Positions 1 to 64,000 of a stretch of DNA of 64,000 nt are shown here, piece after piece. A program made the translations under genes and the position numbers. Below the pieces are notes generated by a model, which made no database searches, was not told where the DNA came from, and saw nothing but the letters and a program-made list of their open reading frames with translations. Within the stretch, counting starts at the first letter, position 1. Every line of letters starts with the position of its first letter. Source of the DNA: Methanosarcina barkeri str. Wiesmoor (GTDB lineage Archaea; Halobacteriota; Methanosarcinia; Methanosarcinales; Methanosarcinaceae); the NCBI RefSeq assembly GCF_000969985.1, contig NZ_CP009526.1:2542001-2606000 (forward strand), read 5' to 3'.

Positions 1-143
1 GCAAATTGACACAAAAGTATCGATATCTATTTTGGGAGTTAGAAAAATTGGGACTAACCAAGATTATTAACTTTGATCACACTAATATGGCATTCAAGCT
101 TCAATTACAAAAATTTGGTTTTCATTCTTTAAAATCCTCTTAA
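1..143 (+). CDS. C-terminal end of a protein, possibly a GNAT acetyltransferase (partial)
   Basis: An open frame enters from the window edge and ends at the TAA at 141-143, giving about 46 residues. The tail reads ...NMAFKLQLQKFGFHS, which resembles the closing motif of GNAT N-acetyltransferases (Asn, then Ala, then Lys-x-Gly-Phe near the C-terminus). The piece is too short to be sure. It could also be the end of an unrelated protein or a relic. Confidence 0.4.
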   Translation, partial: KLTQKYRYLFWELEKLGLTKIINFDHTNMAFKLQLQKFGFHSLKSS

Positions 144-253
144 AAAATGTTGGTGAACAAAAGAACTTATTCTCCAAATAACACGCATCCATATTTTTTC
201 AATTTTTTGCATTTTCACTCATATTTATAATTTTCAAAACTTCAAATTCCTAG

Positions 254-1849
254 TTAGACTCTATGGTCGTATACCTGCTTTCCTGCTACCCAGGTTTCAG
301 CAACAACAGGAGGGTTTTTAGGGTCAAGATTACCTTCAAGGACTACAAGATCCGCAACCATACCTTTTTTCAGCATACCACGCTCTTTTTCCTGTCCACC
401 GGCGTAAGCGCCCCCTGCAGTATACATCCAGAGCCACTGCTCAAAAGGAAGCACTTGATCTGGAAAGATGGCATTGCCTGCTCCATCGCTCATAGTTGAT
501 CCCATCACAGAACCCTCAATCGGATCGCGAGCATCCATAAATCCTCCGGGATTATCACTGCCGGAGGCCACAGTCACTCCTCCCTTCACAAGGTCACCGT
601 AGGCATACCACTTTCCATCATCTAGCACAACCTGTTTTGTATTTTGTGCCCTGGACAAAAACTGAGGTTGGATACATGCACACCCGCCCATGGCAGCAAG
701 GCGTTTGATCTGAGATGTACTTATGAGGGTTACATGTTCTAGGCGTGGGCGCATTTCAAATCCAGCAGGGGCTCGAGTAACAGCATTTTCGAATGCCGTA
801 AGCACAGCATCGGTTGTTACATTCCCAAAAGAATGGACACATACCCGGAATCCCTTTTCTGTCGCTGCAAAGAGCATTTCCTCAAAGTCATCCCGGTAGT
901 TACCGCTGTTTATAGTCTGCCCTCCGATTTTAAGAGAAAAGGCTACTGTTTCTTCTGTTGCACCGTCAGCGAATAATTTGACAGGACCTACACGCAGCCT
1001 TTCATCACCCACTCCGGTGACCGGCCCATGAAGCCTATAACCCAGCTGATTGTCCAGAATGGTCTCTCCATGTGGCATCATAAGTACCGATACCGGAAGC
1101 CGTTCTTCACTGTGAAGCTTTTGATATGCCGCCTCAGCAGCCGGTGTGACGCCGGGGTCGTGGACAGCAGTGATACCGAATTTGAGAAGCTCTTTAGCAT
1201 GTGCCTCTATGAGGTTCGCAAGTGTTCCCGTGTCCGCTTCCATTGCCAGTCGGAACACAGGAACCTGCGCACATTCCACAAGCACGCCTGTTGGCATTCC
1301 GTCACTTTCCCGGAGAATAATTCCGCAACGAGGATCCGGAGTTGACCGGGTGATGCCCACAAGTTCCAGCGCCCGGCTGTTTACTACACTCTGATGGAAG
1401 GTAGCCTGGATAAGAAGAACCGGCCTGTCGGAGCTAATCTCATCCAGATCGTTTTTCGTCAGGTCGACCCCGCCAATCTTGGCATCGAACCAACCGAAGC
1501 CGACAATCCATCCTTTTCCCGGTTTTTTTCGGGTCTGCAGTTGAATTTCTTCCAGTACAGATCCCTTTTCAGTCAAGCCTATCAGGTTCGCCCAGGTAGG
1601 AAAAAAACAACCGAATGAAGATAGGTGGTTATGTGAATCAATGAAAGCAGGAAGTAGAACCCGACCCTTCAGGTCGCGAATTTTTGCATTGGGAAAAGAT
1701 TTCAGTATACTCCTATCACCAACGGCGGCAATGCAGCCTCCATTGATGACTACAGTCTCTGCATGTTTTTGTTCAGAATCCATGGTGAATATCCGGCCAC
1801 CCGTGAATGCAATGATTGAATCATTTTCTACATCGATGGTGTTTTTCAT
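254..1849 (-). CDS. YtcJ-like metal-dependent amidohydrolase (amidohydrolase family 3)
   Basis: The 531-aa product has the architecture of YtcJ/AepA-type amidohydrolases: a small N-terminal beta domain, then a TIM barrel opening with the metal-binding DSHNH motif (residues 71-75). Further His and Asp motifs follow (VCVHSFG near 335, LEHV near 372, SGSDNPGG near 430), and a C-terminal Asp-Leu-Val-Val-Leu strand closes the beta domain. The length is normal for the family. Members hydrolyse amide or related bonds in poorly defined small molecules, so the substrate cannot be read from sequence. The ATG is preceded by AGGAGCTG at a good distance. The gene stands alone, with its 3' end facing the window edge. 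It is likely cytoplasmic; no signal peptide is seen. Confidence 0.85.
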   Translation of the reverse strand: MKNTIDVENDSIIAFTGGRIFTMDSEQKHAETVVINGGCIAAVGDRSILKSFPNAKIRDLKGRVLLPAFIDSHNHLSSFGCFFPTWANLIGLTEKGSVLEEIQLQTRKKPGKGWIVGFGWFDAKIGGVDLTKNDLDEISSDRPVLLIQATFHQSVVNSRALELVGITRSTPDPRCGIILRESDGMPTGVLVECAQVPVFRLAMEADTGTLANLIEAHAKELLKFGITAVHDPGVTPAAEAAYQKLHSEERLPVSVLMMPHGETILDNQLGYRLHGPVTGVGDERLRVGPVKLFADGATEETVAFSLKIGGQTINSGNYRDDFEEMLFAATEKGFRVCVHSFGNVTTDAVLTAFENAVTRAPAGFEMRPRLEHVTLISTSQIKRLAAMGGCACIQPQFLSRAQNTKQVVLDDGKWYAYGDLVKGGVTVASGSDNPGGFMDARDPIEGSVMGSTMSDGAGNAIFPDQVLPFEQWLWMYTAGGAYAGGQEKERGMLKKGMVADLVVLEGNLDPKNPPVVAETWVAGKQVYDHRV

Positions 1850-1936
1850 GGTTCAGCTCCTATATACCTCATTTTCTTATTGTTTACAATAGTATTGGAA
1901 ACATTTACAATAACCTCGGAAACAGCTGATAATATT

Positions 1937-2872
1937 TTATTCTACTATCGCATGGGCGAAGTGTGACAGGTAACATACTGGCCGTTTTTCATTAATTCCC
2001 TGAAAATAGATTTTTTTATAATCCTCAGTGGTAACATCGCAAACTTGAGAAAAACCGCTCTGAACAATGAATGTTTCTAACATCCCGTCCTTGACGCCGA
2101 ACTTATAAGGTTCCCCCTGTTGCGCCATGCCTTTTTTAGCATCCATTAGTGCAATCTGGTCGCATGCCGTACACTGCACGCCGCATATTCCGTTTGTTCT
2201 ATCAATACTGGATTCATAGACATAATCGAAGATGATTGCACTTCCGACGCCCGAATTCTTTGCGATAAAGCACAACATATCATCCACGGCTTTTGGCGGA
2301 AGGTAGTAGATGAGCCCTTCCATGATAAAGATGGTCTTCTTCGACCTTTCGTATCCATGTTCTAACAGCCGATGACTAAAATCTTTGCTCTCAAAATCAA
2401 CCGAAACATACTCTACGTGATCCGGAAGTGAGCCGAAGATATCTTTGATTTTTTCGATTTTCACGCTTTGAGTTTCAGGATGGTCAACCTCAAAAACCTT
2501 AACCTTACCCCTAAGTCCTTCAATTCTGTATGCCCGGGTATCATATCCTGCACCTAAGATAACCAGCTGCTCAAGCCCTTCTTCAATGGAACTTTTTACA
2601 AAATCATCAAAATATCTGACCCTTGCCGAAAGTGAATTATGAATTCCAGGAAACGGAGTCTTGGAAGGGTCATGAGCTGCCATTTCCAGGAACACCAGAT
2701 ATTGCTGGCTAAGAAAGCGAACGGCATACGGGTCATAACAGATACGTTCATTCTCTGACTTGAGCGATTCAAGAGCTCTGACAAACGCTACGTTCTCAGC
2801 TGTACCACTTGATCCTTTTTTCATCTCTCTGGTTTCAAGAGTTATGTTTTCGTTATTGTCCGGTTTTTCCAT
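1937..2872 (-). CDS. Class I SAM-dependent methyltransferase, leucine-carboxyl-methyltransferase-like (TIGR00027 type)
   Basis: The 311-aa protein carries LGAGYDTRAYR (about residues 105-115), the SAM-binding motif of the PPM1/LCMT-like family, after an N-terminal helix set (AENVAFVRALE). A second motif (IFIMEGLIYYLP) corresponds to motif IV. Family members methylate carboxyl groups of proteins or small molecules, but those like this one have no known substrate. It is divergent from a TetR-type regulator, and a perfect inverted repeat lies in the 200-bp gap between them. A plausible reading is that the regulator represses this gene and itself. The gene ends 88 bp from the start of the amidohydrolase on the same strand, so the two could be co-transcribed. 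Confidence 0.85.
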   Translation of the reverse strand: MEKPDNNENITLETREMKKGSSGTAENVAFVRALESLKSENERICYDPYAVRFLSQQYLVFLEMAAHDPSKTPFPGIHNSLSARVRYFDDFVKSSIEEGLEQLVILGAGYDTRAYRIEGLRGKVKVFEVDHPETQSVKIEKIKDIFGSLPDHVEYVSVDFESKDFSHRLLEHGYERSKKTIFIMEGLIYYLPPKAVDDMLCFIAKNSGVGSAIIFDYVYESSIDRTNGICGVQCTACDQIALMDAKKGMAQQGEPYKFGVKDGMLETFIVQSGFSQVCDVTTEDYKKIYFQGINEKRPVCYLSHFAHAIVE

Positions 2873-2991
2873 AAAAATCTCGTCCTCTATGCACTTATTT
2901 CTGTCTTTTTGACCTTAGTTGTCCCAATTTCTTCTAATTTTTTCTTCTTAACCGGTCAGGTCTTAAAATATGAATAATACGTTATAGTAAT

Positions 2992-3015
2992 TAAAGTTAC
3001 TGATTAGTAACTTTA
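2992..3015. promoter_or_regulatory. Perfect 10-4-10 inverted repeat, probable TetR operator
   Basis: TAAAGTTACT and its exact reverse complement AGTAACTTTA are separated by 4 bp in the gap between the divergent methyltransferase and TetR genes. Size and position are typical for an operator bound by a TetR dimer that controls both genes. Confidence 0.6.
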
Positions 3016-3072
3016 CTGTTTTACTGGTAAATTATATATGAGTTGGCGTTCAAGCTTGAAAGGGTGATTGCG

Positions 3073-3765
3073 TTGTCGAAGATATTGCCCGAGTATAGGG
3101 AAAAGGCAAAAAAAAGAATTATTGAAGCAGGGCTGGAGGTAATGTATGAGAAAGGATACTGTAACACTACAATGGAAGATATCGCTCGCTGCCTTGATGT
3201 CAGCAAACCGGCCCTCTATCGATACTTTAAAAATAAGGATGAATTAGTCATAGAAAGCGCAAATTATCTGCAGACACAGTACCGTGATATAAAAACAGGC
3301 TGTAATTCTGAGTACCGTGATATAAAAACAGGCTGTAATTCTGACATCTGCCCTGTTGATGCGTGGATAGAAATCTTCGATCAGATAATGTCACCTGATA
3401 TTAAAATACATGCATTATATTTTGAAATTCTGGGGATGACAGTACACAAACCTGAGGTCCAGAAAAGATCAATCGAAGGCATGAAGCGTGGTCTTGACCA
3501 GCCAACTCATGAAATTGAAGAACAACAGCAGAAAGGCCTTATTCCATCCAAAACCGATCCGCGTACCCTTGCAATCGCTCTTGTGTCATTGTTTAATGGA
3601 ATGCGGGTTCTTATCCTTCTTGGCGTTGATTGGAAAGAAGTCCGCTCTCGATGGATCGAAATACTCCGAAATTTATTTGGAATAACAGAAAAAGGAGGGC
3701 AGCAGGCAGAATGCCCCAGGGATTGTAAAAGGTTTGAGGATTGTAATCCTGCATCAGAAATATGA
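3073..3765 (+). CDS. TetR/AcrR family transcriptional regulator
   Basis: The N-terminal TetR DNA-binding domain is clear: an AKKRIIEAGLEVMYEKGY helix, then TTMEDIARCLDVSKPALYRYF, the helix-turn-helix. The C-terminal half should be the ligand and dimer domain. I prefer the TTG at 3073 (230 aa, starting SKILPEY) because GGTGAT lies just before it. In-frame GTG 3064 and TTG 3043 are alternatives. A perfect 33-bp tandem duplication (3279-3311 and 3312-3344) adds an in-frame repeat of 11 residues (EYRDIKTGCNS) just after the HTH domain. The C-terminus is Cys-rich (ECPRDCKRFEDCNP). It probably controls itself and the divergent methyltransferase through the palindrome at 2992-3015. Confidence 0.85.
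   Translation: MSKILPEYREKAKKRIIEAGLEVMYEKGYCNTTMEDIARCLDVSKPALYRYFKNKDELVIESANYLQTQYRDIKTGCNSEYRDIKTGCNSDICPVDAWIEIFDQIMSPDIKIHALYFEILGMTVHKPEVQKRSIEGMKRGLDQPTHEIEEQQQKGLIPSKTDPRTLAIALVSLFNGMRVLILLGVDWKEVRSRWIEILRNLFGITEKGGQQAECPRDCKRFEDCNPASEI
3279..3344 (+). repeat. Perfect 33-bp tandem duplication inside the TetR gene
   Basis: Two identical 33-bp units keep the frame and insert 11 extra residues between the DNA-binding and ligand domains. Confidence 0.9.
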
Positions 3766-3793
3766 ATGTAATTTTTTCAAGAAATATTTCCAC

Positions 3794-5047
3794 TTAAGTA
3801 TAGCAGTTCCATTGGAAAACTCCCCTGAAGATATCACAAATGTAATGTCTTACCTGGGTAGAGAAACTGTCTAATGTATTCTCAGACTCAATACTTTTCC
3901 CATTTTCAGATTCAGTTTCCTTTCCATTCTCAGATTCGGTATCTTCGAAATTTTCAGATCTAGTATCTTTTTCAGTTCCACGTTTTGCATCTTTTTCATC
4001 GTCCTCCAACTTAACTAACCATGCATTCCCGTTTTTAACGCCAGCGGCTATATATCCACTATCAGAAGTCTGTTGAACGGAATATAGCATGGAACTTGGA
4101 AATAATTTCATCCACTCCTGATTACCTTCACAGTCTGTTTTCAGTATGAATGCGTTATCATCAGTCTCAAAGTCCCACGAATCATTATACATTCCGGCCA
4201 ACACATAACCATTATCTGAAGTCAGCGAGATAGAAAAAGCAGAGTCATCCATAGGTCCACCAAAGGTCTTATTCCACTGCTCTTGACCATACTCGTCAGT
4301 CTTTATAAGCCAGATATCATAGCTACTTGACTGATTTGAGATAGTTGTGCTGGCAATTACATATCCACAATCAGAAGTCTGCTTAACAGGCTCTAATAGA
4401 AAGCTCAATGTTTCAAGACTATGATTTTTGCCAAAGGTATTGTTCCACTGCTGATTGCCACTCATGTCATACTTGGTTATTATAATATCATAATCGACCA
4501 GAACCAGATCATCACGCTCTCCGATCTCATGTTCGACTATATCACCAATTATGTATCCACCATCAGAAGTACGTTCAGCCCTGTACTGAAGATAATCCCA
4601 ATGAGTAATATTATCAGATACTTTATTCCACATCTCGTTTCCTTTTTTGTCTGTCTTGATCAGCCAGGGTTCGGCATAACCAGAAGGAAATGTGTAACCT
4701 GATAACACATAACTGCCGTCTGAAGTTTGTCGGGTGAAGTATCCTTCATCAAAATAAGTCCCCCCGTAAGTTTTATTCCACTGCATATTCCCACTTTTAT
4801 CAACCTTGATAAGCCAGGCATCTGGATAACCTTCTGTACCTTTGCTGTATGAAGCCGTTGTACCTGCCACTATATACCCACCGCCTGAAGTCTGTTGAAT
4901 ACACCAGGCACTATCTTCACAATTTCCACCAAAAGATCTGTTCCATTGTTCAGCAGGTTCTTTTGCAGCTGCCACATTTGATATCTGTAAAAACAGAACT
5001 AAAAAAAGAAAAATTTGAAAGATTCTATATTCATGAATTTTAATCAC
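3794..5047 (-). CDS. Exported repeat protein with beta-propeller-like blades
   Basis: About seven repeats of the pattern Q-T-S-D-x-G-Y-(I/V)-x-A-G ... W-L-I-K-T-D ... W-N-K-T-(F/Y)-G-G run from residue 35 to about 350. This blade-like motif is common in methanogen and bacterial surface proteins. The N-terminus is a signal peptide (hydrophobic stretch followed by NVAAA). After the repeats comes a charged tail of short degenerate repeats (SENGKETESENG), then a short hydrophobic, aromatic end. I chose GTG 5047, preceded by GAGGGGGG; a TTG start at 5062 is possible. It is probably extracellular; binding partner and function are unknown. Confidence 0.75.
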   Translation of the reverse strand: MIKIHEYRIFQIFLFLVLFLQISNVAAAKEPAEQWNRSFGGNCEDSAWCIQQTSGGGYIVAGTTASYSKGTEGYPDAWLIKVDKSGNMQWNKTYGGTYFDEGYFTRQTSDGSYVLSGYTFPSGYAEPWLIKTDKKGNEMWNKVSDNITHWDYLQYRAERTSDGGYIIGDIVEHEIGERDDLVLVDYDIIITKYDMSGNQQWNNTFGKNHSLETLSFLLEPVKQTSDCGYVIASTTISNQSSSYDIWLIKTDEYGQEQWNKTFGGPMDDSAFSISLTSDNGYVLAGMYNDSWDFETDDNAFILKTDCEGNQEWMKLFPSSMLYSVQQTSDSGYIAAGVKNGNAWLVKLEDDEKDAKRGTEKDTRSENFEDTESENGKETESENGKSIESENTLDSFSTQVRHYICDIFRGVFQWNCYT

Positions 5048-5343
5048 TGTGTCCCCCCTCAAAAACCGTCTGTAGCAAATAAGTAATAACTATGCATTGA
5101 ATATTTAAAGAGTCATCAAAAAATATGAATATTGCGGAGTATTAATATAATAAAAGTGCACAGAAAAATATGACATAAACAAGATTTGTGACTTTACAGT
5201 CCTTTATACCGATACTATGGTTATCAATCTAAAAGCTAGAAAACTAATTATCGAAGTTCCTTATTCTGTTAAAAAGGTATAATAAAAAATGCAATTGCTA
5301 ATGGAAATCTAAATTTAAGATATAAGTTTTGTTTCTAACTGAA

Positions 5344-5460
5344 TTTTAAGAAGACGTGAACTACCCCTAAGCTAAAGACTTAGGGGCTTCCTGGTTCATT
5401 CCTCCCTCCATTGAGGGCAAGTCCCCAGGCTCTTCCCCACGTTCCGTAGGTGTTACAACC
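5344..5460 (-). ncRNA. Probable reRNA/omega-RNA region at the 3' end of tnpB
   Basis: In TnpB elements the guide RNA comes from the end of tnpB and the right end of the element. Here that is the stretch after the tnpB stop, ending in the 8-bp hairpin at 5364-5386. The guide would be the sequence just beyond the tip, below about 5350. The position is inferred from the known arrangement; boundaries are approximate. Confidence 0.45.
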
Positions 5461-6589
5461 CAATTAGATTTTGATCTATGAGAGCGAATTTCTTGATATT
5501 GATAGCGGCATTTATATCTCTATCATGTTTTGTTTTACAGTCTGGACAAGTCCATTCTCTATCTTTTAATGTCAAATATGAATTATGATATCCGCAGACA
5601 TTACAAAGCTTAGAAGATGGCTCAAACTGTCCAATTCTCAGGATAGTTTTTCCGAACCATGCCGCTTTGTATTCTAATTTTGTAACAAAGATACTCCATG
5701 CAGAATCACTTATAGACTGTGATAAGTGGTGATTCTTAACCATTCCTTTAACGTTCAGAGTTTCCAGAGCTATAGCTTGGTTTTCGCTTATAAGTTTAAA
5801 AGAGAGTTTGTTCTGGAAATCATGTCTCTGATTGCTTATTTTCTCATGGAGTACAGCAAGCCTCTTTTTGGCTTTTGTTCTGTTCTTTGAACCTTTTTGT
5901 TTCCTTGAAACTCTTTTCTGAAGTACTTTAAGTCTCTTGAGGGAGTTTTTAAGATACATAGGATTCGCTATTTTTTCACCTGTAGAGAGTATAGCAAAAT
6001 CTTTGATACCTACATCTATTCCTATGGTAGTTGATTCTGTGAAAGGTTGCTTTGCTGAAAGTTCTTTTCCGTCTTCAACAAGGATACTAATGTAGTAATT
6101 CCCTTTACAAGACCTTGATACTGTAGCTGTTTTAAGCTCGCCTTCAAACTTCCTATGAAGAACTGCTTTAATCGGTTCGATTTTTGGAAGCTTAACTGTG
6201 TTGTTTTCAAAATTCACAGAATAGTGTTGGGGTATAGGAAATGATTGAATTGGATTTTTCTTTGATTTAAACTTAGGAAATCCATTCTTTTCTCTGAAAA
6301 ATCTGGTGAAAGCAGATTCTACCTGCTTAGTCATTCCTTGTAATGACTGTGAGTTTACTTTTCCTAACCATTCATTAGAAGATTTCAAGACAGGAATCTT
6401 TTTGTTTAAGTCAAATCTGGAAATAGATTTTCCTGTTTGTTCGTAAGTTTTAATTTTTTGATCCAACGCCCAATTGTAGACAAATCTACAGCTACCTATA
6501 TGCTGATTCAATTGAACAGACTGCGTAGTTGTAGGATAGAGTCTAAATTTGAACGCTTTCATCATACAGAGTAGTATATGCTTTAACAA
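5453..6589 (-). CDS. tnpB: TnpB, RNA-guided endonuclease / accessory protein of IS200/IS605 elements
   Basis: The 378-aa protein has the whole TnpB plan. It starts with the N-terminal KAFKFRLYPT segment and the IGSCRFVYNWAL helix-turn-helix region. The split RuvC catalytic motifs follow: Asp in IGIDVGIKDFA, Glu in ALETLNVKGM and Asp in HDRDINAAINI. A four-Cys zinc ribbon (CNVCGY ... CPDC) sits before the last motif. Family members cut DNA guided by an RNA from the element's right end. All catalytic residues are intact and the length is normal, so the gene may be active. There is no tnpA next to it. Confidence 0.93.
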   Translation of the reverse strand: MLKHILLCMMKAFKFRLYPTTTQSVQLNQHIGSCRFVYNWALDQKIKTYEQTGKSISRFDLNKKIPVLKSSNEWLGKVNSQSLQGMTKQVESAFTRFFREKNGFPKFKSKKNPIQSFPIPQHYSVNFENNTVKLPKIEPIKAVLHRKFEGELKTATVSRSCKGNYYISILVEDGKELSAKQPFTESTTIGIDVGIKDFAILSTGEKIANPMYLKNSLKRLKVLQKRVSRKQKGSKNRTKAKKRLAVLHEKISNQRHDFQNKLSFKLISENQAIALETLNVKGMVKNHHLSQSISDSAWSIFVTKLEYKAAWFGKTILRIGQFEPSSKLCNVCGYHNSYLTLKDREWTCPDCKTKHDRDINAAINIKKFALIDQNLIGL

Positions 6590-6863
6590 TATATAAATTT
6601 TTTGGTAAATATGAAAAGAGGCGGCAGAATATTATATACGAAATCAGGGGTGAAGTTGACGCTTATATCCCACGAAGCTAAAGACTTCGGGGTTTTACGC
6701 TTCTACCTATAAACGTTTCAGCATAAAAAGAGTAAACATTATAAATACCAGCTAGCTATAAATACCGGTTAGCCACTTTTTTGAAATAATTCAAGCAGCT
6801 TATCCCTTAAAAACAACAAACTCTCAACGTATACCTGAAAAGAATCTGAGATCAGCCATCTGC

Positions 6864-6918
6864 ATATTCATCTGCATATTCATCTGCATATTCATCTGCG
6901 TATTCATCTGCATATTGG
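6864..6918 (+). repeat. 12-bp tandem repeat (ATTCATCTGCAT), about 4.5 copies
   Basis: A short direct repeat with one base variation in one copy, located at the 3' end of the small gene at 6923-7162. Confidence 0.85.
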
Positions 6919-6922
6919 AGTA

Positions 6923-7162
6923 TCAGACCCTTTTTCCTGAAGCAAACTTCAAAAGTACTGCTCTATCGAAGGAAAACTTAGGTTCAGAGACTTGTTCCAT
7001 ACCTACGGATCGGGCAATCTCCAGAGTGCTTTCAAAACTAAGCTTTGAGACATGGAATTTAGGTTCAACAATCAAAAACCTGCTATCTTCCACGTATAAC
7101 CTGTCATAACAACATACAAAATACCGTTCATTAACTTCCTCATATTTGCACATGGCCTTCAT
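6923..7162 (-). CDS. Small hypothetical protein (79 aa)
   Basis: The frame starts with ATG and reads as a compact mixed alpha/beta protein (VEDSRFLIVEPKF, STLEIARSVGMEQ). No signal peptide or membrane segment is seen. Codon use looks protein-like, but I do not recognise the family. A GGAGG-like sequence is not obvious upstream. A chance open frame remains possible. Confidence 0.45.
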   Translation of the reverse strand: MKAMCKYEEVNERYFVCCYDRLYVEDSRFLIVEPKFHVSKLSFESTLEIARSVGMEQVSEPKFSFDRAVLLKFASGKRV

Positions 7163-7906
7163 GTATGTAATTTATATGGAGGAAGATAAAGTTCTATGAA
7201 GTTCCATAGAACGTCATTGATTTCATGGAATAAAATAAAAGTAAGTTTATAATTTCAATATAATATTACTTTTGGGACAGGCTCATACATAAAGCATACT
7301 GGTTCTTCGCGGTTTATGTGGGTTGAAAATAATGGCTCAGTTACAAAGTAACCAGACAAAAAGAGAAACATCAAGCTTGAATGTGATGTTCAACCACGAC
7401 TGTTTATAAATTTTATATATATATTACTATGATATTTAAGAGATGTAAGTTACCCACTCGAAACAGCGAAGAATCATCATATTAGTATTTTAGCTTATAT
7501 TTGTAATCCGTTTAGTAATATATATAAAATATTACATTCAACCGATAAACATTCACATATGTAAGCAAGATGATAGCGATAGATAACACTTTGAGAACTA
7601 CAATTACTTGTTAAGTGTGTTTAATTAAATGAAAAAAATAAAGCATGAAAGTTTTCCAGTTGGCAGTGTGTCAATTTTTCTGTAAAATCATAAATCTTAA
7701 AATCATAAATCTTAAAATCATAAATCTTAAAATCATAAATCTTAAAATCATAAATCTTAATAAGTTAGCCGTTGGGAAATCCAACATCAAGAGAACTGAA
7801 TTCTGGTCAGTATACAAAAATTTGACTCTGAATTTACAGAAAATTCGGAAACCCTGAATTCCAGTTAAAAATACATACAAATAATTGAGACATTTGAAGG
7901 GAAAAA
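7163..7906. other. Gap of about 740 bp with a 15-bp tandem array
   Basis: AT-rich sequence without a convincing gene. At 7684-7760 a 15-bp unit (AAAATCATAAATCTT) is repeated about five times without change. Frames through it are simply repeat translations. The rest probably holds the promoter of the methyltransferase at 7907. Confidence 0.7.
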
Positions 7907-8743
7907 ATGGATACGAATACAATTGATTGGAATGAAGTTTGGAAAGATCAGATGTTGAAAAACATAGGTTCAAATCCTGCCGACGATTATGCATCTCTCT
8001 GGAGTAAACGATTGAATGCAAAATTGTTTTTGGAAATAACAATGGAAAACGATAAAGGAAGAATTCAGAAGACAATGAATAGTCTGCCAATAACTTCTAA
8101 ATCTCGAGTGCTCGATATAGGCTCAGGTCCTGGAGTTCTTTCAATTCTAATTTCTAAAAAAGCAGCTCATGTCACAGCTGTAGAACCTTCAAGAGAAATG
8201 ATGGGTATTTTGCAAGATAACATCAAGAAATTTGATATTACCAATATTAATTGTGTAAATAAACGTTGGGAAGATGTGGATACAGAAACAGATCTTGAAG
8301 GTCCGTACGATATAGTATTTGCTTCATACTCTCTCGGGATGGTTGACATAAAAAATGCAATAATAAAAATGATTTCTTCTTCTTCAAGTAGTGTGCACCT
8401 TTATTGGATTGCAGGAAGCAATTTATGGGATATATATTCCCCTGAGATCTGGCCTGTTCTTCATGACAAGGATTATCAACCTATGCCAAAAAGCAATATT
8501 TTATATAATGTTCTATATCAGATGGATATTTATCCTAATGTAAATGTGTCCAAATTAAATTATATAAATAGATTTTCGTCTTTTGATGAAGCTGTCGAGT
8601 ATTGTATTCCTATGTATAAAATTACAAATTCCTCTCAAGAGCAGATACTTCGTGATTATCTAAAATGTATTCTAAAAAACAGGGACGGTTTTTTGACTAT
8701 CGAGGCTCAAACCAATCATGTAGAAATGTGGTGGCAAAAGTAA
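7907..8743 (+). CDS. Class I SAM-dependent methyltransferase of unknown substrate
   Basis: The 278-aa protein has motif I RVLDIGSGPGVLSI (about residues 67-80), an acidic residue at the end of strand 2 (AVEPSREM) and motif IV FASYSLGM. It is a Rossmann-fold small-molecule or protein methyltransferase. The ATG is preceded by GAAGGG. It lies upstream of the exported protein and iron/corrinoid-type ABC transporter on the same strand, after a gap of about 480 bp, so a shared role in metal or cofactor chemistry is possible but not shown. Confidence 0.8.
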   Translation: MDTNTIDWNEVWKDQMLKNIGSNPADDYASLWSKRLNAKLFLEITMENDKGRIQKTMNSLPITSKSRVLDIGSGPGVLSILISKKAAHVTAVEPSREMMGILQDNIKKFDITNINCVNKRWEDVDTETDLEGPYDIVFASYSLGMVDIKNAIIKMISSSSSSVHLYWIAGSNLWDIYSPEIWPVLHDKDYQPMPKSNILYNVLYQMDIYPNVNVSKLNYINRFSSFDEAVEYCIPMYKITNSSQEQILRDYLKCILKNRDGFLTIEAQTNHVEMWWQK

Positions 8744-9213
8744 ATTAGTATATTTTATCCTCTAAGATTTTTATTGGGAAATTTATGTTCAGAGGATATT
8801 TTCAAAAATCAAACTCCGTAATCGTATTAGGAATTACATAAACTTACTTTCCGCGGATACACACAAAAATACTATTCATTTTCTCAAAATGGCAGTCATT
8901 TAAAAGTTAACCGTTCTTTAATGGATTATTTTGGGCAAATCGGCAAATAATTTCTACTTCTGTGTACATCCGTGAGATGTAGGATAAACATCAATTCTAA
9001 ACTATTCATATAAAACTGGATTTTGAAATCAAAACTTGTTGCTGAGTTTCCGATAAAAAACCGTAGATAGAATCTATGACTTGAAATCATCTGCGTCCAT
9101 CCGTAATTATCTGCAATTAGCTGAAAATATTTAGAACCAGCCTACTTGGAAAAAGTTTGCAATAAATTCGCAATGATATTTTCCAAGAAGCTAAAAAATT
9201 ATCATAAAATTAT
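8744..9213. other. Gap of about 470 bp, probable transporter promoter region
   Basis: AT-rich, no gene seen. It precedes the putative transporter operon and should carry its promoter. I saw no clear palindrome or metal-regulator box. Confidence 0.5.
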
Positions 9214-9226
9214 AGGAGGGATAAAA

Positions 9227-9769
9227 ATAAAATGGAAATTTGGGAAAATAGTATTGTTTTCATTAGCGGTTACAATTCTTATTAACTCAACAGCAATAGC
9301 AGAAGAAGTGAAAATTATACGAACTCTTTCAACAACTGAACCTGCTGCAAATTCAGAATTTGCTGTTACTCTTAATGTATCAGGGATGGACGTAGCTGGC
9401 ATTGTTGAAAGTATTCCTGAAGGGTTTTCTTACATTGGCACAAGCCATCCAGAAACGCAGACTAGCCAATCTAAACAAAAAATATTTTTTTCAGTTATAG
9501 GGGAAACAGAAATCACATATCGAGTAAAAGCACCTTTATCTGGAGGTGGAGCATTTACAGGAACATGGTATGATCCTCTGGATAAAACCGAAGGAGTAAT
9601 TGCAAATACAGATGTGATCGCTAAATCAAACTACTCCAGCAAATCAAACTACTCCAGCAAAAGTGAAGCGCAACCACAGGAACCTGAATCGAAAAGTACA
9701 CCTTTTTTAAGTACTGTAGCAATGATCGCGATAATTGGTTTATCAGCTTATTGTTTAAGAGATTATTAG
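9227..9769 (+). CDS. Small exported, C-terminally anchored protein of the transporter cluster (putative ATA start)
   Basis: From the ATA at 9227 the product begins with a perfect signal peptide (KWKFGKIVLFSLAVTI ... STAIA). A beta-rich domain of about 80 residues follows, then a Ser/Asn/Lys/Glu-rich linker with a tandem repeat (KSNYS twice) and a C-terminal membrane helix ending in Arg-Asp-Tyr. It would sit on the outer face of the membrane. The start is odd: AGGAGG (9214-9219) lies 7 nt before ATA 9227, while the ATG at 9232 is out of frame. Upstream in-frame starts (ATG 9173, TTG 9146) lack a good ribosome site and would put about 18-27 residues before the signal peptide. A one-base insertion near the start is another explanation. 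It is probably co-transcribed with the transporter. Confidence 0.7.
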   Translation: MKWKFGKIVLFSLAVTILINSTAIAEEVKIIRTLSTTEPAANSEFAVTLNVSGMDVAGIVESIPEGFSYIGTSHPETQTSQSKQKIFFSVIGETEITYRVKAPLSGGGAFTGTWYDPLDKTEGVIANTDVIAKSNYSSKSNYSSKSEAQPQEPESKSTPFLSTVAMIAIIGLSAYCLRDY

Positions 9770-9799
9770 AGCGGGAGAAGAACACAGTAGGTGTTTAAA

Positions 9800-11083
9800 A
9801 TGAATACAACTGTAAAAAGAAAGTTATTTGTAGGTATCTTATTGTGCTTCTTAATGTCTTTGAGAATATGTGTGGCTAGTGCAGCAATTCCAGGGGATCT
9901 GAATAATGATAACATGATCTCTAGAGCAGAACTTTCAGATGCAATTATCTCATACATGAAGTTTACATATACCGGAGAAAATGTGAAGTGTCTTGAAAAG
10001 GATATGTTGCGAGAAACCGCAAGAAAGCATTTTACAATAACTGTGACTGATCTTGCTGGAAGAGAAGTTACTGTTCCTACAAGAGTCGAAAGAGTTGTTT
10101 TAGGTCAGTCTCTTTATATTCAGGAATTTGCCGCTCTAGAAGGTGAAAATTTTACAGAAAAAATAGTTGGTTGGGGTTCAGAACTTGAAACTTATGACAT
10201 AGATACCTACAATGAATATCTAAATAAGTACCCTGAAATAGAAAACATTCCTGCAGTCGGATCTCTTAATAAAAATACATTTGATACAGAAGCTATTATT
10301 TCTCTTAATCCTGACCTTGTTATAATGCCATTAATGATGAAAGAGATCGCACAAAAGAGTACTGAAAATCTGGAAAATGCCGGAATTCCCGTTCTTTTTG
10401 TAGATTTCTGGAAAGACCCTTTAGAAAATACACAGAAGAGCATACTAGTAATGGGTCAAGTACTGGGTAGGGAAAAAAGAGCAGAAGATATTTCTAGATT
10501 TTACGGGGAACAGATGGATAAGGTTTATTCAGTCCTGAATAGCGAGGAAGAAAATGATACAAAACAGAAAGTTTACGTTGAATATGGTTCATTTGGCCCA
10601 TCTCAGTATGGAATGACTTTTAGTACCTCAAACTGGGGACCAATGATCACAAAATTAAATGGTATAAACGTTGCCGAAGGTGTTGCAAGTATGGCTCCCA
10701 TAGATCCGGAATACCTTCTGGCTGAAAATCCTGATATCATAATAATAGCTGGCCAGTACTGGCCAGAGAGTAAAGATTCAATGATACTTGGATATGCAAC
10801 AAATCTAAATGAATCCAGAAAACGTCTTCAAGGTTTCTGTACCCGCTCAGGATGGAACACACTTAATGCAGTAAAAAATAATAATATTCATGGGATTCAT
10901 CAAGGTATTAGTTATCATATATATAATTTTGCGGGAATTCAGGCACTTGCTAAATGGATGTATCCAGAGAAATTTGCTGATTTAGATCCGGAAGCAAATT
11001 TAAGAGAATTTCATGAGAGATATCTGCCTATTGATTATAATGGTGTGTGGATCTTGGATATTGGGGAGGCGCAAGAGAAATGA
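9800..11083 (+). CDS. ABC transporter solute-binding protein, iron/corrinoid type, with N-terminal dockerin-like segment
   Basis: After a signal peptide comes a dockerin- or EF-hand-like stretch (GDLNNDNMISRAEL, about residues 34-47), then a FecB/BtuF-type binding domain (VTDLAGREVTVPTRVERVV and LNPDLVIMP). The latter binds ferric siderophores, haem or corrinoids; the ligand cannot be told from sequence. ATG 9800 is used; GTG 9791 in frame is an alternative. The gene starts 30 bp after the anchored protein and its stop overlaps the permease start (ATGA), so the set is one operon. The calcium-binding-like segment before the binding domain recalls other methanogen surface proteins. Confidence 0.85.
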   Translation: MNTTVKRKLFVGILLCFLMSLRICVASAAIPGDLNNDNMISRAELSDAIISYMKFTYTGENVKCLEKDMLRETARKHFTITVTDLAGREVTVPTRVERVVLGQSLYIQEFAALEGENFTEKIVGWGSELETYDIDTYNEYLNKYPEIENIPAVGSLNKNTFDTEAIISLNPDLVIMPLMMKEIAQKSTENLENAGIPVLFVDFWKDPLENTQKSILVMGQVLGREKRAEDISRFYGEQMDKVYSVLNSEEENDTKQKVYVEYGSFGPSQYGMTFSTSNWGPMITKLNGINVAEGVASMAPIDPEYLLAENPDIIIIAGQYWPESKDSMILGYATNLNESRKRLQGFCTRSGWNTLNAVKNNNIHGIHQGISYHIYNFAGIQALAKWMYPEKFADLDPEANLREFHERYLPIDYNGVWILDIGEAQEK

Positions 11084-12123
11084 AATCTGCAAACAGAGAT
11101 ACATATAATACTATAATAAAGCAAAAATCTCTTTATTTCATTTGTTTTGCAATTGCAGTATTCCTTGCATTTTTAACAGATATTGCAGTAGGATCTTCAT
11201 CACTTTCTGTTTATGACGTCTTTTCAACAATAATTTCACCACATTTAAACGATCCTAATACAACTGTCATTGTCTGGGATTTTAGATTACCTAAAGCTCT
11301 GATGGCAATTATTGTCGGTGCATCTCTCGCTGTAGCTGGCGCGGAAGTACAAACTATTCTTGATAATCCTCTGGCGAGCCCGTACACACTCGGCATATCA
11401 GCTGCTGCTGGCTTTGGTGCTGCTCTTGCTGTAGTTTTCGGACTAGGCACAATCCCTTTTGCTGGAAGTATCCTTGTTTCTATTAATGCTTTTATTTTTT
11501 CATTTATCTCATTTTCTATAATATGCCTTATCGCTAAAATAAAAAATGCCAGCAAAGAGATTATGATTCTTACTGGAGTCTCCCTATTATTTTTGTTCCA
11601 GGCACTAATATCTTTACTTGAATATTTAGCAACAGATGAGCAGCTTCAAAAAATAGTATTTTGGTTATTTGGCAGTTTCGAGAACTCCTCCTGGTCTACA
11701 GTATTAATTTGTTTTGTTATATTTATTATCATCGTTCCATTACTTGCCATTAATTCTTGGAAACTTACAGCACTAAAACTGGGAGACGAGAAGGCCAAAA
11801 GTTTAGGAATTAACGTTGAAAAACTACGCTTAAAAGTGATCATTTGCGTAACTATCCTTACAGCATCTGCTGTATGTTTTGTTGGTACAATAGGTTTTGT
11901 AGGTCTCGTTCCACCTCATATAGCTCGAATTCTTACAGGTGAAGATCAGAGGTACTTCATACCTTTGTCTGCACTTTTAGGGTCGCTTTTTCTATCTTTG
12001 GCTTCGATTGGCGGGAAGATAGTTTGTCACAAAGGTGTATTCCCTATAGGAATTGCCACTTCTATGATAGGTGTTCCTTTCTTTTTATCGTTAATTATAA
12101 TGAAAAGGAGCGAGTCCTTTTGA
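11080..12123 (+). CDS. ABC transporter permease, FecCD family
   Basis: The 347-aa integral membrane protein has the FecCD signatures: WDFRLPKALMAIIVGASLAVAG, NPLASPYTLGISAAAGFG, and VGTIGFVGLVPPHIARILTG near the end. About nine to ten membrane helices are expected; the family works as a homodimer. ATG 11080 overlaps the stop of the binding-protein gene and has GGGGAGG upstream. An in-frame start at 11047 would lie inside the previous gene and is unlikely. It imports the ligand of the binding protein, powered by the next gene product. Confidence 0.92.
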   Translation: MKSANRDTYNTIIKQKSLYFICFAIAVFLAFLTDIAVGSSSLSVYDVFSTIISPHLNDPNTTVIVWDFRLPKALMAIIVGASLAVAGAEVQTILDNPLASPYTLGISAAAGFGAALAVVFGLGTIPFAGSILVSINAFIFSFISFSIICLIAKIKNASKEIMILTGVSLLFLFQALISLLEYLATDEQLQKIVFWLFGSFENSSWSTVLICFVIFIIIVPLLAINSWKLTALKLGDEKAKSLGINVEKLRLKVIICVTILTASAVCFVGTIGFVGLVPPHIARILTGEDQRYFIPLSALLGSLFLSLASIGGKIVCHKGVFPIGIATSMIGVPFFLSLIIMKRSESF

Positions 12124-12893
12124 AATTAGAGATTAATAATTTTTCATTCAGTTACAATTCATCTCTTATTTTCAATGAAATGAATTTCAAGATAGAATCA
12201 AAGATTACAGCACTGATAGGTCCAAATGCTGCAGGTAAGTCAACTCTCTTGAGATGTATAGCTGGAGTATTGGACCCTAAAGGAACGATAATGTTTGATG
12301 GAAAAGATGTGAAGAGTTTTGAAAAAAAAGACCTGATACGTTTAAGAAGCTACCTTCCTCAAGAGTCAAAAATAACCGGTTCTTTAACCGTGTTTGAAAT
12401 TCTTCTTCTGGGAATGGCAAATTCTTTATTCTGGAAGGTAAACGAGGCGGATCTTGAAGCAGTTTCGAATGTACTGAAGTACCTAGGAATTGAAGATTTA
12501 GCTCTAAGAAGTATTAGTGAATTAAGTGGTGGACAAAAGCAAATGGTTTTCATTGCTCAATCCTTAATTAGAGACCCCAAACTCCTTTTAATGGATGAGC
12601 CAACTAATGGTTTAGACCTGAAATATCAATTAGAGCTTTTTGAATTAATACAAAAAATAACACTAGAAAAGGGTATGACTACTATAATTGCCTTGCACGA
12701 TCTTAATCTAGCAGCCAGATTTGCCGACAATATAGTCGTTATGAGCAAGGGAGAAATTTATGCATCAGGTTCTCCATCTTCGGTCTTAACGCAAAAAACT
12801 ATAGAATCTGTCTATGGGATAAATGCTCGGATTAGTATTGACGACGACGGGGTTCCGTGGATAAAGCCAATTAATTCAATTAAGAATAAGTGA
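12120..12893 (+). CDS. ABC transporter ATP-binding protein, FecE/BtuD type
   Basis: The 257-aa ATPase has Walker A GPNAAGKST, the Q-loop in LPQES, signature LSGGQKQMVFIAQ, Walker B LLLMDEPTNGLD and the switch His in ALHDLNL. I use the TTG at 12120, which overlaps the permease stop (TTGA) and has AAGGAG 10 nt upstream. An in-frame start at 12024 would lie inside the permease. It is the energising subunit of the iron or corrinoid importer. Confidence 0.93.
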   Translation: MKLEINNFSFSYNSSLIFNEMNFKIESKITALIGPNAAGKSTLLRCIAGVLDPKGTIMFDGKDVKSFEKKDLIRLRSYLPQESKITGSLTVFEILLLGMANSLFWKVNEADLEAVSNVLKYLGIEDLALRSISELSGGQKQMVFIAQSLIRDPKLLLMDEPTNGLDLKYQLELFELIQKITLEKGMTTIIALHDLNLAARFADNIVVMSKGEIYASGSPSSVLTQKTIESVYGINARISIDDDGVPWIKPINSIKNK

Positions 12894-13420
12894 TAGGATG
12901 ATATAGCTTATTATTGATACTTTAGAATAAAATGTAGGTCACAACAAGTGTTTTGCCATTTCTTCAATTAATTCGAAATTATGCACTTGAAGTGCCAGAT
13001 CAAGCATAGTAAGCACTGCAGTTTAGATCTGCATTTTATATATTTGAATTTAGCATATGTATTTTGGCTTTGTAGAAAACTTATCTAGACAAGCTTCAAG
13101 ATGTTACAAACAAATTGTAAGATGAGATTATGTCTAGAACTTACACAGTTGAACTGGAAAATCAGCATCATTAGACCATTAACTATATAAAATGTGACTT
13201 TAATCCGCAGTCGTTGCCGTAATTGATTTTTTTCCTATAGTGCATAGTAGTTATATAGAATAAATTGAATTTTTCATTCATTTTGATATTTGCGAGTTGT
13301 AAATTCACATTTTAAATTAATGTTGACAAAAAAATATTTTTGATACATTGGTTTTAATTTTTAACTATTAATCTTTCCAGAACTGTTTGCCATTTTGATC
13401 AAAGTACCAGATTTTATAGA
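12894..13420. other. Gap of about 530 bp, no gene seen
   Basis: AT-rich sequence in which all frames are closed or very short. It leads into the long hairpin repeat. Confidence 0.6.
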
Positions 13421-13655
13421 TGAGCCTATCCAAAAACTTATTTTATTCTAAATTATCATGAGTTTTCGGGATTATTTTAGTGATTAGGTATTCAATTGAT
13501 TGTTCCAAATACGAGATTCAAAAAGAGGTCATCTCAAAACTTGAAATTTGCTTCTTGGACCTTGTATTTTGAATAATCAATCAAGCTCATGATCATGAAA
13601 ATAATTCTGAGAATTCCCAATGATTAAGAGTAAAGTGGCTTTTGGGATCGGCTCA
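13421..13655. repeat. Long imperfect palindrome (MITE-like hairpin element)
   Basis: Arms of about 95 bp (13421-13514 and 13561-13655) are imperfect reverse complements around a 46-bp centre. Outer ends read TGAGCCTATCC and TTTTGGGATCGGCTCA. A third end-like copy (TTTTGGGATCAGTTCA) lies at 13671-13686. A related half-size copy is at 31714-31845. Confidence 0.75.
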
Positions 13656-13790
13656 AAATCAAATTATGAGTTTTGGGATCAGTTCACGATTTAACTTTAA
13701 GGACGCTGTTACGTTTTTTTGGATAGTCTCTTAGGCAAGATAGCCAGTTATTTATGTGAAATAATTAATCTGAATATGGGGGAATTAGTG

Positions 13791-14060
13791 ATGGCATCGA
13801 AATTTTCTGCTGAGTTGGAACCTATAATAATGGACAAATTAAAGATTGCACCTGAAGATCGTATTGATATTAGACTATTTCTGGAAAAAGATTCAATCCT
13901 TGAGAAAGTGACACTTGAACTTGAGGCAAAAGGACTGGTAATTACAGATACTCAAGAAGGTCCAGATGTCATAATCAGAGGAAATACTGCGATAAAGAAC
14001 CTTTCTAAAATTGAGGCCGTTGCAGAAGTAGACAGAATCGAACATGACCATCCCCTCTAA
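13791..14060 (+). CDS. Small hypothetical protein (89 aa)
   Basis: The frame begins with ATG 13791 after a GGGGGAA ribosome site (in-frame ATG 13776 is less well placed). The protein is acidic with a regular alpha/beta pattern (IDIRLFLEKDS, KVTLELEAKGL, PDVIIRGNTAIKNL, EAVAEVDRIEHD). The strand-helix-strand order recalls small inhibitor or propeptide folds, but I cannot assign a family. No signal or membrane segment is seen. It stands alone between two large gaps. Confidence 0.6.
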   Translation: MASKFSAELEPIIMDKLKIAPEDRIDIRLFLEKDSILEKVTLELEAKGLVITDTQEGPDVIIRGNTAIKNLSKIEAVAEVDRIEHDHPL

Positions 14061-15109
14061 TGGTGGTTCCTGGTACTAAGTACATCGGTTCTTAACATTT
14101 CAAAGCAGGATACATAGAGGGCAAGTTTAATTTAACTGTGATAATGAGAAAGCTGTAAAACTGAATGAATACAGATAGTAAAAAGATAGATAGCAATAGC
14201 TATTTATGATTCATTAAATGGTTATTTTGCTTCATCTTACAATGTAGCGTCTATGAATTCGTTATGAAATGAGTTCGTTATGAAATGAGTTGAGGCTTTG
14301 CCAAAATTGATGAAAAGGCGTTAAAGGCAAAAAAATAGTTCAAAATGGCTTATTTAATCAAAAAATTACATCTAGTGCCTTTAAATAACAGCGCAAAATG
14401 TAGATGAACATATAATTTAGTGATAAAAGCTTAATTAATGCTACATACTATTGATAAATTAATATTTTATATGATCTTCTTCTACAACTTGAATATGTAT
14501 ATGAATATTAATTATGTGTTTAAAATTTAAATAGGGTATTTTTCTTTATTACATAATTAAAAAGTGCCATAATTAAAATTAGTGACATAAAATTTTATTA
14601 AATCAAATTTACACTGCATTAATCAAATTTTTTTGCAAAATAAATATTATTACCTAATATTATTGAAAAATAAGGAATCTTGCAGAAAATAGTGGAACCT
14701 CAGTTTATTATGAAATGAGTTTATTATGAAACTGTTGTATCCTGAAATTATTTTGCAGACTCAAAACCATTTGGCTCCAATACATGATACAGCAGCAGAC
14801 GACGCAAAATGTTAAACGTTTAGTGAATTTCAACTCCATTTTTGTATTGTGAAATGATTACGTAAAATGAAGCAAATTTGAAGTTGGACTAAAATAATGG
14901 GTCACATGTATACGATATATAACTGCAATAAAAGAAATTAAAAAAGCGAAATAATTTTAGGATAAAACAATGTGCCTGAGGAATAATTATCAGATAAAGT
15001 ATGGGGAAAAGTAAAATGGCTTTTATCTTTTTGACACTGATATACTACTCTCTATCACCTCAAGTCTATAGGCTATTCTTAACCAGTATTAACCCCGTAA
15101 AGGCTACCG
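14061..15109. other. Gap of about 1,050 bp, no gene seen
   Basis: Very AT-rich. It holds two short direct repeats of the same kind (GTTATGAAATGAGTT twice near 14256-14291 and a TTATTATGAAA variant near 14703-14730). No open frame of note on either strand. Confidence 0.6.
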
Positions 15110-15265
15110 TCATAACAAGTACGAGATGATTGCAAGTATGATAAAGATTATGACGAGCCACTTTGCAATATCCATTGATAAACCGGCAACTCCCCTTGCG
15201 CCCAGTATATATGCAATCAATGCCAATATTAGAAAGACCACAGCAAGTCCTATCAAACCCGGCAT
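15110..15265 (-). CDS. DUF1328 small membrane protein (YtjA family), 51 aa
   Basis: The ATG at 15265 opens a 51-residue frame ending with TGA at 15110. It encodes two membrane helices ([20 protein letters not shown] and [16 protein letters not shown]) joined by a short loop [14 protein letters not shown]. This layout is that of DUF1328 proteins, small inner-membrane proteins of unknown function often linked to stress. GGGGGAG lies upstream of the start. Open frames on both strands overlap it but are much less protein-like. The gene is monocistronic. Confidence 0.85.
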
Positions 15266-15484
15266 ATTCCACTCCCCCAGTGATTATTTATTCAATAAAT
15301 CAATAATTATATTAAAGCAATTATTAGATTAAAGGTATTTATAATTTGACTGTCAAAGTAAGTGACTTTCTCATAAATGGACATCTTTTTTTTAATTGAA
15401 ATAGTCTCTTTTAACTCTGAAGACGAGAAGTCCCCTTCTTCAACAATAGTCCCCTTCCTCGACAATTTCTGGCGAAAGCCGGAA

Positions 15485-15560
15485 AGTGGCAGGTGGAGGA
15501 TGAAAGCTGTCAACTTCCTTACCTTCTTTTGTAGGCGACAGGAAGGGGTAGTTCACAGTA
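15485..15560 (-). mobile_element. Solo end of an IS200/IS605-type element (relic)
   Basis: The 12-mer GTGAACTACCCC (minus strand, 15545-15556) is identical to the tip-proximal sequence of the TnpB element at 5356-5367, and is followed by a hairpin-like stretch and a similar CTTTCATCCTCC segment. No transposase gene is left. Confidence 0.45.
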
Positions 15561-15764
15561 CAAATTATATTCTAAGCCCTTCCTGTCTATCATAATGAAA
15601 TGGCGGAGGGTTCCGTATTTTTATAACCCTATCTGGTTAGACCGAAGCGACAGAACAAATATACAAACCAAGAACTTTATAAACATTAGGAATTTGTCTC
15701 TCATTGAAAATGTAAAGACTGATATTAAATAAATAAAGAAGAATAATATCTGGAAACAAGGATA

Positions 15765-15925
15765 GCGAAAAGAAAGATAGAAAGGAATAATTGGAAAAAA
15801 GAAAGATAGAGAGGAAGAGTAGGAAAAAGAAAGATAGAAAGGAATAATTGGAAAAAAGAAAGATAGAGAGGAAGAGTAGGAAAAAGAAAGATAGAGAGGA
15901 AGAGTAGGAAAAAGAAAGATAGAGA
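15765..15925. repeat. Purine-rich tandem repeat (GGAAAAAGAAAGATAGA-type units)
   Basis: About five imperfect units of 26-32 bp built from GGAAAAA, AAGATAGA and GGAAGAGTA. The long open frame on the opposite strand is just the repeat translated (Phe/Ser/Leu-rich) and is not accepted as a gene. Confidence 0.85.
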
Positions 15926-15986
15926 AGAAGATAAAGAAAAAGGATAGAATCAAAGAAAACTGAAAGAGACTAAAGGACAGGAAGCC

Positions 15987-17171
15987 TTATGGAACAATCT
16001 TTCTGGCTTCGATATAATACCTCTTCTCGTTTTCCTTTCCAAGAGAAAACGATTTTCTCGGAAGAACCCCTTTCTTTTTAATAAGAGAAAAGAAATCGCT
16101 CTTTTTCAATGGGGGAAGGAAGAAACCGATATTACCCTGTTTTTTTCCAAGTTTTTCCACAACTTCAGGATCATGTTCATATTCGATTGAATAATTATCA
16201 ATGATCTCGTCAAGGGTTTCGACCTCAAGATCGTATACGGGATTATCAAAAATCAGCATGCCAGACCTGTCTTTTGTAATAAACCCTATTGAATGTCCTG
16301 CAACCGGAAAATCGGCATTTGAGATAGAAGGTCTGGTTTCTTCGATTCTTGCATCAAATTTTTTGAGCAGCTCTTCAGGTTCAATTCCGCTTACAACTCT
16401 GTGAATAGGTTCAAAGGAAAGTCCGGGGTCGTGAACATTTACAAGCTCAACCATTGCGTATCTTGCAGGATGATCGGCCTGTACAGTCCCTTTAATTTGT
16501 TCCCAGAAGCTCTTTGCAGCAGCAAGGCTGTGGTTTCCATCACCAACAAGAAGTGTTTCCAGGTTCAGGATTTTATCCGAAATTTCTGTAATTATCTTTT
16601 CATCACTGATCCTGTAACCCGCGATGTGACCGCCGTTTTCCATCAGGTTAAAATCATAAACTTTGTTCTCTTCACAAACAAAATCATCAGGGTTTCTGGG
16701 AATAACCGAGAAATAAGGATCATCATATAACACTAAGATGTGCGAGAGTTCCAGTTCTGCATTTTCCCTTATCCTGACTCTTGCAGGAAGCCTTTCTTTA
16801 ATAGTGCCTTCCGTTGGTTTGATAAACGAGTCGGACCCGTTGAACTGGTATTCTTCCAGGTCTATTGCAACAACAAGTCCGGTTCTTTCCTTACCTGAGA
16901 CCAAACGCCTTACGAGAATAAAACAGGGGCCGTGGTCAACGAGAAGTTTTTTGTAGTCACTTAGGGTTTTATGAATCTTATTTACTCTATTTTCATCTAG
17001 CGGAAGATATATTTCCGGATAAATTAAGTTAAAAGTAGAGGGGGCATCTCCAATAAATTCTTCAACTCTTTTCCAGTACTCCGGGTCCTGAGTGTGCTGA
17101 TCACAGGCAATCACTGCCCACTTTTCCCAATTATCTTTTGGAAGAAGAATGCGTGGAACATGTAAAACCAT
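15987..17171 (-). CDS. DUF1015 family protein
   Basis: The 394-aa product matches the DUF1015 pattern: an N-terminal VIACDQHTQDPEYWKRVEEF, a central VGDGNHSLAAAK (residues about 208-219, the family's Asp-Gly-x-His motif), and a C-terminal IGFFLPPL segment. The family is widespread in bacteria and archaea; its function is not established. Length is normal. No signal peptide or membrane segment is seen. It is followed after about 120 bp (upstream on the same strand) by the MBL-rhodanese gene, but AT-rich spacing suggests separate transcripts. Confidence 0.85.
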   Translation of the reverse strand: MVLHVPRILLPKDNWEKWAVIACDQHTQDPEYWKRVEEFIGDAPSTFNLIYPEIYLPLDENRVNKIHKTLSDYKKLLVDHGPCFILVRRLVSGKERTGLVVAIDLEEYQFNGSDSFIKPTEGTIKERLPARVRIRENAELELSHILVLYDDPYFSVIPRNPDDFVCEENKVYDFNLMENGGHIAGYRISDEKIITEISDKILNLETLLVGDGNHSLAAAKSFWEQIKGTVQADHPARYAMVELVNVHDPGLSFEPIHRVVSGIEPEELLKKFDARIEETRPSISNADFPVAGHSIGFITKDRSGMLIFDNPVYDLEVETLDEIIDNYSIEYEHDPEVVEKLGKKQGNIGFFLPPLKKSDFFSLIKKKGVLPRKSFSLGKENEKRYYIEARKIVP

Positions 17172-17291
17172 GGTATGTTAAAAAAAGAGAGAGAATATAA
17201 AGATTTCTAAATTCCTTTTCTGAGTACACAGCTTAAAGAAAAAAATAAGCTTGTAAAAATAAGTTTATAAAATCTAAATTTATAAAAAAGT

Positions 17292-18662
17292 TTATTTTAC
17301 TGTGTTGTATCCGGCATTTTTCCATGCAGTCATGCTGCCAAGCACATTAGATACATTATTATAGCCATGCTTCTTTAAAATCGAAGCTGCTATACTGGAA
17401 CGCCTGGAACTATCACAATAAACAATTACCCGAGAGTCCTTCGGGACTTTATCAAGATTTTCTTCAAGCTCCCCAACGTATATATTTTTAGCTCCCTGAA
17501 TATGTCCTTCATCCCATTCTTTCTCCTTTCTCACATCCAGTAGTGTCATCTCCTCGTGCTTCTCCAGTTTATTCTTCAGATCGTGGACCGAGATGAGACT
17601 AACTTCGTCTACAGTTAAGGCTTTCATATACCAGGCTGAAATTCCGCCGCTCAAAAAACCCTTTATATTATCATAACCCAGACGGACCAGATACCTTATA
17701 GCGGCTTCAAGCTGTTCTTTTTCCTCCAGCACTAGGAGTATGGGTTTATTATAAGGAAGAACCCAGCCCGCAAATGAAGGTACTCCTCCGAGCCAGATGC
17801 TGTAGGAGTTTCTTATATGCGTTCCTCCAAAGGAGTGAGGCATGCGCGTATCAACGATCACTGCTCCTTTTTCTATTTCCGTCCGGAACTCCGCGGGTGA
17901 AAGCGGTTTAGGAGTAGGTAGGCCCTGCAGCAGAGGAGCTCCTTGCAGGTTGTACTGTTCCATTTTCTTGAAGTAAGGAGGAAAATCGAGCTGTTCTTCA
18001 AGTTTGAACTTGATAAACTCTTCCCTGTTTGTCTTCTGCAGAGCAGGGTTCTGTACGCGCTCAAGTCCAAGCGTACTGTAGTCCCGTTTGGCGATAGCTC
18101 CCCCACAAACCGAGCCTGAGCCATGTGCAGGACATAGTATTACTCCATCTCCCAGTGGAAGAATTTTGTTAAATATGCTATCATAGAGATTTGCTGCCAG
18201 TCTTGGAGCTTCCTCTGGGCCATAGAGATCGATTCTTCCGGTATCGCCTACAAACAGTGCATCTCCCGTAAAAACCATTACCGGTTCTTTTCCTGTATCA
18301 AGGTCTGCCAGGAAGTAGGACATACTCTCATCGGTATGTCCCGGAGTATGTAAAGCCGTCAATTTCATTGAACCGAAATCGAACTCCTGGCCTTCATTTA
18401 AGTAGTTCCCATATTTGAAACCCACTCCATGACCATGATAAATCTCTGCGTCTGTAAGCTTCTTCAATTCCAGGGAACCAATTACGTAGTCTTCATTTCT
18501 GTGGGTTTCAAAAATATATTTTATGTTCATGCCTTCTCTTCTGGCAAGCTCGACATAGACCTGACAGTCTCTTCGAGGATCGATAACTATGGCTTCATTT
18601 TCCGAACCAATGAAATAAGAAAGATGAGCCAGACCTTCCGATTTAATGCGTTCAAATTTCAA
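17292..18662 (-). CDS. Metallo-beta-lactamase-fold protein with two rhodanese domains
   Basis: Residues 1-200 form an MBL domain related to persulfide dioxygenases (HTPGHTDES, FTGDALFVGDTGRIDLYG, CPAHGSGSVCGG). Two rhodanese domains follow, about 260-360 (no catalytic Cys; LLVLEEKEQ at the loop) and 370-456 (VIVYCDSSRRSS, with Cys in the active loop). The canonical MBL HxHxDH is replaced by THRNEDY, so two metal ligands are missing or altered; I believe this variant recurs in this subfamily. The protein likely handles sulfane sulfur or persulfides in the cytoplasm. Length 456 aa is as expected for MBL plus two rhodaneses. Confidence 0.85.
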   Translation of the reverse strand: MKFERIKSEGLAHLSYFIGSENEAIVIDPRRDCQVYVELARREGMNIKYIFETHRNEDYVIGSLELKKLTDAEIYHGHGVGFKYGNYLNEGQEFDFGSMKLTALHTPGHTDESMSYFLADLDTGKEPVMVFTGDALFVGDTGRIDLYGPEEAPRLAANLYDSIFNKILPLGDGVILCPAHGSGSVCGGAIAKRDYSTLGLERVQNPALQKTNREEFIKFKLEEQLDFPPYFKKMEQYNLQGAPLLQGLPTPKPLSPAEFRTEIEKGAVIVDTRMPHSFGGTHIRNSYSIWLGGVPSFAGWVLPYNKPILLVLEEKEQLEAAIRYLVRLGYDNIKGFLSGGISAWYMKALTVDEVSLISVHDLKNKLEKHEEMTLLDVRKEKEWDEGHIQGAKNIYVGELEENLDKVPKDSRVIVYCDSSRRSSIAASILKKHGYNNVSNVLGSMTAWKNAGYNTVK

Positions 18663-19146
18663 GCTAAGCCCCCTTCAGCTCTATATTATGTTTCATGAAA
18701 TAAGTTTCTGCCTACTGCAGATTTCCCTTTGTCTAATTATATAACCGCATATTTCATATTTTTTATGAAAAAACTCATACATCATATCTTTACGAAAAAT
18801 TATATTTTTCATATGGTATTCAGAAAGTAAAATTCCAATATAAAATGCGAAATATAATGGCAAAAGGAAGGAGAAGTCTAATGTAAAAGAAAAAGTGGAA
18901 AAAGAATGTAGAATTCTAACACAAAAGAAAAAAATTCTAATATCAAAAGCAAAAAGAATGTAGAATTCTAACACAAAAGAAAAAAAATTCTAATATCAAA
19001 AGCAAGTAGAATTATAATTGTAAAAATAGGAAAAGTGAAAAATTAATGAGTAGAGACAGAATCTTTGATAATTGAAAGCCAGTCCTGTCAGCTCCTCTTA
19101 ATTTTTTTTCATTTCAAACTTCATTTTCCGTTTTTTGTTTGAATTT
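18663..19146. other. Gap of about 480 bp with a direct repeat
   Basis: AT-rich. A unit of about 55 bp containing GAATGTAGAATTCTAACACA and TTCTAATATCAAAAGCAA occurs twice (about 18902-18955 and 18956-19005). No gene seen. Confidence 0.65.
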
Positions 19147-20547
19147 TTATTCGGATTCCCCAACAGTTATTAAGTAGTCGAAACTGTTTATGTTTTTCGA
19201 GAGAATTGTAAGTTCCCAGGTTCCGATTGCTCCAGCTGTTCTATACGTTTCTGTATATTTCCCGCTGTCACTCTGATAGCTTGAACTATTTTCCGTCGCC
19301 CATATTGGGAATATATATCCTTGAGAGTATACGGTACCACTTTCAGCGGCTTTCACAAGGGTTAGATTAACAGGGCTGGAATTGCATGTCAGGTTTATTT
19401 CAAAACTCGGCTCTTCCTTTTCAGGAGAGATACGCACAGATTCATCCTGATCAAAAGTTTCCGCCGAAACTTCAATCGTTATCGGGTCGGCAGTTGTGGT
19501 ATTAAAGGTTCTTACGTAAGGACGTGTAGGCTGTTTATCAACCGTAAAGCTCAGGCTTATTTGCGGAACGGATCCATCATTCTCGTTCCCATCAGCGTTC
19601 ATTTCGATATAAGCATCATAACTTCCGCTCGCATCCTCCGGGACTGGAACTCTGATGGTCATATTAGCAATTTCGCCGGCTTTTATGGTTGAAGGTGCGG
19701 AGATCTCTATTGTATCATCACTAAAAGATGGTTCGTCAAATGAATAGTCATATATCTCGTATTTCATTAACTTCGGATCGATAGTAACATCTTTGCCTGC
19801 CACGTTTTTAATTTTTATAACGTATATATATTCCTTTCCAGGCTCAACGGTGTCAGAAACATAACTTGTCTGAAGCTCAAGCTTCGGACGGACAGGCACT
19901 GAGACCCAAAGTTGCATTGCATTGACATACATAGGATCACTATATCCTTCAGTATATAGATAATCATCATATCCTTCAGTATATAGATAATCATCATATC
20001 CTTCAGTATATAGATAATCATCATATCCTTCAGCAGGTTCCTGAATATATACAGGAGTATCATATTTTTCTGGATAGGTATCATTTGTGAAAGCTACCTG
20101 GGCTTCATACTCCCCACTTTCCGCATCCTCAGGAACACTTACCTCAATGGTAAAATTCTGCTCTACACCAGGGCTTAACGTTACATTTTCAGGTAAAATC
20201 GTAATCCAGCTTTCGTTTACAACATCATAGTAATCGTTAGATGGAGCTGCAACTTTCGGAGCTATGTCGAGGTTTTCGTTACCTTCGTTCCTGAAACTAA
20301 CGTTGAAAGTTTCATATTCTCCCGGCATGAGATCTACCGAATAGTAATCTGGTTTTATATCATGTACGGTGTAATTCCCGTAAATTTCTTCCAGTCCAGG
20401 AACTATATTCCTTTCATAAGTTCCATTTTCGTAGATAACTGTTCCATTAAGCTCTTCTGGCTGAGCAAACGCAGCCGGTAACAATATCAGGCAAAACAAT
20501 AAACTAAAAAACTGGGATGCTGCCTTCAATGCTGTACTTTTACTCAT
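19147..20547 (-). CDS. Exported NEW3/COG1470-like protein with a nine-residue tandem repeat
   Basis: ATG 20547, preceded by AGGAGC, opens a 466-aa protein with a signal peptide (FFSLLFCLILLPAAFA). Two Ig-like domains of the NEW3/COG1470 type follow: GEYETFNVSFRNEGNENLDI and later PGKEYIYVIKIKNVAGKDV, each with a closing VPEDA-S-G pattern. Between them three and a half copies of GYDDYLYTE are encoded by a 27-bp tandem repeat (about 19935-20030). The C-terminal region is another beta domain ending without an obvious membrane anchor. It is probably a surface or secreted protein; partner unknown. The repeat number may vary between strains. Confidence 0.75.
   Translation of the reverse strand: MSKSTALKAASQFFSLLFCLILLPAAFAQPEELNGTVIYENGTYERNIVPGLEEIYGNYTVHDIKPDYYSVDLMPGEYETFNVSFRNEGNENLDIAPKVAAPSNDYYDVVNESWITILPENVTLSPGVEQNFTIEVSVPEDAESGEYEAQVAFTNDTYPEKYDTPVYIQEPAEGYDDYLYTEGYDDYLYTEGYDDYLYTEGYSDPMYVNAMQLWVSVPVRPKLELQTSYVSDTVEPGKEYIYVIKIKNVAGKDVTIDPKLMKYEIYDYSFDEPSFSDDTIEISAPSTIKAGEIANMTIRVPVPEDASGSYDAYIEMNADGNENDGSVPQISLSFTVDKQPTRPYVRTFNTTTADPITIEVSAETFDQDESVRISPEKEEPSFEINLTCNSSPVNLTLVKAAESGTVYSQGYIFPIWATENSSSYQSDSGKYTETYRTAGAIGTWELTILSKNINSFDYLITVGESE
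19935..20030 (-). repeat. 27-bp in-frame tandem repeat encoding GYDDYLYTE
   Basis: Three complete copies and a partial one, almost identical at the DNA level, which suggests recent expansion by slippage. Confidence 0.9.
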
Positions 20548-21191
20548 GTTTCTGGCTCCTTTCTTCTGATGAGGAATATTTCTAACCGACGCACCCAGGG
20601 TCTCCAATCTCCTGCAAGTTAGCAGCACAAGACTCTTGCTTCGGAAATTTATACTTTTTAACAGATCAAAAAGAATGAATATTTTTTATGATGTGTATAA
20701 GTTCATTATATGTCCCTCTATAAAATACTTATGGGACTTGAAAATATTTATGAAGATTAAAATGGAGCTTACAAAATAAACACTGAATTTGTTTCTCGAA
20801 AACTATGAATTTAAGATCAGAAAAATAGAGTCAAGGATTGTATAAGGAAAACTTTAAATATTTTCAATAAGTACGGTAGTTTAAAAAGGATTTACTTAAA
20901 TACAAACTTGATTATTGTAATTTGATAAATGTCTACAGGTGACGTCTTCAGATAAGATCTCCAAATGACGTTTTTAGATGGCATTTTCATAGGATATATT
21001 CATGTAAAATAGCTATTTATTATGATTTGTTTTTAAATTATGAAATTATTCATATATTTAATATGTTTTATCACATAGCATTTATATTTCTTTATTCTCA
21101 AGGATATTTCTTTTTTGCAAGGCTATATTCATTTTCGGACACTGCGCATCGGCTTGCCCATACTCAGGAAAACAAGCATGTGCCTGCTTTT
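20548..21191. other. Gap of about 640 bp, no gene seen
   Basis: AT-rich intergenic sequence between the exported protein gene and the transposase fragment. A short direct repeat (TGACGTCTTCAGAT / TGACGTTTTTAGAT) lies near 20940-20980. Confidence 0.5.
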
Positions 21192-21614
21192 TCAGGGTTT
21201 CTTTCGGGAAGTTTCTCTCTTTTTTTCCAGAAGTCCCCATAATTTTTCACATTCACTGGCTGTAAGCCCGATTTGTTTGACAAGGTATTCTTCCGTTTTC
21301 TGGTTCTTTACCGTGTCTTTTATCAAATGGCTTATTGTATCCCTATGATGCCCTGTTATTCGTTCAATACTTCTTATTCCATTTTTTTCAAGAAATAGCC
21401 GATATATCAGTTTTATCTCATCTGCGGATAGATGCTTACGATAAACAGCGGTACCTTTTGTATCCATAAAAAACTTTCCGCAATGTTTACAGTAGTACCG
21501 TTGGTGCCCGGTTTTATACTTTCCTCGCTTTATAATAGCTTTCCCTTCTATCCTGAGATAATATTTGCATTCAGGATTTGGGCAAACAGTCTCATTTTGG
21601 TTTTCAACTGACAT
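21192..21614 (-). pseudogene. IS1-type transposase, N-terminal fragment
   Basis: The 140-aa frame from ATG 21614 has a Zn-ribbon (CPNPEC ... YYCKHCGKFF), then a helix-turn-helix of InsA type (NGIRSIERITGHHRDTISHLI). It ends at ECEKLWGLLEKKRE, where the catalytic InsB part (LWSFVKKK-like) should begin. A frame change follows and no DDE domain is found, so this is a truncated transposase. It might be kept as a small DNA-binding protein, but a relic is more likely. Confidence 0.7.
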
Positions 21615-22009
21615 AATATAATCAATAAGTTGTAACTTCAATAATATATTTATTTTGCTCGGTTCAATTTCAAACACTTTATTTTAGACAGATTCATTCT
21701 CATAAAGAAAAGCGTTATTCAAAATTCATAATCAGATTGACTCATACAGTTATATAAATAAAATCCATCATATTTATTATTTATGAAAACAGATACGAAA
21801 ATGTAGAACCCTTCCTGTAAAAATTTAAATTTATCCGTAAACTTTGATACTGCAAGAAAATTCTGAACCCTCAAGAGAGATCATTTGCTTTCATCAGCCC
21901 GAAAAAATGAAAAATAAGTATTAAAATCCTCACTGTTCATAGTTATCAATTTTAAAACTTAATTTTATAATATTTAAATTTAAATTTTTTAATATTTAGA
22001 TCTAATTAC
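21615..22009. other. Gap of about 400 bp, no gene seen
   Basis: AT-rich sequence, possibly including the upstream end of the IS1-type element; no inverted repeat could be paired with confidence. Confidence 0.4.
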
Positions 22010-22330
22010 CACCTTAGTATAGCCTTCTGCATGCTGAGAAAAATCCCTGTAAGCAGCAGTCGCGTCCTTAATGGAGATCCTGTGACTTACTATAAAACTT
22101 ATTCCACACTTCTGTAATTATCATATTCCTAAGTATTAAAATGATATTCTTAACAGAAATCTGGCCTGTTTTAATTGCTAACCTTTTTCCCAAAGCTGTC
22201 CAAAAAACAGAACATACTCGCCTTATTTGGTATATTCGTTGGCGCCGCCTGGTTTGTCCACGGTGAAGACTCCTATAATCTCAAGATGGCCTGTAGGATT
22301 TACTAACCTTACAAGGTGTCAGCTTACCTG
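22010..22330 (-). pseudogene. Zn-dependent alcohol/formaldehyde dehydrogenase relic (C-terminal pieces)
   Basis: On the minus strand, broken frames read GHLEIIGVFTVDKPGG (22240-22315) and then ISHRISIKDATAAYRDFS ... TKVVI (22010-22095). These match the Rossmann-end and C-terminal segments of zinc alcohol dehydrogenases. Stops and a gap separate them, and the catalytic N-terminal domain is absent. Confidence 0.6.
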
Positions 22331-22740
22331 GGTAGAGTTTTTCTTTTGAGGAATCAGCCCTATCCCTGGGGCCTGATAGCTGACCGCATTCATGCCAGAC
22401 ATCACGCCCTTCATTTTCTCCTCACCTGGCAAAAGGGATTGCACAATTCGAGGGTTCATGGCCCCTAGCGTTTCAATTACAGTTGCAGGGCCTCTCCTGG
22501 TGACTTCAATAGAGCACCTGCACTCTCAACCAGGTTTTGTACGCCGGATACAAAACCCTGCATTTTTTTCTTTTCCTGGCAGCAGCATATCCACAGCTGA
22601 ATGCTGAGACCTTAATTTTTCAATCTGGACTACCAGGTAGCTCATGGTAAAATCGACATGTATAGCATTTATACTCCTGACAGTTTCAGCCTTTCCGGGA
22701 GATTTTACGCTTTATTACGTTATTTCAAGTACATACTGAG
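22331..22740 (-). pseudogene. Degraded coding-like sequence, family not recognised
   Basis: Base composition is higher in G+C than the neighbouring gaps. A minus-strand frame with one stop reads EVTRRGPATVIETLGAM and GMNAVSYQAPGIGLIPQKK, which looks like old coding sequence. It continues into the dehydrogenase relic but is not clearly part of that protein. Confidence 0.35.
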
Positions 22741-22765
22741 ATTCTAAAAATAAAAGGAATAGTCT

Positions 22766-23407
22766 TTACTCGCTAAAAAGCTCGGATAAACTTTTTACTA
22801 TTTTTACATACGGATATTGTAAAAACTCAGTTTCCTTTGTCGTTCCTGTGGTCACGGCCACAAAATCAACATTTGCTGCGAGGGCTGTTTTAGCATCAAT
22901 AAGACTATCTCCAATATAGAGCACATTATCGAGTTGTACTTTAAGGTTGTCAACTGCAAGCAGTAATCCTTCTGGAGACGGCTTGGGGACTTTAACATCC
23001 TCTCCTCCAACAATAATATCTATTAAATCCAGGACTCCATGCATGTTTAAAGTTTCAACTATTCTAAAATGATATTTTGTGGTTACAATGCCTGTATTGT
23101 GCCCACTCTGCTTTAATCGCTCTAATGTATTTACTGTGTCAGCATACAGCACGGTATCTCTAGACATTACCTCGTTAGCCTTTTCCCGAAAAAAGCTCAG
23201 AAAACGATTTATCAAAACTTCGTTTTCATTATTTGTTAACTGAATAAATGCTTTGTCGAGTGGAAGTCCGACGGTTCTTTTTATACTTTCACGGTCAAAG
23301 CAGGGAATGTCCAGCTTATTGAAGGCGTAGTTGAAACTTGACACAATACCATTCGTTGCATCGGCTAGTGTATAATCAAAATCAAAGATGACAGTACTAT
23401 ATTTCAT
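22766..23407 (-). CDS. HAD family hydrolase, phosphoglycolate phosphatase / PpaX-like
   Basis: ATG 23407, preceded by GGCGGGAGA, gives a 213-aa protein. The HAD motifs are IFDFDYTLADA (motif I, Asp nucleophile and acid), GIVTTKYHF (motif II Thr), KPSPEGL with Lys (motif III), and IGDSLIDAKTA (motif IV). A helical cap lies between motifs I and II, as in Gph/PpaX phosphatases. It removes phosphate from a small metabolite in the cytoplasm; substrate unknown. The frame is open further upstream to 23500, but that part contains short repeated stretches (ILLQDS, IAQDS) and no ribosome site. Confidence 0.88.
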   Translation of the reverse strand: MKYSTVIFDFDYTLADATNGIVSSFNYAFNKLDIPCFDRESIKRTVGLPLDKAFIQLTNNENEVLINRFLSFFREKANEVMSRDTVLYADTVNTLERLKQSGHNTGIVTTKYHFRIVETLNMHGVLDLIDIIVGGEDVKVPKPSPEGLLLAVDNLKVQLDNVLYIGDSLIDAKTALAANVDFVAVTTGTTKETEFLQYPYVKIVKSLSELFSE

Positions 23408-24240
23408 ATCTCCCGCCTTGAGTCCTGCTGTTAACATAGAATCCTGCAGGAGTATAATAGAATCCTGCGCTATTGATATAAAGTCCTGCTGTACTGGCAT
23501 AATATCTTTTCGCTCAAAAGCAAAGATTTTTTATTTACTCTTTACATTCGCATGCTTTATATTTTTAGAATTAAGGACACAAAATGTAGGGTAGATATTA
23601 TTCTTAAAGGCATTTGCTACAGGTACTTTTGTCATAACTATCCAACAAAAAAATAAAAATTCATATACAGGATAATTTAATAAGAATTCATTCAGCTATT
23701 TCATGAGTTAATTACAGAATTTGAAGCTTTTGGCGGATATTATTCTGAATCTATTCATACTGCACTATTCAGGATAAAAGTATTTGACAGATTAATAATG
23801 TGTTGTAAATAATTACTACCTATATAATTTAATACTAATCGGAACTTAGCTCCAATATTAAAAGCATATAGCCGTTACTGAGAACCTTATCTGATGGCCT
23901 GGAGTTCCAGATCAAAATTACCAGTGTGGTTTTGTGTCAAAACTCTTATCAAAAAATAAGATGTAAACCAGGCATAAATGAGCTAATTGAGAGGATAAAA
24001 TCAAAAGAAATATACATATTAAGAAGTAACACAAAACAAACTAGCTCTTTATCAGACCTTTAAATGATATGTAAATCTTCTGTATATGATCTAAAAGATT
24101 TTGCCCGGAATTAAAATAATAATTACATATTATTCAACTACTTAATATTATTCAACTACTTAATATTATTCAACTACTTAATATTATTTAAAAAATAAAT
24201 ATGAACATCTATTATTAATAATCTGCCGAGGGAAAGTTGA
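23408..24240. other. Gap of about 830 bp with an 18-bp tandem repeat
   Basis: No gene seen. At about 24128-24190 an 18-bp unit (ATTATTCAACTACTTAAT) is repeated about 3.5 times just before the membrane protein gene. Near 23430-23500 there are imperfect repeats of an ATAGAATCCTG/ATAAAGTCCTG unit. Confidence 0.65.
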
Positions 24241-24741
24241 TTGATAAACGAATCTAATAATAAAAGCTGGATTAAAATATGTGGAGTTTTACTGGTAGTC
24301 TTTGTCATACTAACTTTGATATTAGGAGTAAAAATGTCGGGCATGAGATCTCCCGATTACCAGCATGGCTACGAAGACGGCTACCGAGACAGCTATCAGA
24401 CTGCTTTCAATGGAAACTATTATGATGTCAAAGGTGGCTTAGGTGAGAATAGTAGCTATAACGAAGGTTACGTACACGGCTATGATGAAGGCTACCCCGA
24501 TGGTCAACTAGACCTTGGAGCTCACGAGGGACGTGGAACAAGCCAGGCTCTCGAGACCAGTCAGGAACTCAAAACTAGCCAGGAACTCAAAACCAGCCAG
24601 AATAATGAAACCAGCAAAGATAACGAGACCAACCATGACAGTGAAACCAGCTCGAACAGTGGAACCAGCTCGAACAGTGAAACCAGCTCGAGCAGTGATA
24701 CCACAGAGGGTCGCCAAATTAGCTTCAAGAGTGAAAGTTAA
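24241..24741 (+). CDS. Membrane-anchored low-complexity protein with GY-rich motif
   Basis: The TTG-started frame (GAGGGA upstream) encodes 166 aa. One N-terminal membrane helix (ICGVLLVVFVILTLILGV) is followed by a Gly/Tyr/Asp motif repeated twice (GYEDGYRDSYQ and GYVHGYDEGYPDGQ). A long Ser/Thr/Glu/Asn tail follows with units such as SQELKT and SSNSETS. The GY motif is seen in several short extracytoplasmic proteins of unknown function. The tail is hydrophilic and probably disordered, on the outside. I do not know its role. Confidence 0.65.
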   Translation: MINESNNKSWIKICGVLLVVFVILTLILGVKMSGMRSPDYQHGYEDGYRDSYQTAFNGNYYDVKGGLGENSSYNEGYVHGYDEGYPDGQLDLGAHEGRGTSQALETSQELKTSQELKTSQNNETSKDNETNHDSETSSNSGTSSNSETSSSSDTTEGRQISFKSES

Positions 24742-24903
24742 GGCAATTGGCATTATAGAAGCCAAAAATGGATATCTCCATAATCTTTCCTGGTTTTTGC
24801 ATCGATTCTATTCTTTAGAAGCAGTGCAGCAGTAGCAAGACTAACAGGAAATTTCTCATATACTTAGAAAAATTTATCAACATGACTGGTCAATTATCTT
24901 TTC

Positions 24904-25326
24904 ATGCCTGTGGAAACAAGAGAAATCTCAGTAACTGGAAAAGAAGACTGCGGAATTGTTGATATTACTGAGATAATCTCAGAAGAGGTAAGAAAATCAA
25001 AAATAAGAAACGGAACGGTTACGATCTTTTGTATTGGGTCAACCGGAGCAATAACTACGATGGAATTTGAGCCTAATCTCTCAAAAGATGTCTCTGAAAC
25101 GCTTGATCAGCTAATCCCTCTTGATAGGGACTATCACCATCACAAAACCTGGGGAGATTATAACGGAGGCTCGCATTTAAGAGCTATGCTCATCGGCCCG
25201 AGCCTTACAGTGCCTTTTGTTGAAAAAAACCTTACTCTTGGAACCTGGCAACAGATTGTATACATTAACTTTGACAGGATTGAAAAGGTAAGAAGAATCG
25301 TACTGCAGATTCTCGGGGAATTTTAA
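24904..25326 (+). CDS. YjbQ/UPF0047 family protein (secondary thiamine-phosphate synthase type)
   Basis: The 140-aa protein matches the single-domain YjbQ family from end to end: VDITEIISEEVRKSKIRNG, FCIGSTGAITTMEFEPNL, a His-rich stretch DYHHHKTWGDYNGGSHLRAM, and LGTWQQIVYINFD near the C-terminus. Homologues show weak thiamine-phosphate synthase activity, and a true in vivo role is not settled. The ATG lies only about 160 bp after the membrane protein gene. Confidence 0.9.
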   Translation: MPVETREISVTGKEDCGIVDITEIISEEVRKSKIRNGTVTIFCIGSTGAITTMEFEPNLSKDVSETLDQLIPLDRDYHHHKTWGDYNGGSHLRAMLIGPSLTVPFVEKNLTLGTWQQIVYINFDRIEKVRRIVLQILGEF

Positions 25327-25430
25327 ACATCTTTGTTTCCTAAAAGAGAGGTTTCTTTAAGAGCCACGTTATTATAATTATTATTCTAAAAAAAGCTATT
25401 TTCGCTAAAAGAATCTTATTGTTTAAGAGC

Positions 25431-25669
25431 CCACTTCCCGCAGTAAATTTTCGTAAATTCATATTTTTACTGCTATCGATTTTCAATCAAATGTAGATTT
25501 ATTGGACTTTTATGCAGTAGGTAAAAGCAACGATGTGGTGTATTTAGAGACCAAAAACGATATCATTCAATTTTCACCAAATACCATTAAAAATCCAAAT
25601 TATTTGCTCTGTTCCAAAAACGCTATCAGGAAAAATATTGATTTTCAAAAAAATACTGCGGAATGTAGG
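25431..25669. mobile_element. MITE-like element derived from the IS at 61754-62794
   Basis: The left end (CACTTCCCGCAGTAAATTTTC) matches the right end of the IS at 61754-62794. The right end (AAATACTGCGGAATGTAG, reverse strand) matches the IS left end. The roughly 240-bp interior has no gene. It is a non-autonomous derivative that the intact parent could mobilise. Confidence 0.6.
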
Positions 25670-25764
25670 TAAGAGGATAGCTGATTAGTATATCCTTTGA
25701 TAAATTCATATGAACCTTCGATCTTTCTAGTTATTGATTTTCAATATCAGTTTTATTACTTTTT

Positions 25765-25975
25765 TCTTATTCATATGCTTTTATTATCTCTACATATTCT
25801 TGGATTACATATATTGGAAGTCCAGTAAAAAACGCTATATCTCATTAGTTTTATCCGGCCGTATAGAGCTTTTCTATGCGTGTTCCATCTTTGATGTATA
25901 GATCTACCGATGTATAGATCTACTGATGTACAGATCTACCGATGTATCTATCTACCGACGCAGTCTTAAGTGTTA
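25765..25975 (-). pseudogene. Relic of a helix-turn-helix protein plus 16-bp repeats
   Basis: A minus-strand frame with three stops reads TRIEKLYTAG ... DIAFFTGLPIYVIQEYVEII (25770-25880), which resembles the C-terminal HTH of DUF1670-type proteins. Next to it, a 16-bp unit (GATGTATAGATCTACC) is repeated about four times at 25896-25956. Confidence 0.4.
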
Positions 25976-26870
25976 AATTCCTGTTTGATTTCAGGGAAAA
26001 ATCCTTCTCTTCCATTATTTAGTGAATCTTTTAGAAGCTCTATAGCTTCTTCGTCACTAAGCTCTTCAAGCTTAGTTCTAAAAGAGTAGTTAATTTCTAT
26101 CAACTCATTATTTACTCTGAATTTCTTAGGAAGCTTTTTTGTTTTCGACTACTTTCTGAACCTCTTTTGCTTCCTGTAACTTCTTCATAACAGCTCTTGA
26201 TTTTGCTTCTAGCTGTTTTTGTAGAGATTCAGAGAAATAGAAGTACTTTATACTACTTGGCTTGATGATTTTTATTCCATATATGCCTGTTTCGGGATCG
26301 ATCAGTTCTGCTCATCAGTTCTGCTCTTTTCAGATCAAAGTTCTCAATTATTTTATTATCACTCGAATTCAGTTTCATAGAAGTGAGATAATCCATCTCG
26401 GCATCCTTTATCAGGTTGAGATTCTCTTCGGTATTAGCTCCTTTATCAAAAACAATAAGAGAACCTTTTAAGTCTACTTTTAACCTGTTTATAAATATCG
26501 GAAAAGTGCTCTAGATCAAGAACGTTTCCTTTACACTGTAATTCCAATAGGTATGTTTATGGGATTAACTAGTTCACTAATTCCAACTGTTATCTGCAGC
26601 TTATCAGTTCTGTGATCTCTGCTATATCCGAATTTACCAAGGTTAGCTTCAGTTCCGTGAAGGACTATACTCGTCCAATCAAGGTTTATATTAGTCTTTT
26701 CAAAACCATAGACAGAAAATTTCGACTTCAGAAATACCGATTCTCTTGGGCTTCAACTTGTAAATATTCTCATAGAACAGATCGAAGGCTGTATTGAACT
26801 TAAAAAAGACTCTGGAACTGAGTTTCTGATCATGTTCAAAAGGCAGGAAAAATGAATGTAAGAGACATGG
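25976..26870 (-). pseudogene. IS4/IS1634-like DDE transposase relic, multiply frameshifted
   Basis: Minus-strand pieces in order read RIGISEVEIFC, IVLHGTEANLGKFGYSRDHR, TDKLQITVGISELVNPINIP, VLDLEHFSDIYKQV, GSLIVFDKGANTEENL and IDPETGIYGIKIIKPSS, followed by a Lys/Glu-rich helix. This is the core of an IS1634-type transposase, with Asp residues in DKGAN and DHRTDK. At least four frameshifts and a stop make it inactive. It is a different branch from the transposase at 61890. Confidence 0.7.
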
Positions 26871-26959
26871 AATTTAAACTGAATCTTTAGGCCGATTCTC
26901 TAAACTAAACTTCTCACACAGAAAAAAAGGCAAAAAAATGATAGATTTAAACAAGAACT

Positions 26960-27145
26960 TTAAAAAGATGCGTCAACATAATCGACAGGCCTTTTAAAAA
27001 CAGCTGCTATCATACCGTTTTCGTCGATCTCGTCCGCAAACTTGATGAGTTCCCAGCCTTCAGTCCCGAGGCTGTTAAGATCTTCTTTTGCCTTTGACCA
27101 CTCACTGAACCTTATCTCTTTAACATCATATTCCCAGATGGTCAC
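26960..27145 (-). CDS. DUF4177-like small protein (61 aa)
   Basis: GTG-started (GGAGATG upstream), this protein reads WEYDVKEIRF ... LNSLGTEGWELIKF ... AAVFKRPV, the typical strand-helix-strand pattern of DUF4177. The central Leu-Asn-x-Leu-Gly-x-x-Gly-Trp-Glu-Leu is the family hallmark. The function of the family is unknown. It is a stand-alone gene beside the transposase relic. Confidence 0.75.
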   Translation of the reverse strand: MTIWEYDVKEIRFSEWSKAKEDLNSLGTEGWELIKFADEIDENGMIAAVFKRPVDYVDASF

Positions 27146-27400
27146 TCTAATTCATCTCCAGTAAAGTTGGGTAAGATTAACTCATATATTAAGTGGTGGC
27201 ATCTGCTATATTTAGCTTTTTAAAAAATAGATTTGCGATTAAAGCAACTAAAGTTGATTTGTGGGTTGATTTAAGAATTGAGTAAAAATTGACCTGAAAA
27301 TTGATTTGTAAATTTATTAAGAATTTAGACCCCTTGAAAAATGATTAGTTTTTTAAGGGATATTAAACTTTATTTGCCCAATTAAATATAGTGTCAGCCC

Positions 27401-27664
27401 TCCCCCAGTTAAGGTACATTCATTAAATGATCTATTTGCTGTTTAAATGACTTAAATACTTTAATTGTTAAATTAAACGTTGATTTATCCTTACTTTTAA
27501 CATTGAATTTTGTATGGATGAAAATGACATCAGATGCCTTATTTATAAATAAACATAAATTGTAAAAGAATAAAGTATTTATCTCAATTTTTTCTTGATT
27601 TAAAAGAGTATTATAGATTATTTATCTAAAAAATTGATTTTTAGACTGTACCTTAATTGGGGGA
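27401..27664. mobile_element. MITE-like element with 17-18-bp terminal inverted repeats
   Basis: TCCCCCAGTTAAGGTACA at 27401-27418 and its reverse complement with one mismatch at 27647-27664 bound 264 bp of AT-rich sequence with no gene. No transposase with these ends is found in the window. The rest of the gap 27146-27877 shows nothing else. Confidence 0.6.
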
Positions 27665-27877
27665 ACTCTAAATGCATACTTATCATCTAAAATAAGTATT
27701 GTATGCCCTTAGTTTTAGTACTGATTTGGAAGGACCCTATAAGAATTGATCTGAAAATTGACCTTAGTTAATCCTTATAACTAAGTATATATTCAGGACT
27801 TTTTATATAAAAAACAAATAAAAAGAAAAAGTTGTTGAGAATTAATAACTCAGACTTCAATATGTCTTTGAATTAAC

Positions 27878-28987
27878 TCAAATCTCAACAAGTTCATACT
27901 CACGTTTTCCAAACCCGATTTCTTCTCCGTACTTGAGCTGGTGGGTTCCATCGATCATTGGCCATGCTCCCCTGAACTTATCGGCTCCAGCTTCGTGGTT
28001 GCACTGAAGGGAGGAGTTGACGAGCCCTTTTTGCCTATTTACGAGGTCGTAGCTTGCCTGGTCAAGAGCAACAGGGTCTTTTGAGGCAAGAATTCCTATA
28101 TCCGGTACGATAGGAGCATCACTCCAGGGTACACAGTCGCAGTCAGGTGTAATTTTAAGCAGGAAATTTATGTAACCTACTTTCTCTTCCTTTCCTTTTA
28201 CTGCCCCATAAGCGTACTCAGTAAGACATTCCAGAAAGTTTGGAATATCATGTTCCCAATCTATAGTTATAGCTCCCACAGGGCAAACTTCCATGCACTG
28301 TCCGCAGCTTATACAGATATTAGGATCAATCATTGAGACTTCTCCCAGAAGATAAGGGGCTCCTACAGGACAGATTTTAATACATTTCTGGCAGCCTATG
28401 CACTTTTCTTCAACCACATGCGGGCTTGTCGGGAAATGCTGTTCCTTCTTGCCGGATGCCGGAGCACAGCCCATAGCAAGGTTCTTGATAGCTCCTCCGA
28501 AGCCCGCCATAATGTGCCCTTTAAAATGGGACATCACAATCATGGAATCGGCGGCAGCAATATCCGACCCTATTTTTACGGATTTAAAATGTTTCTTTCC
28601 GATCTCAACATCTGCAACGTTCTGGCTCTTCAAACCGTCTGATATGATAAGCGGGGCTCTGACAACGGAATAATCAAAACCATGTTCAATCGCAGTCGTC
28701 AGGTGGTCAACCGAATTGTGCCGGCTGCCTGAATAAAGCGTATTCGTGTCCGTAATAAACGGTTTTGCTCCAGATGCCCGGATTTTTTCTACGACCTGCC
28801 GCACAAAAACAGGATTTATATATCCGTCACTTCCGTACTCTCCAAAATGAATCTTAATTGCAGTCAGATCACCTTCTCCAAGGAGTTCAGCAAAATCTGC
28901 TTCGTCAAAAAGCTTCTGGATCTTGCTGATCGTACTCTCCTCTGGATTTCTCGCCCTGAGATCTGCAAAATAAACTTTACTTGCCAT
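27878..28987 (-). CDS. DUF362 domain protein with two 4Fe-4S clusters
   Basis: The 369-aa protein begins with the DUF362 domain (KVYFADLRARNPEEST, TAIKIHFGEYGSDGYINP, HFKGHIMAGFGGAIKNLAMG). It contains a bacterial-type ferredoxin insert near residues 190-235 with CIGCQKCIKICP and CISCGQCMEVCP, binding two [4Fe-4S] clusters. DUF362 proteins are often found in anaerobes, and their redox role is unknown. The length agrees with the family. The ATG is preceded by AGGAGG at 6 nt, a model ribosome site for this genome. The gene appears to be transcribed on its own. Confidence 0.9.
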   Translation of the reverse strand: MASKVYFADLRARNPEESTISKIQKLFDEADFAELLGEGDLTAIKIHFGEYGSDGYINPVFVRQVVEKIRASGAKPFITDTNTLYSGSRHNSVDHLTTAIEHGFDYSVVRAPLIISDGLKSQNVADVEIGKKHFKSVKIGSDIAAADSMIVMSHFKGHIMAGFGGAIKNLAMGCAPASGKKEQHFPTSPHVVEEKCIGCQKCIKICPVGAPYLLGEVSMIDPNICISCGQCMEVCPVGAITIDWEHDIPNFLECLTEYAYGAVKGKEEKVGYINFLLKITPDCDCVPWSDAPIVPDIGILASKDPVALDQASYDLVNRQKGLVNSSLQCNHEAGADKFRGAWPMIDGTHQLKYGEEIGFGKREYELVEI

Positions 28988-29318
28988 TAAGTGCCTCCTA
29001 AATCTGAATTAATGTTTTTATAAAACTATGCAGTTAAAAAAGTGTTGTTCATTTTTAGGTATTGCGCTGTTTGGAGAGAACAAGAGAGAACGAAAAACGC
29101 TGCTTCAGTCGATTAGCTTCAGTCGATTAGCTTCAGTTGGTCAGATTCAGTCGATTAGCTTCAGTCAGTTAGCTTCAGTCGATTAAATTCGCGTAGTATG
29201 CTGAGGCGGTAAAATATAACACAACATAATGCTAAGAGTAATGCTAAGAGTAATGCTAAGAGTAATGCTAAAGAGGCTATAAATTCCTGATATATCCTGT
29301 CAAAAAATACGCTTTATT
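28988..29318. other. Gap of about 330 bp with two tandem arrays
   Basis: A CAGTCGATTAGCTT-type unit is repeated about five times (29107-29185, some copies with GGTCAG or GTCAGT variants). A 12-bp unit AGTAATGCTAAG is repeated about four times (29227-29271). No gene. Confidence 0.75.
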
Positions 29319-30428
29319 TCATGACTTGCCTGTAAATTTCCGATATTTCTTTATATTCACTGCAATTTCCTTGTATTTTTCTTTTTCAAGTCTTTTCAGC
29401 CCAATTTCTGCTTTTTTTGACTGAAATATGAGTTCTTCAGTTAATCTGTGATAACTGGCAAGCCGTTCCTCACGAATAAGCCCGTCTTCAACCGCCTTCA
29501 GTACAGCACAGCCCGGCTCATCGCGGTGAGTGCAGTCTTTAAACTTGCAATTACGGGCTGCGTCAACAATTTCGGAAAAAGCTTTTTCAAGCCCGTCCGC
29601 AGAGTCACCGAGCTGGATTTCTCTGATTCCGGGATTGTCTATAAGAACCGCTCCGTTAGAAAGCAGGAAGAGTTGGCGAACTGTGGTTGTATGCCTGCCT
29701 TTTTCATCGTCTTTCCGGATATCTCCGGTTTTCTGGACGGTTTCGCCAAGAAGAGCGTTGATAAGCGTGGATTTTCCGACGCCTGAGGACCCTATTAATG
29801 CAACTGTTTCCCCAGGGTTGAGGTAAGGGCTAAGTTCGTCAAGCCCGGTTTTTGAAAGGGCGCTTAATGGAATAACCGGCACGTCACCTGTAATGGACTG
29901 GATTTTTTCTACCAGCCGGGTTGGTTTATCTTCAAGGTCGATTTTGTTAAGTAAAATCACAGGGTTTGCCCCGGAAGAATACACAATGGCAAGATACCTC
30001 TCAAGCCTTCGAAGGTTGAGATCCTTACCAACCGACGTCACGATAAAAATGGTATCAAGGTTTACAGCAATTACCTGCTCTCCGCTCCCATCTCCTGCTG
30101 CACCTCTTGAAAGGCAGGTCCTCCTGGGCAGAATATTCACAACCATGCGTGAGCCCAGTTCAGGCTGGTCAAGTAAAACGACAAAATCCCCTACAACCGG
30201 CTGCTTTCCAATTTTTAGAAGTGCACCTGAGATTCCTGCCTGTACGACAGCTCCAGAGACAAGGACCTCGCAGACCGTTTTATGCCTCGATGCAACTCTT
30301 CCGGGAGTGTAGGGGCCTTTGTAGGCAGAAAATGCCAGTTCAAGATCTTCGTTCCATCCTGGGATTTTATTAGGGTCAGAGTGAGCTAGATTATGACCTG
30401 AACTTTTTGCTTCGTTATGATTGTTCAT
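29319..30428 (-). CDS. rsgA: Ribosome small-subunit-dependent GTPase A, circularly permuted
   Basis: The 369-aa protein has an N-terminal OB-fold (about 40-110) and a permuted GTPase domain with G4 NKID (161-164) before the P-loop GSSGVGKST (about 213-221) and G3 DNPGI. A C-terminal zinc domain follows ([14 protein letters not shown]). RsgA helps mature the 30S subunit in bacteria. Its presence in an archaeon suggests old transfer from bacteria, and similar proteins occur in methanogens. A broken second copy lies 0.7 kb upstream. Confidence 0.92.
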
Positions 30429-30610
30429 AAGATGGAAATATCCGATTAAATGGATAAATATTTTGATATTTTGTCCTGTAAAAGTTCAATTGTGCCTGAA
30501 AATTCCTTCTTATTCCGGCTGAAAAAGTTCCCTGTTGGAGAACTGACTTCATTTTAAACTCTTTTTCTCTTTTCAAACTCTTTTTATAGTAAAGTGGCAA
30601 ATTCAAAATA

Positions 30611-30919
30611 ATGATTGATTCTGCATCTTTACAAATAATTGCAATTTTTATTGTCATTGTCATAGCCGTTTTACTTATATTCTCACGTTTAGGGAAAAGG
30701 CTCGATAAGGTTGATAAATACATTAAAAGCTGTGCTAAAGAGGAAGAAAATGAGAGCGAAAATGAAAAAGAAGACGCAATGGCGATTGGACTTTCCCTTG
30801 GCATGTCATTCGGTTTGATACTTGGCCTTATGATGGACAATCTAACCCTGGGGATTGCTCTCGGACCTGCCCTTGGAATGGCTTTTGGAGCTTTGTATGG
30901 GAAAAAAGGGAAGAAATAG
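30611..30919 (+). CDS. Small membrane protein with C-terminal Gly-rich helices
   Basis: The 102-aa protein starts at ATG 30611. An N-terminal membrane helix (IIAIFIVIVIAVLLIF) is followed by a charged stretch (EEENESENEKED), then two hydrophobic glycine-patterned segments (AIGLSLGMSFGLILGLMM and GIALGPALGMAFGALYG) ending in a Lys-rich tail. The Gly spacing suggests tightly packed helices. I do not recognise a named family. It sits between rsgA and its broken copy and is transcribed away from rsgA. Confidence 0.7.
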   Translation: MIDSASLQIIAIFIVIVIAVLLIFSRLGKRLDKVDKYIKSCAKEEENESENEKEDAMAIGLSLGMSFGLILGLMMDNLTLGIALGPALGMAFGALYGKKGKK

Positions 30920-31039
30920 TACGTGATTCAATCAGAGTGGAGATATAAGAGCATTTGATCCGCTTATTCAAATGTTAGATGATTTTATACAAATACATAT
31001 GTAAGAAAGTATTCAGCAGAAGATCTTAAGAGCCTATCT

Positions 31040-31478
31040 TTTCTTGAATTTTTCCTTTTCAAGTCGTTTCAGCCCAATTTCTGCTTTTTTGACTGGAATA
31101 TGAGCTCTTCAGTTAATCTGTGATAGCTGGCAAGCCGTTCTTCTGGAATAAGCCCGTCTTCAACTGCCTCTTCCTGGGCAGAATATTCACAACCATGCGT
31201 GAGCCCAGTTCAGGCTGGTCAAGCAAAACGACAAAATCCCCTACAACCGGCTGCTTCCCAATTTTCAGAAGTGCACCTGAGATTTCCACCTGTACGACAG
31301 CTCCAGAGACAAGGACCTGGCAGACCGTTTTATGCCTTGATGCAACTCTTCCAGGAGTGTAGGGGCCTTTGTAGGCAGAAAAAACCAGTTCAAGATCTTC
31401 GTTCCATCCTGGAATTTTATTATTGTCGTCGTGAACTGAATTGTGACCTGAACTTTCCGTTTCGCTATGGTTGTTCAT
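31040..31478 (-). pseudogene. Second rsgA copy with a large internal deletion
   Basis: From the start at 31478 the sequence matches rsgA residues 1-102 closely (upstream flank included). It then jumps directly to the codons for the C-terminal part ([21 protein letters not shown]), removing about 210 codons with the whole GTPase core. A lost base in the T-run shifts the frame further on. It is an inactive paralogous duplicate. Confidence 0.85.
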
Positions 31479-31713
31479 AAGATGGAAGTATTCGATTAAA
31501 TGGACAAATATTTTTTATTTGTTCTGTAAAAGTTCAATTATGCCTGAAAACTTCATCATTTACCGAATGCAAAAGGCCTGTGAACAAACTTCATTTTTTC
31601 CCTGAAATTTCAGAATTAAAGGGTTGAAGCTACATAACTTCATATTATGTTTAAAAAGATGATTAGGATTTCAATTAAGTTACACAGCCCACTGAGATTG
31701 TAAAAACACAATA
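31479..31713. other. Duplicated rsgA upstream flank
   Basis: The first 60-70 bp (31479-31545) resemble the region upstream of the intact rsgA (30429-30500), so the duplication took the promoter with it. No other feature. Confidence 0.6.
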
Positions 31714-31845
31714 TGAGCCTATCCCAAAAGCCATTTAGTCCTTAATCATCAAGAATTTTCAGGATTGTTTTCATGATCAGAAACTTGATTGATTATTCGA
31801 AATACATGATTTAGAGAAGCAATTTTGAGTTTTGGGATCAGCTCT
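31714..31845. mobile_element. MITE-like element, half-size relative of the 13421-13655 hairpin
   Basis: Ends TGAGCCTATCCCAAAA and TTTTGGGATCAGCTCT form a 16-bp inverted repeat with few mismatches. The interior (31730-31812) is clearly similar to one arm of the 13421-13655 element in reverse orientation. No coding capacity. Confidence 0.7.
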
Positions 31846-32050
31846 ATGAAAATAAAAAGAGAGCACAAGTGCGTTTGGTGACGGTGAGTATTCCGGGAGA
31901 AACAAATCATGTATATTGATAAATTAAAGTGAATATTTGCTTATTTATAGAAATATTTAAGCAAAGTTCTGTTAATTACTTATACTAACTTTTATTGCAA
32001 GTCGACTTTGAATCTAACCAATAAAACGAAATAAGTCTGGAAGGTATTTG

Positions 32051-32455
32051 ATGACAAAGGAAACAGATTCAGATAAATGTGTACTTGGTGGTACAGGTAT
32101 AACTGCGGGTGAAAATGTTATTTTCGAGAATATAAATAGTCCAATTGCAGTAGGAGCAAATATTAACATTTCTTTATCAGATATTGAAGATCTTAAACGA
32201 GACTTACTTGCTTTTAAAGAAGCTATTTCAAAGTCAAATCTTTTACCAGAAGATAAAACAATTGCTGAAGGCGATATTACTGCAGCAATTAAGGAGTCTG
32301 AAAACGAAACTCCAAAGTTAGAAAAAATTACGAAAAGAGTAGTATCTGCTATTGAGACCATACAAGAAACTGGAAAAAAAATGGAAGAATACGGACTTTT
32401 TGATATCGCGTCTAAAATTGCTAAAAGACTAGCGATTAGTGCAATTTTGACCTAA
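32051..32455 (+). CDS. Small companion protein of the TPR-PIN gene, with shared N-terminal tag
   Basis: The 134-aa protein begins with a short Gly-rich tag (GGTGITAGENVIFENI, residues 13-28, then SPIAVGANINIS). Helical sequence follows (DIEDLKRDLLAFKEAISKS, then LEKITKRVVSAIETI). The same tag, with the same spacing, opens the next gene product. Similar G-I-x-A-G-x-x-V tags are, to my knowledge, found on regulatory or conflict-type proteins of methanogens. ATG 32051 is used. The next gene starts 17 bp downstream, so the two are one operon. It may be an adaptor that assembles with the TPR-PIN protein through the tag, which is inference. Confidence 0.7.
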   Translation: MTKETDSDKCVLGGTGITAGENVIFENINSPIAVGANINISLSDIEDLKRDLLAFKEAISKSNLLPEDKTIAEGDITAAIKESENETPKLEKITKRVVSAIETIQETGKKMEEYGLFDIASKIAKRLAISAILT

Positions 32456-32472
32456 ATTTAGGAGAAAATTTT

Positions 32473-35190
32473 ATGGAGAAAGACGATTCCAATGATGGTA
32501 GTATAATTGGAGGAAATGGAATAACAGCTGGAAAAGACGTTTTTCTTCATAATATTAAAGCTCCTGTTAATATAGGAAATACGAATAATACAAATCAGAA
32601 TTATACTACATATATAATTTCTGAAAATATTGAAGAGCACACTAAATCATTAATTGATTTTGCTCAGTTTTGTGAGAATAAAAGAGAATATGAGAAAGCC
32701 CTTGACTATTATGAACAGGCAAGAGTAAAATTAGAAAAGAGTGAATCAAAGATTTTATTAGTAAAAGTAATGATGGGAGAAGCTGTTTGTCATCATAAAA
32801 AAGGGAACTTATCCAGAGCAAAAAACTTGATATTTGAGGCAGAAAGGTTAGACCCTAAAAATCCCACTGTTTTAGCTAATATCGCATCACAGTTAAAATC
32901 TGAAAATCCAGATGAAGCTGAAATTTATGCCAAAAAAGCTCTAGAGTTTGATAAAAATAATTTTTTGGCAAAGTGTGTTATAGGTTTGTTAGAATATGAT
33001 AAAGGAAATATTAAAGATTCTCTGAGAACACTTAAACAGGCATCAACCATTAATCCTAATGTTGGATATCCTTTCAATTGCATGGCTCGAATATATTCCA
33101 GTGAAAAAGATTACGGAAATGCTATAAAATATGGAAAAAAAGCTGTAAAAATTGAATCTGACAATGCCATTTTTCTTATGGAATTAGCCATAGATTACAT
33201 GAATATAGCTTTTCCTGAGAATGAAGTTTGTATTTCTTCTGATTTTTCAAAGATGCTCAAGATGGAATATTTAGAAAAAGCACTAAAATGCCTAGAAAAA
33301 GCAAAAGAAATGAGTGAGTCACAAGGTAACAATTACTTAAATTGTGAAATATACACATATTTAAGCAGAGTACATCTTGCTAAAGGAGAATTTAATAAAT
33401 CAATAGAGTACTGTGAAATGATTATTAATAGTGGTTTAGACACTATCGATATCTACATAATTCTAGGGGAAGCATATGGTGAATGCCAGAATTATGACAA
33501 GGTAATCGAATATTATGAGCTCCTTCTTAAAAGAGAAAATCTAACAGAGAACCATCTCTTTATCGTAAAAGCAAATCTTGCTACTTCATACTTTTATAAA
33601 AATCGGCTTAACGAAGCTGAGAAATTATTCAAAGAATTAATTGATGAAAATCCAGAAAATATAAATTTATGTATACAAATGTCTAATGTCTTGGAGGAAA
33701 ATGGGAAAATAGAAAAAGCGTTTTCCCTTTTAGAGAAAATTGATAAATTTTCCCAAAAACCATGGGATTTTTACTATATGATGGGAAGATTATATCACAA
33801 GAAAGATGATTATGAAAGTTCAGTTAAATATCTTAAGGAAGCAATAAGCAAAAACAGTGAGGCAATTCCACCAAGAATCTATTTAATAAATTTATATCTC
33901 GAATGTGGTATGCATAAATATGCTGTAAAACAAGCTATAGAATTAATACAATTGGCTCCAACAGGTATTAATTTTTATAAACTTGCTTCATTATATTATG
34001 AAATAGGCGACTATAAAGAATCTGCTGTTTTTTCTAGAAAGGCTTTAGAGGCAGATTATGGCAAAGTAGAAACTTATCGTTTGCTATGTAGTTCTCTTTT
34101 AGAAGCAAATAAACTCTCTGAAGCAAAAGATGAATTTGAAAATGCTTTTACGAAATACCCAGATGACCTTGAATTGAAGCTTAATTATTCTGCTACACTA
34201 TCAGCACTAGAATATACTGAAAAAGCCATAGAAATTTTAACTCAAATAATTTCTAATGATCCAAACGTTGTTTTTGCTTATAAAGCACTAGCACGTATTT
34301 ACTATAAAGAAGCCTCTTATGAAATAGCTTTAGAATATTCTAAAAAAGCTGTTTTTATAGAGCCAGAAGATGAGGATGCACACTTTGTTATGGGGTGCTC
34401 CTTATTGAATTTAGGAAAAAACGACGAAGCTGTGGAAGAAATACAAAAAGTAATAGAGATTAATCCAAATTTTGATAGTGCATGGTTAATAGATGCAGAA
34501 AAAGGCATGGAATATCTAGGTAATTTAATTACAATTTCTAATCATATAATTGAGAGATATGAAAATGGAAATATTACAATATCAAAAGTGGGTGAATTAC
34601 TAATAAAAGATACTTTCGATTTATTATGTCACATAAATAATGTAAAAGTAGCAGAGTCTTTGAGTTTATCTGACGAAAAAATAGACCAATTAAGAAATTC
34701 ACCTATTAGTAAAAGAGATGTACTCGTAGACGAAACGATGCTAGGTATATTAGCTAAAACCGGAAGTCTCGATTTATTAAGACTAGCATTTGATCACGTG
34801 TATGTTATAAAAGAACTTGAAGATAAAATTGTTATTGGACCATACTTAAAAGATCATCCTTATCGGGATGTGAAAAATAAACTTCAAATTATTGATGGTG
34901 GATGGATTGAAAGCTTAAATCCAAATGATATGATAGCTTTAGCTACAAAGAAAATCGTTGTTGAAAATAAATTTAGTAAAAACGATATTTCATTTATCGC
35001 TTTAGCCTTGGATAAAGACTTTCTTTGTTTAACAGAAGATTTGCTTCTAAGAATTCAACTAGAAAGTATAAATAAACCAACTTGTGGAATTTTTGGATTT
35101 GTTAATTATGCAGTTAGCAAGAATATAATCAAACAAGATGACGCTGAAAAAATATTTACTAAAGTTAAAAGTGTATGTATTGTGGAGTAA
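32473..35190 (+). CDS. TPR-repeat protein with C-terminal PIN-like nuclease domain
   Basis: This 905-aa protein has the N-terminal tag GGNGITAGKDVFLHNI (residues about 13-28), then about 16-18 TPR units from 55 to 690 (e.g. YEKALDYYEQARVKLEKS, YESSVKYLKEAISKNSEA). A C-terminal domain (about 745-900) has the PIN pattern: DVLVDETMLGILAKTGSLDLL (first Asp), VIKELEDKI (Glu), NDISFIALALDKDFLCLTED (two later Asp), and a closing G-I-F-G-F helix set. PIN domains are metal-dependent ribonucleases. AGGAG precedes the ATG. The architecture suggests a protein- or RNA-sensing scaffold coupled to RNA cleavage. Confidence 0.75.
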   Translation: MEKDDSNDGSIIGGNGITAGKDVFLHNIKAPVNIGNTNNTNQNYTTYIISENIEEHTKSLIDFAQFCENKREYEKALDYYEQARVKLEKSESKILLVKVMMGEAVCHHKKGNLSRAKNLIFEAERLDPKNPTVLANIASQLKSENPDEAEIYAKKALEFDKNNFLAKCVIGLLEYDKGNIKDSLRTLKQASTINPNVGYPFNCMARIYSSEKDYGNAIKYGKKAVKIESDNAIFLMELAIDYMNIAFPENEVCISSDFSKMLKMEYLEKALKCLEKAKEMSESQGNNYLNCEIYTYLSRVHLAKGEFNKSIEYCEMIINSGLDTIDIYIILGEAYGECQNYDKVIEYYELLLKRENLTENHLFIVKANLATSYFYKNRLNEAEKLFKELIDENPENINLCIQMSNVLEENGKIEKAFSLLEKIDKFSQKPWDFYYMMGRLYHKKDDYESSVKYLKEAISKNSEAIPPRIYLINLYLECGMHKYAVKQAIELIQLAPTGINFYKLASLYYEIGDYKESAVFSRKALEADYGKVETYRLLCSSLLEANKLSEAKDEFENAFTKYPDDLELKLNYSATLSALEYTEKAIEILTQIISNDPNVVFAYKALARIYYKEASYEIALEYSKKAVFIEPEDEDAHFVMGCSLLNLGKNDEAVEEIQKVIEINPNFDSAWLIDAEKGMEYLGNLITISNHIIERYENGNITISKVGELLIKDTFDLLCHINNVKVAESLSLSDEKIDQLRNSPISKRDVLVDETMLGILAKTGSLDLLRLAFDHVYVIKELEDKIVIGPYLKDHPYRDVKNKLQIIDGGWIESLNPNDMIALATKKIVVENKFSKNDISFIALALDKDFLCLTEDLLLRIQLESINKPTCGIFGFVNYAVSKNIIKQDDAEKIFTKVKSVCIVE

Positions 35191-35337
35191 TTGCAAGTTT
35201 CTTCTTCAAGTATTATAATGATACTTGGCAGATAGCAGTTTATACAGAATACTTTCTTACCTACATGCACGGGTTATACGGTAAACCTTACGTATTCTGA
35301 AGATACAACTTCAATGAAAAAATAAAATAGTATCCTA

Positions 35338-35520
35338 CTGATTAATATACACTTCATCCAAATATCTCTGTAGCTTATCCACAAGTTGCAGATATGAATA
35401 CTCAACAAATGCATGATTAACCTGAACTGCAAATGGCATCATAAATTTGCCTTCTCTTTCCTGATATTTCCCCCAATCAAATATGGGCTGCGCTTTTTCC
35501 TTATTTTCAAAATACGTGTG
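35338..35520 (-). pseudogene. C-terminal fragment of a chloramphenicol-acetyltransferase-like gene
   Basis: The frame reads KAQPIFDWGKYQEREGK ... PFAVQVNHAFVEYS ... DKLQRYLDEV, nearly identical to the end of the intact gene at 39537. The catalytic HHAFVDG has become NHAFVEY, so the active His is lost. Upstream of 35520 the similarity stops. The region downstream (35270-35340) also resembles the 3' flank of the intact gene. Confidence 0.8.
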
Positions 35521-35621
35521 CAAAAGTGTCTTTGTAACACCAAATATAAAAGTCTTAAAATTAAAACACCTTAATAAGAATTCAATTTTCTTTTTCAACA
35601 TCCAGGGAACCTGCATAATAT

Positions 35622-35963
35622 ATGACAAACTTACTGACTCTAACACCAGGGACATTTCTTCAGAGTAGTTTTGATAAAGTCGGCGATGGCCGGAAATACG
35701 AAGAAATAGAGCTCAAAACAACAGGAACGAAGACAACATTTACGGCCAAAACTCCTATTCAGCTACATCCTGGCACGACCATAAGTGGAGATGAAAAAGC
35801 AATCATTCAGCTAATACCATATGCTTCGACGTGCCTCTGGAAGCCACAGGTACCAGTTTTCAGTTTCTCTGGCGAAAACCATAATCTATTTGGAGGAAAC
35901 AGGGCTTCAAAAGCCAAAATCCAGAACGTGAAAATTCAAAATTCAAAATTTAGTAGACAATAA
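35622..35963 (+). CDS. Possible fragment, unknown family (113 aa)
   Basis: The frame reads Thr/Gly-rich, extended sequence (TTGTKTTFTAKTPIQLHPGT) with a C-terminal stretch of short repeats (KIQNVKIQNSKF). It may be part of a beta-rich exported protein that lost its beginning. There is no signal peptide. I do not recognise it and it may be a relic. Confidence 0.3.
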   Translation: MTNLLTLTPGTFLQSSFDKVGDGRKYEEIELKTTGTKTTFTAKTPIQLHPGTTISGDEKAIIQLIPYASTCLWKPQVPVFSFSGENHNLFGGNRASKAKIQNVKIQNSKFSRQ

Positions 35964-36359
35964 TGAAAATTTTGTTACCGATGTCATTGACAGTACAATC
36001 CGCATTTTTAAGCTTTCTGTAGATTCCGCAGTAGCGCTTGTTACAAGCTTTTGTACATATGTATCCAGAACATCTTAAAGCATATTCACAGCTGATATCG
36101 AACATATATATCCCTTTTACACTTCAGTGTCCCTACCTTATTCGAGCCTATCATAAAGCTCAAAATTAATTCTCTAATGCTCAAATATTAAAAAACAGCA
36201 CAACTGGCTAATGTAAAAACTTAAACATCAGCCAGTTAAGATTTGTTTTAGTTATATTCAACTTTTAACCGCAGTTATACGTTTTTATTGCGAATACCAA
36301 TATTCAGGGGTATAAATACTTAAACATCAGCCGGTTAGGATTATTGTCTTTTTTCTGCT
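35964..36359. other. Gap of about 400 bp with a direct repeat
   Basis: ACTTAAACATCAGCC followed by (A/G)GTTA(A/G)GATT occurs at about 36220-36245 and 36327-36352. No gene seen. Confidence 0.5.
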
Positions 36360-36779
36360 TTAGTGGTAGGATTTATGATAATTGTTGTAAAAATTGGAAT
36401 AACCTCTGTACCAGCCGTTATATTTTGAATACCAGCCATTATATTTTGTCAACCACATCATATACATTCTGTACCAGTTGTCATAAGATTTGTCGTGTTT
36501 TTTGTGGCTCCACTCATTCTTTTGTCGGTTCCAGTCTCTCTTTTGTCTGTCCCAATTGTTCTTTTGACGTCCCCAATCATTCTTTTGTCTGTCCCAATTA
36601 TTCTTTTGTCTGTCCCAATTATTTTTTTGGCGAGCCCAATTGTTTTTGTCCCCAATATTCTTATTTCCGTCGATCTTCTTATTATTAGTCACCGGAGCTG
36701 CGCTTACTGACGCAACTGTTACTGACAGTACAAAACAGACTGCCAGGAAAATTCCCAATATCTTTTTCATTTTCAACAT
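36360..36779 (-). CDS. Exported Trp/Arg/Lys/Asn-rich repeat protein
   Basis: The 139-aa protein has a signal peptide (MKKILGIFLAVCFVLSVTVASVSA), then about seven copies of a seven-residue unit N-(N/D/E)-W-(D/G/N)-R-Q-K, and an aromatic C-terminal part with repeated W-Y-x-K/R-Y-N-G-W-Y motifs. The evenly spaced Trp and Arg are unusual for a methanogen. It is probably extracellular, binding a polyanion or wall polymer; this is a guess. GAGG lies close upstream of the first ATG; ATG 36770 is the alternative start. Confidence 0.7.
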   Translation of the reverse strand: MLKMKKILGIFLAVCFVLSVTVASVSAAPVTNNKKIDGNKNIGDKNNWARQKNNWDRQKNNWDRQKNDWGRQKNNWDRQKRDWNRQKNEWSHKKHDKSYDNWYRMYMMWLTKYNGWYSKYNGWYRGYSNFYNNYHKSYH

Positions 36780-37459
36780 AATACCTCACTCCAAATATCT
36801 GCTGTTCAGATAGCCTTACTTTATTTTCTTAATTACTTCGCTGACTGGTCTCAGCTTGACAATCCTAACATGAGCCCGATAAAATATAAGCATACTTATA
36901 AATAAAAATATATAAAAGTAAATTTATTAATTAAAAAACAGTTTTTAAACGATTTAAAGAGAAAATAATAATTCTTAAGCGTTTAAATTATAAAAGAATG
37001 CATATAAAGAGATAATTATTAAATTAAAAGTTTTAAAACTATTATTTTATTGTCGTTATTTCACATAATAAATCTATATACCTTCTTGCCTGCTCTCTAA
37101 TAGCTTTTAATTCACTTTTCTACAAGATTGTTCTATATTCAGAAACAACACATATTTAGGACATTGCAAAGAGAACTTGCAAATTCTGGAATTTGATAAT
37201 CTCTAAGGAATATTATTCAAAAACTGCAATTAGAAAAAGATCATTTTAATTGCAGGAGGCTCGCTCCCACAAGATCCTGCAATTTAGTGTCACTTATACG
37301 TTCAAGTTTTAACGATGTTCTTGATTTTTAGTATTTTTCGGTTTTCTATTGACTTAGTTCACTGTAATATCGACTCTGCAGAAAAACTACCAAATTCACA
37401 AACAGTAGATTGAAATAGGCAAATCTATCCAATAAGTGATAATACTTTTTGAATTCTTA
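36780..37459. other. Gap of about 680 bp, no gene seen
   Basis: Very AT-rich upstream region of the Trp-rich protein, with no open frame of note. A short GC-richer patch near 37252-37280 has no recognisable feature. Confidence 0.5.
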
Positions 37460-37697
37460 TTAATTATCTTTAACGCAAATAATTTCATCGAAGATGCGAT
37501 CAAACTTTTGAAGTTTTTCATCTAATTTTTGATCCAATTCTTGCTCTGAGATTACTTTCATCGTGAGGATCTGCCCAATTACAAAAAGCAAGGCATCATA
37601 TTGTTTCTCCAGATTTCTTTCGTGTTTCATTGCCTTGTTTCATTGCCTTAATCTTGTTTAGAAGATATCTATTTTCAAGAAGATCTGCCATTTTCAT
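37460..37697 (-). pseudogene. Small coiled-coil protein gene broken by a 13-bp tandem duplication
   Basis: ATG 37697 opens MKMADLLENRYLLNKIKAMK, and after a frame change the sequence continues KHERNLEKQYDALLF, then VIGQILTMKVISEQELDQKL ... FDEIICVKDN and a stop at 37460. The frame change coincides with a 13-bp tandem duplication (TTGTTTCATTGCC, near 37625-37653). Removing one copy restores a single frame of about 75 residues. The family is unknown. Confidence 0.6.
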
Positions 37698-37711
37698 TTT
37701 TAATAAATCAA

Positions 37712-37960
37712 ATTGCGTGCGGCCACCCCAACCTAAAGGATGGGGTATGCTTCGGGCCGCCCGCCCGGTTTCTGGGGAATAGTTAAGTATCCATTTACAA
37801 GACTTTCTTGATGCAGAGTTTCATTACCACCTTATGTAACCATGAGACTAAGAAACCTACTTTACAAAGAAGCAACGGTACAGAGGTTTAAACGAAACCA
37901 AAAAGAGGCGAGGTTTCACTTCATCCCCAATCTAAAGAATAGGGTATTCGTGACCCTCTG
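37712..37960. mobile_element. Palindrome-ended non-autonomous IS200/IS605-like element (PATE-like)
   Basis: Two stem-loops of the same design flank 200 bp without a gene. One is at about 37725-37750 (CCCCAACCTAAAGGATGGGG), the other at about 37924-37945 (CCCCAATCTAAAGAATAGGG). This is the form of ends seen in archaeal IS200/IS605 relatives. The element has replaced the 3' end of the HEAT-type gene at 37932. Confidence 0.5.
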
Positions 37961-38395
37961 CGCTCCCGTAGTAATAAGCAATATCCTCTACTTTTTGTGT
38001 CATCTCTTCCTGACTACCTATTACCCATTTCTGAACTTCCATACATACAGCACGTGCAGTTTCTTCTACTTCGGTTCCTACCGATTCCTTGTAAGTAGCT
38101 CTTGCTTTTTCCTGAATCTCTTCAATAAGTTTTTTTAGATTTCTATCCAAAATGGGTAGCCCTTTTCTCAGAACTTCTGTCGCAAACGGTGCTTTCTCGT
38201 CAGTACATTTCATTAATTCTGCAGCATGATCACAGTATTCCCTATATAAATCGAGCTCACATTTCATCTACTGTAGTTTATCTGGCGCTTGAGAAAACGC
38301 AGAGCTAAGGGCATCGACGGCATTATTCCTCACAAAAAAATCTTCATCGTTGGTCAGTCTGTGTAAGTCATTCCATGCCTGTTATGCAATAAAAA
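37932..38395 (-). pseudogene. HEAT-repeat protein, truncated at both ends and with an in-frame TAG
   Basis: The upstream part reads AWNDLHRLTNDEDFFVRNNA and ends with FSQAPDKLQ, one HEAT unit, then a TAG at 38268-38270, then the in-frame ATG of a 111-aa frame (LYREYCDHAAELMKCTDE, PFATEVLRKGLPILDRNLKK). Both parts resemble methanogen HEAT proteins I know. The last residues (HEYPIL) derive from the palindromic element that follows. Either an amber-interrupted pseudogene or, less likely, pyrrolysine readthrough. Confidence 0.6.
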
Positions 38396-38694
38396 AATCA
38401 GTTTTTTTCTCCTAATCTGCCCTAAGGTCTTAAAGAAATCAACTTCAATGTACAATACATACATTAAAAAATATATTATCAACGTCAGTCAATTCATTTT
38501 CGAAAAATTTATATTCTGCTGATATTTATATATCCTGGTGTAATAGTGAGACCAGCGGAATATGTCTGAAATATCTGCTATTAAATTGCTTTATTTTGCA
38601 AACAAAAGCAAAATATAGCTTTTTGAAACCCTATTGCAAAACACTTTCCAGTAAAATAAGAATTGAATCAATAAAAAACGAAGGAGGAAAATAT

Positions 38695-38832
38695 ATAGAA
38701 AGAAATGAAGATGCCTGGGATAAGCAACTAAAGCCAGACATGAAACACTATCGAGGCTGGCATTTGATATTTCTGGTCGTTCTTATGCTTGTCAACGTAT
38801 ATATAGAAATTAAATGGCTTTTCTTTAGCTAA
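38695..38832 (+). CDS. Small single-span membrane protein (45 aa) with putative ATA start
   Basis: From ATA 38695 the product reads ERNEDAWDKQLKPDMKHYRG, then one membrane helix (WHLIFLVVLMLVNVYIEI) and KWLFFS. AGGAGG (38682-38687) lies exactly 7 nt upstream of the ATA. The ATGs nearby (38704, 38710) are out of frame. The open frame extends upstream to 38596 but that part is AT-rich and lacks a ribosome site. Very small single-helix proteins like this are common in methanogens; function unknown. Confidence 0.6.
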   Translation: MERNEDAWDKQLKPDMKHYRGWHLIFLVVLMLVNVYIEIKWLFFS

Positions 38833-39019
38833 AAATTGAAAAACAGCTTCCAACAGAGTTTTTCGGTAATCTCAGGAAAAAGTTTCATATTCAATTTACT
38901 GTTTTCCTGTATTAGGCTCTGGATATGAACAGCCTGTTTCTGTGTAACTTCATTAAGCTGGACTATCTGCTTGTTCTTTGTAAGCATTTGCTTATAAAGT
39001 GCCTAGTTTACTTTTGACC

Positions 39020-39377
39020 TGAAACCAGAGCCTCCCATTTATTCCCCTTTCCAGAACATGGCTGTTAAGAATAAATGGCTTATCAGCCTGCGTGTTCTGC
39101 TTATGTAATGTAAAGTACCTTCAGAAAAGCCTAACTTCTTCCAGCCAACGTAAGAAATATAATGTAAAGTACCTTTAGAAAAGCCTAACTTCTTCCAGTA
39201 AATGTAAAAAATATTGAAAATGTAAAAAATGTTGAGAATCTTTTGTCTTATTTCATAGGAATCAATTCTTTCAATTTCATACTCAGGCTTAACAAAATCC
39301 AGTTTTTCTTTTTTGCTTGTTAATGTTTTTGAATATGCATATTCAAGAACTCTAAGGTTTTCAGCAGTGGGATTCAA
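39020..39377 (-). pseudogene. Possible C-terminal remnant of a Cas1-like protein with an internal duplication
   Basis: The frame reads PTAENLRVLEYAYSKTL, DSYEIRQKILN, then WKKLGFSKGTLHYI twice (a tandem duplication of about 70 bp), and in a shifted frame KQNTQADKPFILNSHVLERG. The Lys-Lys-Leu-Gly-x-Ser-Lys-x-Thr-Leu-His-Tyr motif is, as I recall it, near the C-terminus of some Cas1 proteins. No catalytic part or CRISPR array is nearby. The identification is tentative. Confidence 0.45.
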
Positions 39378-39536
39378 AAAGTTCCATATGCACAGCTTTA
39401 TACTGTAAAATTACTGTAAAATCTATCTATTCTGAAGACATAACTTTAAAAAAATAAAATTAGTGAACTACTTGTTCTCCTATTGAACTATGGTCCTACT
39501 ATTATACTTATAATTTACACATCATCTACACATCAT

Positions 39537-40184
39537 CTACACATCATCCAGATATCTCTGCAGCTTATCCGCAAGTTTGCCAATATGAATACCATCAACA
39601 AATGCATGATGAACCTGGACTGCAAACGGCATCAGTAATTTGCCTTCCCTTTCCTGATATTTTCCCCAATCAAATATGGGCTGTGCTTTTTCCCTGTTTC
39701 CGAAATCCGTGTGCGAAATATGCGTAAACGATATCCAAGGCAAGGCAGAGAATTGATATACATCGTTTTCTACAGGTCCTGTAAAATGTTCTTTTTGATT
39801 TTCTGCCATTACGGTTGCCAGTTGTACAAACTTCTCAATCGTGTCCTGCATGGGAACATATACTACCTTGAATAACTCTGTTTCTTTATCCAGATATGTA
39901 AATGAGGTATCAATGGACTCATATAACACAACTTTACCGTCAAGAAAACGATACCGAAATTCCTCGATTTCATTTGCGCATTTCGTAACAGCAAATATAA
40001 ATGCCATCGTAAATGACCAGTTATTTTCTTTAACGCGCTTTTTAAAATTCGTCACATCAAGTTCAAAACTTACACAATATTCAGGCTGCGCTGCATTCCT
40101 GTATATTTGACAATAATCTTTTCTTTTCCATGTTTCAAGATCTATTGTTTGGTATCTGTTTCCCACATTTACACCTTTGTTCAA
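39537..40184 (-). CDS. Chloramphenicol acetyltransferase-like protein (CatA family)
   Basis: The 215-aa protein follows the CatA fold: N-terminal RKDYCQIYRNAAQPEYCVSF, central VVYVPMQDTIEKFVQLAT, LPWISFTHISHTDFG, and the catalytic HHAFVDGIH with its active His near residue 187. It is a cytoplasmic trimer in the known family and transfers acetyl from acetyl-CoA to a hydroxyl. True antibiotic activity is not implied. The given start is TTG 40184; GTG 40166 is better placed after AAAGGTG and gives 209 aa. A broken copy lies at 35338-35520. Confidence 0.88.
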   Translation of the reverse strand: MNKGVNVGNRYQTIDLETWKRKDYCQIYRNAAQPEYCVSFELDVTNFKKRVKENNWSFTMAFIFAVTKCANEIEEFRYRFLDGKVVLYESIDTSFTYLDKETELFKVVYVPMQDTIEKFVQLATVMAENQKEHFTGPVENDVYQFSALPWISFTHISHTDFGNREKAQPIFDWGKYQEREGKLLMPFAVQVHHAFVDGIHIGKLADKLQRYLDDV

Positions 40185-41273
40185 TAAAATCTACATTACT
40201 ATATATTTCCCTTTTTAATTTCACGACTTATTTTCGCTATAAATTCCATACATTACCCTTTCTCAAGTGTTTTTTTCTGGGAGCTATCCAGATGACCTGT
40301 AAGAGATCAGAGCCTAAACCAGGAAGAAGAAAACGAAGGACAAAGAAAAACGAAGGACAAAGAAAAACGAAGGACAAAGAAAAACGAAGGACAAAGAAAA
40401 TGAATGACAAAGAAAAGCTCTCTACAAGCTTTAAACCGGCTTCTGAGATATTTATGAGCAAATTTTTTGAAAATCAAGTTTCATCTTCGTATACTTCATC
40501 ATTTGTAATAAGATGACATATTATCGTTGCAAGAATGGTTTTATTGACTTTAAAATGAAATATAGCCTTGAACCTCTTATGGATTTGAAAATACGAGAAT
40601 TTAAAAGCATTTCTAAGTTTTTGGATCAACTCTCAAAGAGCATACTTTCGAGTCACTATACGTAAATTCTGGCTCTTCGTTACTTTTATGTTAACTTAAT
40701 ATATAATCATTAAAATATTCTAAAGTAGATAAATATTTATACAATAAATATAATTTACCCACTCATCATATGGTTGAAACCACAAACCTTACTCTTCTTG
40801 CATTTTCCCGATTGATTTACACTTTATTTTTTGGGGCTCTGCTTTGGTTTCACAGGTTTATTAACCTATTTTGCAGGAGGGACGGTTTTTCCAAACTGAA
40901 AGTATTGAATGAGAACAGGATAAAAATTAAAAATGAGAAAAATGAAAAATTCGTTTACGACATATTTCATTCAATATTTCTTTATTAGAAAATTATCTCT
41001 TTTGCTGACTAATACTTTCAATCCGCTATATCACTTTATTAATAAAAGGGATCGCTTTTTGTTACATATGCTGAATTTTCACGTGTTCAGACCTGAAGAA
41101 TATAGACTCCCATACATTAAACATTCACCTTAAACATTCACCTTAAACGTTCACCTTAAACGTTCACCTTAAACATTCACTTTAAACATTCACCTTAAAC
41201 ATCCATACACTAAATTCTGACCTTAAATTCTCATCTAACCGATTCAACTGGACAAAAACCCGAGAGAAGGAAA
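40185..41273. other. Gap of about 1,090 bp with two tandem arrays and weak small frames
   Basis: A 17-bp unit (ACGAAGGACAAAGAAAA) is repeated about four times at 40332-40400. A 13-bp unit (TTAAACATTCACC) is repeated about seven times at 41119-41212, just before uvrA. Small frames at 40513-40665 (50 aa, ATG) and 40770-40988 (72 aa, one hydrophobic stretch) have no ribosome site and are not convincing. The 3' half should hold the uvr promoter. Confidence 0.6.
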
Positions 41274-44200
41274 ATGAAAAATATTATTATTAAAGGGGCA
41301 CGGGAACACAACCTGAAAAACATCACGGTTGAACTCCCGCGGGACAAATTAATCGTTATTACAGGGGTATCAGGCTCAGGGAAATCTACCCTGGCTTTTG
41401 ACACAGTTTATGCCGAAGGGCAGCGGCGCTATGTTGAGTCACTCTCGGCTTATGCGCGGCAGTTCCTCGGGCTTATGAACAAGCCGGATGTGGACAGCAT
41501 TGAGGGGTTATCTCCGGCAATATCCATTGAACAGAAAACGACCTCGAAAAATCCCAGGAGTACGGTTGGGACAGTTACTGAAATTTATGATTACTTGAGG
41601 CTGCTTTTTGCAAGAGTCGGTACTCCTTACTGTCCGACCCACAACATAAAAATCGAGTCTCAATCTCCTGAAAAGATTGCGGACAGCCTGAGCAGGGAAT
41701 GTGAGGGTATGATTACCATCCTCGCACCTGTAGTCCGCCAGAAGAAAGGGACATACCAGCAGCTCTTCAGAGAACTAAACAGTGAAGGCTTCACCCGGAT
41801 GAGGGTAAACGGCGAGATTCACAGGACTGACGATGAGATTACCCTTGACCGCTACAAGAAACATGATATCGAAGTCGTGGTTGACCGGTTGGACCCTTCA
41901 GAAGACCGCTCAAGGCTTGTTGAGGCCTGTGAAAATGCTCTAAATAAGGCAGATGGGCTCTTAATCGCGGTTGATTCGGAAGGAAAAGACCACCTTTATT
42001 CTTCAAATATGGCCTGCCCTGTTTGCGGCATGGCTTTTGAAGAACTCCAGCCCAGGATGTTTTCTTTCAACAGTCCTTTCGGAGCCTGCGAGGCCTGCAA
42101 TGGGCTCGGGATCAAGATGGAGTTCGATCCTGACCTCATTATTCCGAATAAAAAGCTCTGCCTTGCAGACGGAGCTGTTGCTCTGTACAGGAACTATCTG
42201 GACAGTTACCGGAGCCAGCACCTTGCAGCCGTGGCAAAGCATTTCGGTTTTGACATATTTACTCCTATTGAGGACCTCACAGATGAGCAGTATAATGCTC
42301 TCATGTATGGCTCGGACGAACTTATGCAGTTCAGTATGAGCATGAAGAACGGGGATGCCCACTGGTCTCATAAGGGTACCTGGGAAGGGTTGCTCCCGCA
42401 GTCCGAGAGGCTGTACAGCCAGACAAAATCTGAATACCGCCGAAAAGAACTTGAAAAATTCATGCAGGTTAAGCCCTGTCCAAAATGTGAAGGCAAGCGC
42501 CTGAAGGAAAAAGTGCTTGCAGTAAAGTTCGGCGGGAAATCCATTGTAGATGTATCCAATCTCTCAATTCTGGAGTGTATACAGTTTTTCGAAAACGTGG
42601 AGCTCTCGGAAAAGGAAAAAGAGATCGCAAAACAGGTCTTAAAAGAAATTCGCTCCAGGCTCGGTTTTTTAGAGCATGTAGGGCTCGGCTATCTTACTCT
42701 TTCGCGAGGTGCAGGCACTCTCTCAGGCGGAGAAGCCCAGCGAATCCGATTGGCTACTCAGATTGGCTCAAATCTCATGGGCGTACTCTATGTTCTCGAC
42801 GAACCCTCAATAGGGCTGCACCAGAGAGACAATGAGCGTCTTATCCGTACTCTCAAGACCTTGCGGGACCTTGGAAATACCCTTATTGTCGTGGAACATG
42901 ATGAAGATACTATATGGGCTGCGGACTATGTTCTTGATATTGGGCCAGGTGCAGGCGTTCATGGAGGTTATGTGGTAGCCGAAGGCACCCCTGAAGAAAT
43001 TGAGAAAAATCCGGAATCCCTGACAGGTCAGTACCTCTCAGGAGAAAAACAGATAAAACCGCCTGCCCTTCGCCGTCATAGTGACGCGTTCTTAAGGCTT
43101 AAAGGATGCAGAGCGAACAACCTGAAGGATATAGACGTGAATATTCCTATAGGGGTTCTGACCGTAGTTACAGGGGTCTCAGGTTCCGGGAAGTCAACGC
43201 TAATTTATGATACCCTGTACAAAGCCCTGATGAAAAAGATAAATAAATCAAGTGTAACACCAGGGGACTATGACGAGCTTGTTTTCGATTCCGAGATCGA
43301 CAAGGTAATTGTTATTGACCAGAGCCCCATCGGCAGGACTCCTCGCTCAAATCCTGCCACCTATACCAAGGTCTTTGATGCCATAAGGCAGGCTTTTGCC
43401 GAAACAAAGGAAGCAAAAATCAGGGGTTATAAGAATGGGCGTTTCTCCTTCAACGTAAAAGGAGGGCGCTGTGAAGCCTGCCAGGGAGAAGGACTGATAA
43501 AAATCGAAATGAATTTCCTGCCTGATGTATACATCGAGTGTGAGGAATGCAAGGGTAAACGCTACAACCGTGAAACTCTTGAGGTAAAGTACAGGGGCAA
43601 GTCGATTGCTGAAGTCCTGGATATGACCGTCGAAGAGGCTGCCGAACACTTTGAAAACATTCCTTCAATCAAACGCAAACTCGATACTTTAATAAGAGTT
43701 GGACTGGGCTATATCAAACTCGGCCAGAGCTCAACAACGCTTTCCGGTGGGGAAGCCCAGAGGATCAAGCTGACAAGGGAACTCTCCAAAAAGTGTACCG
43801 GGAAGACGATTTACCTCCTTGATGAACCCACAACCGGGCTTCACTTCCATGACGTCAAAAAACTCATCGCAGTTCTCAACAGGCTTGTAGCAAAAGGAAA
43901 CACAGTGGTTGTAATAGAGCATAACCTGGATGTAATCAAATCAGCAGACTATATCATTGATCTGGGTCCCGAAGGCGGGAACGCAGGTGGAGAAATTATT
44001 GCCGAGGGAACTCCGGAGGAAGTGTCCACTGTTCAGGGAAGTTATACTGCACGCTTCCTTGCTCCTAAACTTTCACAGTCATATCTCGACATGTCGGGAG
44101 AAGAACCTGTTGAAGCTGTTTTTGAAGAAGGGGAAGAGTTTGAGGCCGATTATGAAGATCTTAATGATAATCAGAATGAGGAGGATTCCGAAGACTTTGA

Positions 44201-44300
44201 AGAAGACTCGGAGGAAGACTCCGAAGACTCCGAAGACTCCAGAGGTTTCAAACACAGTAAACATAGAGCCGACAATGCATTTCAGGAACAATTGATTTAA
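41274..44300 (+). CDS. uvrA: Excinuclease ABC subunit A
   Basis: The 1008-aa protein is a complete UvrA: Walker [10 protein letters not shown] near residues 31-39 and again near 640, two ABC signatures LSGGEAQRI, and Walker B motifs [11 protein letters not shown] and [11 protein letters not shown]. Two zinc modules are intact: CPVCG ... CEACNGLG and CEACQGEG ... CEECKGKR. UvrA scans DNA for damage and loads UvrB. After about residue 945, where bacterial UvrA usually ends, there is a strongly acidic tail (repeated Glu/Asp/Ser units). GAGAAGG precedes the ATG. First gene of the uvrA-uvrC-uvrB cluster; bacterial-type repair acquired by methanogens. Confidence 0.97.
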
Positions 44301-44522
44301 AACGTTTTTAACATTTATTTGGTGAATTTAAGCCGGTTTAATATAATTTAAACCCAATGAAAGCATAATTATGCTGATTAAACTAATTAAATTGATTAAA
44401 TTGATTAAATTGATTAAACCAATTAAACCGATTCAACTGATTAAACCGATTCAACTGATTAAACTGATTAAATGATTTAAGCTCCCTTTAAAAACTTAAA
44501 AACTTGAAAAAGAGGTTTAAAA
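44301..44522. repeat. Short-unit tandem repeats between uvrA and uvrC
   Basis: A 10-12-bp unit of the type TTGATTAAA/CTGATTAAA is repeated at least ten times (44378-44475). GAGG lies just before the uvrC start. Confidence 0.8.
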
Positions 44523-46082
44523 ATGATTGACCTGGAGGCTCTTCCTCACCTGCCTGGCTGTTATCTTTTCAAGAATGAAGAAGGGACTGTGATTTACGTG
44601 GGCAAGGCAAAGGACCTCAAAAAGCGGGTAAGCAGCTATTTCCAGAAACGAGAACATGACCCAAAAACCGCGAGCCTTATAGAGGCTGTAAGGGGCTTTG
44701 ATTTTATTGTCACGAATACGGAAGTAGAGGCTTTCCTTCTTGAAAACACCCTTATTAAGAAACACTGGCCAAGGTACAACATTCTTCTAAAAGACTCAAA
44801 GCGGTATGCCTGTATTCACTTAACAGAAGAAAAGTTTCCAAGGATCAGGCTTTCCAGGAAAAAGGCAGACAACGGAAGCTTTTTTGGGCCCTTTGTCTCG
44901 GCAAAGGAAAGAGACTACATTTTTGAGGTTGTAAGAAAGACCTTCCAGCTCCGGACCTGCAAAAAGATGCCGAAACGGGCCTGCCTTAGATATCATATAG
45001 CGGCATGCAGCGGGCCCTGCATAGGTGCAATTTCCGCGGAAGACTATGCCGAGAAAGTGAAAAAAGCGGCTTCAGTCCTGAAAGGCAATATCAGAGAGCT
45101 TATCGAGTCTATGGAAAAAGATATGAGAGAACTGGCATCGAGGCAGCAGTTCGAGCAGGCCATGGCTCTCAGGGACGAGATTGCAGCCCTTGAGTATCTT
45201 CAGGAAAAACAAAATATGGAGAGGCAGAAAAAGCATAATGAGGATATTCTGAACTACATTGTCAGGGATGATACTGTTTATCTCATGCTCTTCAAGGTCT
45301 ACAAAGGTACGCTTGAAGATAAGCAGGACTATGTTTTTGCCTTTGGGGAAAATTTCCTGGAAGAATTTCTTGTACAATATTATTCCGAGAACGAACCTCC
45401 TGAAGAACTGATTCTTCCTGAGCCTCTTGAAGAATCGCTTGTTGATTTCCTTTCTCACGTCAAAGGAACAAAAGTCAAAGTTACGGTTCCGAAACAGGGA
45501 GAGAAAAAGGAACTTCTCGACCTTGCCCTGAAAAATGTTGAGATAGGTTTCTTTGGAGACCGGAAAAAGCTCGAAGCCTTGCAAAGTAAGTTATCTCTTC
45601 CGAAACTTCCGAATGTCATAGAATGTTTTGATATTTCTCATCTCTCAGGTACGTCTACTGTCGGTTCAATGGTTCAGTTCCGGGGTGGCAGACCTGATAA
45701 ACACAATTATCGTCGCTTCAAGATCGAGAGTGTTGAAGGAATCGATGACTTCGCTTCCATTGCAGAGGTTGTACGCAGGCGTTATTCCCGTTTGCTCGAG
45801 GACAAACATGACCTGCCTGATTTGATTATTATAGACGGGGGAAAAGGACAGCTCTCTTCAGCTTTTCAGGAACTCAGAAAGCTCAAAGTCAGAGTTCCTC
45901 TTATCTCAATAGCCAAGCGGGAAGAAGAAATCTATGTGCCCGGAATCAAGTCTCCTCTTCCAATAAAAAAAGAAGAGAAAGCCTCTCTTTTTGTCCAGGA
46001 GATCCGGGACGAAGCCCACAGGTTTGCAATTACCTACAACCGCCTGCTGAGGCAAAAATCTATGATTCCTAAAAATGATTGA
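44523..46082 (+). CDS. uvrC: Excinuclease ABC subunit C, short form
   Basis: The N-terminal GIY-YIG nuclease (PGCYLFKNEEGTVIYVGKAK, residues 10-29) is followed by the Cys-rich CRYHIAACSGPC-like region, a UVR UvrB-binding helix (ASRQQFEQAMALRDEIAALE), and the RNase H-like nuclease with ECFDISHLSGTSTVGSM and LIIIDGGKGQL, closing at RDEAHRFAITYNR. The 519-aa length is about 90 residues short of E. coli UvrC: the C-terminal tandem helix-hairpin-helix domain is missing. It makes the 3' and 5' incisions in the UvrB-DNA complex. Confidence 0.96.
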   Translation: MIDLEALPHLPGCYLFKNEEGTVIYVGKAKDLKKRVSSYFQKREHDPKTASLIEAVRGFDFIVTNTEVEAFLLENTLIKKHWPRYNILLKDSKRYACIHLTEEKFPRIRLSRKKADNGSFFGPFVSAKERDYIFEVVRKTFQLRTCKKMPKRACLRYHIAACSGPCIGAISAEDYAEKVKKAASVLKGNIRELIESMEKDMRELASRQQFEQAMALRDEIAALEYLQEKQNMERQKKHNEDILNYIVRDDTVYLMLFKVYKGTLEDKQDYVFAFGENFLEEFLVQYYSENEPPEELILPEPLEESLVDFLSHVKGTKVKVTVPKQGEKKELLDLALKNVEIGFFGDRKKLEALQSKLSLPKLPNVIECFDISHLSGTSTVGSMVQFRGGRPDKHNYRRFKIESVEGIDDFASIAEVVRRRYSRLLEDKHDLPDLIIIDGGKGQLSSAFQELRKLKVRVPLISIAKREEEIYVPGIKSPLPIKKEEKASLFVQEIRDEAHRFAITYNRLLRQKSMIPKND

Positions 46083-46140
46083 TTCCTAAAAATGATTGAT
46101 TCCTAAAAATGATTGATTCCAAAAATCCTAGATTCCTGAA
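46077..46140 (+). repeat. 17-bp tandem repeat after uvrC (ATTGATTCCTAAAAATG)
   Basis: About 3.5 copies start at the uvrC stop codon. Confidence 0.85.
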
Positions 46141-46216
46141 AATCATTAATTAGTTACTGCTACTATTGTATATATGTCCGTCATTTAAATCTCCAGAATT
46201 TTAAGGTTTTGGTTCT

Positions 46217-48229
46217 ATGAAATCTTCAGATAAGACATCCCAAGCTGTATCTAAAAAAGTCATCGACACAATACGAGATACCCGATATTGGGACAGCCCG
46301 CAGTTCAAGTTGGTTTCCGATTTTGAACCAAAGGGTTCCCAGCCGCAGGCAATCGAAAAACTTGTGGAGGGGCTTGAAAAAGGGGAGCAGTACCAGACCC
46401 TGCTTGGGGTAACAGGGTCAGGGAAGACCTATACTGTTGCAAATGTCATAAACCAGGTCAGGAGACCAACCCTTGTTATTGCTCACAACAAAACCCTTGC
46501 TGCCCAGCTTTATAACGAATTCAAGGAGTTCTTCCCTGAAAACAGGGTGGAGTATTTTGTTTCCTATTATGATTACTATCAGCCCGAGTCCTATCTTCCT
46601 GCCAGGAACCAGTATATTGAGAAGGATGCTCAGATTAACCCGAAAATCGAGCAGATGCGGCTTGCTGCTACTGCTTCCCTGATGTCACGCCAGGATGTTA
46701 TTGTAGTTGCATCCGTATCCTGTATCTACGGGCTTGGCAATCCTGAAAATTTCCAGAAAATGGGGTTTGAATTAAAGGTAGGAGATAAGGTCCAGAGAAA
46801 AGAAATACTGCAAAAGCTCGTTGAAATCCAGTTCGAACGGAACGACCTTGAACTTATGCCAGGGCGCTTCAGGGTAAAAGGAGATACCATTGATATTATT
46901 CCCGGATACTTTGATAATATTATCCGGATTGAGCTTTTTGGAGATGAGGTCGACCGGATTTCCGAGGTGGACAAGCAGACTGGTCAGCGAACGGGAGAGA
47001 TGGACTATTTCTTTGTTTATCCTGCCAGGCACTATGTAATTCCTGAGGAGGAGCAGAAAAGTGCAATTCAGTCCATCCTCGAAGAGCTCGAAGAACATCT
47101 TCCTGAACTCGGGCTGCTCGAATCTCACAGGTTGAAACAGCGCACGATTTATGATATGGAAATGATTCAGGAAACCGGCAGCTGTAAAGGTATTGAAAAC
47201 TATTCTCGGCATTTTGACCACAGACAGCCAGGAGAACAGCCTTTCTGCCTGCTTGACTATTTCCCTGAGGATTTCCTGATGGTAATTGATGAGAGCCACC
47301 AGACCATCCCGCAGCTTCATGGGATGTACAACGGGGACCGCTCAAGGAAGAAGAGTCTTGTCGATTATGGGTTCAGGCTTCCCAGTGCTTACGATAACAG
47401 GCCTCTTAAGTTCGACGAATTCGAGAAGTACATGAGAAACGTGATTTTTGTCTCGGCAACACCTTCCGATTATGAAAGAGAGCACTCAGCTCATATCGTG
47501 GAACAGATTATCCGCCCAACAGGGCTTGTTGACCCTGAAGTGGAAATTCGTCCTCTCGAAGGGCAGGTCAGAGATGTCATGCAGGAGATTCGGAAGATTG
47601 TGGAAAGGGGAGACCGTGCTCTTGTAACCACCCTGACAAAGAAACTTGCGGAAGAACTGACTGAGTATCTTGCAAGGAACGAAATAAAAGCTCGTTACCT
47701 GCACTCGGATATTAAAACAATAGAAAGGACTGAGATTATCCGCGAGCTCCGCCTTGGAAAATTCGATGTCCTTGTAGGGATAAACCTGCTCAGAGAGGGG
47801 CTTGATATTCCGGAAGTGGGCTTCATTGGCATACTGGATGCGGATAAGGAAGGATTCCTGAGGGACTCAAAAAGCCTGATCCAGATCATAGGCCGCGCGG
47901 CCCGGAATGCCAGCTCGAAGGTTGTCCTGTATGCCGATAACATGACGGATTCTATCAAAAAAGCCGTTACTGAGACCGAACGCCGCCGTTCCATGCAAAT
48001 CGCCTACAATAAGGAACACGGCATAGTCCCGACAACTATCAGAAAACCAATTAGAGAAAAAGTTGTGGATATTACCGACACAAAACACATCCCGAAGACC
48101 GATATTCCCAATATGATTATCGAACTGGAAACCGAAATGAGGGAAGCTGCTGACAGGCTGGACTTCGAAAGGGCAATTCAGGTAAGGGAAATGATAAAGA
48201 AGCTGGAAAAAGAGATAAAAGTAGTCTGA
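46217..48229 (+). CDS. uvrB: Excinuclease ABC subunit B
   Basis: The 670-aa protein has the helicase motifs of UvrB: Walker A GVTGSGKTYT (about 60-69), the beta-hairpin region YYDYYQPESYLPARNQYIEKD, DESHQTIPQLHGM, and motif VI IQIIGRAARN. The C-terminal UVR domain (EMREAADRLDFERAIQVREM) binds UvrC. The length equals bacterial UvrB. UvrB verifies damage handed over by UvrA and recruits UvrC. Order uvrA-uvrC-uvrB with 130-220-bp spacers suggests linked but possibly separate promoters. Confidence 0.97.
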   Translation: MKSSDKTSQAVSKKVIDTIRDTRYWDSPQFKLVSDFEPKGSQPQAIEKLVEGLEKGEQYQTLLGVTGSGKTYTVANVINQVRRPTLVIAHNKTLAAQLYNEFKEFFPENRVEYFVSYYDYYQPESYLPARNQYIEKDAQINPKIEQMRLAATASLMSRQDVIVVASVSCIYGLGNPENFQKMGFELKVGDKVQRKEILQKLVEIQFERNDLELMPGRFRVKGDTIDIIPGYFDNIIRIELFGDEVDRISEVDKQTGQRTGEMDYFFVYPARHYVIPEEEQKSAIQSILEELEEHLPELGLLESHRLKQRTIYDMEMIQETGSCKGIENYSRHFDHRQPGEQPFCLLDYFPEDFLMVIDESHQTIPQLHGMYNGDRSRKKSLVDYGFRLPSAYDNRPLKFDEFEKYMRNVIFVSATPSDYEREHSAHIVEQIIRPTGLVDPEVEIRPLEGQVRDVMQEIRKIVERGDRALVTTLTKKLAEELTEYLARNEIKARYLHSDIKTIERTEIIRELRLGKFDVLVGINLLREGLDIPEVGFIGILDADKEGFLRDSKSLIQIIGRAARNASSKVVLYADNMTDSIKKAVTETERRRSMQIAYNKEHGIVPTTIRKPIREKVVDITDTKHIPKTDIPNMIIELETEMREAADRLDFERAIQVREMIKKLEKEIKVV

Positions 48230-48679
48230 AAGGAAAGTACCCTAAGAGGATGATGAGACCTTTTATCTCTCTAATTTTTTTGATCTCTCTTTTTCATACA
48301 GTTTACGCACTTGATCAGGACGGAATTTCTCAATAGATATACTGTCGGATAATAACAGTATTTTATTTGTTGTTTTGTCTTAGGAATCAGTTCCAAGATT
48401 TAATGACAAAGTAAGCATGACATTATTACATAATTATAGAATTATAAATTTGTGTAGTGATCTTGCACTTAACTTTATCACTAGATTTTGGAACTGAGGC
48501 AATATCTTTTATATTTATCTTTGAATATGAGTCGCGACATATACTTAAATAAATAATTTATCACTAAATCATTAAACAATAAAAATATTAGAAAGTAATC
48601 CCAGACTCAAAATCAGTTTGAAAATTGCACTGTTAGAGAATATGGACATAAAAGTTATAAGGAATTAGATACGAGAAAT
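48230..48679. other. Gap of about 450 bp, no gene seen
   Basis: AT-rich; a single poorly placed ATG frame at 48250 is short. Contains no recognised site apart from the inverted repeat listed next. Confidence 0.5.
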
Positions 48680-48724
48680 TTATGGAGTTCAAATGTACGC
48701 TCCAGGTTCAGCTGAACTCCATAA
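48680..48724. promoter_or_regulatory. Perfect 12-bp inverted repeat upstream of the exported protein
   Basis: TTATGGAGTTCA (48680-48691) and its exact reverse complement (48713-48724) flank a 21-nt loop, about 95 bp before the GTG of the next gene. It could be an operator or an RNA hairpin. Confidence 0.5.
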
Positions 48725-48819
48725 TACACGCCCTAAGAGGCACCTATTAAGTTAGCTTTGCGTATATTTAAACTTGCTTAATCCTGCCTCCTGGGTAAAA
48801 TATTAAGGAGGAATACAAA

Positions 48820-49542
48820 GTGACATCGAAAAGATTTAAAATTGGAACTTTGCTTTTGACAATTCTATTGCTGTATATGGTATTTATGCCGGCAGTTAGT
48901 GCAATGCCTGGAACCCAAAAAAATCAAACTGAGGAAGTAGGTTTCTTTAGTGGAACAGAGATGCCAGAAGAATTAAAAAAGAACATAGTTCAGGTTGATC
49001 CATATACGTTTGTATTTAAAGGAAAAGTAGATGACAAGAAAAAGTTTGTTGCTGCTTGGAATGAATATGAAGCAAAGGCAAAAAACAAAGGGATTACTCT
49101 ACAATATGTTACTAGGGAAGATAGCGGTAGCGCCAGTGCTACAAGAAATCTTTTAGGCTCATATATTGAAGGGCAAAGTTATTTTCATGGAGCTAGAACT
49201 GACTATGTGATATCACAAGAATTCATTGGAGATGGCAACACTAAAGGCTATTGGTGGGGTTTAAATCCGTATTACGCAGATTTAATTACCCTGGCATCCA
49301 GTGTTAAATTAACGGGAATCTCCGTGAGTATTAGTGTTCCAGCTGGGATAGGGTTCAGTACTTCTGGGGACACGGCAACATATTCTGGAACATGGTCTGA
49401 TGCTTGGTCTGCACAGCATTATTATTCTAACTTAGATGGAACAGGACTTTCCATTTTTGATGAAGATCAAAACGATGCTGAAACATTTAGATTCAGTGGT
49501 ACAGATTATACACTTTATACCCATGTTGATTTAGACGCATAA
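48820..49542 (+). CDS. Exported protein of unknown family (240 aa)
   Basis: GTG 48820 follows AGGAGG by 8 nt. The signal peptide is clear (KIGTLLLTILLLYMVFMPAVSAMP). The mature part has an acidic alpha/beta N-terminal half and a C-terminal half rich in Gly, Ser, Tyr and Trp (GISVSISVPAGIGFSTSGDT, WSDAWSAQHYYSNLDG), which suggests a beta-sheet module. There is no membrane anchor, so it should be released or wall-bound. I do not recognise the family. It precedes a lipoprotein gene, separated by a microsatellite. Confidence 0.7.
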   Translation: MTSKRFKIGTLLLTILLLYMVFMPAVSAMPGTQKNQTEEVGFFSGTEMPEELKKNIVQVDPYTFVFKGKVDDKKKFVAAWNEYEAKAKNKGITLQYVTREDSGSASATRNLLGSYIEGQSYFHGARTDYVISQEFIGDGNTKGYWWGLNPYYADLITLASSVKLTGISVSISVPAGIGFSTSGDTATYSGTWSDAWSAQHYYSNLDGTGLSIFDEDQNDAETFRFSGTDYTLYTHVDLDA

Positions 49543-49586
49543 TAAAGTTGTCAATGAATGACAACCTTTTAATATTTTTTCGTTAA

Positions 49587-49795
<209 letters not shown>

Positions 49796-49813
49796 TTATA
49801 AAGGGTAAGAGAG

Positions 49814-51694
49814 ATGTCTCGGAAAATATATGCTCCTGTTATAATTTTAATGATTCTAATAATTACAAGTGGATGCATTGAGGGTAAGCATCTTTCTATT
49901 GAAGGTAAGAATTCTTCTATTGGGGGTGAGTATTCTCCTAGCCAAGAACCCAAACAAATAACAAACTTAAACGAGTCTTGGGTTACGGATACAAGAAATC
50001 GGATGGATGACTCTCAGGGTATTGATGGAGGTTACTCTGATTTTCCCCCACAAGAGCCTATATTATATTCTACTTTTTACTTTTTGGAGTCTTTAAAATT
50101 ATTAGATAAAGAGCCTAAGTATGAACAGGCCACAATAGACTGGCTATTATCACAAGAACAGGAAATAACTAGACAGGACAATAATTCGAATATGGATAAT
50201 ATATATTTTCTTACAATAAGTCTGGATATCCTTAAAGTTAAACCGGCCAATAGGTCTAATCTAATATCAAAAGTAATGGAATTACAAATGCCTGATGGAT
50301 CATTTGCCCAAAAAAAAGGAGATAAAGGAACACTGCTCGATACATTCAGAGCTATCACCACATTACATACTCTTGATGTGGATTTAAATCAGGTACCCTT
50401 GACAAAAAACTGGCTAATTGAAAAGTGGATGGAACCCGATGAAAATGAAAATTTAATGTATTCAACAAGTGAAGCTTCTCTACTCATTTCAGCATTAAAA
50501 CTTTACCAGGTCAACGTCTCTTCATTGCAGAACCAATCCCCAAGGATGGAAATAATAAAGGAACAAGAAAATATCATTGAGAACCAATTGAAATTATTGC
50601 CTGATACTCAAATGGACCTGTTAACCTTGAGTTCATTTACTGATTTTTTATTGATAAATGGCAGTGTTTCCTCTGAGATTCGGTCTGATATTGAGACGTA
50701 TCTGCAAAAAAGGCAATTAGAAGATGGAGGGTTTAACGCTTTATTAGATAAATATGGGGAGCCACAAGGAACCTACTTGGCTCTAAAAATCGCTTCGAAC
50801 CTAGGCTTTGATTTAAATGATAATGTATCCACATTCATTTACAATTACGAACCTTTGAATGGAATCGGAGGCTTTCGACCGGCTTATCGTCTTATATCTT
50901 CTTCTGAAAATACATATCTAGCTGTGAAATCTCTAAAAGTACTGGGTTCAGAGCCTTCTGATAAAGAAAAACTTCTTAAATATGTCGATAACAACTGGCA
51001 GGAAGAGTCCAAAAAAGCAAAAACTGCATATTATTTATTAGTGATATGCAATCTCCTCAATCAGCCGTATCCTACGGACACACAGTTTAGAGAAGAGGTT
51101 AAAACAAGCTTTGATAAATTCGCTAATCAACCTATTGATTCAAATGATTTGGAAGAGGTTTTATATCTAGCAAAAGTGGCCAATCTTCTTGGCATTGAGC
51201 TAAATAACAAAGATAAACTGATTGCCAAACTCCAGAGTTCTCAACAAGAAGACGGAGGTTTTGGCTTTGAAGCTTCAGATCTATTTATGACATTTTACGT
51301 TGTGAACACTCTGGAAGAACTTGGTAGTTGCCCCGTGGACAAAAAAGGTTGTATTTCTTGGATACAGGAAGGCCAAATTACTGATGGAGGTTTCATTATC
51401 CGGAGAGGTCCGGTTCATACTAATAGTTCAGATATCTATTCTACATATATGTCCGTAGTCTCTTTAAATGCTCTTGATGCTAAGCCGGAAAATTTTGATA
51501 AATTATTCGAATGGCTTAAAGACTGCCAAGATGAACATGGAGGGTTCAAATTAGCACCAAAATATGCTAATCTGGACACTTCAGAGAGCTCATTTGAAGC
51601 AAAATTGGAATATACTAGCTGGGGGCTCATGGCATGGAGTACTTTATCTGATGAACAGACTTCCAAAAATCTACTAAATAACTCAGGGACATAA
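49814..51694 (+). CDS. Lipoprotein with prenyltransferase / squalene-cyclase-type repeats
   Basis: The 626-aa product starts with a lipoprotein signal (IILMILIITSGC, Cys at 21). Then come some ten alpha-alpha units with the QxxDGGF/W-type motif: QMPDGSFAQ, QLEDGGFNAL, SQQEDGGFGFEA, GQITDGGFIIR, DEHGGFKLAP. These form the alpha-6/alpha-6 barrel seen in protein prenyltransferase beta subunits and triterpene cyclases, but the cyclase acid motif DxDD is not evident. It is likely outside the cell, anchored by lipid. Whether it is enzymatic or a binding scaffold is unclear. AAGAGAG lies close upstream of the ATG. Confidence 0.75.
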   Translation: MSRKIYAPVIILMILIITSGCIEGKHLSIEGKNSSIGGEYSPSQEPKQITNLNESWVTDTRNRMDDSQGIDGGYSDFPPQEPILYSTFYFLESLKLLDKEPKYEQATIDWLLSQEQEITRQDNNSNMDNIYFLTISLDILKVKPANRSNLISKVMELQMPDGSFAQKKGDKGTLLDTFRAITTLHTLDVDLNQVPLTKNWLIEKWMEPDENENLMYSTSEASLLISALKLYQVNVSSLQNQSPRMEIIKEQENIIENQLKLLPDTQMDLLTLSSFTDFLLINGSVSSEIRSDIETYLQKRQLEDGGFNALLDKYGEPQGTYLALKIASNLGFDLNDNVSTFIYNYEPLNGIGGFRPAYRLISSSENTYLAVKSLKVLGSEPSDKEKLLKYVDNNWQEESKKAKTAYYLLVICNLLNQPYPTDTQFREEVKTSFDKFANQPIDSNDLEEVLYLAKVANLLGIELNNKDKLIAKLQSSQQEDGGFGFEASDLFMTFYVVNTLEELGSCPVDKKGCISWIQEGQITDGGFIIRRGPVHTNSSDIYSTYMSVVSLNALDAKPENFDKLFEWLKDCQDEHGGFKLAPKYANLDTSESSFEAKLEYTSWGLMAWSTLSDEQTSKNLLNNSGT

Positions 51695-51720
51695 AAAACT
51701 ATTTGAAATTATAGAGTGTA

Positions 51721-52089
51721 TTAATGCTTTATTGTATCCTCTATTGTCAGGAAGTTGGCAAGTCTATATGTGTATTGGTCCAATAAGGTGTTTATAGTAT
51801 TGTACAGTTCATGGTAATATAAAGAGGGGGCTGTCTCTAAAACCGGTAGAGGTACAGGAAGTCCGATAACTATCACTGATTTTGCTTCCGGATATATGGA
51901 TTGAGGATAGAATTCTTCAGGCATCCACGGTAAAAATGGAGGGTTATTCCATCTCTTAACACTGGTAACTCCAACCATGGGTATGTCCATACTTTTACAT
52001 TTCTGCAAGGGGACTTTTTTCAGATCTTCAGTCGTAGATTCATCCTCTTTATTATTTATTATTGCTACAGGGAGATAGCATAGATTCAT
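51721..52089 (-). pseudogene. N-terminal fragment of an epoxyqueuosine-reductase-like (QueG/4Fe-4S) protein
   Basis: The 122-aa frame has the pattern of QueG-like methanogen proteins (VGVTSVKRWNNPPFLPWMPE, FYPQSIYPEAKSVIVIGLPV, YHELYNTINTLLDQYTYRLA). It stops after FLTIEDTIKH, where the corrinoid and ferredoxin parts should follow. Roughly two thirds of the protein are missing, so this is a relic. Confidence 0.65.
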
Positions 52090-52511
52090 TCTTCTTTGTA
52101 ATTATTATTGCTACAGGGAAATAGTTTTGTCTACTCATTTGAATGTTTCTACTCACAATACGTCTAGGATTTTCCAGTAAGAGAAAATGGAGTTAATTAC
52201 CTTGGATAGACTTCTATCGCTTTTGAATTGAAGAATAACTAGGCTAAATCAATCAACTGCTGTTATAACTTAGATTTAATGTTTCAATGACTTGTGAAGT
52301 AACTTTACATTTCACTCATTTTTATTATATAATTCATTGTATGGTTAAGAATTAATTCGCACGTTTTCAATAATTTTAAATGCCACTTTAACATAAATAT
52401 GTAAAAAGATGTCTGATGTGTAAAGTTTTCTGCGATCTTTATTTTTAGTTCAGAATTTTATATTTGTTAACGAAGGTCTGACAATTTTGAAGAACAGACT
52501 TGGGTGCAAAA
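52090..52511. other. Gap of about 420 bp, promoter region of the OLD-type gene
   Basis: AT-rich, no gene seen. The OLD-like gene starts without a strong ribosome site, so it may be translated from a leaderless or weak start. Confidence 0.5.
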
Positions 52512-54257
52512 ATGATCAAAGAGTTGCAACTTATTAATTTTAGATGTTATCGAAAACACAGTATTCCTTTCAAACAAAATACAATAATCGTTGGGGAAAA
52601 TAATGCTGGGAAATCGACTATAATTGAAGCTCTTAGAATCGTTTCAATAATAGCATCGAAATACAAGTATCTAACATACAATAAACCTCCAGATTGGCTA
52701 GATACTCCTATTGGACACAAAGGAGTCATACCTTCTCTAAAAGAATATGATTTTCATTTTGAGAGTATAACTTACCGTTATAGTGGGCTGCCAGCTCAAA
52801 TTAAAGCCCTTTTTACAACGGGAGAATTAATTGAAGTATATATTGTCAGAGAAGGAAAAGCATTCGCTGTTGTAAAAGATAAAAATAATAATACGATTGA
52901 AACAAAGAGTGACGCATTACTCACAAATCTTCCAGCAGTCTTGGTTTTGCCAGAAATTTCCCCCTTACTTTCAGAAGAAAAAAGGCTTATTAAAGACTAT
53001 GTTAAACAAAACCTATTCTCACGACTATCTTCCCGTCATTTTAGAAACCAAATATTAATTTATCCAGAAAAACACAAAAAATTTAAAGAGCTTGTGGAAA
53101 CTAGTTGGGAAGGGTGTCAAATAAGGAACATCGATAATAATGGTAAATTCAACGAAGAAGATTTGTCCCTGATTGTAAGAGATACTGATTTTTCCGCAGA
53201 AGTTGGTTGGATGGGACATGGGCTGCAAATGTGGCTTCAAATCATGTGGTTTTTATCTTTTACTGAAAAAAACAACATTGTTATCCTAGATGAACCAGAT
53301 ATTTACATGCATGCTGATTTGCAGAGAAAAATAATTAGATTGCTATTGGGAGAACGATACAAGCAATTAATTGTTGCAACACATTCAATTGAAATCATTT
53401 CCGAAGTAGAGCCAGAAAATATATTGGTAGTTGATAAAACAAAACCGACGTCGAGATTTACAAACACTATTCCTGCTGTACAGAAAATCATAGATAATAT
53501 TGGGGGAGTTCACAATATACAACTTACAAGGCTTTGGAAGTGTAAAAAATGCATTTTAGTAGAAGGTAAGGACTTGAAAATTTTAAGACATTTTCATAAT
53601 ACATTATTTCCAAAGTCCGAGATTCCAATTGAAACAATACCTAACATGTCCATAGGAGGTTGGAGTGGGTGGAATTATGCAATTGGATCATCAATGTTTT
53701 TAAAAAACAACGCCGATGAAACGATATACACATACTGTATATTAGATAGAGACTATTATACCAAAGACATAATTGAGACAAGATTAAAAGAAGCAGAGAG
53801 TCGCGGTGTAAAACTCCATATTTGGTCACGAAAAGAAATTGAGAATTATTTAATAGCCCCTAAAGCTATAAGCAGAATTATTAATTGCGAAACAAGTCAG
53901 GGAATATGTGCTGATGAATCAAAAATAATTGAACAAATAGAAAAGATATGTAATGATCTTTATTATGATACATTTGACTGTATAGCCAATCAAATATCAG
54001 ATGCGAATCGAAGAGACCACCAAAAAGCAAATTCGAAAGCTAGAAAGATAATGAAAGAGTATTGGAAGTCAATAGATGGAAAACTAACTTTAGTTTCAGG
54101 AAAAGAAGTCTTGAAAAGATTATCTAATTGGAGTCAAGCAGAGTATCACGTATCATTAAATAGTAAAAAAATAGCAAGAGAAATGAAAGAAGAAGAGATA
54201 TTGCCAGAAATGAAGAAAGTGATCCAAACAATAGAATATAGGCTTGATTCAATATAA
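52512..54257 (+). CDS. OLD-family ATPase with TOPRIM nuclease domain
   Basis: From ATG 52512 the 581-aa protein has an SMC/ABC-type ATPase: KELQLINFRCYRKHSI, Walker A GENNAGKST (28-36), Walker B IVILDEPDIYMHAD (about 255) and ATHSIEII with the switch His. The C-terminal TOPRIM domain has ILVEGKDLK (Glu), ILDRDYY (Asp-x-Asp) and KEIENYL. OLD nucleases defend against phage or act in DNA repair. It has no adjacent helicase (no Gabija-like pair), so it belongs to the single-gene type. TTG 52500 is an in-frame alternative. Confidence 0.85.
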   Translation: MIKELQLINFRCYRKHSIPFKQNTIIVGENNAGKSTIIEALRIVSIIASKYKYLTYNKPPDWLDTPIGHKGVIPSLKEYDFHFESITYRYSGLPAQIKALFTTGELIEVYIVREGKAFAVVKDKNNNTIETKSDALLTNLPAVLVLPEISPLLSEEKRLIKDYVKQNLFSRLSSRHFRNQILIYPEKHKKFKELVETSWEGCQIRNIDNNGKFNEEDLSLIVRDTDFSAEVGWMGHGLQMWLQIMWFLSFTEKNNIVILDEPDIYMHADLQRKIIRLLLGERYKQLIVATHSIEIISEVEPENILVVDKTKPTSRFTNTIPAVQKIIDNIGGVHNIQLTRLWKCKKCILVEGKDLKILRHFHNTLFPKSEIPIETIPNMSIGGWSGWNYAIGSSMFLKNNADETIYTYCILDRDYYTKDIIETRLKEAESRGVKLHIWSRKEIENYLIAPKAISRIINCETSQGICADESKIIEQIEKICNDLYYDTFDCIANQISDANRRDHQKANSKARKIMKEYWKSIDGKLTLVSGKEVLKRLSNWSQAEYHVSLNSKKIAREMKEEEILPEMKKVIQTIEYRLDSI

Positions 54258-54469
54258 CTGATTACATAGAACCTCAGTTTGACAGCATAAATCAAATATA
54301 AATACATATTGTGAAATCTGTTTTTGCCAAATATCATTTAGCAGTACATGAAAATGTGCCAACTTTTTGAAAATGAGCTGGTTTCAAAATTCCGCGTATT
54401 CATGTTTTTGACCAAAAGTGGGAATTTCATTTGGTTATATTGATCTTGATTTCTCGACTCCTAAATATT
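54258..54469. other. Gap, upstream region of the nitrogenase-like genes
   Basis: AT-rich sequence, no gene. Short AT-rich promoter-like runs are present. Confidence 0.4.
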
Positions 54470-54489
54470 GTAGTTAGATGTCTAACTAC
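54470..54489. promoter_or_regulatory. Perfect 9-2-9 palindrome upstream of the NifHD-like gene
   Basis: GTAGTTAGA and its exact reverse complement TCTAACTAC are separated by 2 bp, 230 bp before the putative start. It differs from the GGAA-N6-TTCC operator of the methanogen NrpR nitrogen regulator, so another regulator would be expected. Confidence 0.5.
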
Positions 54490-54567
54490 TTATGAAGAAT
54501 CTTAATCCTTGGCAATTTATAATCAGGGATTTATCAAAATTCTTTTAAAAATTAAAGATGCATCAGG

Positions 54568-54651
54568 ATGAAAGAAGAAATAAAAGAAGCTAACATTTTT
54601 ACAAGAACACATAACTGGATGTTTGGCTCCTGCCGAGAATGGAAAAATTAA
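54568..54651 (+). CDS. Very small upstream frame (27 aa), weak
   Basis: ATG 54568 opens MKEEIKEANIFTRTHNWMFG ... and ends at TAA 54651. It might be a leader peptide or a relic in front of the nitrogenase-like operon. Only a weak ribosome site is visible. Confidence 0.25.
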   Translation: MKEEIKEANIFTRTHNWMFGSCREWKN

Positions 54652-54719
54652 AGTCAGGCCTTTTCAGTTTATGTTAGAAGATTACCCTTTTAAGTTAGCA
54701 AGTAACAGGAGGAAAAAAC

Positions 54720-57041
54720 ATAATCCAGATTGCTCTCTATGGGAAGGGGGGCATAGGCAAGTCCACGGTTGCTGCAAACCTCTCGGCTGCCCTTGCCGTT
54801 TTGAATAAGCGGGTCCTTCAGGTCGGCTGCGACCCAAAACACGATTCTACCCGTCTGCTCCTTGGAGGAGCTGACATGCCCACAGTATTGGACTATATGC
54901 GTGAAACTCCTCAGGAAGCACAGAAGCTTGAAGATCTGGTATTTGAAGGCTACGGAGGTACTGCTTGCGTGGAAGCCGGGGGTCCAAAACCCGGGATCGG
55001 ATGTGCAGGTAGAGGGATACTGAGCAGTTTTGAGGTCTTAAAACGTGTGGGACTCAGGGCTTCTTCCTTTGACATCGTACTTTATGATGTGCTTGGAGAT
55101 GTTGTCTGCGGGGGATTTGCAGTTCCCCTGAGAAAAGAATATGCCGATGCTGTTTTTCTGGTAACTTCAGGGGAATACATGGCCTTGTACGCTGCTAACA
55201 ATATCCTCAGAGGAATCCGAAATTTTGAGGATTCAGTTCCCAGGGTTGCAGGTATTATCTTCAACAGACGAGGGCTTTTTGAGGAGGAGGAAAGGGTCTT
55301 TGCCTTTGCCCGGGCAACAGGTTTGCCTGTGCTGGCTTCTATCCCAAGGGATGAAGTCTTTTCTCAGGCTGAAAAAGTAGGGAAAACCCTGGCTGAAGCT
55401 TTTCCTTCCTCTGCTCCTGCAGGTATTTTCAGAGAGCTGGCATTGTATGTGAAAAACCTGGAAAAGGACCGGAACCTGCTGCATCCTGCCAACCCTCTCG
55501 GTGACATTGAGCTTGAGGCTCTGGTGCTGGGAAGGCGGGAACGGCCCTGTATAAAGCCATTCGGAACAGGTTCTATATCCAGAAAAATATCCTGTGCTGA
55601 ACCTCTTTCTCTCAGCCAAGAAAATAGACCTTTCGCAGAAATCCATATGGAGATACCAGAAACAAGTTCCGAGAAAATCTGTCCGGTGATTTCAGAAGCG
55701 CAGTCTGCAGAAATTTCCTCCAGAACTCCAACAGAAGAAGTATCCCCATCATCCCAGGCAAAACACCTCTCCAGACCTCTCCTTTGCGGCTGTGCCTTTT
55801 CAGGAGCTGTGACTGCTACTTTTCAGGTTAACGATGCCGCCACGGTCCTGCATGGGCCTAGGAGTTGCACTTATATAACGGCCGATGCCCTTACACGCTC
55901 GTTTTTATTAGGAGATGGAAGGAATATCACAGATAAGGAAAAACAAGTCCCTGGCCTCCTGCCGACAGACATGAAGGAAGAGGACATTATCTTTGGTGGA
56001 CTCGAAAAACTTGAGAATAGAATAGAGAAAGCCCTTTTAGCTGGCTGGCAAACGGTCTTTGTGGTGAGCACCTGTCCAGGAGGGATCATAGGAGACGATA
56101 TAAAGGAAGCAGTATCAAGAGCCAAAGTTCGTTTTCCTGGAGCCAGGGTCATTCCTATCCCTGTGGAAGGCGTCATTACGGGAGATTTTTCGGCTGGTAT
56201 GCTCGAGGGTCGCAAACGCGTTGCTGATCTGATCGACCCCTCCGTAAGGCCCGAAAAAGGCCTGGTTAATATAATAGGAGAAAGGAATTTTTCCTCTCAA
56301 GAAGAAAAAAACTTCTGTATTGTTGAGAAATTGCTTCAAAGACTGGGATACAGGGTCAACTGCAGGTTTTTAAAAGAGACAGATACCCTTTCCCTTCGCT
56401 CTTTTAAAAAAGCGGAGCTCAACCTTTTAGCCTGTACCGACCCTGATACCCGGGCCATCCAGGAATACCTCTCCGAGCGTTTCAGGCTTGAGTTTTTTGA
56501 GCTTCCATTCCCTGTGGGTTTTCGGGAAAGTTCCATTTGGGTAAAAGCTCTGGCAGCACGCTTGCTTCCCGGAAAGGATGTCTCTTCCTTGCTGCAGGAA
56601 CAGGAAAAGGTGTACAAAGCAGGGATCGAGAAATATGTTCCCAATCTCTCGGGAAAGCGTGTACTCTTGGTGAGTTACACCGAAGATATCAGCTGGGTTC
56701 TGGACACAATCCGAGACCTGGGAATGGAAATCCTCAAGGTTGGTTTTTCAGTCTCGACTTTCAGGAAGGAACTTCCGGACCTCCTGTCCGATGAAGGATT
56801 CCCTGTGGAGAGAAACTATACGGATGAAATGAGGGCTAAGGATGTCAGGGATCTCAGACCGGACCTTGTTCTTTCGAGTTATGTCCCTTCGGTCCCTGAA
56901 GGTGGAGTGCATTATGATACCATACCCGTCTCCCCGCAGGTTGGGTTCCTTAGCGGGCTTGAACTTGCAAAACGCTGGAGTACGCTTTTGAGGCTGCCAG
57001 TTGTGGAGGGATGGAAGTATGATGGAGGTGATGAAAGTTGA
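54720..57041 (+). CDS. NifH-NifD-like fusion protein, nitrogenase-like reductase (putative ATA start)
   Basis: Reading from ATA 54720 gives 773 aa. Residues 1-275 are NifH-like: P-loop GKGGIGKST (8-16), VGCDPKHDST, and the two cluster-binding Cys in GIGCAGRG (Cys 95) and GDVVCGGF (Cys 130), almost at NifH spacing. A Ser/Glu-rich linker (about 275-355) leads to a NifD-like domain with LLCGCAFSGA, LHGPRSCTY and STCPGGIIGDD, which match the three P-cluster Cys positions of NifD. I see no FeMo-cofactor Cys/His pair, so nitrogen fixation is unlikely. An in-frame TAG at 54696 rules out upstream starts and the next usable start (TTG 54801) would delete the P-loop. AGGAGG lies 7 nt before the ATA. 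Its stop overlaps the NifK-like start. Confidence 0.85.
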   Translation: MIQIALYGKGGIGKSTVAANLSAALAVLNKRVLQVGCDPKHDSTRLLLGGADMPTVLDYMRETPQEAQKLEDLVFEGYGGTACVEAGGPKPGIGCAGRGILSSFEVLKRVGLRASSFDIVLYDVLGDVVCGGFAVPLRKEYADAVFLVTSGEYMALYAANNILRGIRNFEDSVPRVAGIIFNRRGLFEEEERVFAFARATGLPVLASIPRDEVFSQAEKVGKTLAEAFPSSAPAGIFRELALYVKNLEKDRNLLHPANPLGDIELEALVLGRRERPCIKPFGTGSISRKISCAEPLSLSQENRPFAEIHMEIPETSSEKICPVISEAQSAEISSRTPTEEVSPSSQAKHLSRPLLCGCAFSGAVTATFQVNDAATVLHGPRSCTYITADALTRSFLLGDGRNITDKEKQVPGLLPTDMKEEDIIFGGLEKLENRIEKALLAGWQTVFVVSTCPGGIIGDDIKEAVSRAKVRFPGARVIPIPVEGVITGDFSAGMLEGRKRVADLIDPSVRPEKGLVNIIGERNFSSQEEKNFCIVEKLLQRLGYRVNCRFLKETDTLSLRSFKKAELNLLACTDPDTRAIQEYLSERFRLEFFELPFPVGFRESSIWVKALAARLLPGKDVSSLLQEQEKVYKAGIEKYVPNLSGKRVLLVSYTEDISWVLDTIRDLGMEILKVGFSVSTFRKELPDLLSDEGFPVERNYTDEMRAKDVRDLRPDLVLSSYVPSVPEGGVHYDTIPVSPQVGFLSGLELAKRWSTLLRLPVVEGWKYDGGDES

Positions 57042-58333
57042 TATTTTCCCCAGATGCTTTTACGGGCTCTATCCTGGCTGTGGAGGGAATCAGAGACGCA
57101 GCTGTGATTCTAAACGGCCCTACAGGGTGTAAGTTATACCATAGTTTCCTTTCGGACAGGCAGTTCCCCAGAGAAAGTTCCCATGACCCCCTGGCATTCC
57201 AGGACGAGTTTTATTTCGGACAGCCCAGGGTCCCCTGTACCTGTCTGGACGGAGAAGACTTCATCCAGGGCTCCCTTGAAAAATTTGAAAGGGCACTTGC
57301 AGCAGTGGCAGCAAAAGAAAAAGGTTTGCTTGTAGTGATTAATTCCCCGGGAGCAAGCCTTGTTGGAGATGACTTGGAGAACGTAATTAAAAATGCAGGG
57401 CTGCAGAATCGATGTTTTGTGGTGGAAAAGACGGGTTTTTCGCTTCCCGCAGCCCAGGGCTTTGAAAATACTACCCTTACCTTGCTGGAACATCTAAAAC
57501 TCCGTTCCCTTTTTCGGCCCCACAATCGCTCTGAATTTCCTAAAAAAGTGAATTTGATAGGGCTTTCCCTTCTCCACAAACACTGGGAAGGCTCAGTTGC
57601 AGAAATGAAGCGGCTCTTGTCTTTCTTAGGCCTGGAAGTGGGAGCTATTTTACTTGCCGGAACTTCCCTCGACGAAATTCGGGAGTCAAACAACGCAGCC
57701 TGTAATATTGTCCTTTTCCCCGAATACGGCAGAAGGGTTGCTGAGTGGTATCGGAAACACTTCGGAATTCCTGCCGTGTTTTCTCCTCTTGGGGCTCCAT
57801 TGGGTTTTGATGCGAATGAAAGCCTGTTGAGAGAAGTTGCCGCTATCCTAAATATCGACCCTGCACCTGCACTTGCGGAAGTCCGGGAAGCCAGGCAGAC
57901 TAGTTATCGACAGATTTCACGTTTCCATTCTTTCTCAGGGCTTCCCAAAGGAGCCAGTTTTTCAATCCAAGCCGAAAGCTCTCTTGTCTTTCCTCTTACA
58001 CACTGGCTTTACTCCTACCTGGGCATGGCCCCTTATGCAGTAAAACTGCTTCCCGGAAGTGACCCTGAAATGGCAAGATCTCTTAAGTCATTTCTGACGG
58101 AAAAGGGCTTTTGCGAAGCCTGGGATAGGGACCTTTCGCTTGAATCGGTTGATATTGCCTTTGCTGACAGTTTTACTCTTCAGCTTTTAAAAGCAAAGGG
58201 ATGCTGCAAAGCAGGTATCGAAATTTCCCTTCCGGACAGAGGGTACATACACTTTATCCCGAAAACATATCTGGGAGTTTCGGGCGCCCTCTTCCTTCTG
58301 GAAGAAATTATTAATGGACTGCGTTCCACATGA
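57038..58333 (+). CDS. NifK-like subunit of the nitrogenase-like complex
   Basis: The 431-aa protein starts at TTG 57038, overlapping the fusion gene stop (TTGA). It follows the NifD/NifK fold: LNGPTGCKLYH (Cys at the NifK P-cluster position), PCTCLDGEDFIQGS, and VINSPGASLVGDD, where NifK would have a Cys-containing STC-like motif; here it is NSPGAS, so one ligand is missing. KKVNLIGLSLLHKHWEGSVAEM is the usual second Rossmann entry. It should pair with the NifD domain of the fusion protein. Cluster type and substrate are unknown; no nifB, nifE or nifN is nearby. Confidence 0.85.
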   Translation: MIFSPDAFTGSILAVEGIRDAAVILNGPTGCKLYHSFLSDRQFPRESSHDPLAFQDEFYFGQPRVPCTCLDGEDFIQGSLEKFERALAAVAAKEKGLLVVINSPGASLVGDDLENVIKNAGLQNRCFVVEKTGFSLPAAQGFENTTLTLLEHLKLRSLFRPHNRSEFPKKVNLIGLSLLHKHWEGSVAEMKRLLSFLGLEVGAILLAGTSLDEIRESNNAACNIVLFPEYGRRVAEWYRKHFGIPAVFSPLGAPLGFDANESLLREVAAILNIDPAPALAEVREARQTSYRQISRFHSFSGLPKGASFSIQAESSLVFPLTHWLYSYLGMAPYAVKLLPGSDPEMARSLKSFLTEKGFCEAWDRDLSLESVDIAFADSFTLQLLKAKGCCKAGIEISLPDRGYIHFIPKTYLGVSGALFLLEEIINGLRST

Positions 58334-58356
58334 ACATACCAATTTTGAAGGACAAA

Positions 58357-58392
58357 AAATTTCCATCACAAAAAATGGAATTTACCTTTTTT
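58357..58392 (+). terminator. Hairpin plus T-run after the nitrogenase-like genes
   Basis: A 6-bp core stem (TTCCAT/ATGGAA) with short flanking pairs is followed by CCTTTTTT, 25-60 bp after the NifK-like stop codon. Confidence 0.45.
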
Positions 58393-58489
58393 GATACGCA
58401 GTTTTTATCGCAAGATCTATGCGTAAATATGAAGCGAATTTTACAGAAGATTTAAAACGCTGCCAAATTCTTTAGAGAATAATATCATT

Positions 58490-58590
58490 GGAAAGAAAAG
58501 AATTGCAAAGAAAAGAATTGCAAAGAAAAGAATTGCAAAGAAAAGAATTGCAAAGAAAAGAATTGCAAAGAAAAGAATTGCAAAGAAAAT
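58490..58590 (+). repeat. 15-bp tandem repeat (AAAGAAAAGAATTGC), about 6.5 copies
   Basis: Near-perfect direct repeat in the 510-bp gap 58334-58846, which otherwise holds no gene. Confidence 0.95.
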
Positions 58591-58846
58591 GACAAGCAAT
58601 AACTGTAAATGTTTCTTCTCTGCATTAAGTTTCTTCTCTATGTTAATTCACATTAGTAATTAAAATCACAATTATAAGTTTTTTAAACAGAAAATGTCCG
58701 TTAGGTTCATAGTCCCACTCAATCTAAAATTTAGAAAAACTGTAAAAGGAAGCTTACGCTCAAGGTTTCTAGTTCTTAAATTCAAAAATAAATTCCTTAT
58801 TTATCATTGGAAAAACTCAAATGCGTAGGTCCTATAAGTTAATTGG

Positions 58847-59203
58847 TTATATGTAATATTCAACATAGAAACGGTAAGCAACCTGAATTTCTTCCAGCTC
58901 CCTGGGTTCCAGTTTAAAATCAGGCTGGTCGGTTTTGTAAACTTTTTCTCCGAAGTTTTTGAAGGTGACTTCGCATTTTATATTGTCGGGAAGTTGAGCC
59001 TCAAAGCTGCCGCATTTATTACGGATTTCCAGCGCAAGTGTTTCTATTTCTGTGGGGCTGAAGACTTTTTTCTTTTCAGGAATGTAATTTACCTCAACTA
59101 TCAATTCTTCTTTGCTCGTTAAGTCTGCCCAGAAACCGGAAAGTTCGGTTCCTTCTATTTTGTAGTCCTGAAGTTCAAAACTTCTTGTGATTGTATTCTT
59201 CAT
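58847..59203 (-). CDS. Hypothetical protein (118 aa)
   Basis: ATG 59203 follows GAGGG; an ATG at 59218 is less likely. The protein is soluble, acidic and beta-rich (TRSFELQDYKIEGTELSGFW, EELIVEVNYIPEKKK, IKCEVTFKNFGEKVYKT, EEIQVAYRFYVEYYI). I do not recognise a family. It lies downstream of the radical SAM gene on the same strand, after a 280-bp gap with a strong stem-loop, so it could be a functional partner. Confidence 0.6.
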   Translation of the reverse strand: MKNTITRSFELQDYKIEGTELSGFWADLTSKEELIVEVNYIPEKKKVFSPTEIETLALEIRNKCGSFEAQLPDNIKCEVTFKNFGEKVYKTDQPDFKLEPRELEEIQVAYRFYVEYYI

Positions 59204-59323
59204 TTTGCCCTCTTCCATATGCTTAGTTTAGAAAGTGGATATATATAAACTATTTTAAAAACAAGGCAGATTCTTTAAAGGCTTCTTTAGAAGTTTCTTT
59301 GTAATATAACAATTCTTTATTTC

Positions 59324-59381
59324 GTATCCTCTTCATATTGAATGGAAATCCCTCAATTCCCACTCAATATGAAGAGAATAC
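59324..59381. promoter_or_regulatory. 20-bp inverted repeat with 18-nt loop between the radical SAM and hypothetical genes
   Basis: Arms 59324-59343 and 59362-59381 pair with only two mismatches. Downstream of the radical SAM gene it could be a terminator, an RNA processing site or a small RNA. Confidence 0.55.
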
Positions 59382-59485
59382 ACGTTTTTCATCAATAACA
59401 CCGCTAAAATCCTTCTTATTTCCAAAAATGAAATTACTTCACAAATTTATACAAATTCATAAATTTCATACATTTTGAGCTTTAT

Positions 59486-60628
59486 TCAGAGTTTCTTAAG
59501 CATAAGGGACATTATTCCTGATTTTGAAGGCTTCATTGTCTGGGGCATAAACATATTATCCATACCTGAACCCCCGAACATTTCCTCATTGACACGCTTG
59601 TTTATTTCATCAAAAATCATCTTGTAGGCGGTGCAGTGCGGATCTACACCCTTTATCTCGCCATCGGTGGGCACTATTGCATTGTACGGGCATCCGCCTC
59701 TGCAATATTTGATATGGGCGCATTTGCTGCATGCAGTATCCACATATTCTTTATACTGGTGCATCTGCTTCCAGGCTTCGGATTTAGCAAGGTCTGCCAT
59801 TGTCGGGCGGTCATAAACATTGCCCATAACATATTCAGGCATCCCAACAAAGCGATAGCAGGGATATATGTTTCCTTCAGGGCCGACTGCAAAGGTATCT
59901 CCCATGCAGTCAACGTAGGTGCAGACTGTTCCCCTGCCTGTGAATACGCATTTGCACAGCTGATCAATGTTCATAACGTCAATCCGGCCCAGGTTTTCCA
60001 GATATTTGTCCAGGAGATAGATTAATAATTCTCCGTACTCCACAGGAGCAAGAGTCCATTTATCAGGATTGTCACCTTTTAAAGAAGGCAGGCAGGGGTG
60101 GAGTTTGAGAGTCAATCCTTTCTCAAGATAAAAATTGAAAATTTCTTCCTTTTGTTTTACGGAATGAGAAGTGAAAGTGGTAATGAACCTCACATTAAGC
60201 CCATGTTCCCTGGCAATTTCATAGCCTTTCATGGTTTTATCGTAGTATCCTTTTCCCCTCTGCAGGTCATTAAGTTCCTTTGGGCCATCCAGGCTGGAGC
60301 CTATCGGAACCCCGTATTCCGCAAAAATTTCGGCCATCTCATGGGTCATTTTCCAGAGGTTCGTCTGTATCGCAAACGCGATTTTCCTCGGGCTCAAGCC
60401 CTCAACCAGAAGAGGCAATGCTTCCCGATAAAATTCCGCTCCTGCCAGGAGTGGTTCTCCGCCGTGGAAAGTGAAAGTTACGGCATCTCCTCTAAAAGTT
60501 TTAAGCCACTCAACCACTTCTTTTATAGTTTCAATGCTCATTATCGGAGACTTTTCTTCGGAACTCCAGCAGTAGCTGCAGTTAGCAGGACAACCAAGGG
60601 TAGGGATTAGCATCACATGAAAAGGCAT
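59486..60628 (-). CDS. Radical SAM/SPASM enzyme, peptide- or protein-modifying type
   Basis: The 380-aa protein has the radical SAM Cys triad in GCPANCSYCW (Cys 13, 17, 20), then FHGGEPLLA and IGSSLDGPKELNDLQRGKG. The C-terminal SPASM-type Cys motif set follows (CVFTGRGTVCTYVDCMGDTF, CYRF, CSKCAHIKYCRGGCPYN, DPHC) that binds auxiliary Fe-S clusters. It resembles anaerobic sulfatase-maturating enzymes and methanogen families annotated as peptide-modifying. The target is unknown; no sulfatase or obvious precursor peptide was found nearby. ATG 60628 is preceded by GGTGC only weakly. Confidence 0.88.
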   Translation of the reverse strand: MPFHVMLIPTLGCPANCSYCWSSEEKSPIMSIETIKEVVEWLKTFRGDAVTFTFHGGEPLLAGAEFYREALPLLVEGLSPRKIAFAIQTNLWKMTHEMAEIFAEYGVPIGSSLDGPKELNDLQRGKGYYDKTMKGYEIAREHGLNVRFITTFTSHSVKQKEEIFNFYLEKGLTLKLHPCLPSLKGDNPDKWTLAPVEYGELLIYLLDKYLENLGRIDVMNIDQLCKCVFTGRGTVCTYVDCMGDTFAVGPEGNIYPCYRFVGMPEYVMGNVYDRPTMADLAKSEAWKQMHQYKEYVDTACSKCAHIKYCRGGCPYNAIVPTDGEIKGVDPHCTAYKMIFDEINKRVNEEMFGGSGMDNMFMPQTMKPSKSGIMSLMLKKL

Positions 60629-61134
60629 TTTAAAGCACCTTTTTTTTAAGCTTCTTTAAATTATTAGTATTTTTCTAAAAGTTTTCATGAGATGATTAAT
60701 GTCCAACAACTCCATAATATTTTTGAATATTTACATTACATAACTTTTTAATACTTTACATCCTGGAGATTTTTTTCGGTACTTTCTTTTACAAATCAGA
60801 AGGTTATACTGAGTTTCATCAGTTTTATATATTGAATTCTTTTGATGTGTAAATTCAAAAACATATTATGGAAAAAGAATATCAGCTAAGTTAAGAATTG
60901 CCAGAGGAAGAAGGCAGCTTGAAAGGCGCCAGTCCATAGAAACAAATGGCGCAGGTGCAAATTTTGTTATACTATAAGGGAGCTCAAAGCGGATTGAAAA
61001 TGCGAGTTTAAAATAAGGGTGAGTCCAAAAATAAAGGTTGAAGTATAAAAATAAACAGGTGAAAAAGAAACAGATAACTTAAAAGTAGAGGCTTAAATAT
61101 ATAGAACTAAAGCAAAAGCCTGGACCTGATAAAC
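60629..61134. other. Gap of about 505 bp, no gene seen
   Basis: AT-rich upstream region of the radical SAM gene. I searched it on both strands for a short precursor peptide and saw none with a good start. Confidence 0.5.
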
Positions 61135-61542
61135 TCAGCGTACCTTCCGGAATTCGATTCCTTCAAACCTGCACGTTGCAATTCTTCTTTCGCGGAAAGC
61201 ATAGAGAAAGACTTTAAAAAGAGCATAAAGCCTGAAGTAATAAGCAAGCAGGACAGGAGAGCAAAATCCGCTGATGTATACGATTTTCTTATCGTCCCTT
61301 ATTGAATCGTCCAGGAATTTTACTATCCCGTCAAAAGCGTCCCTATTAAGTGTACTTCCTCTCGGCATGTGTGATCCCAATACTACCACGTCTTCTTCCA
61401 TACCGTCAGCGCTTTTCGTTCCCTCTACAAAACCATAATTAAAAATTGTGAGCAGGGGGGAAAAGAAAGCCTTTTCATAGCCTTTTTCGGTTCTGTTATA
61501 TTTCCAGAAACTGTATTTTGGAGTCTCTATAACAATTTTCAT
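61135..61542 (-). CDS. Inorganic-pyrophosphatase-like protein
   Basis: The 135-aa protein starts IVIETPKYSFWKYN, then FFSPLLTIFNYGFVEGT and SADGMEEDVVVLG, which follow the order of family I pyrophosphatases (the NYGF loop and the Asp-Gly-x-x-x-Asp metal loop). Some usual acidic ligands are changed (DGMEED for DGDPLD), and the length is well below the usual 165-175 aa, so catalysis is not assured. It ends in a basic, aromatic tail (YALFKVFLYAFRERRI). ATG 61542 is chosen; GTG 61569 is possible. Confidence 0.6.
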   Translation of the reverse strand: MKIVIETPKYSFWKYNRTEKGYEKAFFSPLLTIFNYGFVEGTKSADGMEEDVVVLGSHMPRGSTLNRDAFDGIVKFLDDSIRDDKKIVYISGFCSPVLLAYYFRLYALFKVFLYAFRERRIATCRFEGIEFRKVR

Positions 61543-61569
61543 GGGAAGGAGTCCTACTTTACTATTCAC

Positions 61570-61753
61570 AGGATAGCCGTTTAAAGTTTCTTCCGGGTTT
61601 TATCTTTTTCCATACTTTCTCAGCCGTTTCCTAAAACAAAAAGCATATATTAAAATGATTCTTAAAATCTGGAACTAAAATTTGAAATTAAAATTTGGAA
61701 CTAAAATTTGAAATTAAAATTTGGAACTAAAATTTGGAACTAAAATCTGAAAC
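61570..61753. repeat. Short direct repeats (TTGAAATTAAAATTTGGAACTAAAA)
   Basis: A unit of about 26 bp occurs about three times at 61670-61750. The IS copy was inserted in this repeated tract. Confidence 0.75.
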
Positions 61754-62794
61754 CTACTTTCCACAGTATTTTTTCACATATAATATTTTTCGTGTTTTTC
61801 TCCCATCAATCTCAGCACTTTAATTGTTTCTTCATTCTGATTTAATACCTTCTTTATCTCCTTTCCCTCAATTTTGATATCTAACTCTGTTATTCTCCTA
61901 AACTGAAAGAATACCCATATTTCATTGTCGGAGTCTGTGTTTTCTTCTTAATTTGGCTTCTGATAGCTTCTTTTGCTTCTTCCAATCTTGTTCTCAGTTT
62001 CCACTCAGCTATTGAATACAATAACAAACATAGAACCATTACCATTGCAAGTGCTTCTATTCTGGACTTTTTTTTCAGGTACACCTCAGATACTCTGAAA
62101 CTCTTATCTTTAAGGAACCTGAACCCTCTTTTATCGGAACTGTTACCATCCAATGCTCTCACGAACAGAGGAATTCCTTTCTGGTCAGTAACCATAGAAA
62201 TGGAAAAACGAAGTAAGTCTACTCTCTTGTCTTTAGGATGACCATGTGTAATGTTGATAGTTTGGCCGTTATCATCGTTCTCATAGTCACCATAAACACT
62301 GAAATTTGTAGTGTCTGTATGGCAAGTACGGGAGTTAATTGGAACGTGTTTCATAGCTTGCAGAATTATATGATTGAAGATTTCGGTTGCTCCATATTCC
62401 TGGATTTTGTCCAGAGTTCTGCCAAAAACGTCATCATTAAGAGATTCTGGGAGAACACCTTCTCCCAGTAACCTTTCAGTGGGCAAGTTTTCAAAGAAAG
62501 CAGGAAATAGGTAAAGACAACGTTCAGTAAATCCTAAATCGTTAATGCACATTGCCTTAAGAACAGTAGAATGATAAATGTTATGGCCACTTTTCTGAGG
62601 AAGAAGAGTGTCAATCAAATCTGAAATTTCAAGTTCGTCAAATACGCCAGCAATAAGACCATAATGACCAAGATGAGTTGTGGATTCAGAGCTGGGAGAG
62701 AGAGTCATCAAGGGGAAATTGGATGAGATTTTATAAAAAGTAAGTACATGATCTGAAAAATATCAAACCAAGAAAATTTACTGCGGAAAGTGCA
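61754..62794. mobile_element. Insertion sequence (IS1634-type) with internal deletion, copy 1
   Basis: Ends CTACTTTCCACAGTA and (reverse strand) TGCACTTTCCGCAGTA form imperfect terminal inverted repeats. TGAAAC at 61748-61753 and 62795-62800 is a 6-bp target duplication. A second copy of the same left end begins at 63922. Confidence 0.8.
61779..62711 (-). pseudogene. IS1634-type (DUF4277) transposase, deleted and frameshifted
   Basis: The first 200 residues are an intact N-terminal and catalytic part (LGHYGLIAGVFDELEISDLI, CHTDTTNFSVYGDY, SISMVTDQKGIPLFVRALDG, first Asp present). At NSSDK the sequence jumps to RFLKDKSFRVSEVYLKKKSR, removing the middle with the second catalytic Asp. Near 61910 a 2-base insertion or equivalent shifts the frame; in the correct frame the tail continues (RITELDIKIEGKEIKKVL ... 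YYM). The open frame itself ends at 61890. Inactive. Confidence 0.8.
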
Positions 62795-62863
62795 TGAAAC
62801 TAAAATTTGGAATTAAAAAATCTTAAAGTGAAAGTTTACAATCTGATAAGCAGAGGATTCTTA

Positions 62864-63892
62864 ATGAGTTTTCGAAATAGAGTAAGTTTGCGAGATGCAA
62901 TGAGAGGGATAGTTGAAGAACCCCTGCTTCCTATGGTTCCGAAACGTTTTGATTATATCGGGAACGTGGCCGTAATCTCAATTCCTCCAGAGCTTGCGGC
63001 TTATAAAGAAGCTATTGCCTCAAAGCTATTTTCTATGCGAGGCAATACGCGGGCTGTGCTTAATAAAGTAAGCAAACTCGGAGGAGAGCACAGAGTTGCA
63101 GATTTTGAGCTTCTGCTTGGGGAAACCACTGAGACCATTCATAGGGAAAACGGCTATGCCTATAAGCTGGATGTCAAAAAAGTCTTTTTTAATCCCCGCC
63201 TGTACTCTGAGAGAATGCGGGTAACCTCAAAAATTAAGTCGGGAGAAAATATCATAATTCCTTTTGCTGGAGTGGGCCCTTTTGTACTTCCTGCTGCAGG
63301 AAAAGGGGCAAAGGTTTATGCTATCGAAATAAATCCCGATGCCTATGCTTGCCTTCGGGAAAATATCAGGATTAACAGGCTTGAAGGACAAGTAACCGTA
63401 ATCCAGGATGACTTTGAGAATCTTTTCCTGAATGGGGAGATTTTCCAGATACTTGATTCAAAAACCTATAAAGAATCTCAAAATGGCGACAGTGATGAGA
63501 ATTGCGAAAAAGTCGGAACTGGTGAAAAATTTAGAATTAGCAAAAAAATTGAAAATGGTGAAAAAGCTGGAAATAATGCTTTTTCTAGCCTGTCCGCCTA
63601 CCCAGGTCCTGGCGAAGGAAAGAATAAAGAACTTCAGGTTCCAGGCAGCGGATTTGATAGAGCCATAGTGCCTACACCATATGGCATGGACCATTTTCTT
63701 GGCGAAATCTCAAAACTTGTCAGGAAGGAAGGATATATTCACTTCTACACTTTCAAAGCCGAATCTCAGATTCCTGGGCTGATTAATGAATACAAAAAAA
63801 TGGGACTTGAAGTGGAACTCTACAGGCGGGCTGGAGACGTTGCTCCAGGCATCAGCAGGTGGGTTTTTGATCTTGTTAAAAAAGAAATGTGA
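62864..63892 (+). CDS. Trm5/TYW2-like SAM-dependent tRNA methyltransferase with a low-complexity insert
   Basis: ATG 62864 is preceded by AGAGGA; 342 aa. The N-terminal part (FDYIGNVAVISIPPELAAYK) is the Trm5 D1-like region. The catalytic domain has FNPRLYSERMRV, SAM motif I IIPFAGVGPFVLPAAG and AIEINPDAYACLRENIRIN. Before the motif-IV-like DRAIVPTPYG there is an unusual hydrophilic insertion of about 75 residues (about 204-279, rich in Lys, Glu, Asn, Ser, Gly). Trm5 proteins methylate G37 of tRNA; this one may be a variant or a TYW2-like paralogue. It is bracketed by two IS copies in the same orientation. Confidence 0.85.
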   Translation: MSFRNRVSLRDAMRGIVEEPLLPMVPKRFDYIGNVAVISIPPELAAYKEAIASKLFSMRGNTRAVLNKVSKLGGEHRVADFELLLGETTETIHRENGYAYKLDVKKVFFNPRLYSERMRVTSKIKSGENIIIPFAGVGPFVLPAAGKGAKVYAIEINPDAYACLRENIRINRLEGQVTVIQDDFENLFLNGEIFQILDSKTYKESQNGDSDENCEKVGTGEKFRISKKIENGEKAGNNAFSSLSAYPGPGEGKNKELQVPGSGFDRAIVPTPYGMDHFLGEISKLVRKEGYIHFYTFKAESQIPGLINEYKKMGLEVELYRRAGDVAPGISRWVFDLVKKEM

Positions 63893-63921
63893 AAGAAAAA
63901 AGTGTAGAGACTTGAGTTATC

Positions 63922-64000
63922 CTACTTTCCGCAGTATTTTTTCACATATAATATTTTTCGTATTTTTCTCCCATCAATCTCAGCACTTTAATTGTTTCTT
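63922..64000. mobile_element. Start of a second IS copy (continues beyond the window)
   Basis: From 63922 the sequence is nearly identical to 61754-61832 (CTACTTTCCGCAGTATTTTT), so a direct repeat of the same IS begins here; only about 79 bp are seen. Confidence 0.85.

Follow-up and report, generated by a model that had tools for sequence, protein, structure and literature searches.

A two-gene locus of Methanosarcina barkeri with a common tag: a candidate signalling pair with a TPR-PIN protein in the place of an NLR

Background

In fungi and bacteria, NLR amyloid signalosomes rely on motif templating to carry a signal from receptor to effector (PMC7889193). Two publications describe adjacent NLR and effector genes with common RHIM-like amyloid motifs, archaeal cases included (PMC7889193, PMC8086366), and amyloid formation in vitro has been shown for a BASS3-like archaeal motif from the NLR side (PMC8086366). 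Whether such motifs also act in NLR-independent pathways and in Archaea is a question raised in reviews of amyloid signalling (PMC7889193).

Here we describe a locus of two genes, ORF1 and ORF2, in a 64,000-nucleotide stretch of the genome of Methanosarcina barkeri str. Wiesmoor (the window), which offers a concrete two-gene case for both questions. We favour, with moderate confidence, the reading that the pair is a RHIM/BASS-type signalling unit based on a homotypic motif, with a TPR-PIN protein in the slot that normally belongs to an NLR. What would be new in such a unit is the replacement of the NLR of an amyloid-motif pair by a TPR-PIN nuclease without an NTPase. Comparisons were made across 31 genomes of the genus (the source genome being G000), 112 of the family and 393 of the phylum.

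Results

Layout of the locus

An earlier note on this DNA had described two open reading frames that open with a common N-terminal tag and continue into different domains, namely a short helical protein and a large TPR array with a PIN-like end. This description holds in all its parts. Both frames are present, their tags are alike well beyond chance, and their sequences are unrelated beyond the tag; the helical domain, the TPR array and the PIN domain were each recovered (Table 1), the last on the basis of sequence and not of a structure model. The two genes are almost certainly co-transcribed, since they lie on the same strand with a gap of 17 bp and their starts are preceded by Shine-Dalgarno-like sequences (GGAAGG and AGGAG). 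Promoter and terminator scans returned nothing above chance.

Table 1. Positions of the two genes, their domains and the surrounding insert in the window
Feature	Position	Strand	Support
Inserted cargo segment, exactly two genes	31551..35282		Break points in blastn with G003; comparable with G030 and others
ORF1, 134 aa, small helical protein with tag	32051..32455	+	ATG 32051, stop 32455
ORF1 tag, CVLGGTGITAGENVIFENINSPIAVGANINIS, RHIM-like core IAVGAN	32078..32173	+	Tag profile E 8.0e-14; predicted disordered
ORF1 four-helix domain, residues 42-127	32174..32431	+	AlphaFold2 pLDDT 82-95 over residues 41-130
ORF2, 905 aa, with tag, TPR array, linker and PIN domain	32473..35190	+	ATG 32473, stop 35190
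ORF2 tag, SIIGGNGITAGKDVFLHNIKAPVNIGNTNNTNQ, RHIM-like core VNIGNTN	32500..32598	+	Tag profile E 1.3e-12; z=9.4 vs ORF1 tag
TPR repeat array, about residues 63-670	32659..34479	+	Pfam TPR_2 1.2e-42, TPR_19 2.5e-34, others
Linker, about residues 690-747, antitoxin HTH-like	34540..34713	+	Weak: 10.5 bits, hhalign E 4.3e-4
PIN domain, predicted RNase, acids D753, E781, D838, D856	34714..35187	+	Sequence profile E 1.2e-19

The common tag

The tag occupies about 32 residues near the N-terminus of both proteins. The two copies align with a score of 76, against a mean of 20.6 (sd 5.9, maximum 51) for 20,000 shuffles. A tag profile made from loci outside the window placed ORF1 (E 1.5e-8) and ORF2 (E 0.013) as the top two of the 1,037 frames of the window, and a genome-wide tblastn search with ORF2 as the query recovered the ORF1 tag at E 0.0019. 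In an AlphaFold2 model computed with five relatives the ORF1 tag is disordered (residues 1-39, pLDDT <40). A RHIM-like core can be recognized in both tags of the window, but statistical homology to BASS3 is not significant: the published BASS3 peptide scored at chance level against the tag profile (111 of 2000 shuffles equally high) and an archaeal BASS3-like peptide scored weakly (15 of 2000), and the RHIM chains in the PDB gave no match to the tag.

Strong matches to a tag-only profile were confined to neighbouring genes. All 14 of those in the 393 genomes of the phylum fall in seven adjacent pairs (7 genomes), as do all 10 of those in the 31 genomes of the genus in five adjacent pairs. As these pairs had served to train the profile, recovering them is no test; the test is the absence of unpaired matches, and no orphan strong match was found in either the phylum or the genus set. 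One partner in each tagged pair is a small tagged helical protein of the ORF1 type, with homologues in G030, G002 (three loci), the Methanosarcinaceae genomes G125, G158 and G184, two ANME-1 genomes and one Omnitrophota bacterium. The second partner is usually an NB-ARC/TPR NLR (G030, the three loci of G002, G125, G158 and ANME-1 G143/L040); Pfam confirms the NB-ARC domain in G030 and L040, and the other partners were judged NLRs from their sequence. At a damaged-looking locus (G225/L043) the partner is a TPR protein. TPR-PIN partners are confined to the window and a single further genus (G184/L047, whose protein shares 50% identity with ORF2 along its full length), or 2 of the 112 genomes of the family.

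Tags within a pair are more alike than non-cognate tags (permutation p=0.003, a value that includes the effect of shared ancestry). The small proteins that accompany the TPR-PIN proteins form one clade (support 100/99) despite coming from different genera, which together with the closer likeness of cognate tags indicates that the pair is inherited, or travels, as a unit.

These comparisons bear on what the earlier note had made of the tag. Its proposed search of other methanogen proteins finds the tag on small helical proteins, NLRs and TPR-PIN proteins, and solely in adjacent pairs. The thought that the tag might be an ordinary TPR cap, which that note had itself raised against its reading, is ruled out because NB-ARC domains and four-helix domains also follow the tag, which in an Omnitrophota ATPase is on the C-terminal side. 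Its suggestion of homotypic docking within an adaptor/effector complex is in keeping with the restriction to pairs, the diversity of carriers and the matching of cognate tags, and the two proteins may well dock through their tags. An alternative is that the tag serves targeting or structure, perhaps as the place where a third host protein binds, and is present on both proteins without any mutual docking. Such an explanation would suit a short, Gly-rich segment with no significant homology to known amyloid motifs, and docking is deduced from sequence; however, one would look for a site of this kind on unpaired proteins as well, the genus and phylum searches found none there, and the likeness of tags within pairs would be left to be explained. 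We consider it quite unlikely.

Some relatives depart from the usual layout. An Omnitrophota ATPase (L041:1044-2714), preceded by a TPR gene, ends in a fused tag and helical domain and is a one-protein form of the pair outside Archaea. The ANME-1 NLR partner (L040:5269-8034) has an additional N-terminal helical segment of ~125 residues ahead of the tag, with the look of a HeLo/Bell-type cell-death domain. In another ANME-1 genome, G200, a helical protein of 127 aa, whose Gly/Asn-rich N-terminus is a different one, adjoins an NB-ARC/TPR protein that starts in a similar way (L049:2772-5643), and this pair may stand for a second family of tags, close to the BASS3-like peptide from archaea.

The helical domain of ORF1

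The four helices modelled for ORF1 by AlphaFold2 with five relatives span residues 42-61, 66-83, 90-105 and 117-127. The PADLOC profile PDC-M14B matches ORF1 at E 2.6e-5 and its homologue L045 at E 3.5e-10, and on this profile evidence the helical domain is a relative of that phage-defence-candidate family's C-terminal domain. A fold search with the ORF1 model gave no match at E <0.001 and no clear PDB counterpart. ORF1 is not an evident Bell-type pore former, because it has no helix of transmembrane strength (best 19-residue hydropathy 1.14); its motif is also N-terminal. Weak ORF1 matches in lipoprotein-like proteins of 500 aa (G012, G014, G025) were set aside as coiled-coil noise, as these have no tag and another gene context. 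Scans of viral contigs found no relatives of ORF1 or of the PIN domain, and no relatives were found on plasmids.

The TPR array, linker and PIN domain of ORF2

Neither Pfam nor motif searches detected an NB-ARC or NACHT NTPase in ORF2, and it has no P-loop motif. We therefore do not class ORF2 as an NLR/STAND protein, because the NTPase is missing. Membership of the TPR-GreA/B-C-PIN system (PMC8195603) is likewise ruled out by the missing GreA/B-C domain, for which Pfam gave no match between the TPR array and the PIN domain at E up to 10 (ORF2 residues 660-905).

The C-terminus of ORF2 matches standalone proteins of ~160 aa from other archaea (E 1.7e-10), which are DUF3368/PIN proteins, and a profile of such standalone DUF3368-type PINs finds ORF2 in return (Table 1). 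The top PDB match of a mixed PIN profile is VapC6 (2lcq, E 0.004). The alignment of acidic residues places D753, E781, D838 and D856 at the four PIN positions, all of which are kept in the ortholog G184/L047. A single-sequence AlphaFold2 model of the region, computed without an alignment, has a pLDDT of 36.5 and counts neither way. The sequence comparisons confirm the C-terminus as a PIN domain, a predicted RNase.

In ORF2 and its ortholog the linker before the PIN domain resembles the C-terminal HTH half of UPF0175-type antitoxins (Y.NG.ITISKV.E); none of 3000 shuffles scored as high, and hhalign assigns a probability of 34%. A UPF0175-type antitoxin gene lies directly before the related standalone PIN gene at all eight of the examined loci with an intact gene. 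We take this as a hint that ORF2 originated when an antitoxin-toxin module became fused behind TPR repeats. The same observations suit an expanded toxin-antitoxin unit, in which an antitoxin-like HTH and a PIN toxin sit behind the TPR array and ORF1 restrains the nuclease by inhibitory docking through the tag; ORF1 is encoded upstream of ORF2, often the position of an antitoxin. However, the likeness of the linker is no more than about 10 bits, homologues of ORF1 are mostly paired with NLRs lacking any nuclease that would need neutralising, and homotypic disordered Gly-rich tags would be unusual for toxin neutralisation. We regard this arrangement as unlikely.

The genomic site

Homology to G003 ends at position 31550 and resumes at 35283, and the segment between has a GC content of ~0.30 compared with 0.40-0.47 to its left. 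Other genomes hold different genes at the same site: a nucleotidyltransferase-like gene and a 521-aa gene in G003, a pentapeptide-repeat gene and another gene in G030, an integrase-like gene in G026 and almost nothing in G014. The site is an exchange site for cargo genes. G004 carries a different two-gene unit here (L114:1302-3583; 297-298 aa and 459 aa, neither with a Pfam family), and a paralogue of its second protein (L050:4403-5767) ends in a PDC-M14B/ORF1-like helical domain. The stretches flanking the insert (31039-31597 and 35262-35525) duplicate parts of an RsgA-type GTPase gene (29319-30428) and of an acetyltransferase-like gene (39537-40184), and the same RsgA-type and acetyltransferase-like fragments are present at the site in G003 and G030.

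The earlier note had pointed to the neighbourhood as a place to look for a defence island. Instead the pair lies in a variable-cargo site with ordinary genes further out in the window (for example uvr-type genes at 41274-48229), and there is no extended defence island in the 64 kb. Variable cargo of this kind fits a defence role; what it proves is mobility, not defence.

The RNA-surveillance function that had also been suggested found no support. The presence of PIN and TPR domains in eukaryotic RNA decay factors would speak for a housekeeping pair for RNA surveillance or RNA processing. Against such a pair, the TPR-PIN protein is a rarity within its family of genomes and sits at a variable-cargo site, the partner family is otherwise tied to NLRs, and a search for genus-wide conservation of the pair at a fixed locus did not find it. 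We consider a housekeeping role highly improbable.

Discussion

The reading of ORF1 and ORF2 as a signalling unit fits several features of the locus and its relatives: the restriction of the tag to pairs, the occurrence of the same small protein with NLRs, the Omnitrophota fusion, the recurrence of the helical domain in a phage-defence-candidate family, and the low-GC variable site. On the other side stand the chance-level match to BASS3, the N-terminal position of both motifs, the absence of a helix of transmembrane strength, and the count of only two TPR-PIN pairs. A RHIM/BASS amyloid-signalling arrangement does not appear in the earlier note.

Within the signalling unit, tag-driven co-assembly would couple a TPR sensor and PIN nuclease to the helical protein, probably as a defence against parasites. 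The TPR array would sense an invader- or damage-derived partner and hold ORF2 quiet until then. The disordered tags of ORF1 and ORF2 would then nucleate a common beta (amyloid-like) assembly, which would gather PIN domains for RNA cleavage and would recruit or activate the helical ORF1 protein as an adaptor or second effector; the infected cell would as a result stop growing or die. A more far-reaching and tentative proposal, to which we give somewhat less than even chances, is that the locus encodes an archaeal amyloid-type signalosome without an NLR, in which RHIM-like tags assemble a TPR-sensor RNase and a helical adaptor/effector, and polymerisation rather than NTP hydrolysis switches on the RNase in antiviral defence. 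The locus also suggests a way in which a sensor scaffold and a polymerising tag could control a PIN toxin.

Comparison with known systems

Several described systems share parts of this design. The C-terminal helical domain of PDC-M14B matches ORF1 and its homologues, but PDC-M14B has its own N-terminal domain of ~150 residues, and PDC families are unvalidated predictions. UPF0175-DUF3368 (VapBC-like) modules likewise have a DUF3368-kind PIN preceded by an antitoxin-like HTH segment, whereas ORF2 is a single chain with TPR repeats and a tag ahead of these parts, and has no free antitoxin gene alongside. The TPR-GreA/B-C-PIN conflict system (PMC8195603, Pfam PF20698) combines a long TPR array, a divergent C-terminal PIN domain and an exchangeable N-terminal module, and relatives of the ORF2 PIN domain match PF20698; ORF2 itself has no such match, and its N-terminal module is a tag in common with the neighbouring gene. 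By analogy, ORF2 may work similarly to this system.

The BASS/RHIM-like pairs (BASS3 and its archaeal relatives, the fungal PP motif and the animal RHIM) differ in that ORF2 is a TPR-PIN protein without an NTPase; NLRs are the partners in the sister pairs and not in the window. The effector of BASS pairs also carries its motif at the C-terminus, while that of ORF1 is N-terminal and ORF1 has no clear Bell transmembrane helix. As in these pairs, the products of adjacent genes carry one short motif, Gly/Asn-rich and with an [IV]x[IV]G..N-type core, on a receptor-like and a small helical protein, and the NLR side bears it N-terminally, as does ORF2. With the same small protein wired to NLRs at the sister loci, the NLR and non-NLR versions of the arrangement can be compared directly.
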